Source: Rhodamnia argentea (Eukaryota; Streptophyta; Magnoliopsida; Myrtales; Myrtaceae). Taken from it: a stretch of 64,000 nucleotides of DNA. The position numbers and the translations under genes are program-made. Within the stretch, counting starts at the first letter, position 1. Every line of letters begins with the position of its first letter. Below the pieces are notes generated by a model, which made no database searches, was not told the DNA's origin, and saw nothing but the letters and a program-made list of their open reading frames with translations. Of this stretch, positions 1-64,000 are shown in pieces. The stretch spans positions 21,376,283 to 21,440,282 of the forward strand of contig NC_063156.1 of assembly GCF_020921035.1 (NCBI RefSeq), read 5' to 3'.

Positions 1-3000
1 CGCGCAGAGAAATGAAAAATTTGAAGTGTTTTCATGCGGGCCCTTAAACTGCTGATGCAGATTCATATTTTTTTTGTAGTGAAAGTCAAAGGGGTTTATC
101 GCGACTAGTGATTGAGTGGACGAGTCTCCGTGTGATCATGAAAATGCTTTGCTCTACTTTTTTTTACATTTATTTTTCGCTCCAGTATTTGAGTCTGTTT
201 CATGCTTCCATCACTTTGCATAATGCAGTCCATTTTAGGGGGCGCATTTGGTTGGGAGAAACTCCGTGACGAAAGAAAAAAAAATCGGAAATCGTTTTTG
301 ATAATGGTTGTTTATATATATTGTGATATGTGATCGAAAACGTTTTTCAATGTTTGGATCTCATTTAAAAAATGAGTTTAAAAAAATACAAACTTAATTT
401 TTTTTGTAAAAAAACTTAATTAGTTTAAAAAAATAAAAAAATCTAAAAATTGAAAAAAATACTAAAAATAAAAATACAATCTTAATTAAAATTTGTCATA
501 GAGGTACTAAAATTTGTCAGAAGCTCATCCAGTAGAGAAATGCGTTTAAATATTTTAAATTGAACATGTCCCATAGAGGTACTAAAATTTGTCATGAAAG
601 TGGAATTGAATCCTAAAACTTACAAAAAGGTGTAATCAATTCCTAAAATTTATCAAATTAGTGCAAACAAGTCCTTCTATTAACTTTGAAAAATGATGGA
701 TTTTTTAAATATTTTCTCTTTCCTACATGGTGATGACATGGCTAAAACGATATCGATTTTGTTCAAATTCGATTTTGTAATATAATTTTTATTTAAATTA
801 TATTTTAAAAAAGCAAGATTAACAAAAAAATAAATTATAATACAAATTATATCTAAAATATATTGAAAAATAGCTTAATTTTTTTAAAAAAATAAAAACA
901 AGGGTAAACGCAGAACCGGACAACGAGGGTGGGGCATGGCTAGCGAGGTCGCCGAGCCTTGGCTAGGGGCCAAAGACCCGGCGCGGTGGCGGGCGAGGGT
1001 TGCCACTAGAGGCCAACCCCCCGCCAATGGCTGCCCTTTGCTAGATCGAGAAGAGGGCTGGTAGTCCTCACCCAATCTAGGGGAGGGCCTGCTGTCCCTC
1101 GTCTGCGCTCAGCAACCCACCACCGCCGGCCATTGCCAATGATGGTGGGGCGGCGGCGGCGGCAATGGCTTGTGCAAGTACTGGTCTCCTGGTTCTCTGC
1201 CTCTTTATTTTTTAAGCTTAATTTAAATAAAGTTAGCATGTTAAATGAATTTAATTTTTAGCTTATTTTTAAATTTCAATTTTATTTTATTTTAATTTAT
1301 TTTACAGTGTAGAAGTCCACATTGACTTTTTTTTTTTTAAATGTCGTTTTAGATTAAAAATTCAATTATTAATGCCATGTGGCAGCTTTGGTCAGAATAT
1401 TTCGCCGGATGCACTTAATTGATTAGTTTTTCTTCGATTTGGTACTTAAGGGATCATGTAGAAACTTTTGGCACTAAAATGATCTCCGTACATAGCTTTT
1501 GACACTTATACTATCCTTCTCATGGGAACAAAAATATATACCAAACAACCTTTCTTGCACTTAGAGATTTTCATGGCGTCCAATGAAAAAGCGCATCATC
1601 TCCAACAATCCCAGCCTGATCAAGACACTTGAGATTTCCATTGGCTCTTAAAAGTACCAATGCTCATTTGAATATTGCGAAGACTAAACAGCGCAACGTA
1701 GGATTAGACAAGATTAGCAACATATTTAAGGAGTGTTAATCGTGAAGGGATTCACAGTACCTTCCAAATATGAAGAACTCCTCTTGGGATGTTTAGGGAC
1801 GTGGACGCTCATGATGAGAAAATTTCTCAATATTTGCACCATCTTTGGTAACCACTTATAATTTTCTCTTTCGGTACCTCTAACTAGTTGGTTGTTTCCT
1901 AAAGTGATCGTGCATTATGATTATCATTCAAGTCCTGAGATGTTTTCGCAATACTCCTAAACCTATGGACCTCCGGCCACGTCGGGGAAATAGGTCGCAA
2001 CATTAGAAATTTAAAAACAAGTTTTCCTTACCAAACGACAAAAATATTTTCCAATTAAATGTCAGACTTCATACAAACATCGGAAAATATTTTCATTTTA
2101 TTGAAAAATGACTCCCTGGAAATTATTTTAAGGAAATGCCATATTTTTCCCCCCTAAAAAAAATGGAGACTTAGCCTACATATATCATTTAAAGGACTGA
2201 CAATGAGGTGACTTTCATGTTGATCTATCATATCTCGACCCTTCTATACAGCTACTGGGAAGCACGTCTTTTTTAGTCTTTAAAAGATACGGCCATCATG
2301 AAATGCTGGTTTACGATGTCTCGTAAATGTTATTGCGAGATGTTAAAACGCGACAGATATGTGGAGAAATGCAAAAAAAAAAAAAAAGGAAATTTGGTAA
2401 CAGTCCGGTTGTGGATTAGTGAGTAATGGTGGTGGCATGCATGCATTTAAACTGGCATATTCATATGTGTTCAGTCACAAAATTTAATGCGCCACTCGTC
2501 ATTTTAATCCACGATGAAAAATCTATTCATTTCTTTCCAATCTCAATTACGATATGTAATTGTGTGTGTGGTACTGCTTCGTCAGGAGGAGCGCAGCTAT
2601 CTTTGCTGGGCTACGGGCTGGAGAGATTTGCTTGAAGGCTTGGCCGGACGTTTGCTGGAGCTTCGTCGATGCCGTTGGGTGGCTCGCCAGAGGCCGAGAG
2701 GCTTATGGAGAGAACGGGACAGCTGCTGCCTGAGGCGCGTAATGTGGACAGAGAAACTTGCCGGTGTCGACGGGGTTCACTCGGAACTCGGCCGGACTGT
2801 ACGCACAGCAGCACCGAGTGGCCTGAAGATGTTGAAGAAGGGTGATGGGGAAGACGAGCAAATGAAAAGGAGTATGGTGTTTTCTCCTTGGTCCCCTCCC
2901 CTCTTTGTGTACTTCTATGAAGTCAAATGGCCAGGGTATTACGGGGAAAGGACGTGATCAGCTTTCCTTTCACGGACGATAGATATATTTCATTCCTAGA

Positions 3001-3813
3001 CTCCATCCGCAGCCGGTCCGATTTACATATGCAAAATTTTTGCAAATGCTCCTAATATCTATATACAATTTAAATGAACTTTTTTTGTTATAGACTACTG
3101 TTGATTCCTAATTTTTATGAAATAAATGACTGATTAGGTTGTCAAAATTTTGAGTGTAAACAATAATCTCTTTTTCATATTTTGTATGCACATCATCACT
3201 ATGTGGCGAAATCTAATATATGACATTCTTCGAATGACTTGTGTGATTGAAAATCTCTCTCGTAATATGTCGAAACGTTTGGTTAACGTTTAATTTGGCA
3301 ACCGATCGAACGTGGACCCTTGAGCAATGGCGGTACGGTGCATGTACTCTAACTTTACTCATATTCACACTCGTTTAACACGAAATTCAATTCAAATTTA
3401 CTCATTTCTTTCCGGTATCAATTACGGTCGATGTGTTGTTCTAATATCGGAGATGCAATTGTCGCGCTGTAACAATTTCAAAACTAATTAAGTTTTGGCA
3501 TCAAAATGAGGGGAGGTATTGTCATTTTTACGGTTCATTGACATTGGGTTGGGACAATAGTGTAATTTTATGACATTTTTGTACTTAACTGGGAAACATG
3601 GTGCAAGCCAACAATCAACATGGTGCTGGCAAAAGGTACTTCGGTAAATAAAATTCTATATCGATGACTTCCCCAACTTGCTTAAACAATGTTCTCAACG
3701 AGCTGATGATGCCTGGCTAACCAATAACCATGAGAGTTATCCCAGCTAAGTATACAGGGATCGAAGAAAAACACCTAAAACGCCTCATAGGGAATGATGC
3801 GATCATGAAGTGC
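1..3813. other. AT-rich, repeat-rich intergenic region without a supported gene
   Basis: The stretch is mostly AT-rich low-complexity DNA. A GC-rich island lies at about 905-1200, flanked by A/T-rich arms that carry phrases such as 'cctaaaattt', as in the other GC-island repeats of this window. A second GC-rich patch at about 2580-2960 has a 147-codon plus-strand reading frame (2514-2957). Its composition is Arg/Trp/Cys-rich, I recognise no domain, and a competing frame runs on the other strand, so I do not call it a gene. No RNA gene was recognised. Confidence 0.5.
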
Positions 3814-3948
3814 CTAATAATCCCGCTTGACTAAGTCCTCACCCTCCCTCTCAACAATCGCGTTGCACCAATTAAAAGTCTCAGTGTTGTAAAATATGCC
3901 AATGACCAAGGCCGCACTTGTCTTCTTGATGGTCACACCTTCAGGCAA
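3814..3948 (-). pseudogene. Orphan last exon of a profilin-like gene
   Basis: Profilins bind actin monomers, poly-proline and phosphoinositides in the cytosol. The minus strand shows a splice acceptor (TTTGATTTCAG, just above 3948) followed by 44 codons and a TAG stop at 3814-3816. The peptide starts LPEGVTIKKT, continues ALVIGI, then CNAIVEREGEDLV, and ends KRDY. This matches the profilin C-terminal exon, which has GGVTIKKT, AL.FGIY and CN.VVERLGDYL. The distance from VER to the stop equals that of plant profilins. I could not find the upstream profilin exons (start MSWQ, or the FKPEE segment) in the next kilobase. It is therefore probably a retained or captured gene fragment. The changed C-terminus (KRDY instead of the usual DQGL or EQGL) fits relaxed constraint. 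Confidence 0.55.
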
Positions 3949-4784
3949 CTGAAATCAAATAAGGACAACTAAGTGATGGGAGAGAAGCTATCAATTATTT
4001 ACAAAATGCAAAATTATTTACACCTGTTGCTGCAAGCTCTTTGAGACAAAATAGTTGAGGAAACTAGCTTTCCAGGGCAAGCAAAGAAGAGTTGAAGCCG
4101 ACATTGATGCTAGTATACTTTACGAAGTAAAACCATATAATCACAAGCATAGCCACTAATGTCCAACGCCATTGCTGCCTAACCTATCAAAACAATGCAC
4201 CCAAAAAAGCAACCGCGGTGTCATAAAGACAATTTTTATTTTTTTTCATTTGCTTGACTTGTCATAGAGCCGTTGCTTAATCAATCTGAGACGATCACCG
4301 TTAGGATGGTTTAAGAATTCCATTGCAGAAGTTGGTTATTGAACAAAGAGTGTGTGGAGCATCTAGGCAAGATTCTCGAGAAGAACTAGGAAAATTGGGC
4401 GAGGTTACAGGAGAACCGTCTACAGCATTGGTTAGAGCAACAAAAAGGAACTTAAAAGGGATGCGTAGGGACTAAGGAGAGAGTAAGAGCTAGCTTCAGC
4501 ACTGTGACAAAGGCAGCGAGGCAGTTAGTCAGACAGCAATACAGTCAATCTAGGCGCCGGAAAGCCGAGCATGGGTATTGGGGACTTGGGCACGATTGCT
4601 GGGGTCTTAGGCCTAAGCGCCGAGGACCAGACCATAGGTGCCGAGGCCCCAAGCCCAGCCTTGATGGACCTTAGCCCACTGCTAAGGACCCGTGAACAAG
4701 CCGTAGGGTTGTCTTTGGTCAAATACGGATGTCTGAGTCATATCTTGGAAGACATTTTTGACTTTTTGAAGAGAAAATCATTTA
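3949..4784. other. Intergenic, with a small GC-rich island
   Basis: No gene was recognised. About 4525-4720 is a GC-rich island built of variants of words such as GCGCCGAGG, GGCCTAAG and CTTGATGGACC. It opens an 86-codon frame on plus and a 65-codon frame on minus, neither with a recognisable domain. The island near 6800-6980 uses the same vocabulary, so both are read as repeat DNA. Confidence 0.4.
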
Positions 4785-5310
4785 GGCTGCGTTTGGTCGT
4801 CGGGATTTCTGGTCGGGATAGGATTGGATAGGATAGGATAAGAAATCTAGGGATTTGGCCATATCCTATCCATCATTTGGTGAACTACGGATTTAAAGTC
4901 GGATATTCTCATATCCTATCATATCATGCATTTGGTAGAAAGCGTATATCAATATAAAGGACATAAATGCCCTACGTGATGCTCATGAAATATTCCGATC
5001 TTATTACTATAAAAATAATGTTCTCATACACAAAAAAAAACATGAAAATATACACATTATATTAGATTTTCAAACCTCTTTGCAAAAAAAAAAAAATGAA
5101 AATAGAAACAAATAAAACAAGAAAGTTAGCTTTTATATGATGGATAAGAGAAATCCTATCCGACCTTATCCTACCCCCTCCCCTAGGATTTTTTTATCCG
5201 GGTTATATCCCCTCTATATCCGACATTATACTATCCGGGACACCTACTAAACACGGGATAGGATAAAACATATCCTATCCCGAGTTTTATACGGACGACC
5301 AAACGCAGCC
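4785..5310. mobile_element. Tourist/PIF-Harbinger-like MITE with TTA target duplication
   Basis: The left end GGCTGCGTTTGGTCGTC (4785-4801) is repeated as an exact inverted copy at the right end (5294-5310). Both ends are flanked by TTA (4782-4784 and 5311-5313). Three-base TTA/TAA duplications and a GGCTGCGTTTGG-type end are typical of Tourist-like MITEs mobilised by PIF/Harbinger transposases. The 526-bp interior has no coding capacity. It carries subterminal repeats of the word GGATAGGATA on the left and the inverse TATCCTATCC on the right. Confidence 0.85.
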
Positions 5311-8097
5311 TTACCGAATTTCAACACAGGCTTTTTGTTGACTAGGAAAAGGTTTTCTGTTGACTCGTTTTCTTAAGAGATCCAAACGCCGAAAAATGAG
5401 GAAAATATTTTTTCCGGGGAAAAAAATCGCGAAATAAACTAGTCCCGATGTTTTTTTTCCGTTGACTCATTTTCATATAATTGAAAAGGTACGTAAAATA
5501 TGTCTTTATTATGGAAATTCTATTCGTATGTCTCTCTCCATATCTCCCATCAGTATAATCCACGCTTAGAAAGAACCTTCGTGCTAAAAAAGTTTCACAA
5601 AAAAATCAATACTAGCTATAAGTGAAAAGAGGCTTGGGCATTATTAAGTAGCGTACATAATATTAATCTAAATAATGAACCAGATTCTCATGCCGGCTAA
5701 CGAATTATAATTCCCCACTTCCCAGTCCTTGCACTAATACTAAATTTTGAATGGTCGTGGAAAGATCCAGGTCGGCCTCCAGTATCAAGTGTGGAGAGAG
5801 AATGTGAAGGGATTCGTCTACAAAATCACGGAGATAAATATTTATTCGTACTTTCAAATTGCATTGATATGACTGTAATTTTCTCACCATAATTATTTGG
5901 GGTTACTAGATAAATTACCGAATGCATACGATGACCCGTATAGAATTTGATCAACATGAGAGAATTAACTGAATCAAGGACTTAAAAAAATTCACTAAAT
6001 CTGTCGAGAATTGTAGTTTTTTTTTTCTTTGTATGGAATAGCGGTGAGTATAAATTATGTATGAGACACGTTGCGCTCCGGTCTCATTGAATTCAAAACG
6101 CATGCTAATGACCTCTTCCTCTATGCTCATTTAAGTTGTATTCCGTCATTTTCACGTAGAAGACACTGCTGAAATACAACCAAAAGCACGGGAGAGATCG
6201 GGGTTGAATGTACCATTTAGACTCATCAGACGGATGAATCAGGTTGTCTTTAGGTTGGGTCATAAATGTTCCGTCCAGATATGCCCATTTAACCCATTTA
6301 TGACCATTTATTACAATGCAAATCTCGGAACACGTACTTGATCCTATACATACCCAACCTATAACCTACTGACCCATGTTCCTAAAACGTTTCCCTATGT
6401 AATCTAGTCTAGGAAAGCTCATACCCAATTTGTATTTCCCCTTTTTATAATCAAATCAATTACATCCAACCGATAACAGAGAAATTATCAAATGAAAGAA
6501 GGGTAACCATGATTCGCAAGTGATGAATGCTGTCCAATATGGCATTTCTCTCGTTTGACCAAATCGCTTACAGGCTGCGGCCGGTGACCCTCTCTCGGTT
6601 TTGTCGAGGCCTAGGCCCTTGCCTTTGATCAGCGGGGACACCGGCCCTCGCCGAGGTATGATCACCGATGTCCCAACCCTCCGGCCTAGTTTTTTTCTCT
6701 TTTTGTATTTTTTTTTTTAAGTTTTACACTTTTTTTCTTTTGGAGAAAGAAAAAAAAAAAAAAGAAAATGACAAAAATGTCGCTGACCATTAGGTGAATT
6801 CGACTTTTTTGAAACCGGCATGGCTACTTCAGGCCGACTTGGGATATTGCGGATTGCTGCTGAGTCCTTGGGGATCGGGTACTCATGTCGGGCGCCCGGG
6901 CCTAGGTCCATCAAGACAAGGCTTGGGACCTTGATGTACGTGCCCTCGCCTAGGTCCGCGACGCCTATTCCTAGGTCCTTTTTTCTATTTTTCTTTTATT
7001 TTTTTCTATTTTCCCCCTTTTCCCTCCGTCGGGGCTCGTCGATGGCTGGAGGAGGGAAAAAGGGGAAAAAAGAAAAGTAAAGGAAAAAAAGAGAAATTTT
7101 GAAAAAAAAATTGAAAAGTCTATCAACGTCAGGGCTGATTGTGTCATGTAGGATATAGTTAATGATGACTAGATCGCCACGTTAGCGATCTTTGGTCATA
7201 ATTGGCCGGAGGAATTAAATTGGCAAATTGTTAAAAAGTTTTGGACTAAATTGAAAATTCATCGAAAGTTTTGTGACTAAACTAACATAATTGAAAAATT
7301 GAGAACTATATTCGTAAGTTGCTAAAAGATTTAGGACTAAAATGACGCAATTGAAAAATTCAGAACTGAATTGAATGTTGTACAATAAACTTATTAATGT
7401 TTTAGACAGTTTTCCCTCAAGCTCTTGTGAGCCAATTGACGTGTTTTCCCGTTTGTTGTGTGGTTACTGCACATGGAACCGAAAGTGATTTTCTATTGTT
7501 TGGAGTTCTATTTATATTTTTTGTTATCAGCTTTAATATCAATATATTATACGTTGTGAGTGAACCTCTCGCCATTTTATGCTGAAGGAATATTCATAGC
7601 AATAGCAAATGTGGTGAAGATTATAGAAATCTTCCATGCAAAACTCAAGGCGCTCTACGTTTTGATGTGTTTGCGGTTATCCCAGAGTAATAATAGAGCT
7701 TACTTAGTTTCTTATAATCCACGGATTCAAGATAAAAATCGATAATCGCGATTTGTCGTTATTTAATTTTTTTTTTTCTATAACCTGATTTACCAAGCTT
7801 TCAATGTTCCTTTTGATGATATATATTCTGTTTGCTTTCTCCTAGCTAAGTTACTTATCCATGTTTTAAATCTCTAACTCCGGCCCAAAAATGAAAGGAA
7901 GAAGAAGAAAGAGGAAAAGAATATAATGTCAGGATGAGTGATGAAAATTGAATAATAGCAGGGACATGATCGAAGTGGCATCCTTGATGGGACAGCGCAG
8001 AATTTTGTTCCCTACGGTCTTTTTGGAGGAATCCTCCGAGTGCGGTTGCTTTTGCTTTTATAAAGGTGATGATACCTAATAGAAAAAAAAAAAAAGA
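5311..8097. repeat. Intergenic DNA including a GC-island repeat (about 6560-7410)
   Basis: About 6560-6960 is GC-rich (reiterated words like GGCCTAGGTCC), is followed by pyrimidine-rich then purine-rich tracts, and ends at about 7200-7400. The end carries several degenerate copies of a phrase of the type 'aaaaatttaggactaaattg'. The same design recurs at about 12720-13060, 50690-51335 and, as a fragment, 55720-55850. It looks like a dispersed non-autonomous repeat family. The reading frames inside it (for example 6456-6665 minus and 6820-7080 plus) are low-complexity and are not called. I see no gene between 5311 and 6560 or between 7410 and 8097. Confidence 0.5.
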
Positions 8098-8450
8098 TAT
8101 ATATAGCCTCTGAATTTTGATTTAATATACAATGCGATCTTCGAATTGTTAGTTTGTTTAATGTATCCCTGAATTTTTAGTATATGTTCAATTTAACCTT
8201 TGAACTATATACAATATTCGATGTGGTCCTTGATTTTGAGTTAATGGAAGGACAATATTGAACATTTTCATATAGTTTATGGACTACATTGAACATGTAT
8301 TAAAAGTTCGAGAATCACATTGAACAAATCAAAAGTTCAAGGATCACATTGCACATTTGTTAAAGTCTAGGGATCACATTGAATAAATTAAAAGTTCATG
8401 GACTAAATTGCATATTGGATCAAAGTTCGGAGACTATTTTTGTCGCTATT
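8098..8450. mobile_element. Foldback (long inverted-repeat) MITE-like element, copy 1
   Basis: The two halves are inverted copies. The left side reads TATAGCCTCTGAATTTTGAT onward, and the right end read in reverse gives AATAGTCTCCGAACTTTGAT onward. Each arm contains short tandem variants of a phrase like AAAAGTTCAAGGATCACATT. A short central spacer has the word TAATGGAAGG. A second diverged member with the same arms and centre lies at 26242-26668. There is no coding capacity. The exact ends and any target duplication are uncertain. Confidence 0.6.
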
Positions 8451-9146
8451 CCACCAGATAATGCATTCTAAAGCTACACTTGCATTGCCCAATTGTGACT
8501 GGCGTTCCTCCGATCTAAGTAAGACATCCTTTTTGCACTTACCCCGGTTGTCGTGCTCCGAACACTAGCAAAGTATTGAATTTACGGCATCTCTTGTTCG
8601 TCTTCAGAATTTGGGGGACCACAAAAAGAGCATTCCCGAAATCCGGAACGACCAGAAAAGAATATAGCGGGACCTTTGAATCTCGTTCTCGACTCCAGTC
8701 TTGACAAATTTAGCTGGTTCGCGAGTCGAATCGTGACACGACCCGGCTAATGTGGTATTCTCTGGTGCGACTTATGTTTCATGCAGGTAGCAAGGTCATC
8801 AGTATTTTTCAGGTAGAAGGAAAGAAGGCAAGATCATTCCCTAGTAATTCTCCTCTTGATTCCCCCACAAGGAAGGAATCATCTTTTGGAGCTTTGCCCA
8901 AGTGAATTCAAAAGGGGAGAAGGAGCATCTTCAGCTTTTCCGCAATCTTCTCGCTACTTTACTTTAAAGCGCGCGAATCAGGAATTGAGTCCTTTTCTGT
9001 CCCTTGTCACTGTCTCCATTCATCTCCCCCGTTCAATAGCTTCCCTGAGAACCCAACTTGTTGCTAAGATCTCTGGCGCAGTCCCAGCGGATTACACTTC
9101 GATCCCCGAGATCTACTTCTAGGAACCGTGCGATCGTTTAAGAGTT
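8451..9146. other. Upstream region and likely 5' UTR of the UAS-UBX gene
   Basis: No separate gene was recognised. The sequence becomes less AT-rich from about 8560. The 88-codon frame at 8856-9122 has no recognisable domain and stops 25 bases before the UBX start codon. It is probably part of the 5' leader. I could not fix a TATA box. Confidence 0.35.
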
Positions 9147-10631
9147 ATGTCGTCTTCGGTGAGGGAGAATGCAAGAGCAACAAGAGATGCCACTTACCGG
9201 GGAATAGTCCGCCGGATGGTCAATCTACCTCGGGCCATCGTCGGCGAGTTCTCTAGGGCGATGAATCACAGCATGGATTTGATGCGAATCGGCCACAGAA
9301 GACACCAACATATCCCCATTAACTACTCGCCGCAACATCCACAAGAGCCCGTAACTCCCCAAGATCACGAGTGGGCATTCTTGACAGTCTTCGAACAGCA
9401 ATACGGCTCCATGCACCCCTTCTTCTACGCGTGCCGGTTCGCGGAAGCGCTCAAAATTGCGGAAGCCGATCGGAAATTCTTGTTCCTCTACTTGCACGCG
9501 CCGGATCACCCCCTCACGCCCTCTTTCTGTAGAGAGACTCTGTGCTTGGAGATGGTCGTGCAGTTCCTCGACGCAAATTTCATTAGCTGGGGAGGACTCG
9601 CTGACAGTGGAGAGGGCTTGCAAATGGCCACGGCGTTGCGTCCCCAGAGCTTCCCGTTCTGCGCAGTTATCGCTCCTGCTCCTGGCGATAGCATTGCAGT
9701 ACTACAACAGGTCTCTTAGAACATATTTGTGTTTTTAACTTTCCAAATATTGAGGAACTTTCACTCTTGCTGCTAGTGATCACCATATTCTGGAGCAAAA
9801 TAATCGAAAGTTGTTTTTGTGCTTGATTAACAATGGCTAGATAGAATGTCCGATCTCCCCATCGGAGCTGGTGGACATCCTCCAGAGGACGGTGGAAGAG
9901 CAAGGGTCAGCCTTTGGCGGTGCGAGGGCAAAGCAAGAAGAAAAGATACAAGCCGACCGACGACTGAGAGAAGAACAAGATGCAGCGTATTTTGCTGCTC
10001 TAGAGACAGACAAGGTCTGATCTAATTTACTGAGGAGCTTGCAATAAGAAGTGACCATGAACTGAATCTTTCTTCTCTTTCTGCTTTCTAGGAGAAGGAA
10101 AGAAGGAAGTCTTCAGGAGGAGCAGGACCCAAGGCTCATAAGCTGAAGGAAGTTCCGCGCAAGGAAGATTACGAGAAATTGCAGAAGAGTCCTTCCAATC
10201 AGCAGTACGATAAACAGAAAGAGGCTATGGTCGCGAGCAGACAATTGCAAAACAAGGGAAAAGCTAGTCAAGGAATGGATCAACAGGTGACACAGGTATG
10301 GCTTGACACACTGATATTGCAAAAAGCAAATTGGTACTTCCAGGCTTGAGCTAGAGACACTGAGTCAAAAAAATGACTCCTTCCATGTTTTTTTTCTTTC
10401 CAGATATTGATTCGCTTTCCCAACGGCGATAGAAGAGAACACAGCTTCTTGTGCGCAGACAAGATCCAATCAATCTATAGATATGTCGACTCGTTAGGCC
10501 TCCCGGGCATCGCAAATTACAGACTGGTGTCGAGCTTTCCGAGGAAGACGTACGGTGCCGATCAGATGGGAATGACCCTGAAGGACGCTGGTCTCTATCC
10601 TAGAGCAAGCCTCTTCCTTGAGCCCCTTTAA
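9147..10631 (+). CDS. UAS and UBX domain protein (plant FAF2/PUX10-like Cdc48 adaptor)
   Basis: Four exons join in phase: 9147-9710, 9841-10014, 10092-10295 and 10404-10631, giving 389 residues. Residues about 70-190 form a thioredoxin-like UAS domain (WAFLTVFEQQYG, FFYACRF, FLFLYLHAPDHP, SFCRETLC, VQFLDANFISWGGL). Residues about 200-300 are a charged, probably helical linker (RRLREEQDAAYFAAL). Residues about 315-389 are a UBX domain with LIRFPNGDRREHSF, an SFPRK turn and a C-terminal LFLEPL. In the family, the UBX domain docks on Cdc48/p97, and FAF2-like proteins act in ER-associated or lipid-droplet protein turnover. Unlike Arabidopsis PUX10 as I know it, no N-terminal UBA domain and no long hydrophobic hairpin precede the UAS domain. 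The chosen start is followed by a basic stretch (GIVRRMVNLPRAIVG). Introns are 130, 77 and 108 bp. The SOUL gene follows in the same direction after 476 bp. Confidence 0.9.
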
Positions 10632-11107
10632 AATCCAATCCGCAGTAACATAGCTCAGTCTCTTGTACTGATTGTTTCATGATGGATATGCATAACATTT
10701 GTGGCCCTGCATTGACAAGTGAGCCAGCCCAAGCAGATCTATGAAATGTCATATTTCACATCTGCCGTATATGGACAAGAATCTGAATTAAAAAAGTGAT
10801 CTCACATTAAATACAAAGTCGACAAGAGGTCGATTGTCTCCTAAACTACGTTGTCCGTCACCTTGACAGTTGACAAATTGAGACACGATATTTGATTTGC
10901 CATCAACTCTATCCTACGACACCATTCTTCGTGTCTGGATCCGCAAAAGACAACAATATATTCCGGGAACATCTTGCTCCGGACTCCGATCTTCGTAATC
11001 TCAGACTTGTGTTTTGTCTGATTCGTTATCGTCTTCCTTCATAAACCCACGCCACGATGATCCACGTTCTTCAAGCTCTCCCGCACCAGAACCCACAATC
11101 GCAAACG

Positions 11108-12123
11108 ATGGAGGCACGAAGACTCACTGCGATTGCATGGCTGCTCAGCCTACTCTCCCTCTTCGCAGCCGGGTGCTATGCGATCGAGTCTCCGCAGTAC
11201 ACGATCATCCACACGGAGTCGGACTTCGAGGTGAGGTTGTACGGGAATTCCACGTGGATGTCCGCTCAGGCGAGCGACCTCTCCTTTGAGAGGGCCACTT
11301 TCAACGGCTACCAGAGGTGCCCTTTTCTCCTCTTCCTTGTCGATTTGAAAAGTTACAGTTTTTTTGCTTAATTGTGGAAAATTATTCGAATTGAGATGCT
11401 GGAAACTTCCATTATAGCTCGAGGATTGGCCTTTGATTCTTGATGGTGATTGAATCGCGTTGAATGAACTTCGATAGAGCGTCCATAGTGAAACATTGAT
11501 TCTGTTTCAGTTTTTGTTCGCTGAGGTGTCTTTTCCGGGAATGCAATCAGATGAATCTTTAGTTCTAGAACAAAATAACCTTCGCGGGATGTGACTTTTC
11601 TGCCGACTGTTGTATTATGATCTGTTGCTTCTGGTTATGTTTTCAATTCTAATGTTCCATTTCTTCTTACAGGTTGTTTGAATACACCCAAGGTGCCAAT
11701 TTGAATTGCTCAAGGTTGGCAATGACATTACCTGTCTCGACGAGCATCGTCCCAGGAGCAGGACCCCTCCACTCGTCTGCCTATGTCGTACGTTTCTACT
11801 TGCCCACGAAATTCCAATCGACCCCACCAACCCCTCTTCCCGAGCTGAAGTTAGAACCGTATAACTGGAGCAGCCACTACGTTGCCGTCAGGAAGTTCCC
11901 TGGATTCGCACTGGATGACATCGTCGTCAAAGAAGCGGAAAAGCTCGCCCTCAGCCTAACCAGATCCGCATGGGTAAATGCTACTTCCAAGAGCGACTAT
12001 GCATACTCGATCGCACAGTATAGCACCCCCTTCCAGATCATCGGGCGAGTGAACGAAGTCTGGGTGGATGTCGAAGCAGCTGGGGTGAATGACCACAAGT
12101 CAGGTGATGTAGCTTCATCCTGA
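11108..12123 (+). CDS. SOUL-family haem-binding protein, secreted or vacuolar type
   Basis: Two exons, 11108-11316 and 11673-12123, join within an Arg codon and encode 219 residues. Residues about 1-23 are a signal peptide (basic MEARRL followed by a Leu/Ala-rich core ending near GCYA). The SOUL/HEBP fold follows: IESPQYTIIHTESDFEVRLY, then FERATFNGYQRLFEYTQGAN, MTLPVSTSIVPG, VRFYLPTKFQ and YVAVRKFPGFA. The family binds haem or other tetrapyrroles; plant members with signal peptides have no settled role. An upstream in-frame ATG (11057) exists. I prefer 11108 because it puts the hydrophobic core directly after a short basic N-terminus. The single intron (356 bp) has GT..AG ends. Confidence 0.9.
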
Positions 12124-14589
12124 ACCTATGCTTGCTTGAGGGGTACTGGAATCACGTCTGTCAGTGGTTGTAGACATGGCGTGTATCTGCATAGTGTCTT
12201 TAAGATCTGTACTTTTACATTACATGCCGCCTTGTGTTCGGGTATGTTCAAAGGGTGAGCGGGGACTGTAGTACTCTATCTAGATCCGTATTATGATTAA
12301 AGTTTGTGCTGTTGTTTTCTGCTCTCTTTTCTCACAGGTGTAGTAGCACCAATGAACCTTGCCAACTTGGTGAAAGTAAAGAAACGAACGGTTGGTGAGA
12401 TGTGAAATGCGTAAGTCGTGTTGAATGACTTTAGGGAAGAAGTTGTTCCAAATCTGAGGCAGTTGATACCTGGAACTGTTTGTAGATATGTCGCCGAAGA
12501 TTCGATCTTGGTTCGCGGTGTTCTCACAATCTCCTCAAGGCAACGTCCTTAGAATCGCTTGTCTTGCTCCGATCAGGGAGACGTCACGGATTTTCTCACG
12601 AAAGGCGCGAAATGCCGCATCCCCGATTTAGGACAAGCTAGTCAGCAATGTGGACGAGGAAAGTGCCACTTATTTCAGCAGTAACAAACATGAGTTGGTC
12701 AGAAACTTCCCATTGTATGACTGGGCAAGACGGGCGCTGATGTGGCCAGCATCGCCCCGGCCGACGAGGTCCCAAGGACACTCGCCGGCCACTTAAAAAG
12801 AAAAAAGAATAGAAAAGAATAGGAAAAAAGGAAAATAAAAATAAATAAATATTGTTAAAAATTGTTCACAAGTGCCGACCGTGTCATGTAGAATGGCCAA
12901 CATACACGGTAGTGATTTTCCAGCCAAAACTAGTCGGATGAATTCAATTTGCAAAATGTAAAGAGGTTTATGACTCAATTGGCAAAATTAAAATGTTTAG
13001 GACTGGATTAGCAAAAGGCCAATACGTTCGGGACATTTTCGATAATTTTTCCTAAAATCATAGCTTACTGGATTGTGATAATGCAAGTCTACCTGAGTTC
13101 TTCTTCCCTTCTCTTTTTCTCAATTTGTGTCCACTTTAATTTTCTAAATCACCAAAACAAGTGATCTTATCAACCCCATTGCAGTTCACTCAATTCATAT
13201 CACAATGTCCTGCTCTAAGCTGAGGTGACTCTGGATATTTTCATTTGTTACCAGAAAGAAAAGAAGATAAATTAAGAAAAAATTTCAAATAAAAATCTGA
13301 TGTGTCTTCATTGATTAAAAAAAAGGTTCGATTAAGGACATTTTCGTCACTTAATTTTTTGTTCCTTTCCTTTTCTTTTTTCCATTGCATTTTTCCCATT
13401 TCTTTTTTTTTTTTTTTTTTGTTGCAGCTAGCAAGGGCCCGGGGACCCTCGCCCAGTCCCTCGCATGTGATCGTCGAGGGCGGCCTCGCCGGCCATTGCC
13501 TTGAGATCCACTACCGGCGAAAAGGAAGGAAAAAATAAAGCAATACGAAAAAGAAAAAAGAAAACAATTCAAAAAATATAAATAACGAAAATACCATTGA
13601 TCGGACCTTTCTTTGAAACAATAAGGACATTTTAAGCATTTATTTGAAATAAGGTCCATTTCATGCTCTTATTTGAAAAAATGAAGGCATGTCCGATCCT
13701 TATTTAGAATTTTTTAATAAACTAATTGAGTAAATTGTTGGCAATTGATAATGTTTCTTTTGATGAGAGGCGAATGAAAATATTCAAACACACACGGGTC
13801 CTCATTTATCTAGTTATGAAAACTAAATTATAAATTTCGTCATCGGTTTTTCGCTTGTGATTACCCTAATTTCGAAATCTACTCGGGATGATGTTTTATC
13901 CCTTTTATCTTTCTAAGCAAGTTCCTAATGGCATTGTTCCGCCCGTTCATTTCTAAAAAATAAAGATACGAAAGTGCCAATAACTGGAAAGTGGAAGAAT
14001 ATTTCAATTTTCTTGACTATGTATCATACATAAATCGCTTGCACGTTAACATGTGACTTTTTATTATAGTAACTTGTAGAAATGAATTTTCATTTAAAAT
14101 GTACAAATTAAAGACTTAAACACAATAAAAGACATAAAAATAAAAAAAAATCCTTTTTCTCTTTTTTTCCTATTTTCTCCTCCGGAAGCATATAATAAAA
14201 TTGAATAAATGGTAACACCGCTTTATAATATGTTTAATAATATAAATGGAAAACCTTTATTAAGTATAGACAGCACCTTGGTCACGGTTCCTTAACATGA
14301 TACGAGCCGTTTTCAATTTGTTTTGTTTTGTCTGGTCTGGAGCAGTCTCCATCTTTTCACCTCGAAAAACCCGTTCCTCAGATTCTCCGAAACCTTCCAA
14401 AGCACAACAAGTAGATTTTTATTTATTCCCCTCCTCCTTCCCTTGTAGGAAATCACAGGACGAGGAATTCTAGGATTTCTGGGAAGACGAAATGGGGTTG
14501 CGCCGATTCTTTATCGGCATGTTGTAGTGACCGTGTCTTGTGTCTGAACTGAACTGAACTGGCCATGTTTCTTTCGTCCCCATAAAAAG
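12124..14589. repeat. Intergenic DNA with two GC-island repeats
   Basis: About 12720-13060 holds half of a GC-island repeat: a GC-rich core with CCGGCCGACGAGG, a purine-rich tract, then phrases like TTTAGGACTGGATTAG. About 13310-13700 is a second, different foldback-type island: T-rich arm, GC core (13430-13520), A-rich arm, and an end with ATTTGAAATAAGG and ATTTGAAAAAATG. This second one matches the element that the retrotransposon at 38127 interrupts. The remainder (12124-12700, 13700-14500) is AT-rich, and I see no gene there. About 14300-14589 is presumably the promoter and leader of the next gene. Confidence 0.5.
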
Positions 14590-17500
14590 ATGGGGGTCAG
14601 AGCTGGTTCTTCCTCTGCGGTCTCTTGTGTTGCTACTTCTGTTTCTTCTCCTTTCAAGCCCAAGATTTTCCAGGTAATTGAGAAAGGTTTTACCTGGTGT
14701 GAGTCGAGATTATGTTTTAACACTTCAAGATTTAATTTTTGCTGAATTTGTGTACATCATTCAGCATGCTTTTTTGCTTGTGGATTGTCAATCTGATACT
14801 TGGTGGAGGTGGTGGTGATGGGGGTGAGTAGATTATGGCTGCAATTTCTTGGATTATTTTCGTCATCAAGATTTGTCCATCCGTCCTTGTAATCGGGTTG
14901 TGTGAGTAGAATTCTCATGCAATAAGTACGATTTTCTGAAAAATTAAGATAAAGAGTTCTGGTGAAGGCATAGGATGGAACTGTATCGACAATCCATAAT
15001 AGTTTTTAGTAAGGAGACTGCGACTTAAGTTAATCGTCTGGAGAATCAAGAAGCGGGGTTTTTCGGGTGGGGGGTGGGTTGGGTGTATGGTATGCAATTT
15101 TTCCTTTTGGCTCCATATTCGGATTAAGGAAGGGGGTGGGGGAAGAGGAATGTATATTCGACTAGCGCAATCTCTATTTTCCTTTTCTCTGTGGATGGAT
15201 GTGTACTGTCATCAATATTGATGACATTGCAAGATGGGGCATCAGCATGGGCTCGGTCAGTGAATCTCAAAGATAGTCACGGATTTCCGCATTCTTTGCT
15301 TTTATGTTGTTCCTATGGATGCTTTCTGTTGGATGCTCTCATCCTTGTTGAAGTTTGTTGTTTATATGGTGAACCCAGAGTTAATTCCGGGTGCTATAAT
15401 GTTATCCAACCTCATGTCAGCAGTATATTGGCCTTCTAGTACGTCTTGCTAATCAGAGGACAACTGCAGATAATGCCGTATTAGTTTCAAGAGGATGGTG
15501 CAAATGTTTATTTTCTTGGTTGGTCGAATAATCAGAATGCCAATGTAAGATAGGTATTTACTCAATGATGCTGTTGGAAACTTGGATTTGACTCCTAGAC
15601 AATTAATTATCTGTAGATAGAGTCACCTTGATAATGGAGTCTGAGTAAGTGAACTGCCGGAGAGTTAGTTTGATCATATTCAAGGTTACTAAGATTTGGA
15701 TCCTGTTGAGGATGGTGGATTAGGTTTTATGATAATGAACTTTACTGCTAGGATCGTGAGATTCCATTAGTGAAAAGATGACAGATAAATGTGGATAGAC
15801 GTTTTATATTGAAAAAAATAGGGTTTAGTTAGATCAGAGCTCCAACGTTAGTACTAAAACATCTATGGACATGTCAGGTATAAGTTCCTTGAAGTACGGA
15901 AAAGTGTATTATGAAACGTATGCGGAAAGATGCAATGGTATCGATAGAGAATGCTTTTTGTGGGAACAGAACTGCAAACCTAAAAATTCTATCTCTGAGA
16001 TAAAATTAGCTTTGGGTTTTCCTTTTAAGTTTCTATCATCTAAATGCTTAAATGTACGAAGACAGACTCAAATAAGACGCAAAAACCTTGAGAGGGTACC
16101 AACTTCTAGAGAATACGAATCTGCATATAATGACCAACATTTATTACTACATTGGTTTTTAAGTGTTTGGACTATAATAGATATGTGATACAGTGGTAAA
16201 GGTGAGAAATTTGTATTTGGACAAAATTTCTTTGCTATAACAGATGGATTGAGAACTATAGAATGCTTTAGACCGCTCCTCTTTAGGATTCTGATTGTCT
16301 TGTGAATGCTGCTAAGTTGCTTTAAAGCTTTCAAGTGGGGAATGGCGTCCTCCTTGTCCTTACAACATGACTTACCAATTTTCAAAAAGAAGCTTGTTTA
16401 CTGAAGGATGCTTTGTTTTTTCCCCATTTGCTCATATTCGGTCAACTGATATAGTCCTGTGTGCGAATTACTGCAACATACTAAGTTGATGATTGTTTAT
16501 TTTCTGCACATGTTAATAATGATAATCACTTCCTATATATTCCGTTGGGCTGTCAATCTCGATGTTTCAAGTTTTTATGATAATTGAATTGCTGGATAAA
16601 GGAGGTTCTAGCAACCCCTGTGGATGAGGATCATTTATCCTGTCAAAGTCCTAACATGTGAAGGGAAGAAAAGGAAATCTGGATCTTTTTTCTTGATTCA
16701 GAAGGTTCAACTGGGATTTTGATGACTGCAATTCAGCAACTCAAAATATGGTGTCTCGTGCTTTCATTCTCCTTTCTAGTGTTCTACGAGTTGCCTCTTT
16801 TGGTTATCTTGAGGGCACTTCAATTGGTTATTATTTGGTGTCCTCCTTATTGACTACCATTACTTTATAGAGAAAACAATTTTCTCATAGTTGAGTGATC
16901 CTAAGTTTTTGAAGTGATATCTCTTCTTTTAGAAAATTTGGTTCTAATTTATTTAAACTCTGATACTTTCATTGCCAGCTCGGCCTATTAAGAGTGCCAT
17001 GCGGAAGCCGCCCATCTGATACTCACTGGCTGAGCAATTCTAAAGGTAATTTTTGGAACTTAAATGTTCTATCTGTATTTTGCGAAGGCACATATGATCT
17101 AAGGAATTTTGCGATGATGCTAGCAGCCTGGATTATGATCTTAGCTACTTTAGTTTTCAACTTCCAACTTCAAAAATCTTGGCTATGCCTATTTTACAAT
17201 ATATTATTTCTGTCACGTGCTTGCTAGTTATCATCAGTTATCTATTGCTACTGGATTAAATGATTGGTTTTGATTTCTTCTTCTTTCCTTTTTTAAGCCG
17301 TCAAGGCTCATGGCTTCATCAATGGAGCAGTCATCTCGAATAGAAAGTTCCAAAATGAGAAAAATACTCTCTGCGCTACTTCAGTTGGGCATGAACAAGA
17401 CAGTGAGGTTGATTTGGATGCTCTAGAGGAGACAAATATTCTCACTCCCTCTGAAGAATCGTTGTCTTCGAGCAGCTTGTATGTCCCTTTAGAGGGAACT

Positions 17501-18678
17501 GATGGAAAATCGGGCCTATTATCATTTTACAATCGCCCATATGGAAGGGAGGACAAACTATCCATCGTTTACCCACAGGGAAATCAAAACAACCTAGAAT
17601 GGATCATTGGGCCAGCCGTGCTTGTGACATCCTTTATTTTCCCTTCACTCTACCTTCGGAGAATACTATGTACTATATTTGAAGACTCTCTTCTGACAGG
17701 TAAGTGATTCTTCTTATGTCGACACATGTTGCGTTATTCCCCTAGAGAATAGCAGAGGACATTTGCTTCAGTTGTTCCTCTGTTTACTTGTCCACACCTT
17801 ACTTCATTTCCTTCTCAATTCAAATGTGGCTTTGTGATTGCAGATTTCCTCATATTGTTCTTCACGGAAGCTCTGTTCTACTGCGGTGTCGCAATTTTTC
17901 TTCTACTTATAGACCATATGCGAAGGCCTTTGGCGTCCGATTCCGCAGATGAAAAGAAGAGGTTGGCTCCACAATTGGTGCACCGGATCTCTTCAGTTGC
18001 TGCCCTGGTGCTTAGTCTTACCGTTCCTATGGTGACCATGGGCTTAGTCTGGCCATGGACCGGCCCTGCAGCTTCCGCAGCACTTGCTCCATATCTGGTC
18101 GGTATTACTGTCCAATTTGCATTTGAGCAATATGCAAGATACCGCAAATCCCCTTCCATGCCTGTGATACCCATTATATTTCAGGTGAGTGGCACCATAC
18201 CATGATGGTGTTGGAGGGTCTTTGAATTGGCCAATGCAGTACTTTAGTTTGCTCATTTCTGGATCAATTTAAAAATTTAGCCTGTTTGATAGAGTAGTCT
18301 TATCGAAGGTCCATATCTTTGTTTTTTCCATTGAATATCCAGCATGGAATGCTCAATGCTTATGAGGCCCCTATTCATAATTTCAATTGGCACTTAGAAC
18401 CTATGGAGGACAGAGAAAGGGCCAAATTGTTTACCCATACGTTGTTTCTTGTTGCTTAACAGGTTTATAGGTTGCACCAACTAAACCGAGCAGCACAGCT
18501 GGTGACAGCCCTGTCTTTTACAGTGAGGGGAGTGGAAGTGACTCCAAACAACCTGGCAATAAATAGCTCCTTAAGTACTCTTTTGAATGTCCTTCAGTTT
18601 CTTGGTGTCATTTGCATCTGGTCACTTTCAAGCATCCTCATGAGAATTTTTACTTCGAACCCCATCACCGCAGAATGA
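14590..18678 (+). CDS. Uncharacterised plant multi-pass membrane protein, probably plastid-targeted
   Basis: Five exons join in phase: 14590-14673, 16979-17045, 17298-17699, 17844-18184 and 18463-18678, giving 369 residues. The N-terminus is Ser/Ala/Val-rich with almost no acidic residues (MGVRAGSSSAVSCVATSVSS), as in chloroplast transit peptides. Hydrophobic segments occur at WIIGPAVLVTSFIFPSLYL, FLILFFTEALFYCGVAIFLL, ISSVAALVLSLTVPMVTMG, AALAPYLVGITVQFAFE and FLGVICIWSLSSILM, suggesting about five membrane passes. I recognise the pattern as a conserved plant protein of unknown function but no named domain. The first intron is large (2305 bp) and holds no recognisable gene. The ATG at 14590 was chosen because it opens a transit-like exon ending exactly at a GTAATT donor. 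Exon borders are well supported by phase; function is unknown. Confidence 0.75.
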
Positions 18679-21164
18679 ATGGTGAACAGTTTAGTAGAAA
18701 TCATGAGATAATCACCTCATTGTTGGACGTCCAAGCATGTACTATCTTTCAGATATAGTGTTGATGTAAGGGTAAGATAGGATTTAACCAAGCGAATTTG
18801 TAGGCCACAGAGGTGAATTAACGGTTGAGGTGGAGATTCTTCACGGCAGAGTAGAAAGTTATTGAAGGATCCTAAGGGTAGTTTATACGCTGGAGATCGA
18901 GTTAGCATCACTCTGCTGAGATGTGCCATAAAGAAAACAGTTCACAACCAACAACGATTGAACGTGTAAAAAGACAGGTTCAAGAGCTCTTTCTCACAGT
19001 TCATTGCATTATTTCGCAAGTTTCTTATGCATTGTGGATGAAAACAGGCTTCCAATTCAACAATAACATGCCTAGCATTTTCATCTGTCACTTTTTCTTT
19101 TGCTGGAGTGATTCTTCTAGGGTTTCATTTTTGGCAATTTTAGAGTATTCACGTAGGTCGCTATGTTCTTGTATCTGGAGTATGTTAATCGGCTTTTACC
19201 GCCAAGCCTGTATTTTTTTCTCTGGGATTGTAAGCACGTGCCTAGTTTTCCACAAAGATTATAATACATTCCTTAAATTTACAATGTTGAGTAGAACAAT
19301 GGCTTGAAGAAAACTGAAGTAACAAAACTTGTATAAGTAACTTGCGTCGGCATGTTCAGCCGTGGGAAGATTTTCACCAGTGGCCTATGTTTAAGCATAA
19401 TTGAAAAGGAAGAGCTGTTGGCCTTTGCAAGACACGAGAAGGTTCTATTTACAATGCCAAATTTTTACTTTTATGATCATCACTTTCAGAAGCACTTTGG
19501 ATTGTCTGCACACTCCATTCTCTTGTTCATCATGTCATTGCAATGATATCCATAAAATATCCCTGTTCCTAGAATTATGACTTTCCTTCAAACGATTGTG
19601 GGAGGACCATTATGAGGAAGATATGTTCGGCCCACAAGAATGCTATGATCCTAGAGTTGAATTCCCTTTTATCCAAGGAAACCTTAGATGAATCCCCAAA
19701 CTTACTTGTCCTTATCAATTATCACCCAATTGCACTTTGCCCCCTTTTGTTGAATTCAAACCTTGGCATGCCAAAGTTGATTCACCCACTTTGCACCCCC
19801 GAAAAAAGCGAAAATGATTTGAAGGGAAGAAATTTTCTCAACGAAACAAAGGTGTGATTAAACAGAAAAGGCCCAGGTTTTGCACATGTTAATAAAAGTA
19901 ATCCATTGTTTAACCATAAGATGAGTTAGTGTTCAGCCCAAAGATGAGTTAGTGTTCATCCCTGAGAAAAAGTTAGTGTTCAAGGTATTGAGAATTGAAG
20001 TGACGATGAAAATTGACCAACCAGAAGCATCAGCAAGTCCAAAATGTATTGGAGGGGAACCCCCTTATTCCAATGCCAATCTTGATTGGCACAAACTCGG
20101 ATAACCCTTTACGTTGAGATTCTTTCTTTATGAAATCAATTTTTAAAAAAATAACGTGATTATGCTTTTTTTCAATGGTCAAAGAGGCTTTTAAAGAACG
20201 TCTCGGTTGGGGTTCGCTACAGAAGTAGAAACAAAAAGTTTAGTGAACAAAAAGTCAACACTTTCTGAGCTAATCGGCTAAGCAATCTCTAACCAACCAG
20301 AAGCAGATTGTTGACACAAGTCAAATGCTAATTCACATGGACATCATGTAGACTTCCTAAATGATTGGTGGTGGGCACCAATGGTTAAATTATCATGTCA
20401 CGTACAATTTTGAGCATGTAAGTTGTTATAAATGCTTAAAAGCTGGTTGTTTGACTGATATCTTTCAAATTAAACTCGAGACAATGAGGTAGAGAAGGAA
20501 ATAAGAACAAGAAGATTACAATGAAACAAGTTCTTGTTGCCATCAATCTCTGTGATATTCTGCTGAAAATTTTGCTCTTGATTTGCTTATTCATGGCGTT
20601 CCCCTTCCTTTCATTACCCTGTTGTTGAACATAGTATATCAAATAAATCTCAAACGTCGCAATCGCAATTGCTTAACCTAAACAGCGAGAATATTAGGTT
20701 CATTCTGTTTTTCAGACGACCATCAACCAAGTGTTATTGTGAGGCTTTTGTTTAGTATTACTTGTGCTCAATAATGTCACCTTCTCCTTTGGCTCTATGT
20801 TTCTTGTCTTTGCATCTGTCATGAAGACTCCAAAATTTCAAGCCCGAGAAGTACCCTCATTCTTTGTTTAATCTGTACAGCAAGTGCTTGGAGTCTCTTT
20901 TTCTTAAACAAGAAATCTAGATTAGAGGAGGAGGATTTGTTAAGTCAACTATGTTGGATTCACAAGAATTTCTCTGTTTTCTTAATTTGTCTGTTCCTAT
21001 CGGGTAGAATTTTTATGGAATTTTGCTTTTTCGGTTCTCTCTTTTTGTTGGTTCAAGGCAAAAGAGGATTTTGATATCTGCTGAGCAAGCATGCTGGTGC
21101 TTCTGACTTGTAAGCACGCATGAATGTAACCGCACTTGAAGAGTGATTGGAAGTATTAAGAAAA

Positions 21165-21203
<39 letters not shown>

Positions 21204-22682
21204 AAAGAAGGTGAATGTATCTGTAAGCATTTTGGCTGACATTCTCTTCATTGAAAAGCACAAAAAGTGCAACTTTAAGCATTTGGATAACAAATGGTCC
21301 TGGTGAATTTGAGTACTTTTCTGTTTCCTTGTCTGGAGATATTGGTGGGACAAAAAAGCCTGTGGGGAGTTTCAATCCATATTGGTTGCCCCTGCCTAAA
21401 TCCTGAGAAACTAAGTAAAGTTGATGGATAGAGAGATATAGAGAGCTATACTGAAAAAAATAAGGAAAACAATTCATCCCTGTCAAAGAATATCCAATCT
21501 TGATGTGAACTTGTTTGTCCTCATCTGTTTGGCTCTTTGTTGAGGCAATATCCTCTCCTCTCTGATCTTGGTATAAATATATAATGCAAATGGCCAAAAC
21601 TGGATTTTTTTTTTCCCCTTTTTCTCAATGTTAAAAGGCAAGGATTCGCATGATCTTTGGGTCTGAACATAATTGAAGGGTCATCTTTCTGTGGTGAACC
21701 TGCTTCAAGTGTGGTTGTTCTGGTCGTCTGTTCTTTTCCTGTATTTAATTGGGTATTAGGTTGTTTAGGTCGTAAGAGAATATTTGATGTCTGAATTCAC
21801 AAATCACAAGATTCAAAACCGAATAAGACCAGGGGGGAATAGTGTGCCAAAAAAGTGGGAATGTGAAGCACTAAAACAAAGGAGAAATACTTTACCAAAA
21901 AAAAAGGATAAATAATGGTTGACCGTGATTAGAGTAAGCTTTGTACAGTTTCAATTTCTTTCACATTAGTGTATTCAAGTAACTTGCTTGACCAAGAAAC
22001 TCCTAGTGGTAAGAATATGAAATGTCTGAATGATAATAGTCTCATATGCCCTTGCAGAGAATGACACAATTTCCACTGAGCTAATGGGTTTGTACCTGTT
22101 TAATGAGGAAAATAATTGAAAGTCAGCTGATCAGATCTCTCAATTCTGTACACAGAAAAGAAGAAAGATGTGTGATGTCCTTTCTGAGCTGTTGGATGCA
22201 AAATTTAAGTTATTCACGGCGTTAAAAAAATTGGAATTTGTCATCTCTGCATACTCTTTTGGGCCACTGTTGATGCAAGATCTGTTCATCTTTTCGTTAT
22301 CATCCGATGTTTCATACTGATCACGGATCGAATCTTGAGTTGACACAGACTTCATTATCAAGCATAGGCCTAGGGGAAGGGTCCACTTCTTGGACTGTCT
22401 AGTAGGCACAAGTGGGTCAGTCTCTCCCAACTCTCTTGACATTTTGGCAATGCTCGTCACACTATCTTATCCCCCACATACTTTCTCATCTCAGAAGCTG
22501 AACAGCATGCTAAGATTTTCCATCATTGCCTTGAGAAAAGAAGTTAGGAAAAAGGAACTCACACACCCTTTTAGCCAAAAATGAAGAGTAAAAAAGCAAA
22601 CCGCCTTTCTCAATGATTTGAGTGGCCTAAAGCTTAATTAATTTCCATTAACAGCTCAATAAACAACTCTAAGTAATAGAGC
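18679..22682. other. Intergenic region without a supported gene; (GA)n microsatellite near 21170
   Basis: Short open frames are scattered here (for example 18921-19307 plus, 21013-21597 minus and 22140-22460 minus) but none shows a domain, consistent splice borders or coding-like composition. A (GA)n microsatellite lies at about 21170-21200. The first few hundred bases are likely the 3' UTR of the membrane-protein gene. I see no transposon ends. Confidence 0.4.
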
Positions 22683-22690
22683 TATATAAA
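22683..22690 (+). promoter_or_regulatory. TATA box of the LRR receptor gene
   Basis: TATATAAA lies 260 bases upstream of the start codon and is followed by a pyrimidine-rich leader (CCATCTCTCTTCC, CTTTCCCTCC), which fits a plant core promoter and 5' UTR. Position and motif are seen directly; promoter activity is inferred. Confidence 0.5.
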
Positions 22691-22949
22691 CTCCAAGACA
22701 CATTACCTAAGCCCTTTAAACTTTTTCCATCTCTCTTCCAACTTTCCCTCCTCAAATTCTCTCCTTGTGTCACTCCTTGTTCTGTTGTTCCTGTCTCTTG
22801 AGCTTCAACTGCTTTAGCTGGTTCTTGCCTGCTAAAATTCTAAACTCTGCATGGAATCGAATTTCTCGAGTGTAGATTCGGAATCTTGGGAATCAGCATA
22901 CGACACTTTAAGTTAGAACTTCCATTGAACCAGCACGCATCATTCCAAA

Positions 22950-25859
22950 ATGAGAAGCAGTCAAATGTTTCATTTCCTGCTGTTCTTCAGTATACTTGGT
23001 GCTGTTCTTGATGTTTCTCTAGGAGATGATCCGTCGGGACCCTACTGGCTTCTAAGAGTCAAGGCACAACTGAATGATCCTTCTGGAGTTCTAAACAATT
23101 GGTCTCCAGAAGCTCATGTATGTGGATGGTACGGGGTCACATGTTCATACAACAGATCAAAGGTGGTGGGATTGAACTTGATGAATTCTGGGCTGTCAGG
23201 TCCAATCTCACCCGAATATGGTTTTCTCACTTCACTAGAGATGCTTGATTTATCGTCAAATTCCTTCACCGGCTCGATTCCTCCCGAGCTTTCAAAGCTC
23301 CAAAATTTGAAGTCACTCCTCCTTTATTCCAACTCCCTCTCCGGCGAGATACCTGCGGAATTAGGCCTGCTGAAAAAGTTGCAAGTCCTAAGAATAGGAG
23401 ATAACCTCTTAAGCGGCAAGATCATCCCGGATATCGGCAACTTGTCGGAGTTAAGAGTATTAGGCCTTGCCTATTGCCAATTCAATGGGAGTATTCCTCT
23501 TGAGATTGGAAATTTGAAGAACCTGATTTCTCTGGACTTGCAGAAGAGCTGTCTCAGCGGCCAGATTCCTCAAGAGATTAGCAGCTGCGAAGCGCTTGAA
23601 AACTTTGCAGCGTCCAACAACATGTTGGAAGGGGACATTACTTCTTGGGTGGGATCGCTGAAGAAACTCCAAGTTCTGAACTTGGCGAACAACAGCCTCA
23701 CTGGACCAATTCCAACTGAAATAGGTGGTCTCTCTAATTTGAGGTACTTAAATTTGCTCGGAAACAAGCTGATTGGGGAGATCCCTGGAGAGCTCGTTGG
23801 GCTGGTTCAGCTCGAAATGCTTGACTTATCGGAAAATAACCTCTCCGGGTCTATTAGCCTTTCTAGTACCGAATTGAAGAGCTTAAAAGTTCTGTTCTTA
23901 TCCGATAATATGTTGACGGGCGGACTGCCAAACAACTTCTGCTCGAGCAGCTCAAGCTTGAGACAGCTCATTCTCGCTCGTAATGAACTCTCCGGCAAAT
24001 TCCCCATGGAGTTAATGAACTGTTCCTCGCTCCAACAGCTAGATTTGTCAGATAACAACTTTGAGGGGTCCCTGCCATCGAGCCTCAACAGGCTACAGAA
24101 GCTCACCGATCTCCTTCTCAACAACAATAGCTTCACCGGAGTCCTACCTCCTGAGATCGGGAACATTAGCACCCTGGAAAATCTTTATCTCTTTGATAAC
24201 ATGATCACAGGTAGCTTACCAGAGCAACTCGGCAAGCTAGACAAGTTGAGCACCCTCTACCTGTATGACAACCGGATGACGGGAAGCATTCCTAGAGAGC
24301 TGACTGACTGCTCAAGCTTGACTGAAATCGATTTTTTTGGGAACCACTTTAGTGGGTCTATTCCCTCTACGATCGGGAAGCTAAAGAATCTGGTGGTGCT
24401 TCACCTGAGGCAGAATGAATTTTCAGGTCCGATCCCACCGAGTTTGGGATACTGTACGAAGCTTCAGCTTCTGGCCTTGGCCGATAATAAGCTCTCCGGA
24501 ACTATACCACCCACTTTCCAGTTTCTCTCGGAACTCAGCACGATCACACTGTACAATAACTCCTTGGAGGGTCCACTGCCTGAATCTTTCTCCCTTCTGA
24601 AGAGCTTGAGGAAAATCAACTTTTCTCATAATCGACTCGAAGGGACGATAACTGCCCTCTGCAGATTAAATCTGTTGACCGCGCTCGATCTTACAAACAA
24701 CAGCTTCTCAGGCCCCATCCCTTCCACACTGGGAATGTCATTGAATTTAACCCGTATCCGCCTTGCCCACAATCATCTCACTGGCAACATTCCTTCTCAG
24801 CTCGGCCAGCTCACCGAGCTCAGATTTCTGGACCTTTCTTTCAATAATTTGGATGGAAATGTGCCATCTCAGCTATCGAATTGTGGAAAACTTGAACACC
24901 TCCTACTTAGCAACAACAATTTCACAGGCACCGCACCCTCCTGGCTCGGGGGACTAGAAGAACTCGGGGAACTAGATCTCTCATCCAATGCATTACTAGG
25001 ATCAATACCGGGCGAGTTGGGAAATTGTTCAAAGCTCCTCAAGCTTTCCCTCCGTAGCAACAATCTCTCAGGAGTGATTCCACCGGAGATTGGAAGTCTA
25101 ATCGCTCTAAACGTCCTCGATTTGCAAAAGAACAATCTTACGGGCACGATTCCTTCCACAATTCAGCAATGCACAAAGCTTTTTGAACTTAGACTCTCAG
25201 AGAACTTCCTTACAGGTCCAATACCGTCCGAACTGGGACAGCTAACCGAATTGCAGGTGATCCTGGATCTGAGCAGGAACTCATTCTCGGGCGAGATCCC
25301 TTCTTCGCTCGGGAATATGGTGAAGCTAGAGAGGTTGAACTTGTCTTCCAATCAGCTTCAAGGAGAAGTTCCACCTTCCCTAGGAAAACTGACAAGCCTT
25401 CACATGCTGAACCTGTCAAACAATCATCTCCAGGGCCGACTTCCTCCAACTTTTTCAGGATTCCCACTCAGCTCTTTCATAGGAAACAAGGAGCTTTGCG
25501 GCCCACCATTAGCATTGTGCTCCTCAAAAGCAATGGAGAAGTCACTGTCCAAAGGTGAGGTCGCGGGGATCGTGGCAGCCATCGTCTTTACCTCAGCAGT
25601 GATATGCTTGGCAATGCTTTACATCATGATGAGAATCTGGTGCAACTGGCGGAGAGTCCTAATATCGAGCTCCGAGGGAAACATAGCCGAGCTCAAGAGA
25701 GAAGATATGTGGATCCATGGGAATGAAAAGAGAAGAAACAACGGCAACTACTGGAAGATGAACTCCTGGTTGGCGCCTTCGCACAATAAGCACCCCTCGA
25801 GCACGTGCATTTTCCAGCTCAAAATGGATACAGAAACTCCAGACAGAACATCGGTATGA
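22950..25859 (+). CDS. Leucine-rich repeat receptor-like protein with GSO1/GSO2-like ectodomain and no kinase
   Basis: A single exon encodes 969 residues. Residues 1-25 are a signal peptide. The LRR N-cap follows (LLRVKAQLNDPSGVLNNWS, then CGWYGVTC). From about residue 68 to 830 run roughly 30 plant-type LRRs (LxxLxLxxNxLxGxIPxxLGxL). An LRR C-cap ends with SFIGNKELCGPPLALC. A transmembrane helix lies at about 871-894 (VAGIVAAIVFTSAVICLAML). The cytosolic tail is only 75 residues, starts RIWCNWRR, and contains none of the kinase motifs. Order and wording of the repeats (for example LRIGDN, NMLEG, SLTGPIPTEIG, FFGNHFSGSIP, LHLRQNEFSGPIP) resemble the GSO1/GSO2 receptor kinases, which perceive CIF peptides in barrier formation. 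No kinase coding is visible in the 800 bases after the stop. It could be a natural receptor-like protein, a decoy or co-receptor, or a kinase-less derivative. Confidence 0.9.
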   Translation: MRSSQMFHFLLFFSILGAVLDVSLGDDPSGPYWLLRVKAQLNDPSGVLNNWSPEAHVCGWYGVTCSYNRSKVVGLNLMNSGLSGPISPEYGFLTSLEMLDLSSNSFTGSIPPELSKLQNLKSLLLYSNSLSGEIPAELGLLKKLQVLRIGDNLLSGKIIPDIGNLSELRVLGLAYCQFNGSIPLEIGNLKNLISLDLQKSCLSGQIPQEISSCEALENFAASNNMLEGDITSWVGSLKKLQVLNLANNSLTGPIPTEIGGLSNLRYLNLLGNKLIGEIPGELVGLVQLEMLDLSENNLSGSISLSSTELKSLKVLFLSDNMLTGGLPNNFCSSSSSLRQLILARNELSGKFPMELMNCSSLQQLDLSDNNFEGSLPSSLNRLQKLTDLLLNNNSFTGVLPPEIGNISTLENLYLFDNMITGSLPEQLGKLDKLSTLYLYDNRMTGSIPRELTDCSSLTEIDFFGNHFSGSIPSTIGKLKNLVVLHLRQNEFSGPIPPSLGYCTKLQLLALADNKLSGTIPPTFQFLSELSTITLYNNSLEGPLPESFSLLKSLRKINFSHNRLEGTITALCRLNLLTALDLTNNSFSGPIPSTLGMSLNLTRIRLAHNHLTGNIPSQLGQLTELRFLDLSFNNLDGNVPSQLSNCGKLEHLLLSNNNFTGTAPSWLGGLEELGELDLSSNALLGSIPGELGNCSKLLKLSLRSNNLSGVIPPEIGSLIALNVLDLQKNNLTGTIPSTIQQCTKLFELRLSENFLTGPIPSELGQLTELQVILDLSRNSFSGEIPSSLGNMVKLERLNLSSNQLQGEVPPSLGKLTSLHMLNLSNNHLQGRLPPTFSGFPLSSFIGNKELCGPPLALCSSKAMEKSLSKGEVAGIVAAIVFTSAVICLAMLYIMMRIWCNWRRVLISSSEGNIAELKREDMWIHGNEKRRNNGNYWKMNSWLAPSHNKHPSSTCIFQLKMDTETPDRTSV

Positions 25860-26241
25860 GGAGATATCGACTGTTTTTGTGTCCTTCCATGTTTTGATTG
25901 AGTTTTCAGTTGATTTCCACAGTATTCCTTCGTTCTTTCTCCAACTGTTTCTTAGTCCTTTTCTTTTTGCAAAACGAATAAGTTAAGATCGTTTCGCAAG
26001 CTTAGACAGCAGTGCTGAGAGTTTCGGTTCCTCGCTGTCTTTGTGTATCACTATTGTGCAAAGATTATGTCTACTCAACGTGTATAAACTCACTGATACT
26101 GCTAGTTCTCGTGTTTCCTTTTGGTGCACGTATTTAAATTCACTGGCCATAGTTTTAACCTTAAGCCGTGCAGGTCAGAAAACTGACCTTGCACATCTAG
26201 AGCCATGACTTTCCTATGATAACCCTTCTCTTTCAAATATG
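25860..26241. other. 3' flank of the LRR receptor gene
   Basis: AT-rich sequence, presumably the 3' UTR and downstream DNA. I searched for kinase-like coding continuation (Gly-loop, HRD, DFG) and saw none in three frames. Confidence 0.4.
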
Positions 26242-26668
26242 AGGAAAATGACAAAAAATAGTTCATGAATTTGGGCCTAATGTGTAATGTGGTCCATGAA
26301 CTTTTAGTTTGTTTAATGTGATTCCTGAATTTTAGCTCAATGTGCAATGCGATCCATAAACTTTTAATGTGTTCAATGTAATCCCTAGATTTTTTATACA
26401 TGTTCAATTTAGCCACCGGACCAATATTCAACGTTTTCCCCGATCTTAACTTAACGGAAGGGCTACACCGAACATTTTCAAATAGTCCAGGGACCGTATT
26501 GCACATATACCAAAAGTTTATTAACCACATTGAACAAATTAAAAGTTCAAATATGACATTGCACATTTGGAGTGAAGTTCGGGGATCATAATGAATAAAT
26601 TTAAAGTTCATGGATCACATTGCATGTTGGGCAAAAGTTCAGAGGTTATTTGTGCCATTATTTCTCGA
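26242..26668. mobile_element. Foldback (long inverted-repeat) MITE-like element, copy 2
   Basis: This is the same family as 8098-8450. The left arm reads AATAGTTCATGAATTTGGGC and the right arm in reverse reads AATAACCTCTGAACTTTTGC. Both arms contain tandem variants of 'aaagttcatggatcacattg'. The centre again has TTAACGGAAGG. It has no coding capacity; the 169-codon minus frame (26102-26611) is a by-product of the repeats. Confidence 0.6.
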
Positions 26669-28258
26669 ATATAACTAGACGATGGTAATTCACTCGGACG
26701 TGGTTCAATATGGCGGCTCAGTGACTGAAGAAGCGCGTTGGAAAATGGAGGCTCTTGCAGGAAACAATGCGAAAAGGAGAGTTGAGCATGCAGTTGTGCT
26801 GTTGTTATCAGGAATGACGGCTCATGTCACTTTCCTAATATTCCAACGTAGGAATGCGCTCTTGCCATTGTCAAACTCCACCACTAGGAATCACCAACTC
26901 GTGTCCGATTCAATGCATAGCTCTCTGAATCTTCAGCCGACTCGAGCGAAATAAGTCGAAGTTATCGAACAGGCAAGGATTTTCTCGATAGCACGGCGCA
27001 CTAAGACGCGTGCTGTCCACAGAAGCAGAAAAGTCCTCGATGCATTTGGTACACAACCGCTATCTAGCAGCACTCATCGCCCGTGCTCTTCGTCGTCGAC
27101 TTCATACTCATCCTAGGCTTCACAATTCTCTTCCTTTCGGAATAAATTTCAGACCCCATTCATTTTGACTTCTTTGAGTATTGTCATCATCCTGAAGATT
27201 ATTCATGACTCCGTCTTTGTTAATAGAAAACAAGGCATCAACTTTGAAGTTTTGAATCTGTGATATTGGGGCACCTCATCGCGTGCCTGGAGAATCCAAT
27301 AAGGGCCTGCTCTGCTCGAGTCGTTATCATTTCATCAAGGAGGGCTGCTTGTTTATATGGGCCGTCCCTGCAAGGCCCATGCCCCAGTTGAATCGCATAG
27401 GGATTTCCATTAATCACAACCGTGTTCGATGTTATTAGAGTTAGGCTCTGTTTGTTTCACGAAAAATAATTTATAAAAAAAAGTATTCCAGATTTTTCGG
27501 TATTCTATTAATAGAAAATAAACTCACCACTCCTTCACATCCCTTTTCTTTTTAATTATTTTTATTTTATTTTATTTTTCTTTTCTTTTCTTTTCTTTCT
27601 TTCTTTTTCTTTTCCCCTTCTTCCTCGAGCTCATCAGATCTTGGCTAACTCGAGGCCAGCGAGCTCAAGCTCACCTGGCTTTGTCGGGATCTGGCGAGCT
27701 GAAGCTCACCTGTGGCTGCCGTCTATCGATCACAGCTGAGGAAAAAGAAAAATGAAAAATAAAGAAAAGAAACAATAAAATTAAAAAAAAAAAATTAAAA
27801 ATCGATTTTTCCTACAAAATTTAAAAATTTTGTTCACCTAATCGCTTGTTGTGCCACGTTGGACAGTTAGCGTCTGTATCAGCAATTTTCAACCAAATGA
27901 CGACGCGAAAAATCAAATTACATTTTTCTTACTAAAGTACTGGAAATATTTTTCAATTCATTTTCAAGCGTCAACCAAACACTGAAAAATATTTTTCGAG
28001 AGCGTCACATTTTTTGCCAAATCTTCAATCACGTATGAACATCAAATAGGAAAGGAATCGTCAGGAGTGATCATGTCACAGTCCTGGAACAATCATCCAA
28101 TTAGTAAAGGCAGCACTAGGACACACGGCCGACGCCCTCTGAATCAAGAAAAAGAAGGAGAGTATCTTCAATTGCATGGAAAACCAAGAGGCAGAAAGGT
28201 TCCCCAACTCATACAGTGATCCTACACAGGAAATCTTTGCAATTAACACCTGATATCA
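26669..28258. repeat. Intergenic DNA with a GC-island repeat (about 27440-28030)
   Basis: The element begins near TTAGGCTCTGTTTGTTTCAC (27441), passes through pyrimidine-rich DNA, a GC core (27620-27745, with GAGCTCAAGCTCACC repeated) and a purine-rich tract, and ends with GGAAATATTTTTCAATTC and CAACCAAACACTGAAAAAT near 27990. This is a widespread style of non-autonomous plant repeat. Inverted ends are only partly convincing. I see no gene in 26669-27430; the 90-codon frame at 26682-26954 has no domain. Confidence 0.4.
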
Positions 28259-31200
28259 CTAATTCGCGAAGAACGGTCCGTACAGACTCTCCATGATGCC
28301 GGCCTGCATGCTCTCGGCCTGCTTCCAATGCCGCTTCCTCTGGTTTATGAACCAGTTGTTGATCTGCTTCTGGTCCAGCCCCGTCGCCTCTGCTAACGCG
28401 AGCTTGTCCGCTTCCTGCATGTATTCAGGAACACCAAGCACATTAGTTCTCACCTCCCACATCAAATAACAGACGATTCCAGGATTAGTTTTAAGCATGT
28501 ATGGAGTGCAAATGTTTACCGTGGGGTATGGCCAGTTGTAATGAATGCTCCACCAGTCGAGCAGCAACCGCCGGGCCTCCCGCGGCAGCTTCCCTTTCTT
28601 CTTCTTCTTGGAGAACTCGTGCTTTAGAGCCCCGATGAATCCACTGTACTTGTGCAGGAGTTTGCCCTTAAGTTCCAGGTCTTCCCTGGACCGATTGCCC
28701 TCCGAGGACACATCGATCTCGCCTCCGCTAAGATCTTCCTCAGATGACCCGGCGCAATCTTCTGTCACTAGTAACAGAAAAGGGAAAACGCCAGGCCCAT
28801 CACGATTAATTTCTACTATTTGCTTGCTCATCACAAATCATAAGATACACAACAAGACTCAATGTCACATTGGATAAATAATCTTCAAGAGGTAATCCAG
28901 TGGAGTCACAAATTATAGGAACAGCACATCCAATAAAGATAAAACAAGGCGTAGCCATGCTGAGCATTTTCTCTTTTGCTTTTTTCGAAATTTCTGTTAT
29001 TATTTTCAGGCAGGAAGGCAAGAGTAGGTCCTGCGCAAACAAGATTGTCCGAAAGAGTTGGACATGAGCTGAGTAAATGGGCTCAGAATGGATAGAGTCC
29101 CGTGCAGGTGATGGTACACAGAACAGAACCCAATGTGATTTATGATGCTCTGCAACCCGACCCACTTCTGTTCCTGCTCAAGGATGGAGGAGGTGGGTGA
29201 TGTCGAATCCGACTCAGTGGGTCGGGTCGGGTTGAGTCTCCATCTCAAACCAGAGACTTGAAACCCAACGTACATAACTCCCCTCGTTCCCCCCGAACTG
29301 GTCAGATGGGAACCTGAGAAGTCTTCTCATTTAAAATATCCTTAAAACCCGGGAAACCCTGGAACTTGGCAGAAGAAGGGAAAGTCTGAAGATGAAGAAG
29401 AAGTTGTCGTTTCTTCGTGTGTTCTCTTGACAAAAAGGGAACAGACCGCAGCGTCAGACCCGGGAGACAAACCCCTTCCTCACTTTTTTCATCTGTCCTT
29501 TTCCCATATTTTCCTTTCCGTTGTCTCTCCCGTTTTCTCCTCCTTCACATGGAGAAAAAAGCTTCTGTACTTGCCCTACCTGTCCTGAGCCATCACCAAT
29601 ATCATACGAAAAAGAAAGAGCTGCAGAGAAATTGGCCACTGCGTGCTTTTTCATTTTCACCAAAAGTGATGACGTTTGCGTTTTCACAAATGAGATTTAT
29701 GCAACCCGATCCCAAGTGATGAAAATGTTCACAGGACAACAAAGACCGGGACAATACTTGCGTCCAAAATCACAACATTGACTCATGCAGTCCTCCTTCT
29801 ATAAATAATGAATCTCATCTATGGTCGGCGCTAGCTCTAAATAAAGAGTCGAGCAATGTTGGCCAAGATAGAATGTTACCATACACATTCGCTTCAACAA
29901 CTGAGTCACAGCGATGTAAAGAAAAATGCTCCAAACAGAGAATATCTGAGTGCTGATGATCATTTATGTTATCACCAGCAGAAAAGGAACATCCTGCTGA
30001 TACTGATTTGGAAAAGATTGATGAATCATGGCACTAATAATAAGACTATAGCCAATTGCATAACCATGTCCCAATATAGGTTTCTACGACGCGAGATTAT
30101 GGAACACTAATTTGACCAGAAAGTTTGAGGAGCATCTGTCATGCAATGTCACGAAGAAACTCAAACAGATGGCCTGAAACATTGTTCTCATATACTAATA
30201 AAACTCGAGCGCCGCCAAGTACACTCTCACATGTGCACGGTATCCTTACTCAAACACCGACTATGCCATCAACATACCTTAAGCTCATAGTATGAAAATA
30301 TATAAATGCAGAAACTGAGGACCACATCACCAGAATGACTTGAGGAAGCTTTATCACACAAAATATGCTAAAAATAGGCCGAGGCAATGGGTCACGCATA
30401 ATCTTTCCTTAAGTGCACTAAAAGATTAGAAGATTAAAGCATTGAGCTGTGGGACAAAGTTCATCTGTCCTCAGTGGAAATTCATGGATTGTATCATTAT
30501 TTTATTAAGCATGCAGCCTCAAAAGCAGGAGATGGATGGCAAATTGATTTAATCAAAGTAAGGAGTGAAGTTAGGCAAGGAAAGACAGGAACACTAGCCA
30601 ACATTGTATTTTTTTAGAGTAGTGCTAGGTATTCTAAACTGGGTTTACAAAACTGGTATACCAAGTCCATTGGCAAAATTTTTACCGAGTGTTGAGTGAG
30701 GGCCGTTAACTTAAATGTCGTGTTCCGACTGTTCCTTCACGAAGACCAATCTCAGCATTCCGAGTATAATACCATATTTCGGAACTGTACTTTTTCTATT
30801 TTGATCCATTTTACAAATTCTCTAGACTTTGCCACAACTATGTTGAGAATGTGGCTAGCTTAATCATGAAGTCAAGAACTTGAAGAACTAGGATGTCCAG
30901 CTGGAACTAGTTAAGATCCAGCTTGTGGTCAAAGAGTTATTCTGTCCAAGTCCGTGCAAAAAAAAAAGAATCTAGTTCAATCTAGACTACTCTAGGTGGA
31001 TGTATGATGCAAGCAAAGAGGAGTTGGAAGTAAAAAATACACAGTTTAGCTTCATTATGAAGAAATCTGGAAGAATCCTCTAAGGCGGTTGTCCTAAGTC
31101 GGTGGAAATGCCTGTAGAAAGGCCATAGCTCATTCATGTAAAAAGATGTGGCGAATTGAGAATAAACTCCATACACTTGGAATCCTCCACCAACACCAAC

Positions 31201-33122
31201 ATCATCTCCTCCAACTATGTAACACCATTTTGTTAATCTAGTGAAACAGTATTTTCTCTAAGGCGATGCCTATGAAGCCTATATCCCTTGAACTATCCTA
31301 CCTTGGTCCTTGTCCATACTCTACCAAGTTCATACATATACACTTGCACATCACTAACCAAAAACTATCATCGATATCAAAACCATGCTTCTGCGCAACC
31401 TGAATTCCAACATTCACTTTGCCTGTTATGCAACATACAAGTGCTCGGTGTGACTTCGACAAGGAAAATATGAGGATTCTGTCTTTTGATGGTTGATATG
31501 ATTGTCAATTGCCCATGAGCTCATGTTCTAATCCTTATATTCTCAACATCCTATGAGAATTCTTAATGAGTTATTTCACGTGCAAGAGAACAATTCTAGA
31601 TCTTCAACATCTGACATGCAAGTACAAGTCCACCGTCAAAACAGTTTTTCAGGGAGGAAATAATATTTCTCTATCAATGGCCGGTTGAAAAGGTCATCCT
31701 CCTTAGGAACTTGTACTGATCCTCGATCAAAACAAAAAAGTTGAGAGCAAATAAAGAACTCTAAGGTCATTTAAAGCATGGATTGACCCACGAAAACTGC
31801 CATGACAGTGGCTGAGATGTAAAAAGAACAGAACACAACATGCAAAAGAAAAGAACAGCATTCACACACACACACACACTAGGCACTCAATAGATTATAT
31901 CAAACAACATCAACATTGTCTTTATCTAAACCAATAAGGTGTCTGAGAAAAGAAATCTGTTCCAGAGTCCATGTAATGGAATTATATATACTGAGATGCA
32001 CTTCATGTGTCCTTGCAGGGACTTGGAGTCTCAAAGTTGTTCCTATGATTAGATATAGAGTATGAAAGCCCTGGCCAAAACCAGCAGCTGCTTTCTTTTG
32101 ACCACTTTTAGTCCAATTAATTCATTCGACGTTCCCATATTCCTTTTCAAAATCATGAAAACCATTATAGCAATTTTTTCTCATCTAAGACAGGCTTCCT
32201 TGTCCTTAAAATAAAATAAAAGAAAAGAGCCGAGAAAAATTACATTGGAGCGACGCGTCACTCAGACCAATTTTGGACGGCACATATTGACATCCGAGAC
32301 TCTCTCGAGAGACGAAAACAAAAGGTACTCAGCAATTCACAAGCATTGCCAATCTTGATGATTTCAATCTGGACGCAACATAGTTAATGAATAGAGAATG
32401 TGGACGCGGCAAATGCAATACTTCATTTCATTTGTGACATTATTGCTTAACTTTTTTCGCGAAAACCCTCAAAGGAAGCGCTCTAATTTGACTGGTTGTT
32501 AGTTAACAAACATATGAAGTATGCACAGCAAGTTTTACTGTCCTTCGCTGGCTGTCAAAGCAATCTTCTTCAATGGCAAACAAGCTGAAGAGGCAGATTG
32601 AAAAGGAGGGTTCTATTCTCAAGTACAAAACTCACGTAAAACTAACTTTCAACTCTCAGAAGCAGAAGTCTGTATCAAAGCGTCATTCTCCTCCAGTCAA
32701 TTCCTTCCATCCATATCACCGAGGCGTTATCATGAACTACGCTAACACATAGCAAATGTTTCCTTAAAGTCGACTCAAGTCTTTTAGCATTCTTAGCACA
32801 ATATTGGTCTACTTAAGAGCGGCTCAAGGCAAGCCAATCAGTTATTTACGACTCTTGAGCTACTTAAGAACAACTAAGAGAGTCAAGACACCAGCAACCA
32901 AATACTTAGTTAACGTCAAAACTGAATTTGAATGGACATTCACCACAAACTAGAAAGGTAAGAAGGAAAAAAAAAAAAAAGGCCTTCTCCTTTCTAGGGT
33001 TTCGTTGGGAGGCTTTCTTTAGTCCATTTCTACAGCGACTAGAGATGTTTTCTTCTTCTCGGTGTGGTTTTTAATGAATATTACCCTATAAAAAGGGCGC
33101 GGCATCTTCTAAGGAACAGCGC

Positions 33123-33160
<38 letters not shown>

Positions 33161-34209
33161 TGAAGATAGTTGGTTGATGAAGATGACCCGTGGCAAAGAG
33201 TGTTGAGCTGGTCACGCATGGTGTTCAAGAACGAGGTTGCCTCCTCGAACGGCCTTGACAGATCCGATTTGTACTTCACCAACATCCCGTAGTAAGTTTC
33301 CTACGTAATTAAGAACAATGAGTGATGCCATTCGGTTTTGAGCTGCCCATAACAAATATTGACTTGGAGATTATCGAGTTTCGCCCTCGAGAAAATACAG
33401 GAAGAAGAAGAGGATCGAAAAGAAGGGAAAAAGACCAGAACAAAACCAAGCTGGTGCCGCAAAGTCAAAACGTCCATGTCCGAAAGCAAGGAAAGCTGAA
33501 AGAATTCGAGTAAAATTGACTAGGGCTTCGGTCAAAACAGGCAGAAACTTGATATAGAGAGAGAGAGAGAGAGAGACCATGAACTCATCAAGTTCGGGAT
33601 CCGAACCGAGACAAGTGGTAACAGATCCTGCGACCATAGAAAAGTCGTCACTTTGTCGCCGGATTTCGTCCAGTAAACCGGCTACTTCCGGTGGAGCACC
33701 CACCTGCGGACGGCGCAAGGAGAAAAGAACCGGGAATTAATTCAATACGCGATAGCTATGTGCTTCGCGTAAGTGCCCCTTCGGAACTCTGATCTTAGTA
33801 AACAGCAAAAACCACTTGCTTGAAGTAGGCCAAGGAGTCTTATCGACCATACCTTGTGGCAATCAACGTACGCCTCGAGCAGTTTAGGGTAAAGAGGGTG
33901 CGCAGCGACTTTAGCTCGAAGCGTTCTCGAGACATCGTCGCCGACGTCATCTTCTTCCTCCTCTCCGTCGTCCGCAACAGCAACCATGCAAGACCCCGCA
34001 TCCGATGCGGCCGACGAACCCGGCACCAAAAACTGGTGGTGGTCCGACCCGCACAGGTGGAAGGACGCCGAGCCTTGCGGATGAACAAAGCTACTAAAAG
34101 GAAGGTGACAACTATGATGATGATTGCGGTAACTTTCTCCCGGAGAAACCTGCAGGTCCTCCGGAACAGCAGCCTCCATGGAAACGTGCAGCCCGTACAG
34201 TTCCTCCAT
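28259..34209 (-). CDS. Class I KNOX (KNOTTED1-like) homeobox transcription factor, KNAT2/KNAT6-like
   Basis: Five minus-strand exons join in phase: 34209-33853, 33703-33578, 33300-33159, 28767-28520 and 28414-28259, giving 342 residues. The protein starts [13 protein letters not shown]1 is at about residues 95-119 ([20 protein letters not shown]). KNOX2 spans exons 2-3 ([39 protein letters not shown]). An acidic stretch ([12 protein letters not shown]) precedes the ELK domain ([20 protein letters not shown]). The TALE homeodomain has the PYP loop (NWPYPTEADK) and recognition helix [13 protein letters not shown]. Class I KNOX proteins keep shoot meristems undifferentiated, acting with BELL partners in the nucleus. 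Length and the SGGE motif point to the KNAT2/KNAT6 group, but KYSGF in ELK is more STM-like. TYYGML replaces the usual TYCDIL. Introns are 149, 277, 4391 and 105 bp. Confidence 0.92.
28768..33158 (-). other. Large third intron of the KNOX gene
   Basis: This 4391-bp intron separates the KNOX2-coding exon from the ELK/homeodomain exons. A long intron at this point is usual for class I KNOX genes, and in maize kn1 transposon insertions in the third intron cause ectopic expression. It starts with a (TC)n microsatellite on the coding strand and contains a small (CA)n run near 31867. I see no transposon ends and no independent gene; the open frames at 28806-29275 (minus) and 29417-30110 (plus) lack domains. 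Confidence 0.7.
33125..33156. repeat. (GA)n microsatellite abutting the KNOX intron 3 donor
   Basis: A GA repeat on the plus strand. On the coding strand it reads GTCTCTCTCTC and begins at the 5' splice site of intron 3. Confidence 0.9.
33557..33577. repeat. (GA)n microsatellite abutting the KNOX intron 2 donor
   Basis: A GA repeat on the plus strand. On the coding strand the exon 2 end ATG is followed directly by GTCTCTCTCTC, so the repeat itself supplies the GT donor. Confidence 0.9.
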
Positions 34210-37200
34210 TGTGCACGCGTATACCAAGAGGGCAACAGCTCGCGGTGCTCCCGCGTCGGTAGTTTGTATATACGGAAGTACAGCGAGGACGAGGACGAGG
34301 TCGATGTCTGAAAGATAGAGATAGAGAGAGAGTGGGGGCTGAGCAAACAGTGGATTACAGTGTTCAATCATTCATGTTTGAGTGGGACTATGGACTACGG
34401 AGCGAGATTAGGGTTTCTGGTTTTGTGTGTGGAACAAGAAATCTGGAAGAAGCAGAGACAGAGACAGAGACAGATGATGCATTGAGAAGCGCAATTTTAG
34501 CGTACAAATAGGGAGAAAGCTCAAGAAAAGCAGGGTGCTTTCATTTCGTGGATGGAATCATCATGAGCTTCCCCTCTCCTCCTCCACGCGCCCTTTTACC
34601 GCGCGTCCCGCGCGCGAATTTTTTACCGTTCGCTAACCGCAACCGCATTTTGCAACGAGGTAGCTCGCTTTAAATTGATAAACGCTTTCCTGAAAATACC
34701 GGCAGGCACCGTATAATTTTAAAATTTACACATTATCATCACATATTTTATATGAAATGCTCATTCATCGAGAGATCGTCTAGTCCAGATTACACTATAG
34801 ATTGCATTACGTCACTGTCTTAATTATAAAGATTAATAGCTAATTTCAAATAAATAAATAGATAATAAATAATTAAGAATTATTATGGAGTCCACTCTTT
34901 TCAAAAATGCATGGCCCACATAACATGATGCTGTCACTCTCACAATCACCTAAAAGCTTTTATATCAGCAAAGCCCTTAATTGAATTTCCCACGAATCTC
35001 TTCTTCTTCTTGCAATTTGATGCACTTCCGACCATGATCTGTCTAATCTTGTAGGCAAGCTGACTAGAAAAGATATTTCACGAAAAAAGCTGAACAACTG
35101 AATAGCAAATTAAAAAGAAAACAATAGGGGCGGAGTTTCACCGGCACCGACAACGTAAGGTTATCGATTCTCTACTAGCACGGAGGGTGGTAGCAGTCCT
35201 TCGTGACGATGATGGTGGGTCGACGATCTTTCTGGATTGTTGTGGGGAGAGGGTCGGCATTTCTGCATGCTAAGGAGGCCCTCTGTCCTTCCTTTATTTA
35301 TTTTTCTTTTTCTTTTTTTTTTGCTACATGATGTCAAATTGAAACACCATGTTAGCATTCGGCTAAAAAACAGACCATATTTCGACCAAAGTGCATCAAT
35401 GGCAAGTAACCAAAGGTTCAATGAATTGAGCAAATTTAGAATCAAAATCCGGTCCCGATAAGTTAGCAACTCCTTCTGTAAAATTCATTGTGCGGTAGTG
35501 GTACTTGCGAACATGCCATTGCAAATTTAGAACAAACACAATTCATATGAATTCGTAAAATTGAGCTTCTTCTTCTTTTGTTCTTTCCTTCTGCCGTTTC
35601 ATCCCATGTAACCCCAATTTCTTCCTCGATGTGTTTTGGCTTGCCTAATGTGACCTGGCTAATACTATTTTTTTTTTCCTCGAGAAGCCCTCTTTCATAT
35701 CCTTCAAGGAGGAATTATGTATACTCCTACAGGAGTTTGAAAGATTTTTTGGATATCATGGCGTCAATTTGATTTTCACTTGACAAGTCAAATCAAGTTC
35801 TCGTTGACTGTTCTTGATCATTTGGTTATAGCCTTATTAAGCTATAATATCAATTCACTCATACAATATGATCCAACTGTAGTCGATTATAAAATTGTAA
35901 ATATTGTAATGTCGTAGATTAATTTCTTTCTTTTTTTTGGTCGGAGTCATAGATTAATTTCAAACACCTAGAAAATCATGTATTTAGTGCTTACATTAAA
36001 AAAAAACTTATTCAAATATCTAAACAACTCAATTCGTTTGTTTCTCTAAATGCGGGGAGGGGACACCTGGCAAGCCCGAGTCTCGTGAAATACCCGGTAA
36101 GTCCCATTAATCGATCACGCTCAAGTTTTGGCTATGTAAATAACCCTAACATGGAGCAATTAACATACAATTAGTGAGATTTGAATCATGTCAATTCCGG
36201 ATTGAAATCTTTAGAATCGCGTTAAACCATCCCTAGGTTTTTATATTTAAAGGTAGTAATCTCAAGGTTAATACTAAGAAAAATCTCAAACTGGTGCACA
36301 TGTGACAAATTTTCCCTAAACTAATTTTTTAATCAAAAAATCGAAACTGTCACACTTATGATAAATTTATCTTAAACTAATTATTTGACCGCCAAAAATC
36401 TCAAACTAGTATACCCGTAATAAATTTACCACCCGTTAATTTCCGTTAAATTATGTTAAAATAAAGAAAAATCAAGAACTAATAGACCTGTGACAGATGA
36501 AAAATAAAAATCTCAAACCGGTACACCCGTCAATTGTCACATATTATTTAACTAAGCAATTTGCCGGTGAAATTTAACGAAAACTAATAAAAAGTAAATT
36601 TATCACGAGTGTATTAGTTTACGGCTGCCAGCGGTAAAAAAATAATTCATTGTAAACGTTATTAATTTAGAATTTTTTGTGATATTAATCCTAATTTCGA
36701 TAGATAACCTTCTAAAGATATATATTCAGGGGAGGAACAGTTATTGACGCACACTCTCCAAGAAATGGATGAGTCCTCGATGGGTTATTCTTGATTTTGC
36801 CCTTTTCCGGCTACATGGGGCCAATAGAATGTAGAAGTAGAACCACTGAGCAACCTGGGCAGCTGCAGCTGAAATGTAACTCAAAGCGACATGAACAGAC
36901 ATGCCGTCCTGATCAAAACGATCACTTTCTTCTTCGTGACGGGAAAAAACATTCTCGGATTCTGGGAACCCCACAAGCACGACACCCATTCATTGCTTTA
37001 TCTAAATTGATATCTGACGCAGTTATTCTCTTCCTCCACTTCGATATCTGGGAAGACAAACCTTTATTTTTGGTCATTATTCGTGCATTATCGTACTAGT
37101 GGAGACGACCTTTCCTCCGGAGAAAATGATGTTTATGCCGGGATTCAACTCTCCACGGCGGCTTCGTAACCCCAGAAAGTGGTCCATTCCTTCCTTTTGA

Positions 37201-37349
37201 TTATATAGTGAAACAAGGGTTTCACGAGTAAAACGAGTCATTAATCTAAGTGCTCTGGCAGACACAAGTTTGTGGTAGTATCATTACAAGTTGACCATCC
37301 TACGTCACATGCATGCAGAATTTTAATCTCGCGAGAAAATTCCAAATAA
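34210..37349. other. KNOX upstream region and intergenic DNA with AT-rich repeats
   Basis: 34210-34640 is probably the KNOX leader and promoter: GA/TC-rich near 34310-34335 and CpG-rich at 34575-34620. About 35110-35470 is a GC-island-like repeat with a T-rich arm. About 36230-36690 holds several interspersed copies of a phrase like AAATCTCAAACTGGTACACC with TAAATTTACC, in both orientations, which reads as a decayed MITE-type repeat. The minus frame at 36741-36989 has a hydrophobic stretch (QVAQWFYFYILLAP) but no recognisable family. No gene is called. Confidence 0.4.
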
Positions 37350-37407
37350 AAATATGAAGAGTCATCATTTTTTCAAATAAGAGATTGAACTGAACTTTTT
37401 CTCAAAT

Positions 37408-37917
37408 TGTTAGGAGCGCGCAATGTAAGTCCGATACCTTCACCCGAGGAGATCGCCAAGAGAGAGTTGAAGTCCGAGCCCGTCAATATATCCAGTTGGA
37501 CCTATCTTTAATCAAAAGCTTAAGCCAATGAGTTATATGCCAACCGGGATATATTAATCGCTTCACACCACATTAATTCTCTAATGTGGGATTTTTCTAA
37601 TACAACTCACATGTGCATTCTAACAATCTCCCCGTCACGTGTGAGTTCCAATGTTAGGTTTGCTTCCCCTTAATCCAAGTATCCTTCTGCACCAACATAT
37701 CTCAACTTGAATCTCCATCAATGCCCATCGGGCCCGCATTGCTACACCACAACGCCACACCGGTCGAGAAACCGCGTTGGTCACTAGATTCCTTCCTTGA
37801 GATATTCACCAAACACCGAAGCAGATTAGAGGCCCACCAATCAACTATCAGCTCTAATACCATTTTGGGTGTTCTCGATGGGACTTCTCTAATACAATTC
37901 ACACGTACATTCTAACA
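37408..37917. mobile_element. Probable solo LTR with CAAAT target duplication
   Basis: The 510-bp segment begins TGTTAGGAGCG and ends CATTCTAACA (TG..CA with inverted TGTTAG/CTAACA). It is flanked on both sides by CAAAT (37403-37407 and 37918-37922). It contains no coding sequence. A phrase TTCTAATACAA.TCACA..T.CATTCTAACA occurs twice, at about 37595 and at the right end, so part of the LTR was duplicated internally. Words such as TCTAACAATCTCCCC and AGCTCTAATACCATTTTGGG are common in plant LTRs. No matching second LTR or internal domain lies next to it, hence solo LTR. Confidence 0.75.
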
Positions 37918-38126
37918 CAAATAACCGCCCGAAATGCCCTCATTATTTTAAAGAAGAGTTTCACAAGAATAATTTCGTCATTTACTTTTTTTTCTTTTTT
38001 TCTTTTCATTTTTCCTATTTCTTTTTTTTCTTTGTTACGGGCGACAAGGTGACCTTCGCCCTACCCGGGCTAAGCTTACCCTCGCCGGATCGCCTAGGGG
38101 CAGCCTCACCCAACCCTTGTTGATGG

Positions 38127-39463
38127 TGTCGCGACCTTCAAAAAATAGACGGATTAATTTTCGGGCTAATGGATTATCAGGTTAATTAATTAACTAACCT
38201 AACTCGGACTCTCCCAAGTCCATACCAAATCGCAACTTAAGATTCAAATAATTAACATGCAACGTGTTTTGAATTGGAGTCGCCACTAATCATTTTCGGT
38301 AGGTTGATTAGAAACCTAAATAAAATAGCGGGAGAAAACTATCTTATTTCCGCGAACCGGAGATTTTGAATTCGGGGATTTGGTTACGTCAGATTTCTCT
38401 AACGCCCTTTCGGTACCATTTTCATGAAAAATATTTGATTTGGCAATTTTGATGGATTTTACTTGAAATTCAAAGATGCAATTTTTTTGGTTTTTTCTTC
38501 TTTTTTATGGGGATGTAAAACATTGAACTTTGTACGATATACACCATGGGTGATTTAGAAAGAAAGAAAACGCAGCCAATCACGAGTATTTACAGAAATA
38601 AATTAACATGTAATAATGCTAAAATTTGGAACACGTGGCATGTCTAAAATAAACAAACGAATGTTCACACCAAACGATTACATTTTTGTAGATCGAGATG
38701 GAAAGGATTACCTTCTATTACACAAAATCTTACTCACATACACGTTATAGTTCCCTTCAAGATCTCGGAGTTGGAAGAACGCGGCTGTCGTCGAAAATGG
38801 CAAGCAATGGCGTTGTTGGGTTGCGAGGGGCGAAATATGTGTCGGGACTCGTCGAAGATGATGCTCGACTAAAACACTTTTCTTCACTCTCGAATTTTCT
38901 CTTCCGATTTTTCTCAAGAACTCTCTTTTTCCTCTCTAAAAATTCCTCTCAAAAACTCTCTCAAAACTCTCTCAATTCTCTTCCACTCTTCCTAAAAAAA
39001 CTCTCTCAATTCTCTTCTACTCTCTCTCTCAATTCTCTTCCACTTCCCCCCTTTTATAGCCAAATTTCTTCATCATCTTCCCTTCTTCATCTTCTCTTCA
39101 TCATCTTCTCTTCATCACCTTCCCTTCATCATATTCATCTTCTCTTCTTCATCTTCCCTTCACCATCTTCCTTTCATTATCTTCCCTTCTTCATCTTCTC
39201 TTGGTATTTGCAATGCGTCCCTGAAGTTTCAAGTATTTGCACATACGGTCCCCGAAGTTTTAAGTATTTGCAATACAGTCCCCGAAGTTTCAAATCTTCT
39301 CGGTATATTTTTCCATCCCGTGCCTAGTCTAGACGCATGCTAAATTAAGTGTTCTCGCTTGCCCAATTATATGCCAATGCAATGTACGCTAAAAATAAAT
39401 ATATGAGATGATTTTTTTTATAATTTTTATGCAAAAAATAGATTAGTCAAAATTTAGGCGTCA
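38127..39463 (-). repeat. 3' LTR of the Ogre/Tat-like retrotransposon
   Basis: This 1337-bp direct repeat is nearly identical to 47096-48431. Read in element sense (minus) it starts TGACGCC and ends GTCGCGACA, so the ends are TG..CA. By eye I count four substitutions and three single-base indels against the other copy. It includes a GAAGATGAAGA-rich low-complexity tract and three tandem copies (about 28 bp) of a unit containing TATTTGCAATACGGTCCC near 39205-39290. Confidence 0.9.
39051..39058 (-). promoter_or_regulatory. TATA box in the 3' LTR
   Basis: Minus-strand TATAAAAG, in the context GGCTATAAAAGGGG. The identical site is at 48020-48027 in the other LTR. It supports the minus orientation deduced from gag. 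Confidence 0.65.
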
Positions 39464-39842
39464 ACTGGTGCCCCTCTTTGAGTGGAGGCTCGTAGAGGTT
39501 CCGCTCAAAGACAAAATTGAATCCTAAATTTTGACAAGTGCAAATTATGGATGAACTTTTTGGCGGGAGTTTTAATCCCATTTTTTATGTAATGAAGTGA
39601 TGCATGATATGCAAGACCGTAAATAACATGTGTCAAAACTTCTCATTTTTCATGTTAGAGAAACCCGCACATGGATCGCATACAAGAATACCTGTTTTAC
39701 CAAATTTCTCGTAAGCTAATGGTTCTCTTAATTTCCAAGCTTCTTTTTGCAGATGCAAGGATTTTAAGGTATCGGTGCCTTATCCGTTATCAGAGACTTC
39801 TCCCTAATGCAAGACAGCGCAAGATATGTGTGTCGTTTGAGA

Positions 39843-40294
39843 TCACAAGAGCTACGTCGTTGTGAGTCGAAAGAAGTGAAATCAAGTTCACAAGAGCTAC
39901 GTCGTTGTGAGTTGATTAAATGTCGAAATCGCCCAGTGCATATGTCTTCACGATTCGACAAAAGGGAATCAAAATCATAAGAGCTACGTCATTATGATTT
40001 GGTTTGGATCAAAACCATGGGTGCTTATGTCTTCATGATTTGATAAAGGAGCCGAAAATCATAAGAGCTATGTCATTATGAGCCGACTAAAGGTCAAGAT
40101 CACCAAGGCATACGTCTTCGTGATTCGAGACCGAAATCATAAGAGCTACGTCGTTATGATTTGATAAGATGTCAAGATCGCCAATGCATATGTCTTCACG
40201 ACCTGACGTAAGAGGCATACTGCCTCGAATTGAACAATGTTTGATAGGAGCACCATTGAATGGAATCGATAAGTACAAAAGGGGCATATTGCCC
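39843..40294. repeat. Tandem array of hairpins with covarying arms
   Basis: Type A hairpins have an 11-base loop GAGCTAYGTCR: 39843-39865 and 39888-39910 with arms TCACAA/TTGTGA; 39972-40000 and 40134-40162 with arms AAATCATAA/TTATGATTT; 40059-40081 with TCATAA/TTATGA. They alternate with type B hairpins, loop like CCANTGCATAYGTCTTC: 39921-39960, 40008-40044, 40092-40132 and 40171-40207. The A+B unit repeats four times at 75-87 bp spacing. Two short hairpins follow: GAGGCA-TAC-TGCCTC (40212-40226) and GGGCA-TAT-TGCCC (40282-40294), each followed by CGAATTGAA. Arm sequences differ between copies but stay complementary. The array lies near the 3' end of the retrotransposon interior. Confidence 0.8.
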
Positions 40295-43200
40295 GAATTG
40301 AATCATAACAACTATCATCGAAGAGTTGTTAATTTGAAAAGGGGTTCGGAAAACTTACCCGGGTTCTCCAAACGATTAATCAAGGAACGAAACAGATTGT
40401 CAGATCGCACCGGTAGGCATTTGCCAGCAAAACTTGCTCATTCAATAATCCTTGGATGAATTTCGAGACCTTGGGAGGGAACTCGAACATCGGGAATGTA
40501 TTACGTATCATAGAATGTCGAGGTAACATACACAAACATATTCAACAATGAGTATAATGCAATCACTCATACTATGGTTCATGCATAACCATTCGTCAAG
40601 TTTGCATTACCAATTTTGTCCAGGGAGGTTCTCACATGACGAATACCTCGAATGTGAGCTGAATGGGGGGACTTCAGTCCGAAAGGGCTTTCTCTCACTC
40701 TCGAGAAAAGCTATTTATCCTGTCTGCAGGATTCAAGAGAAATCACTCAATCTTTCCATCATCGCATTCGATAAGGATCCAAGTAATCTCGCAATTGATA
40801 CGACCGAGCCGATCCGGGAGGTCTTGATTAGGACCGTAATGAGAGCTAGGTCAAAGGTTTACAAAGGGGACTCCAGTTGAGTCAAGGCTGCTGAAATGAA
40901 TTTCTTCATCATCCGCTCCGCATTTACAAGTCAAGAGCCCCGCAAAAATGAGAGAGAAATAATCTTGCTCGAACTTCTTCGAGTGATGCTTAAAATCATT
41001 TAACTCTACGTTAACTCAAGTGCCATAATCAGAAGAGACTTTGGAGGGTTATAACGTAGGCTAGGATTGGGGACCGAGGAACGAAAATGCTCGTTTTGGC
41101 TCGAAATTAAATGAGAAGGGGCTTGACGTTGGTGATCATCGTTGACTAGTCACCGATCTTGGTCTTCCGGAAATGTCTTCGTAAAGAATTGAATGAGGGA
41201 TGGTAGTTTTCTACTGAAAATTGCACTTTGCAAACCGACTTCTTGGGGAGTCTTCTTCACAACAAGTGTCTGTCGAGGATTTGCAAGAGACACAATGTAA
41301 ACATGTACATGGAATTTACAACTTAACATGCAAAAATGTACATTCAAAATTCAGAAGTACTTTACAAATGAATGTGCATTGGCCTTACTTTTGGTAGGCA
41401 CTTTGCTTTTCCTATGCTTGAAATTTTCATATGAGATCGGCCTTTGCTTTTCTTACTCCCGACCCTCATTTTTCTTTTTTTCTTCTTTTTTTCGAGAAGA
41501 GATTTTTTTTTCTTTTTTCTTTGAGAGCTCTTCGACATCTCTCTATTTTTCTTTTTCTTTTTTTTTTTTTTTTTTTTTTCGAGAGCGGGCCCTTCTCCTT
41601 TAAGCTGAGTTTGCCTCTCCTTTTTTTTTTTTTTTACAATCCCATGATTTTGAACCAGGAATTACAGCAAGCATAAACATTTACAAAGAAAAATTATGTA
41701 AACATAAAAAAATGTAGCATACAAGAAATGAGTCCATTCGGGAATTCTCTGTTGACCCGACTATCTCCAATTCTAATCCTTGGGAATATGCTATCTTTAT
41801 CTTTGGAATGAGCAAATGATCACCAACAAGGGTTTAAGAAATGAATTTGCAGGCTCAAGTGGGCTATGCAAAGAATGAAGTGTATAGGATAGAGAAATGA
41901 ATGCTCTTCATCATCCTAAGGCACTTGAATTAAAATTCGAGTATAAATGCAAAGAAACACCCGAAGATTAATGTTAGTCCGAGGAAGAAAATTTCTAACC
42001 ATTTACCTCGTGTTGCTGCTGGAATTAACTCGTCTGGACCCCGATGTGGGGTGATTCTTGACAGGGGTAAAGAAATGAAACCACCGCTCAAAAGGGGTAA
42101 TCAATGGATCACCCGTAGTGTTTGGGATAGAGAACCGAATGCCTCTGTCATTTCGGCTATCGTACCTTTTGCGAGAAAACCTTTTACCTTGTGAAATGCG
42201 GAACTTAGCCATCGTTCAACTCTCCCGAAAAAATGGGACGTGTTTGGGAAAGGATTGCCTTTCATCATCCCGCCCTGCCCCATTCCGTACATTCGATGTA
42301 TCTTATGTAGTTCATGTTCCTTATTCAGAGTTGGTAAATTAAACATGAGGAACAATCATGCGCAAACTATGCAATGTATGAGTGTTTTTGAGCATATAAA
42401 ATGCAGCAACTTTTTATCTTGGTGGACAGAATTCGCAAGCACATAAGAAACTTCTTAGGGGCATGGATTGGGAGTTGCCCTCGCTCATGCAAATGAGTTG
42501 CAAAACTTCATTATCCGGTTCGAGACATGAGATTGTCAAAGGCTCCGGGAATTTCTTATTTCATTAATTTTTCAGGGAGAATGGATACTTCCCTATCCGG
42601 AAAGGCAGTGACCCCCGTAAAAATCAAAAGGGAAAGCGTCAATGTACGTTCTCATGTTCTAAACGAGTTGAAATGATACCGCTTTACCCTTGTACGAATT
42701 TCTTGTGAACTTTGAATTGAAAAGATCAACTCATCTGGATCGGATTGTATGTCCGGGATGTTATCTCTCCGGTTTTGTAACCATTTGGGCTGAGCTTCAA
42801 TCGGCATTGAACTGCGAAGTAAAAAGGTTTTTATTAATCTTTGTACATTGATGCCAAATCCCGGATCGAACCTCGGGACGCCTCGGACCACTTGTCATTC
42901 CCCCAACCACCAGGCCGTGGTGATGTTGGCGTCCACGGTTGGTTCGCTTTTTGCTATATTGTTCTCAAAACAGTTGGCAATCCCCTCTTTTGCTGGCCAT
43001 TCCAATGATCGATCGATTTTGTCTTGGATCATACACCAACGATCGTTGTTTGAGGATCCATAATCACTTGCTTCGGATCACAACTCGGGAGGTCTTTCAG
43101 CTCCGAACCGGCCGATCAAGGTGGTGGGCTCATCATCAAAGTAATCTTCTGATTTTTCGAGCAATTGATACTCGAATTGGGCGGTGTTACTTGCTAACAC

Positions 43201-43400
43201 CGGCGACGCATTTCCCACTTTGTTTTCGCCGTGAGCGGTCTAACTCCTTGAGCTTGAGCTTCCGCCGTTGCTCGGAAACTTGTAGGGATGATCAACCGGT
43301 CTATTGCTAGAACCACCAGCGGAAGGTTGGTATGGCCTGTATTCTTGATTGGGAAGTGGCCGGGTACCTTTTGCTCGATAGGTTTTCCCGGTATTGATCT
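40295..43400. other. Non-coding interior of the retrotransposon
   Basis: Where reverse transcriptase, RNase H and integrase would be expected, only short, domain-less frames occur on both strands. About 41460-41640 is T-rich with two long homopyrimidine tracts. It is read as degenerated or replaced retroelement sequence. Confidence 0.5.
42840..42950 (-). repeat. Possible tRNA-derived SINE-like insert
   Basis: On the minus strand a tRNA-like arrangement is visible: GCCTGGTGGTTGGGG (resembling a polymerase III A box) and, about 35 bases further, GAGGTTCGATCCGGG (B box GGTTCGATCC). I could not define ends, a tail or a target duplication. It could also be a chance resemblance within retroelement DNA. 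Confidence 0.3.
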
Positions 43401-43419
43401 TCCAATCAACTTTGGTCCG

Positions 43420-43700
43420 GTCGCCTTGATTTTTGCACTACCGGCTTAGCCGAAGGATCGATTGGCAAACAATGTTCGACAATGGAACGGTCAAGACCGG
43501 GCATATCCGCATAGGACCAAGGCGAAAATGTCCCGGTAATCCTTCGAGAGCTTAATCAAGCGCTCGATCATCTCTTTGGAAAGGTTTGCCCCGATCTTAA
43601 CTTCTTTAGGGTTTTCCGCATCGCCTAGGTTGACCGAGATAGTTTGTTCAACTGTCAATGGCTTGATCTCCTCATGTCGTTCGAAATCCCGACGAATTTC
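43420..43700 (-). pseudogene. Retroelement pol fragment (segment preceding reverse transcriptase), frameshifted
   Basis: The minus strand reads EEIKPLTVEQTISVNLGD, then SKEMIERLIKLSKDYRDIFA and, after a frame change, DMPGLDRSIVEHCLPIDPSA. This is the conserved run just upstream of the reverse transcriptase core in Ogre/Tat-type Gypsy elements. An extra T between the codons for Ala and Trp breaks the frame at about 43520. The core catalytic region does not follow. Confidence 0.6.
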
Positions 43701-44149
43701 CTCATAATCATCTTGGACTCATCTAGGTCGTATACTTCTAAATCCACTAGGTTTCCCTCCTCATGTATCCCCCGAAACATAAAGTAACAAAATCGAAAAA
43801 ACAAACAGGGTTTAATTGCGGTGTGATTTTTTTTTGAAGAACTTTATTTATTTTTGTTATTTTTTTTATTTTTATTTTTCAAAACCGTGGGACATGAATT
43901 CTTAAAGAAGCCCAACCCTCGGTTCTTACCATGATGACAAACTTGTTGGTCGTTGGTTATCGTCATCGGGTTGGTTTGGGATACTTCAACAAGATTCGAA
44001 AAATGGTGCAATTTTATTGATATGAAATTACATCTTCTAGGAAAGAAAATCCAAGAGTGCAAGACAGAATAGAAATCCAAATGCGATCCAAAACCTAAAG
44101 GAAACAGAAAATGTCACACGTAGGGGATTGCATAAACATAAAGATGTTA

Positions 44150-45757
44150 CTACGAATCTAAACCCTCCAGTGGATCATCACATATGGCATTAATGAATGA
44201 TTTGGAAGGTTTAGGCGCCAGGTAAGGTTCCTCCTTATGCGCTCCGTCTTCGAGATATAGCAAAGCAATGGTTACATCATCAAAACAACCGGCGATATCG
44301 AAGACTCCTTCATCCTTACTAGCACCAACCTGTCTGATTCCCAGCTCGAATACAGCATTAACTTTACCGGAATGATCCGGCAAAGGATTATTCTGGACAT
44401 TTGGCTGTTTGTTGCCTTGGAATGAGAATGCTTTAGAATCCGGGAGATCTTGAATCCGATGCTTCAAGACAAAACAGCCATCGGTGTCATGTCCAAGCTC
44501 CCCGCAAAGTGGTAATCACATTTCTTCGATGGATCATATCTCGGCAAGCTCAGACATCGGGTCGTAGAGGCTCGGAAGTCAGTAAACCTCTCTTACGCAG
44601 AACCGCAAGTACCTGCGACGGGGTTCCTAGTAGATGGGTAAACCGCCGAGGAGACCGTTGATTCCCTCTTTGTCGTTGCATGCCGAAATTAGCCGCCGCC
44701 GATTAGGAATGCATACGACGGCGTGCCCGGGTCGTGGGTTTTTGGCTGTAGGTCATGTTGACCTGTGGGGCCGACTCCTTGTCTTTCCTTACCACAAACC
44801 TCTTAGTCGTCATGGCGACATCACCGTACCAACCTTTCTTCATGCCGTTCTCGATTTCTTCAGCCATTGCGATGAGATGGCTGAATGACGTGGCAACGAG
44901 ATCCCAAAATTCGAGTTCTCATAAGCGGCGGCAGTGGTGGAAACAAACAATTTCATGAGTTCCCTTTCGGGAGGGACTGGTTTCAATTGAGATGCAACGT
45001 TCCTCCACCTAGTGGCATATTGCTTGATTGTTTCTTCCTTTTTCATCTCAAGCTGCTCAAGGTCCTCTCTCGGTGGTGAGCACGTCCAAGTTAAAGCTGA
45101 AATGTTTGATGAAAGCATTAGCTGCCTTCTCCCAATCATCCATCCGGTAGATCTCGTAGTCCGTATACCATCTCATGGCAGCTTCTTTTAAACTAGCCTG
45201 GAAGGTCCGAACCATTAAGGGACCGTTGGTCGCATGCTTATTCATTCTTGCCTGGTACATCCGGACGTGCTTGAACCGGGTTGGAAGTTCCATCATACTT
45301 CTCAAAGTCGGGCATCTTGAACTTCTCGGCACCGTGACCTTTGAAAAGACAGACAGGTCAATCCGGGGTATGTTGTGAGTCCCCTCAACCTCTCGGATCC
45401 TCCTGTTCCATTTGGGCCAACAGTTTGACCGTATCACCATTCAACCCGGGGCCCACGGTGGTTGGCTTGAGGGATTGGGACTACGGGCGGCGTGCTCGAG
45501 TTCACGCCCGTGATGATCACATCCTCTAGCGGCATTGTCGGATAGGGAGTAGCTTCTAGGGCTTTACCGACGTTGTCCGTAGGAGGAATTAGAGCAGGAA
45601 TGGTTAGCGGCGGGCTGGAGGTGGATGATTGAAGTTTGGCGGCAAAGGCGGCCATCATTTCCTCCATCTTTCGGGACATCATCCCTTCAAAGCGCTCGGT
45701 CAAGGAGCCAAGTTTCTCATCCAGGGCAGCACTAACGGTGGCGTTGATGTCGGCCAT
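44150..45757 (-). pseudogene. Retrotransposon gag, broken by frameshifts
   Basis: Gag proteins form the retroelement particle. The minus strand carries successive gag pieces in different frames. MADINATVSAALDEK with a coiled-coil-like start (45757-45434) comes first. Next is the capsid-like region with FQASLKEAAMRWYTDYE and WEKAANAFIKHFSFN (about 45440-45057). Then follows LEQLEMKKEETIKQYATRWR with VPPERELMKLFVSTT (about 45139-44840). A C-terminal piece lies at 44467-44150. The order is that of Ogre/Tat-type gag (ALRWY, W..L..AF..QY, QYA.RWR). At least two frame changes mean no full Gag can be read from this copy. Confidence 0.75.
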
Positions 45758-46539
45758 CCTTTTTGCTACCGATCGGGTGATATGTGGAGGATCCGTGATA
45801 AATTACCTGTACACAGTAACAAACCCAAAATGAGTACAGGAAGCAAGAATAGCGAGCCGGCCCATGGCATCCCTCTAGACTCAAACGAACAAAGTGATTA
45901 TGACCAAAGGATTGAAACATGTAATTTTCAGTTTATCCGCTTTTACGAAAAAATTCATATTAATTCGCACGTTGATCAAAACATGTCAAAATTTTACGAG
46001 CTTGTAGTTGAGAAGATGATGAACAACTTTTATGTTGGCCAATCGGACTAGAAATGCACGGGTCAAATCAGTTTAATGTGTTTTTCCAAAAAATCACATT
46101 CAGAAAACTGTTATAACCGCAGGTAGTTGAAAAAACGAAAGGCCATCTTAAATTATGAATTTAATTCTGAAATTTTGTAGGATATTAGTTGAAACATAGG
46201 TCTACAACTTTCATGTTTGGCACTTACTCAAAGCTCGATCGTAGAATTTAGTAAAAATCGCACAACAGGAATAAGTCAAATCAGAATTGAGGACAACCGA
46301 TGAAATTGTAAAAGCTGCGGAAGCAAAGTGCGAAATTGAAAATAAGACAATGAAACTTCTAAACAATCAACCTAAACCATGGAACGGCCCAAAATAAAAA
46401 TGAGATAACAGGGTACAAAAGACAAGAAATTACCTCTCATACGAAAAAAATGCCAATCACAAAGACATGCGCATGAATTATGAGTTTAAATCTTATTCTA
46501 TCTATCCAAAAGGCTTTTGCAAAGTGAAATGATGAACGA

Positions 46540-46640
46540 AACGACATGTCGCAGCCTCGCAAGACAGTCATCATGACTAGTCGCAACCTCGCGTACAATA
46601 GTCATGACTAGTCGGGTCCAATCACTTCGGCTTGGTTCGG
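46540..46640. repeat. Short direct repeat with palindromic core
   Basis: Two close copies of TCGCARCCTCGC followed by the palindromic AGTCATGACT and AGTCG occur between the primer-binding site and gag. Function unknown. Confidence 0.5.
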
Positions 46641-47074
46641 TCGACAAGGGCAATTATCATGCATCGTAGCCTCACGTGCATGAGAAAGACCCTTGAGCCA
46701 TTTTTTGGAAAAATTTTCGGGATTCAGATGGGATAACCTTTAGCGAAACCTTACCGCCAAGGTTAAAGAACCATTTAAATACCATCTTAAAACTATTAGT
46801 GTGACCCGGGTCCGGTCACGGGTTGTGTGCAGTGTAGTGCAAATACGATAAATCATGCACAACAATTAAAGGCAAACACCGCTTCAATGATTCAAAAGTT
46901 AAATCACAATTCCAATTCACCAAGCCCGCAAAACAAATGGTTAGCCGATCACTCCTCCCCTTATAACTCCCAATCTGCAAAAACATTTAACACCTAAGAA
47001 TGAGAATTCAACCAAAGTTTACCAAATCAATTGATTTCTTTTTCATGAAATTATCGGCCTAAGTCCTCTTTGGG

Positions 47075-47092
47075 TCCCCAGATGAGTCGCCA
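47075..47092 (-). other. Primer-binding-site-like sequence
   Basis: Minus strand TGGCGACTCATCTGGGGA begins four bases inside the 5' LTR end. It begins TGG, as expected for pairing with the CCA end of a tRNA. Ogre-type elements are reported to use an arginine tRNA; I cannot confirm the tRNA here. Confidence 0.55.
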
Positions 47093-47095
47093 AGC

Positions 47096-48431
47096 TGTCG
47101 CGACCTTCAAAAAATAGACGGATTAATTTTCGGGCTAATGGATTATCAGGTTAATTAATTAACTAACCTAACTCGGACTCTCCCAAGTCCATACCAAATC
47201 GCAACTTAAGATTCAAATAATTAACATGCAACGTGTTTTGAATTGGAGTCGCCACTAATCATTTTCGGTAGGTTGATTAGAAACCTAAATAAAATAGCGG
47301 GAGAAAACTATCTTATTTCCGCGAACCGGAGATTTTGAATTCGGGGATTTGGTTACGTCAGATTTCTCTAACGCCCTTTCGGTACCATTTTCATGAAAAA
47401 TATTTGATTTGGCAATTTTGATGGATTTTACTTGAAATTCAAAGATGCAATTTTTTTGGTTTTTTCTTCTTTTTTATGGGGATGTAAAACATTGAACTTT
47501 GTACGATATACACCATGGGTGATTTAGAAAGAAAGAAAACGCAGCCAATCACGAGTATTTACAGAAATAAATTAACATGTAATAATGCTAAAATTTGGAA
47601 CACGTGGCATGTCTAAAATAAACAAACGAATGTTCACACCAAACGATTACATTTTTGTAGATCGAGATGGAAAGGATTACCTTCTATTACACAAAATCTT
47701 ACTCACATACACGTTATAGTTCCCTTCAAGATCTCGGAGCTGGAAGAACGCGGCTGTCGTCGAAAATGGCAAGCAATGGCGTTGTTGGGTTGCGAGGGGC
47801 GAAATATGTGTCGGGACTCGTCGAAGATGATGCTCGACTAAAACACTTTTCTTCACTCTCGAATTTTCTCTTCTGATTTTTCTCAAGAACTCTCTTTTTC
47901 CTCTCTAAAAATTCCTCTCAAAAACTCTCTCAAAACTCTCTCAATTCTCTTCCACTCTTCCTAAAAAAACTCTCTCAATTCTCTTCTACTCTCTCTCTCA
48001 ATTCTCTTCCACTTCCCCCCTTTTATAGCCAAATTTCTTCATCATCTTCCCTTCTTCATCTTCTCTTCATCATCTTCTCTTCATCACCTTCCCTTCATCA
48101 TATTCATCTTCTCTTCTTCATCTTCCCTTCACCATCTTCCTTTCATTATCTTCCCTTCTTCATCTTCTCTTGGTATTTGCAATGCAGTCCCCGAAGTTTC
48201 AAGTATTTGCAATACGGTCCCCGAAGTTTTAAGTATTTGCAATACAGTCCCTGAAGTTTCAAATCTTCTCGGTATATTTTTCCATCCCGTGCCTAGTCTA
48301 GACGCATGCTAAATTAAGTGTTCTGCTTGCCCAATTATATGCCAATGCAATGTACGCTAAAAATAAATATATGAGATGATTTTTTTTATAATTTTTATGC
48401 AAAAAATAGATTAGTCAAAATTTAGGCGTCA
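47096..48431 (-). repeat. 5' LTR of the Ogre/Tat-like retrotransposon
   Basis: A 1336-bp copy of 38127-39463. Seen differences include C at 47740 (T at 38771), T at 47874 (C at 38905) and small changes in the 28-bp tandem units near 48180-48260. A minus-strand TATA box (TATAAAAG) is at 48020-48027. Confidence 0.9.
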
Positions 48432-48680
48432 ACGGATGGCCAGCCATCACTTGAGACAAGGCACATGTGAAAAGGAAGGGGAAAAAAAAGAACAAAAAAG
48501 AAAAAAATTCAATAAATCTAAATGATGAAATTACCATTTTTCAAGCCCTTCTTTAAAATAATGAGAACATTTCATGCATTTATTTGAAACGATATTTATT
48601 TCATATCCTCATTTGAGAAAATGAGAGCACTTCAATTCCTTATTTGAAATTTTCCTTAATTTATTTATCGATACTTCGTT

Positions 48681-49488
48681 TCATTTCTTTTATGATCCTT
48701 CGTTGTGGTTAGTCCCGCCATTTTTCAGCCGGATTGGTCGAGCCCAAAATTTGCAATTGCACAAACGAGGTAGAGACGAACTTTCATCTTGTAGAACCAG
48801 TACAAAGTGAATATAGTGGTGGCAGTATTCACACGTAACAATGGCGAGCGGACTGATTAAGAACCACGAGATCTCTAGAAAACACGACCGGAATCCAGAA
48901 GTGTGTACGTTAATTTCCTCCTTTTGCCCTAATTACGAGATTAGCATAATCCTAAGCTGTGTGTTTAGTGGACCCCGATGGCCTAATAACACGCTCCAAG
49001 ATTCTGCGAAGAATCATTGCTTAGGGCCGGAATATATCCAGCTCGCTTTCTTGTCTACCTCAAACTTCTTTAGGCAACCATCTTTGTTCTAAACCTAACG
49101 CCCTTCATTTTTCATGATAAGACTTGAAATCAGATCATTCTAAAGGGAATAAACAAAGAAAATACAGGTTTAGATGTCTGAAAGTGGACCCACAGGACAA
49201 ACTTAGGTGGTGGGGCCAAATAAATAAATTTTTTTTTCTGTTGGTAGATTTTGGAGAGGCAAAGAATATCTTTTTAAAAGTGAAAGGCCGCTTTCTTTCT
49301 TTTAGTATAATCAAGATTGCCTAACAAGATGAGTTCTGAGAATAGTATGAAAATAAGCTGAATGATGAAAAAGTTTAGGAGGATCTTGATAAACGGCCGA
49401 ATCGAAGTCCAGAAACGTGATCCGAATCCAATCAGAAACTCTCTTTAGTTTTGTTTTGAAGAAGACATGAAATGCATAGAGTTGTCAA

Positions 49489-49551
<63 letters not shown>

Positions 49552-49786
49552 GATACCAGTCCCTAGATGATGTTACATGCAATTTGTCCTCACCTAAGGA
49601 TGGAACTCCTGACTTCCGGCTCTTACATCTCCTCTAGACTCGTCAAACGAGTGGCTTGGTCAAAAATGATCCGATCAAATCTGACATATTTTTATGCAAT
49701 ACAAGTTTATTGACCCATATCTAATTTGACCCAACTCAGGTTTTTAATCCTTGGCAATTTTTCTTCTTAAATTATTGCCTCGGAAA
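48681..49786. other. Intergenic; long (TC)n microsatellite at 49492-49548
   Basis: No gene was recognised. The frame at 48841-49092 has no domain. The (TC)n run is about 57 bases, the longest microsatellite in the window. Confidence 0.6.
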
Positions 49787-50038
49787 ATGAGGGACTCCAT
49801 GGATTTGCTCGCTGAGTCGGTGAGGGAGCTCACATCGGTTCAAGTCGGGGACTTCACGAGGCACATGAGCAACATGGAGACAAGGGTGAGCATCATGCTG
49901 ACAGACAAGAATATTTGTGTGGACGGGTTTGGGAGTCAGGTTATAAATGAGGCAGAGGTAAGGGTGAGGCGAAGGATGGTGGATCCATTGCCCTCATTCT
50001 TGTCAATATGTTGGCCTCCAAGCATTGCCCTGCCATAG
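49787..50038 (+). pseudogene. Degenerate pectin methylesterase inhibitor (PMEI)-like fragment
   Basis: PMEI domains are four-helix proteins of the cell wall that block pectin methylesterases. The frame reads MRDSMDLLAESVRELTSVQV, then FTRHMSNMETRVSIMLTDKN and CVDGFGSQV, and later RVRRRMVD, before stopping at 50036-50038. This parallels the second half of the family (D.VDLL..SV.EL, VETWVSAALTDE.TC.DGF, then V...IV). The first half with its two disulphide-forming cysteines is absent upstream. The expected WVSAALT is changed to RVSIMLT, and the last helix is not preserved (FLSICWPPSIALP). A dead fragment is the simplest reading. Confidence 0.5.
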
Positions 50039-50334
50039 TAACCGGAGTAGAATTATTAGCTTCTCATTTGTACACCTCTCTCACTCTCTCTCTCTCTCAC
50101 TCGGACAATCTCACACACAGTGAGAATGGATGGACTTTCAATACTAAAGTGTTACCTACGGCACACATTGAATAGCATATGTTCATGTTCACCCCGACCT
50201 GGCCCGGCCCAGTGTCGGATACTAAATATATGACGTTGATGTTGCTTGCCCTTTCATTTTTCATTTGATCAGGCGATGTCTAAAATTGTCGTTATGCATT
50301 ACAAAGATCATATTCTTATTTGGTTGAATCAATT

Positions 50335-50580
50335 GAGTATTTAAATATTTGACTTTAAGGAATTTTTAAGTATTTAACTTTAAGAGATCGATTGGGAGGA
50401 ATCAATGCTAGTAATTCCTCTAAAAAGTTTATGATGTCTGGTTCAATTACCATTCGAGATAAGATAACCTGTGACGTTGGATTTAGAAAAAGTAATTCCT
50501 CTCAATCGATTCCTTAAAGTTTTTCCTTTTGTCGGAACCGATTCCTTAAAGTAAAATACTTCAAATTGCAACTTGTATTA
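50335..50580. repeat. Foldback repeat
   Basis: The left part contains ACTTTAAGAGATCGATTGGG and AGGAAT. The right part contains the inverse, ATTCCTCTCAATCGATTCCT followed by TAAAGT, and then a second inverted copy GATTCCTTAAAGTAAAATAC. It would fold into a long hairpin. No coding capacity. Confidence 0.55.
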
Positions 50581-50689
50581 CTAGAATTGAATGTTTAAAA
50601 CATAGCCATTCATTCCAAAATTAAACTCTCGACAGAGGATACAAATACTAGGAGACTCTAGAGAAACAGGGCAACCAACTTCATCCTTT

Positions 50690-51335
50690 CCTAGTTACTT
50701 TGTAATTCTGTCAATTCAGTCCTAAATATTTTTTTTATGCCAATTGATTTCTAAACCTTTTGTGTTTGCGCCAATTCAATTCATCCTTCCAATTTTGGCC
50801 ATAAATCGTCGACGTGGATGCCGATCGTCCTATGCGATATGGCCAACGCCGAAGTGGACAATTTCTAATATAATTTCAATATTTTTTGAATTTATTTATT
50901 TATTTACTCTTTTCTTGCTCTTTCTTTTTTTTTTTTATTTCCTTCTTCCTCCGGCCGGCGAGGTCGCAGGCCTCGATTTGCCGGGCAAGGCCGATCTGGC
51001 CCTCGCCACCCGTCACCTCCGGCCAGCAAGGTCATCCTCGGCGACCGACTAGAGAAAGAAGGGAAGGGAAAATAAAGAAAGAGAAATAAAATAAAAAAGG
51101 GAAAAAGAAAAGAAAAATAGATAAACATTCGAAAAAATTAAAACGTTATTAAAATTTGTCCACTTCAACACCGCTTACCACACCACGTGGGACGCCCGAC
51201 GTCTTTATCAATGTTTTTCAGCTAAAATTGCATGGATTGACTGAATTGACACAAAAGCAAAATGTTTAACATTGAATTGGCCCAAAAAAAAAAAATTAAT
51301 ACCGAATTGGCACAATTGCGTAACTTTTCCAATTT
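50690..51335. repeat. GC-island foldback repeat, nearly complete
   Basis: Left end: AGTTACTTTGTAATTCTGTC then AATTCAGTCCTAAA. Right end in reverse: AAGTTACGCAATTGTGCC then AATTCGGTATTAA. Between them lie a T-rich arm, a GC core (50950-51050, with CGGCCGGCGAGG and CCTCCGGCCAGCAAGG) and a purine-rich arm. This is the clearest example of the island family in the window, with visibly inverted ends. Confidence 0.6.
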
Positions 51336-53339
51336 ACATGAGTCAGATCATTAAGCGCTTGCGGCCTTCTTCATTTGTTTTCGCTAATTCAAAAAAGGGT
51401 TAAGGAATGGATTTACAATCCATATGGCCACCTAAGAAGCACATAAACTCACTAGGGCCTCCACTTCCGTGTCGGACGAATGTTGGTGGCAGGTCTCTAA
51501 CGCACATCCCCGTTACATGATCGATACGTGATCAATAGATGTGAAACATCCCGACACGTCGTCAGCACTTCGAAACAATGAATGATATTAACAAATGGTG
51601 AATTAATATTTTTAATGTAGATTCATTCTATGCTCTTTTCTGATTATTTACTTATGTATGAATTTAAATCAAATTAATTTGATTGAAATAATCATAAAAA
51701 TAATAATTTATCATGTATAAAAAAAAATATATTCGATACACAACGTGTCTCGACATATCGAAATTCTCTATTTTTTGAGTCAATGTGTCGTGTTATATCG
51801 TGTCATTATCGCGTGCTAGTGCTGCTTAGATGACCAACTCTAACCTCCATCTCCCAACGCTTAACTATATGTGAAGCCTCATGTCCTTGGACAATGTGAT
51901 AGGCTGATGACGTCATGACCTCTTAAGTCACTGGCACGTGAATTTCCATTACATTTTTCCCCTTTGAAATGTGAACTAGTCATATAGATAAAAGATTTTT
52001 TTTTTATATATATATCATGCATGGGTGTCAATACCGAACAATATACCCGAATCGAAGCACAATCCGATATGAGATTTTCGGATATTTTAGGTTCGGGTCT
52101 TGTTCGGATCGTGTAATTGCTCAAAATTCTAGGTATATAAAGATTTCGGATCGAGTCGGTTCGTGTTTCGATTCGCGTATAGCCCGGCAAATTTGAAAAA
52201 TTTATTTCGGCAAATGAAAAGCATAACATATACTTATCTTTGTCATTAAAAGAAAACTCACGTTAAGATTGAGCTTTTCATTCCGGTATTGAACTAGAGT
52301 CTCGTCCACATTAAGGATTATTTGTTATAATTATTGGAATTCTCAGAATTCATAAAGGTTTTTCTTAAACACGTTATGGTCAATACCGAACAACTGAAAT
52401 CTTCATTTCAGTTGGCTTATCCAATCGCTAGCCACTGTAAGCATGTTCCCTTGATTTGCCTCTAACTAGCTATGAAGCCAAGTTCAAAATATTGGATAAA
52501 TGTTCTTAAACTGATCGACCATAACTGGCTCGACGATGGAATGGAATCGACCTCCGGGAAATGGTCGGTGAATGGTGTGGTAATCCAGCGATCGGAAGTG
52601 ACTTTTCAGTAGACGGTCGATAAATTATAAGACGGGGCTTTGCAGATAGTTAATAAAAAAAAGAAAAAACATACTTTTCAATGGACGGTCGATAAATTCG
52701 AGTTTCATTCCGCACATGACTCCTAAATTATAAGATGAGGTTTTGCAACAAGCCGCTCGCACGACGGACCACTGGAAACACATGAGCAGTTCCGAAGATC
52801 GTCTTCTCCAGCTCCTCCACGTGTGCAACGGGCCTTGATATAATAATTGGGCCCCAAAAGGCGGGCCTAATCGAAATCCAAGTGGAGGCAATATGGGCTT
52901 TGTTTGGCCCAACAAAGCTTATAAACGCAAATTGGGCCTCGGGACGAGGACCTCCCCTCCGCATCCCGACCGGCAACCGATGATGCGCTCGATCATCAAT
53001 GTCAGAACTCAGAACTACCCCACATGCTAGCGCAACACTCATGGGCTAACTACCAGGAAGGATAGCATTAGAAACACCTATCCCTACCCCATCTCAAATT
53101 TATCAATCGGATTTCTGTTTGCGGCACCGATATATGCAAGTGCATCCCCTGAGCTGATGCCCGATTAGGGAAGGATTTGATCATGGACCTCGTGGCTCGA
53201 TGGGCTCGCTTAGGCTTGTTCGAGCCATGAACGGGCGGGCCAAGAGAGCAATTTCCTTTACGGAACCAGCCCCGCCCGGGCCCTATCATTGTACGAAGGC
53301 CTAGACGGGGAATTTGGTCCTAGTATCTGGCCCGGCCCG
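51336..53339. other. Intergenic region without a supported gene
   Basis: AT-rich DNA. The 15-mer GTCAATACCGAACAA occurs directly repeated near 52027 and 52380, enclosing CCGAA/TTCGG-rich sequence, possibly the remains of a small transposon. The minus frames at 52625-53042 have no recognisable domain. Confidence 0.4.
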
Positions 53340-53484
53340 CCCAATAACTAAAAGCACTTGTTGCGTTCAAAGTATAAAGATGGATTTCCTTTCAAGAACC
53401 ACCATAAGACCCCCAGGTAGGAAGGATTGGTGACCATGTCCTTGTTCCTTCATATCCCTTTCCCTTATCCCTTCTCTTGTTTAG

Positions 53485-53805
53485 AAAAAAAAAAAATTAT
53501 TAAGATAATAGAATTTCGAGAATTGCGTATTCAATTCAAAGATGGATTAATAATAGAATTAAATAATCTAGTTCGAAATATTAATTTGAAAATTATTCAA
53601 ATTCAAATATATATAGATTCGAATACGTGTCTATCCAATATCGATAGGGAGTATAGAATAGAGCGGGTAGCAAGAATCGAACCCGCATCGTTAGCTTGGA
53701 AGGCTAGAGGTTATAATCGACGTCGAATCATCATTTTTAATCTCTCTAATTCAAAACCGAACATGAAACTTTGGTTTCATTCGGCTCCTTTAAATGATGA
53801 ATCCA
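53485..53805. other. Nuclear plastid DNA insert from the trnG-UCC region
   Basis: The centre is the second exon of plastid trnG-UCC (53663-53711, minus). The flank on its upstream side has CGACGTCGAATCATCATTTT, TTAATCTCTCTAATTC and TTGGTTTCATTCGGCTCC, which I recognise as the plastid trnG intron end. The other flank is plastid-like AT-rich spacer. The ends of the insert are estimated from where similarity to the sister duplication copy stops and resumes. Confidence 0.6.
53663..53711 (-). pseudogene. trnG-UCC: Plastid tRNA-Gly(UCC) 3' exon, decayed
   Basis: The minus strand reads the anticodon arm CTAGCCTTCCAAGCTAA with loop CTTCCAA (anticodon UCC), then CGATGCGGGTTCGATTC and the acceptor end TACCCGC. 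The T-stem 3' strand is TTGC where plastid copies have CCGC, so the stem is broken. The first exon (GCGGGTATAG) is absent. It cannot make a tRNA. Confidence 0.75.
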
Positions 53806-54394
53806 CCAAGACAGGAGACAACACCGGCGAGCTCGTTTCATTCTCTTCTATAAATTTCAAACCCACGTCTGAAATTAAATATCCCCACTCCACCCCCACC
53901 CGATTTCCTTGTGGTACTATAAGATTCACCCACAAAAAATTGATGGCTCTTGCGTACGATGATATCAATAATGGATTCTATGCTTCACAGGACGCATTCA
54001 AATCATTCGCCAGCAACAATTACAAAACTAGGAACATATGCTAACCTTCAGCAGGAGATGCGCCAGATGGATCTGCTTTTATTGGACCATTAAGTATTGG
54101 ATTTGTACGATTGCAACAAGCCGAGTTATTCATATGTAACCGATTAGTGATCGGAGATATATCGTAAATCGTCTCTCCAAGATAGAATATATTTCAACTA
54201 GTTGTGGGAAAAAATCTACTGGCTAGATACAAGGAAAAATACCAAGAAAGTAATGAACTTATTGTAGGGACTAGATATGTCAATTCAATCCCAAACTTTT
54301 CAATTTGGTTAGAAGTAGTGCCGTGAAATTACTAATTGGGCTGGCTAGGCAAGCAATTTCTTTTTTAGAATTGGGTCCGCCCAAGCACCGACCT

Positions 54395-54880
54395 GGTATC
54401 TGGCCCAATCCACCCTATAATCAAGTCTACTTAGGTCATTGTTTCATTCGTGTTGTGTCTTGAAGTCATTTCTTTCTTTTTGCTTCTTTGTACTTTTATG
54501 GCAGAGTCATCCAAAGAGATGATGTGTGTGAGGTCTAGATTCGAACATGAAACTGTGAAGTTTTCTCGTATTAAAGCCACTTATTCCATTCAAGCTATGA
54601 AGATGGGATTATCTTTTAAGGACCACCACAAGTGATTAACCATGTCTTTTCATCTCTCTCTCTCTCTCTCTTCTGGACCACAAGGGGGAGACAGCACTTG
54701 AGAGTTCATTTAAGTCCCTTTGCTTCCATTGATTCACCAAAAAATGGATGGTTTCTAGTATAAATTGACATCAATAATGAATCCTATGTTTCACAGTATA
54801 CATTCAAATCATTTATCAGCAATGGATGCCCTAGATGTATTTGCTTTTACTGGATAATTAAGGAATCCGGTATTGCCATA
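54395..54880. repeat. Local duplication, copy 2 (without plastid insert)
   Basis: Diverged sister of 53340-54110. At the point where copy 1 has the plastid insert, this copy has a short (CT)n tract (54655-54672) followed by GGGGGAGACAGCACTTG, matching GACAGGAGACAACACCGG in copy 1. Confidence 0.5.
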
Positions 54881-57401
54881 ATTCAGCTTAATGCATGCGA
54901 TTGACTTTTGACTAATTGCACATAAGAAGGAATAAACTGTATGCAACTGGATTTATAGGGGTGAGCAACCCGAAACCAAGACCGGTGGGAAACCCGTTCC
55001 GTTCCGTGCTCTAAAAACTAGAGAACCTGTTTTAACGGATAGGTTCTAAGTTTTAGGTAGGTGGAACCTAAAACCCGTAACAAGCTTTTATATTTTTCTT
55101 GTTATATGTTTTCTCACGATCTTGTGGTATTCTATGGTATTCGACGATGAATGTGTAATATAGAACTACTAGCCTAAACTTCCATTTCTGACGATATTTA
55201 TGACTAAGACTTTTACTTTGTCGTTGTTACATATTTATTTGTGTGTCTAATTATGAATTATGGTCGGTGAACCGTAGTAGCAAGTGGTGGTTATTATAGG
55301 TAATGATTCATTATAATCGTTTAATTAAAAATACAGGTGAAACTTGGATAATCCCCGAAATTTGTGACAAGATAGGTTCCAAGATATGCAAGATATGTTT
55401 CGGATTTCAAAAAAAGAGGAATATGTTATGATGGGTAGATTCCAACTTTCGGATGAAACCTATATGAAATCTCAAACCGCTCCCCCTATAGATTTGTATA
55501 ATTATCAACAGACAAAATAATCATGTGATTAGAGATTGTACCAAAACTGTCCTTCCAAGAAAAAAAAAATATATTTTTACCGATTGTGCGCCAAAGTCTA
55601 ATAGCTGGATACATCTCATTGATGCCGCTTGAATCGTAGCCAACACCTTTTGGGAGTCACCGGGATTCGGTTGGGAAAAAAACATGGTATGTGTGCTCCC
55701 GCAAACCGTCCATGCAAGTACCGATTTCCGAACAAAATTAGTCGGATGAATTAAATTATCATAAATATAAAAAAACTTTGGCAAAAAAAAAAAAATCAGG
55801 ACTGAATTAACACAATTGCAATAATTTTAGGGCTTTTTCGGTAATTTTTTTTCTCTCTCCGGTACATCTATAATAGTAAGAAACTTTTTTGAGACATGTC
55901 CTCTATATGAATCTTAAGAATTCAAGGCTTTTAGGCTTACTTGGATAGAGTAAAGACCCATCTTCCAGGGACACTTGGATTTGGACAAGATCATTGGCCG
56001 AGCATTCCCAATCACTCTCGTTTCGTGGAAAAAGCAACACCAAAGTTGAGGCTGCCTATTAAATAATCGAACACACGATTCTTATCCAAATACCGTGTAA
56101 TTATGGGATTGTCTTGACATAGAAATTTTCCTGTCGGTCCACACAAACGACAATGCGAATGGAGATATAGCAAACCTATACGGATCTCGTTCTTAGTATC
56201 GATAATCTCTACATTAAAAGATGGAATTAAGCCCAATGGCAAGTTGCCCGCTTCTTTCCGGTTCCAAGTACACCCGAGCAATGGGCGAGCTTGTACGAAC
56301 CGGTTCAATTACTTGGAACCGGCGGTCATCGGTTCCCATCTGAAATTAGGAACCGACCCATCTGAATATTGAAACCGATGGCATGTTCTCTGGTTTTTTT
56401 TTTTTAATAAAACACGTAATCCATAATCCACTTCAGGATCTTTATGAGAAGGATATTAAAGCCCTCATGGGAATTCCTATGGGTTAACAGAAAAAGATAA
56501 TGAACAAAGTTGAAAGAAGACGAGAAATCTTTGAGTTTCATTCTTTACGGATAATGCGGAAAGAGCGAGCGTGAGTGCTCGGGGTTTGTGGATGGAGGGT
56601 CCAAGCCGAGGATGGCAATCGTGATAGGAGGATTTGTGAGGACTAGGGCTTTTTACACATTTTAAAGAAATTGAAGAAAAAAAAAATTTGGTCCAATTTG
56701 GGTGGTCCGAGTGGGCGGTTCCACAAATGAAATCGGGAACCCAACTTAAAATCGCCGGTTCTTATTTTTTGGAAGCCGGAATCGGACCGGTGCTCCTAGA
56801 ACCGCCTAGAATCGGCCGGTTCGATCCGGTCCGGGGCGGTTCCCTTTTTTCACCCTGCTTCGAGCCTAAAAACCCTTGTTCGGATCCACACAATGTTTAC
56901 AGAAGCGCACATGTATTCTTTTGAAGAATGACCTAATTAAGAGATAAGGGTTAACAAAGACATGGCTTGTCAAGACGTTCAAAATTTGTGCTTAGAACCT
57001 TGCGAGAGTCATCATCCCGGCCAGCCGCTTGACTCATGATCAAGTCTTACATTTTGAAATGAAAAATGCGAACGGGGAATCTCTGTAGTATCATCTTGAA
57101 TCAGTATGAAATGATATGGAAAGCTATTGAAAAAAATGGTCAAAGGGGTAGGTCAGGTAGTGGGAGACAGCAAGGTGAATTTATAATCACAGCGTAATAA
57201 CTGTGCATGTACAATTGAATGTTGCGTTGCTCGTTAATAATGTTTGAACCAGAGAGTCCCAACTAACCTGTTATAAAGAAATCTGTCCAATGCATGAGCC
57301 GCTGTAATGACTGCTGATGAATCGTGATGGCGGATCATGTCTTATCACAGCCCATAACTGTGTGATTCTTCTCTGTCTCGCTATTCTTCATGAATTCAAA
57401 C

Positions 57402-57441
<40 letters not shown>

Positions 57442-57655
57442 TCCACACGAAAATTACTCGTCTTGAATTCTCAGTCTCATGTGCACTATCCTAGAACCGG
57501 AATCTTGCATCAGCCATCAAACCCCATTCCATTAAGAACACTACCTTACTCTCCCTCCCTCCTTTATCATTCCCCTGCTCACAATCTCATAAGTCAAAAC
57601 ACGAAAAATGTCTCCTTTTTCCCGGTAGAGTTCTGACCCCCTTTTAACGTTGGAG
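54881..57655. other. Intergenic region with AACCGG-rich repeats; (CT)n at 57402-57436
   Basis: From AGGGGTGAGCAACCCGAAAC (about 54958) to GGGAACCGCC on the reverse near 56845, followed by TTCACCCTGCTTC, the stretch is rich in GGTTC/GAACC words, as in hAT-type non-autonomous elements with AGGGGTGA ends. I could not find an 8-bp duplication. A fragment of the GC-island family lies at about 55720-55850. The minus frame 56012-56308 shows no domain. The last 250 bases are the likely promoter and leader of the next gene. Confidence 0.35.
57402..57436. repeat. (CT)n microsatellite in the promoter or leader
   Basis: A CT run 220 bases upstream of the start codon of the large membrane protein gene. 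Pyrimidine runs are common in plant leaders. Confidence 0.85.
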
Positions 57656-60600
57656 ATGACGTTCTTGCCTCTTCAGGTTCAGTGGGTGATGGGTTTGCTT
57701 TTCTGGGTCCTTCTGCTTTTGTGTTGGGAAGCAAGTTGTGATGGCTCTGGCTTATCTGTGAGACTCACTGAGTTTCCTAATGCAGCTTCGCATAGCAATG
57801 CGACTGCATTTTCTTTCGAACCTTTGGTGAATGGCAATGTTGGAGCTTGCTCAGACTGTAGCTTCAGTTGCAAGGTTTGTCTAGGCTCTTGTTCAACTGT
57901 GATTCTCACCCTTGCTTTCGTGTTAGTGATGATTCTTCTCTCTCGGTTTGTGTTCTGCTTCGAGGAACAAAATAGGAATTGGCCATTGCTCTGATTTAAG
58001 TGCATTACCAATAAAGGAACTGGGAAATGTCTACATTTTTAATGGTGTCCCTCGCTTTCTTTCTTCCCGTCCTTTTGCCCTTGCTTCTTTTTCTCTGCTA
58101 AATCACAGTCAACTTATTTCCGTTTCCTGATGGGCAACTACTTCGGAGAAACCACCTCATTATATGATTCAGCAGGAAATTTTGTTTTTGTTACACGAGA
58201 TTCTTGTCAAATTGCAAGTGTTTTTTATTTTATTTTTTATTTCAGGCTACTTGATTTAACAATTGTTTGGTTTCTCTGTATGCAAAACTGTTGCAGCTGG
58301 ATGGTGGAGCCTTCTCGGATTGTCGAGGCAGGAAAGTTTCATTTGGTGGCTTACTAGATGGAAGTCATTCATTTGAGGTTTGCGCAAATGGATCCCAAGG
58401 AATTGGCTGTGCTTCCTATAACTGGACAATTGGTCAAGAATCTATCCCTTTTATCGTTTTCAGATGGTTAAATCTTTTTCTAAAATAGGATAACTAAAAA
58501 TGCATTCAAGGTGTAGGTTGATTTGTTGTTCCTACTAGTTTTCTTAGGAAGAACATTATACATACCAAAATCTGCAGGAGATGGTTTTCAAACAATGAGA
58601 AATTTAAATAACTGGGGACTTACGCTTTGTTTTTCTGCAATCTTCTTGCTTACCAAATCAACAAGGACAAGGTGACGGCTCATGAATTTGCCTGTTGATT
58701 TTCCATGATTGTCCTTAAATTAGTAAAACCTGCTTCTCACTGCAAACAGAGAGATGGAAGCTTTTGCTGTTAGAATTATTAATTTTCTTGGTCATTACTT
58801 GGAAAAACATACTTTGGGCAACTAGCTTTTTTTATCTGAAAATATGTTGAGGTGCTCAGGGCAATGGCCAATAGGAATACAACCTATACGGCAGTAAAGT
58901 TTAGGTTGAGGCGCATCCTATTCATAGTCACTTGGTAAGCAGTTGCCATAGCTATATGCACAATGAAGTAAGTGTAGATGGTCAACATTTGGCAACGCTG
59001 AATTACTGAAATTGGTGACATCATGGTAGTAGCCGGCACTTAGATTAGGTACTAGACTGATGGTTGATCTTGTTTTGCAACTGTACTAGTTAGGTTGTGC
59101 AGGAAATAATCAGATTTTGGAACTTAGAAGAAATGCGAGATCACAATTGACTGTGCCCTTGCTCAGCTATGGATTTTGCTTTGTTAACAAGCTTCAAATG
59201 GAAAAAAGAGAGATCCCGCAAATTTCTGATTTGATTGTTCCATTTCTGCAGATACAATTCCGCCAACAGCATACATAACATCTCCAGCATCTTTGACGAG
59301 TGCCCTTAATGTCTCTGTGACTATATTATTTAGTGAGCCATGTATTGGTGGAGGAGGTTTTGGATGCTCTTCTGTGGATGCCTGCAACGTGAGTAGGTGG
59401 CTATCTTTAACATTTTAAGATTCAATAGTCCTCTTTTTATCATGTTTACTGAGGAATTCTACATCCTTCCTGAAACCACTTAATTTGTAATATCTAATGT
59501 TCGCAAATACAGCTCTAGTGCTAAACTGATGTAATAGTTTATGAGGCAGAACATAGTGTGCTGGAGAAGACAATGAATGACTATCAGGCAAGGAGTTACA
59601 TTTTTTAATCATGTTCTGAAGTTAAATCTTGGACTCGAAATCTTAAGACAACACGCTGATGACAAAATGAACTTCAAAAGATGTACCTTTTATTGACTGA
59701 ATAATACTTTCTGATCGCTCCAGCAAATCAGTTCAAATTGCGCAACAAGCTTGTACTAGTAATTGTTGCTGTATCTTTGGATAGTCAGATGTACTGATTG
59801 AAATAGGTCCTTGACATCTCTATGCAGCTACTGGTCTATGGTGCTGGCCAAGTCATTCCATCTACACTCAACATTTTGCGGCCAAACCTCGAATACTCAC
59901 TTTTAGTAAGTTTGAATTCTACTGTTCAGTATGGACGAGTGATCTTGGTTATGGATAAGAACTTCTGCACCGACAATGCTGGAAATGCATTCACGAGGAC
60001 GACTAATTCAAGCTTTTACGTGCATTTTGGTGAGTCTACGTATCAGTGGTACTTACAGCCAACCTTTCGTGGAGTACCATCCTCAAAGGGGCTTCTCTTA
60101 GATATACCAGCATTTGTAATAGTTATAAAGTTAGGATGCTAAAACCCTCATATTTTCTTCTGCAGATTTTTTTACATGTTACTGGTATAGCATTTTCATT
60201 AATATGGTAATTAGGATAATTGTGTCTCTGATTTTGAACATCTTCCTATGCTGATGATTAAGCAGACACATAGAAGTTAGTTTCACTTGATAATAGAGGC
60301 CTTAGTTACACTCGGTCAGAGGGAATTCATGTCAATTGATTTCCTACACTTTAGAAATACTTCTCCTGAGAAATTGACCTGCACAAAGTGAATATGACTT
60401 ATTCTTAGTTCAAATGTGAAGACGATTTGATTTTGCCCCTCCTTGTGGTGCATTTATGTAGACAGAAGGAATGTGTCCATTGACTTGAGGACTCGCATTC
60501 CAGAAAAGATGCTTCAAGTCAATAATCAAATCAGAACGGTGCAAGCTACAAATAAGCAGAACAACTTAAGGGTGTACCTCTATTTTTCGGAACCAGTCAT

Positions 60601-63600
60601 GAATTCATCAGCAGAAATCCTAGAATCACTCAACACAAGTCAGGGCACCCTTCTCCCGACCAATGGAAAAACACTCGGAAATCGGAAATTTGGTTTCATG
60701 GTCAGTTATATCTTTTGGTTTTAATGTTTTGTGGCTGCTTACATGGTCTGGAACTTAAACATATGGTGTATTCACAATTTTCTTTATTATCCGAACCAAA
60801 TTTCCTAATTTTCAGGTGGGCAATACATCTGCCGTTGCTATAATCACCATAAGCCTCGAGTCTGAGTCAATAATTACCAGACAAGGGACTGCCGTTTCTC
60901 CTATTGAACCGGTTACTTTCCTCTTTGGTACCGTCTAAAATTATAAAAGAATCAACTGTTTATAATTATTTTTAGTGTGAATTAGCTATCCTTACATGGT
61001 TGCAAATGTCTCTCAGACTCTCAGAGACCAGCTGTCAGCTTGAGCACAACCTCTACTTCTAGGACAAGAGAGCACAATATCCCTATATCAATAAAGTTTG
61101 CTAAACCAGTATTTGGCTTCAATTCATCTAATATAGCAATATTAGGAGGTCATTTGCAGAGGTAAGTTTTGCTTTACCATCCCAGCATTTTGCACCTGTA
61201 AATTGAAATTAATGCACGAAGACGTACACACTATTCATACCTAGGAATATCAACAAGCTGGCAAAGATCCCACATTTAAATTCATGCATCATTGTTGTAA
61301 GACTCTACTTCTACAGCAGTTAATAGACGAGATATATGACATATTGAATTTGTTCCTATCAATGGGTTCTCCAGCTTTTATGAAATGAGCAGAAGCAAAT
61401 ACTCCATTGAGATTAAAGCAGAAGATGATGTAGTATCTGTGAGTGTTCCTGAAAATGCAACTGGGGATGTTGCTGGAAACAAGAACTTACCTTCCAATAT
61501 TCTTCAAGTGAGACATTGTAAGGAATTGCTCATGCCTTTATAAGCTCAGTTCGTTGTTATTTAAGTTGTCGAGGGCATTTCTTTGTTTACTTGATTGCTC
61601 TAATTTATGGGCTAAATTTTACAGATTCCATGCCCATAGTGTCTTCTGTTGCTTCTGTCACTGCAACCGCTGCTTTTTGTATCACATCTTTGGCTGCGGG
61701 ACTGCTCTCTGTTTCGACAGCAAACCTTCTTGCTATTGGTGCTTTCCCAAGGACATCTGCCACTTTGATATCCAGTCCTTCAAGGAATCTTTTTGTATGT
61801 TATAAATCTCCCCGTGATGTGGTCTTTGCAATGCCACACGTCTTACTTAAAGTACTTTTGAGTAATTTTTTTTAGCCATGGTGCTCTCTATCATTTTCCT
61901 TTCCTGGGCAGACACTATTCTCTGTATTGTTTTTTTTTTTTTTTGGGTTGAATATTCTCTGTATTGTTTAAACGAGTGTTTTGTGACCTTTTCTTCTTTC
62001 ATCAGGAAAACAAAAATATTCTGTAATTTCAGTTCTATTAGGGAATTTGTTATGAGAAATCTGAACAACCACAACCCCTCACCCCCCCCAAAAAAAAAAA
62101 CACCTTCCAAGCGCCAAGTCTGAACAATGTCGATGTCAGGAAAAAAAAAAGAAAAACTCATCGTCATCTGGGGTCAAAATGCTGTTTAAACACCAGATAG
62201 GACTTCATGTATATTTATTGACAAGAACAAGGGCATTCTCCAAGGCATATTGTTTTCTACAACTCTTGCTTTTGAATGCTTGGAATTTTGTATGTTGTAG
62301 AACATTGTTATATCACTCTTTTGCTTCAATGAAATGGTAACATGCCATGGAAAAGTGAACAATTTGACGATCCAAAAGGTGCACTTTAAGTGGAGAGGGG
62401 ATTCTTTCAGGTCCTGCTTTTTCTGAATATTTCCTAACTGTGGAACTCATATATGACTGCAGATGTCGCTGCAAGAGACTAATAGTAGTTTTTATGGTTC
62501 CATGCAGAGAATCGCATGTTACATCCAGGTATTTGCGCTATCTAGATGGTTGGCAGTTACATTGCCAGTCGAGTATTATGAACTTGCAAGGGACCTGCAG
62601 TGGAGCATTCCTTACTTTAGTCTCCCGTGGGAAGCCGGGCACGTCCAGCCAGTCATGGTGGGCTCAAGTCCTCCTGTGAATTCAACATCCTACTTTAGCG
62701 AAGTTCTTGATTTGGAAACAGTCGGAACACCTAAAGAAGAGAAGTTGAAAGGAGCTGCTGCAGTTTATGGATTGCCACTTTCTCCGGTGGAGTACAAATC
62801 CTTTTTCGAGGTTAGGGAAACTTCTGGTCTATAATTCTGTTCTCCAGAGTTGTATCTCCATCATCAGCTCTGTTAACCATAATAACCATGGCATTGGAAA
62901 TTAAATGCTTGCAGATGGAAAATAGTAAACCAGAAGCTGAATACATTTTGGATCCTCAACATATGAGTGGGTGAGTCTCTCAGTGTTTTCTATGAGATAT
63001 GAATTGCTAAATAAATTAATCTGAAGAGCTGCAGGAATGAATTGTGTAGTTGTTAAGAAATCAATCCACAATGAGGAGACAATGTTAATAATTCATCTAT
63101 AATTGTTGCTGGAGAATCACTTATCTCCTTTGAACATCTTTTATCAAGTTACTGTATCTGCTACACACACTATCTTGCTAGTTTGCTATGAGTGTTGAGG
63201 CCACTAATTTGTTGATTACAAATTTCCCTTTTGACATCTCAAAATCCTATTCGATATTGGGCTATCTTCAAAGGAAGTATGGTATAAATCTGACCACCTG
63301 CTACTTTTTGTTGATGAAGACTATTTGGTCTTTTGTAGGTGGTGGGATTTCAGTAGAAATATGTTCTGGCTGGCAGTAATCGGCGGCAGTTTGATATTAC
63401 TGCATGCTTTGCTACTATTGATTCTTAAGTTCAAGAAAAAAACAACTGAAAAGCAAGACAGTGACGGAGCACTCATATTCCCAAGATTGGAGATGTTTCT
63501 TTTGATTCTTGCTCTACCTTGTACGTGTCAGGCCTCTTCTGCTCTGATCCAAGGTGTGTGACACGCTCTTCTATCCACTTAACGACCAGAATATTCTGTC

Positions 63601-64000
63601 TAAAGTAATGAAATAGCTGTTTGTCTTGCCGCTTTAGCTTCATCGGCTTACTTGTTATTCTCTATGGTAGGTGGAACTCCAGCAGGGGTTGTGGTTGGCA
63701 TTCTGCTGTTGGGTTTTGTGTCTTTCGAACTTCTATCCTTGTTCCTATTCCTCTCAGTTGGTATTACATCTGGGAAACTGCTTCAATACAAGGAAGTCCA
63801 TAAAGTAGGCCGACGTTTTCACTGGTATCAAGAGCTTATTAGAGTGACCCTGGGTCCAGGTAAAAGAGGCCAATGGACGTGGAAAAAACAGTCTAACTCC
63901 ATTTACCTAACAAAATTTGGCCCGCTGTTTGAGGACCTGAGAGGTCCCCCAGAGTACATGCTCTCGCAGATATCTGGAGGCCACCCGAGGAAAGGTGACC
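57656..64000 (+). CDS. Large plant membrane protein with Ig-like ectodomain and multi-pass C-terminal part, cut by the window end
   Basis: Thirteen exons join in phase: 57656-57874, 58297-58432, 59252-59388, 59828-60029, 60462-60700, 60816-60927, 61017-61161, 61375-61517, 61625-61794, 62463-62810, 62915-62970, 63339-63553 and 63671-63994, about 815 residues so far. A signal peptide (WVMGLLFWVLLLLCWEASC) opens it. The ectodomain holds cysteine-rich and Ig-like repeats of bacterial-Ig style (SVTILFSEPCIG, VYLYFSEPVM, ISIKFAKPVFGFNSS, VSVPENATGDVAGNKN) and many N-glycosylation sites. Membrane segments follow: VSSVASVTATAAFCITSLAA, CYIQVFALSRWLAVTLPVEY, FWLAVIGGSLILLHALLLLI, MFLLILALPCTCQASSALI and GVVVGILLLGF onward. 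Then comes a soluble part with FHWYQELIRVTLGPGKRGQW. I recognise it as a conserved, poorly characterised plant family. The run QVFALSRWLAVTLPVEYY..A..LQWSIP faintly recalls fungal TRP/Flc-type channels (inference). The coding continues past 64000. Confidence 0.8.

Follow-up and report, generated by a model that had tools for sequence, protein, structure and literature searches.

Copy-specific pairing in a hairpin array upstream of the 3' LTR of a probable Tat-type retrotransposon from Rhodamnia argentea

Introduction

Do the repeats of a retrotransposon array fold as hairpins whose two arms have stayed complementary beyond what shared descent of the repeats would give, and if so, what keeps them paired? 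This question is raised by the window analysed here, a 64,000-nucleotide stretch of Rhodamnia argentea DNA in which alternating hairpins with matched arm changes had been predicted from the letters of the sequence. Macas et al. reportedly described, in 2009, tandem repeats located between pol and the 3' LTR in Tat, Ogre and Retand elements. Papers given below by PMC number are cited from portions of their texts. In Tat-type elements, tandem arrays that follow the coding region are described there as common and as giving rise to satellites in primary constrictions (PMC7004042), and tandem arrays are reported for about half of young Retand elements, their origin and function being called unknown (PMC11963269).

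Results

The host element

The array belongs to a 10.3-kb sequence on the minus strand (38127-48433), with an interior of 7.63 kb between a 3' LTR at 38127..39465 and its 1.34-kb partner, the 5' LTR, at 47096..48433. The two LTRs are 99.5% identical, with 4 mismatches and 3 gap openings, and GATGG is present at both outer ends of the element, the right end showing 1 to 3 additional nucleotides according to the LTR start chosen. This target duplication, together with near-identical LTRs around an interior, identifies the sequence as an LTR retrotransposon. A primer-binding-site-like TGGCGACTCATCTGGGGA was recognized by eye at 47075..47092 on the minus strand, 3 nt inside the right (5') LTR, and a polypurine-tract-like AAAGAGGGG, also by eye and on the minus strand, at 39471..39479, just inside the left (3') LTR. 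Because these two features sit at the inner LTR edges in this arrangement, the element is read on the minus strand and the array therefore lies upstream of the 3' LTR, the monomer block starting at 39832, 367 bp from it. The location originally predicted, inside an LTR retrotransposon and before its 3' LTR, is borne out by the LTRs, primer site and purine tract of this minus-strand element. One LTR also contains a period-31 unit in three tandem copies (39204-39293), adjoined by TTC-rich repeats at 39066-39202, and a matching repeat is found at 48173-48259 in the other.

Broken gag-like frames were located at 44150..45802 on the minus strand, where homology covers 45057-45440 only and the other pieces were placed by eye against the relative. 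The 45057-45440 piece had one relative, from Rhodamnia argentea itself, at 61% identity, and the Pfam gag match fell under the cut-off (E 0.15). No open reading frame of at least 150 amino acids was found in the element interior, the longest stop-to-stop frame found being 140 amino acids, and piece 43491-43718 had no homologue at E 0.001. Among the 15 of 53 pieces of at least 55 amino acids that were run against Pfam, none contained a reverse transcriptase or archaeal-type RNase H domain, and none matched the TRP28 domain (PF04195) of the antisense open reading frame that is a Retand trait. The element is young and apparently coding-defective, and the combination of near-identical LTRs with a broken coding region indicates that it likely moves in trans. 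Its 3' region also includes a T-rich tract at 41466-41600, A-rich on the element strand, and an imperfect inverted pair of 37 nt (41934-41970 and 43142-43178; 76% complementary) spans 1.2 kb of the element.

The element is probably a Tat-type member of Ty3/gypsy, a placement based on its primer site and the position of its repeats, not on a reverse transcriptase tree. The primer site, TGGCGACTC, is other than tRNA-Met, and the element shows the Tat-type feature of tandem repeats that lie after the coding region and before the 3' LTR. We take a TGGCGACTC primer site to be typical of Tat. Non-chromoviruses do without a tRNA-Met primer according to the portion of PMC6317226 cited here. Elsewhere in the window, a 969-amino-acid open reading frame at 22950-25859 on the plus strand, with LRRNT_2 and many leucine-rich repeats, is a candidate receptor-like protein, and the related segments 8110-8444 and 26250-26651 (74% direct, 79% inverted) may, at a guess, represent an old inverted-repeat transposon family.

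Anatomy of the array

Nine monomers were aligned on the element strand, and their ends were taken from the alignment columns. In order of coordinates, all on the minus strand, they are hairpins A1 (39835..39872), A2 (39880..39917), B1 (39921..39960), A3 (39967..40004), B2 (40007..40045), A4 (40051..40088), B3 (40092..40130), A5 (40129..40166) and B4 (40170..40208). Both classes are built alike: the core GACRTA(W)GC is flanked by a 5' arm and a 3' arm, the latter usually longer by one base. The hairpins are about 38-40 nt long, and the alignment places neighbours between a 2-nt overlap and a 7-nt gap. The stem continues outward past a bulge, and of the 13 pairs that columns 5-17 could make with 30-44 each unit has 9-12, none of the nine having all 13. 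Cores are spaced 36-45 bp apart (45, 43, 44, 41, 43, 42, 36 and 42), and A-to-A distances are 45, 87, 84 and 78; the units of 75-87 bp that were originally described correspond to three of these four A-to-A intervals and fail for the first.

The hairpin sequences quoted in the original prediction were present where it had put them, and the array proved to be real and larger than described. Arms TCACAA/TTGTGA are found in two A copies and TCATAA/TTATGA in three, as it stated, and its B arms AATCG/CGATT and ATCAC/GTGAT are those of B1 and B3. The A loop it gave fits all five copies; the B loop, GCATAYGTCTTC, fits three of four, B2 having GCTTATGTCTTC. Two short trailing hairpins had also been noticed, and both are present on the plus-strand side of the nine monomers: C1 (GAGGCA/TGCCTC) at 40212..40226 and C2 (GGGCA/TGCCC) at 40282..40294. 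A third in the same region, hairpin D at 40306..40331, with a perfect 8-bp stem, had been missed, as had the continuation of the stems beyond the bulge and the layout common to A and B. No strand was assigned to these three, which lie outside the nine-unit model; considered as additional monomers, they were unmatched by that model with filters off and E up to 10.

Homology between classes A and B is likely, judging from their joint alignment, and is not proven. A model built from A only placed B2 (E 0.91) and B3 (E 1.2) in the right register, and B1 and B4 were absent at E up to 10. A search of the window for further array copies with the nine-unit model, default filters and E up to 10 gave four matches, all within the array, and Rfam gave no match at E up to 1 in 39400-41600. 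A protein-coding array was considered and rejected: the A-to-A spacings are multiples of three, but the nine-core spacings (43, 44, 41 and 43 among them) are not, open frames end inside the array, and a 74-amino-acid piece over part of it has no relative. Kissing-loop dimerisation through the B core found no support as a conserved feature, the palindrome CATATG being present in B1 and B4 only (CATAAG in B2, CGTATG in B3).

Across the nine units, mean pairwise identity was 0.87 in the core, 0.75 in the loop, 0.71 in the inner arms, 0.56 in the outer arms and 0.36 in the linkers, the last value being somewhat lowered by the position of linker columns at the alignment edges. Within class A the values were 0.91 (loop), 0.90 (inner arms) and 0.51 (outer arms), and within class B they were 0.82, 0.68 and 0.67. 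The proposal of a constant loop on a changing stem is thus upheld over nine units insofar as the core exceeds arms and linkers, and is qualified in class A, where it is mainly the outer arms that change.

Copy-specific pairing of arms

If shared ancestry alone were responsible, the 5' arm of a monomer should pair equally well with the 3' arm of another copy. On the element strand, in windows picked after the hairpins were known, the outer arms paired with their own partners at a mean of -3.27 kcal/mol versus -1.44 kcal/mol with others, and 34 of 100000 permutations were as good. The corresponding plus-strand means were -3.47 and -1.85 kcal/mol (1198 of 100000). Within class A on the element strand, 3 of 120 swaps of full arms and 12-13 of 120 swaps of outer arms were as good, and within class B 1 of 24 in every one of three windows; the plus-strand counts were 5-18 of 120 for A and 3-7 of 24 for B. 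When both classes were combined and swaps kept within class, the element strand gave 3, 3 and 4 of 2880 for the long arms, rising to 36-40 of 2880 in three short windows, and the plus strand gave 18-376 of 2880, the figures set against each other for the two strands being 3 and 26 of 2880. When each monomer was left out in turn, the own arms were equalled by 1-3 of 576 or 720 swaps for the element strand and by 1-23 for the plus strand. Pairing of arms is therefore copy-specific, and this, like the anatomy, location and orientation of the array, was observed directly.

Covariation of stem pairs

On the element strand, 98 of the 117 pair cells (13 pairs in nine units) were paired and 19 were unpaired, with 10 GU cells, and two-sided changes occupied 12 cells in 6 of the 13 pairs. 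Sliding the 3' partners lowered pairing to 22-47%. Shuffles across all units gave a mean of 89.7 paired cells, and none of 5000 reached 98; the observed two-sided cells were matched in 2 of 5000 and the number of pairs showing a two-sided change anywhere in 302 of 5000. Shuffled within classes, the same three measures were matched in 16, 65 and 2395 of 5000. Read on the plus strand, the array had 95 paired and 14 two-sided cells, and the corresponding counts per 5000 were 0, 0 and 227 over all units and 2, 17 and 1785 within classes. The paired cells and two-sided cells are exceptional, then, and the number of pairs showing any double change is not. Further pair types were matched in 349 of 500 shuffles. 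Class A taken alone gave 15 of 500 for paired cells and 69 of 500 for two-sided cells, and class B alone 44 and 10 of 500.

Relatedness of the monomers was further addressed by neutral simulation on their UPGMA tree, starting from a perfect hairpin and run 2000 times at each of four scales. The observed paired and two-sided values were reached jointly in none of the 8000 runs (0 of 2000 per scale). Considered one at a time, the observed number of paired cells was reached in 734, 133, 21 and 4 of 2000 at arm identities of 0.77, 0.70, 0.66 and 0.62, and that of two-sided cells in 0, 0, 1 and 1 of 2000; the observed arm identity was 0.63, as compared with the simulated range of 0.62-0.77. Single pairs also ran through the series AU/GU/GC and UA/UG/CG, which fits stepwise change by way of wobble pairs. 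Given the swaps, shuffles and neutral simulation, covariation among the array repeats is not chance and stands above a null that allows for relatedness, at one locus whose repeats are not independent. The original claim that matched arm changes exceed shared ancestry was corroborated by all three approaches. These data come from nine monomers of one element copy.

Folding and strand

Seven perfect hairpins of at least 6 bp were counted in 39843-40330 (488 bp), where 1000 shuffles gave 1.4 on average and never more than 6. This is a weak test, as hairpin A copies make up four of the seven and one (40035-40062) pairs across two units, and seven perfect hairpins also occur in windows starting at 5001-5041 and at 40261-40301, the latter mostly past the array. 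The region 5001-5531 is a separate place in the sequence where 490-bp windows hold seven perfect short hairpins. With the pairing span limited to 45, local folding gave z scores of -3.9 on the minus strand and -4.8 on the plus strand, and none of 200 shuffles was as low on either. With no span limit the values were -3.1 on the minus strand (0 of 200 shuffles) and -2.4 on the plus strand (2 of 200). In the unlimited prediction for the element strand, six of the nine local hairpins nearly disappear and neighbouring units pair instead, so local folding in the course of transcription, or the help of a protein, would be required for a beads-on-a-string form.

The strand on which pairing matters was not singled out by these measures. 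Wobble balance (10 GU versus 7 AC cells, p 0.31) points to neither strand. The swap tests favour the element strand, whereas the within-class shuffles favour the plus strand (2 versus 16 of 5000), and on several measures of pairing and folding the plus strand is equal to or better than the element strand.

Discussion

Arrays in this position are already known for Tat-type elements, and what appears new here is that the monomers are covarying hairpins. The Tat, Ogre and Retand repeats occupy the same element region and likewise consist of family-specific tandem monomers (PMC7004042, PMC11963269). As described in the cited portions they are plain tandem monomers, and the terms "hairpin" and "secondary structure" occur zero times in the portion of PMC11963269 cited. 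The present array also went unreported when Tandem Repeats Finder was run with a minimum score of 30. Palindromic repeated motifs of Sireviruses resemble it in comprising many dyad-symmetric units in non-coding parts of LTR retrotransposons; Sireviruses, however, are Ty1/copia elements in whose motifs the arms have a conserved CGG-CCG signature, whereas here the core is most conserved and the arms covary (PMC2829016, in part). In the open-paper literature, searched by titles and the starts of abstracts, no description was found of covarying hairpin monomers or of a Tat-type array as hairpins. The exact array pattern had no match in viral contigs or in prokaryote contigs, where plant DNA is not expected.

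The copy-specific pairing around a nearly constant core suggests, for this one element copy, that a folded shape has been kept for a purpose. A selected array of single-stranded hairpins is the reading we favour, at a confidence somewhat short of even; selection on the pairing, single-stranded RNA as the relevant form and the existence of a binding partner are what we infer. Matched arm changes do not establish selection as their cause, because template switching also yields them (PMC8794818, in part). Mutation might accordingly have done the work: a nascent strand would fold back during replication or reverse transcription and one arm would template the other, so that matched changes arise in one step in an otherwise ordinary, hypervariable Tat-type 3' tandem repeat derived from a palindromic unit. 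We consider this unlikely, while taking it seriously. Hairpins can arise and persist through template switching (PMC8794818, in part), Tat-lineage elements commonly have tandem repeats at this place, for which an origin by abnormal strand transfer has been proposed (PMC7004042, in part), and the covariation is equally strong when read as DNA on either strand. Arm templating should nevertheless leave perfect stems, yet of the 117 cells 19 lack a pair and 10 have GU; the two-sided changes are scattered single pairs, several of them with wobble forms; and templating of arms does not account for the core as the most conserved part.

Two further explanations place the relevant structure in DNA. The units could be double-stranded sites for a transcription factor, bZIP-like or otherwise dyad-binding, that controls the element or a Retand-like antisense gene. 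The numerous palindromic motifs of Sireviruses, for which a role as transcriptional cis-elements has been proposed (PMC2829016, in part), and antisense open reading frames between pol and the 3' LTR of Retand (PMC11963269, in part) provide precedents, and some units here have TGACGT-type cores. An array of ACGT-core bZIP sites had been offered as a rival from the start and has lost ground, since ACGT is kept in only five of nine cores and the other four have ACAT. Symmetric sites would also be expected to keep their arms and vary their spacer, whereas the asymmetric core is the most conserved part over nine units, and no antisense domain appeared in the pieces tested (15 of 53). We regard such sites as improbable. 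Cruciforms, or single-stranded DNA hairpins that form in reverse transcription or replication and affect strand transfer or expansion to satellites, seem to us more improbable still. Pairing and folding are equally strong on the plus strand, and arrays of this kind seed satellites in other plants (PMC7004042, in part), but swapping arms gives the better result for the element strand (34 versus 1198 of 100000; 3 versus 26 of 2880), the stems are short and AT-rich for cruciforms, and no expanded array was seen in the 64,000-nt window.

Under the favoured reading of a selected hairpin array, the monomers would make up a structured part of the 3' untranslated region in an LTR retrotransposon that inserted recently and is coding-defective. 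The element RNA would present many copies of one loop, with the core GACRUA(W)GC, on often bulged stems, and the stem sequence would drift while pairing was largely retained. A putative partner protein may read the loop and need a stem, though not an exact stem sequence. Tandem hairpin arrays bound by coat protein are familiar, for example the phage operator hairpins used in tandem. By analogy of working, and not of membership, those arrays may be compared with this one in repeating a constant loop on a sequence-tolerant stem. The likeliest partner would be supplied by a helper element, for instance as its Gag, and would package or carry the RNA in trans. That helper Gag packages the defective RNA through multivalent binding is a rather unlikely proposal when taken by itself, and roles in export or stability, which the original prediction listed beside packaging and dimerisation, are alternatives to it within the hairpin-array reading.

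A wider and decidedly doubtful extension may be offered for the family. The hypervariable 3' tandem repeats of Tat-type elements, at least in the family of this element, might be RNA hairpin arrays whose loops are bound many times over by helper Gag or a host protein. Divergent, self-complementary stems would prevent recombination between copies while keeping the shape, and a coding-dead element could compete for packaging by the number of its loops. Should the monomers prove to be hairpins whose stems are selected and whose core stays constant, it would become possible to test what reads the loop and whether the array determines which defective copies are mobilised.
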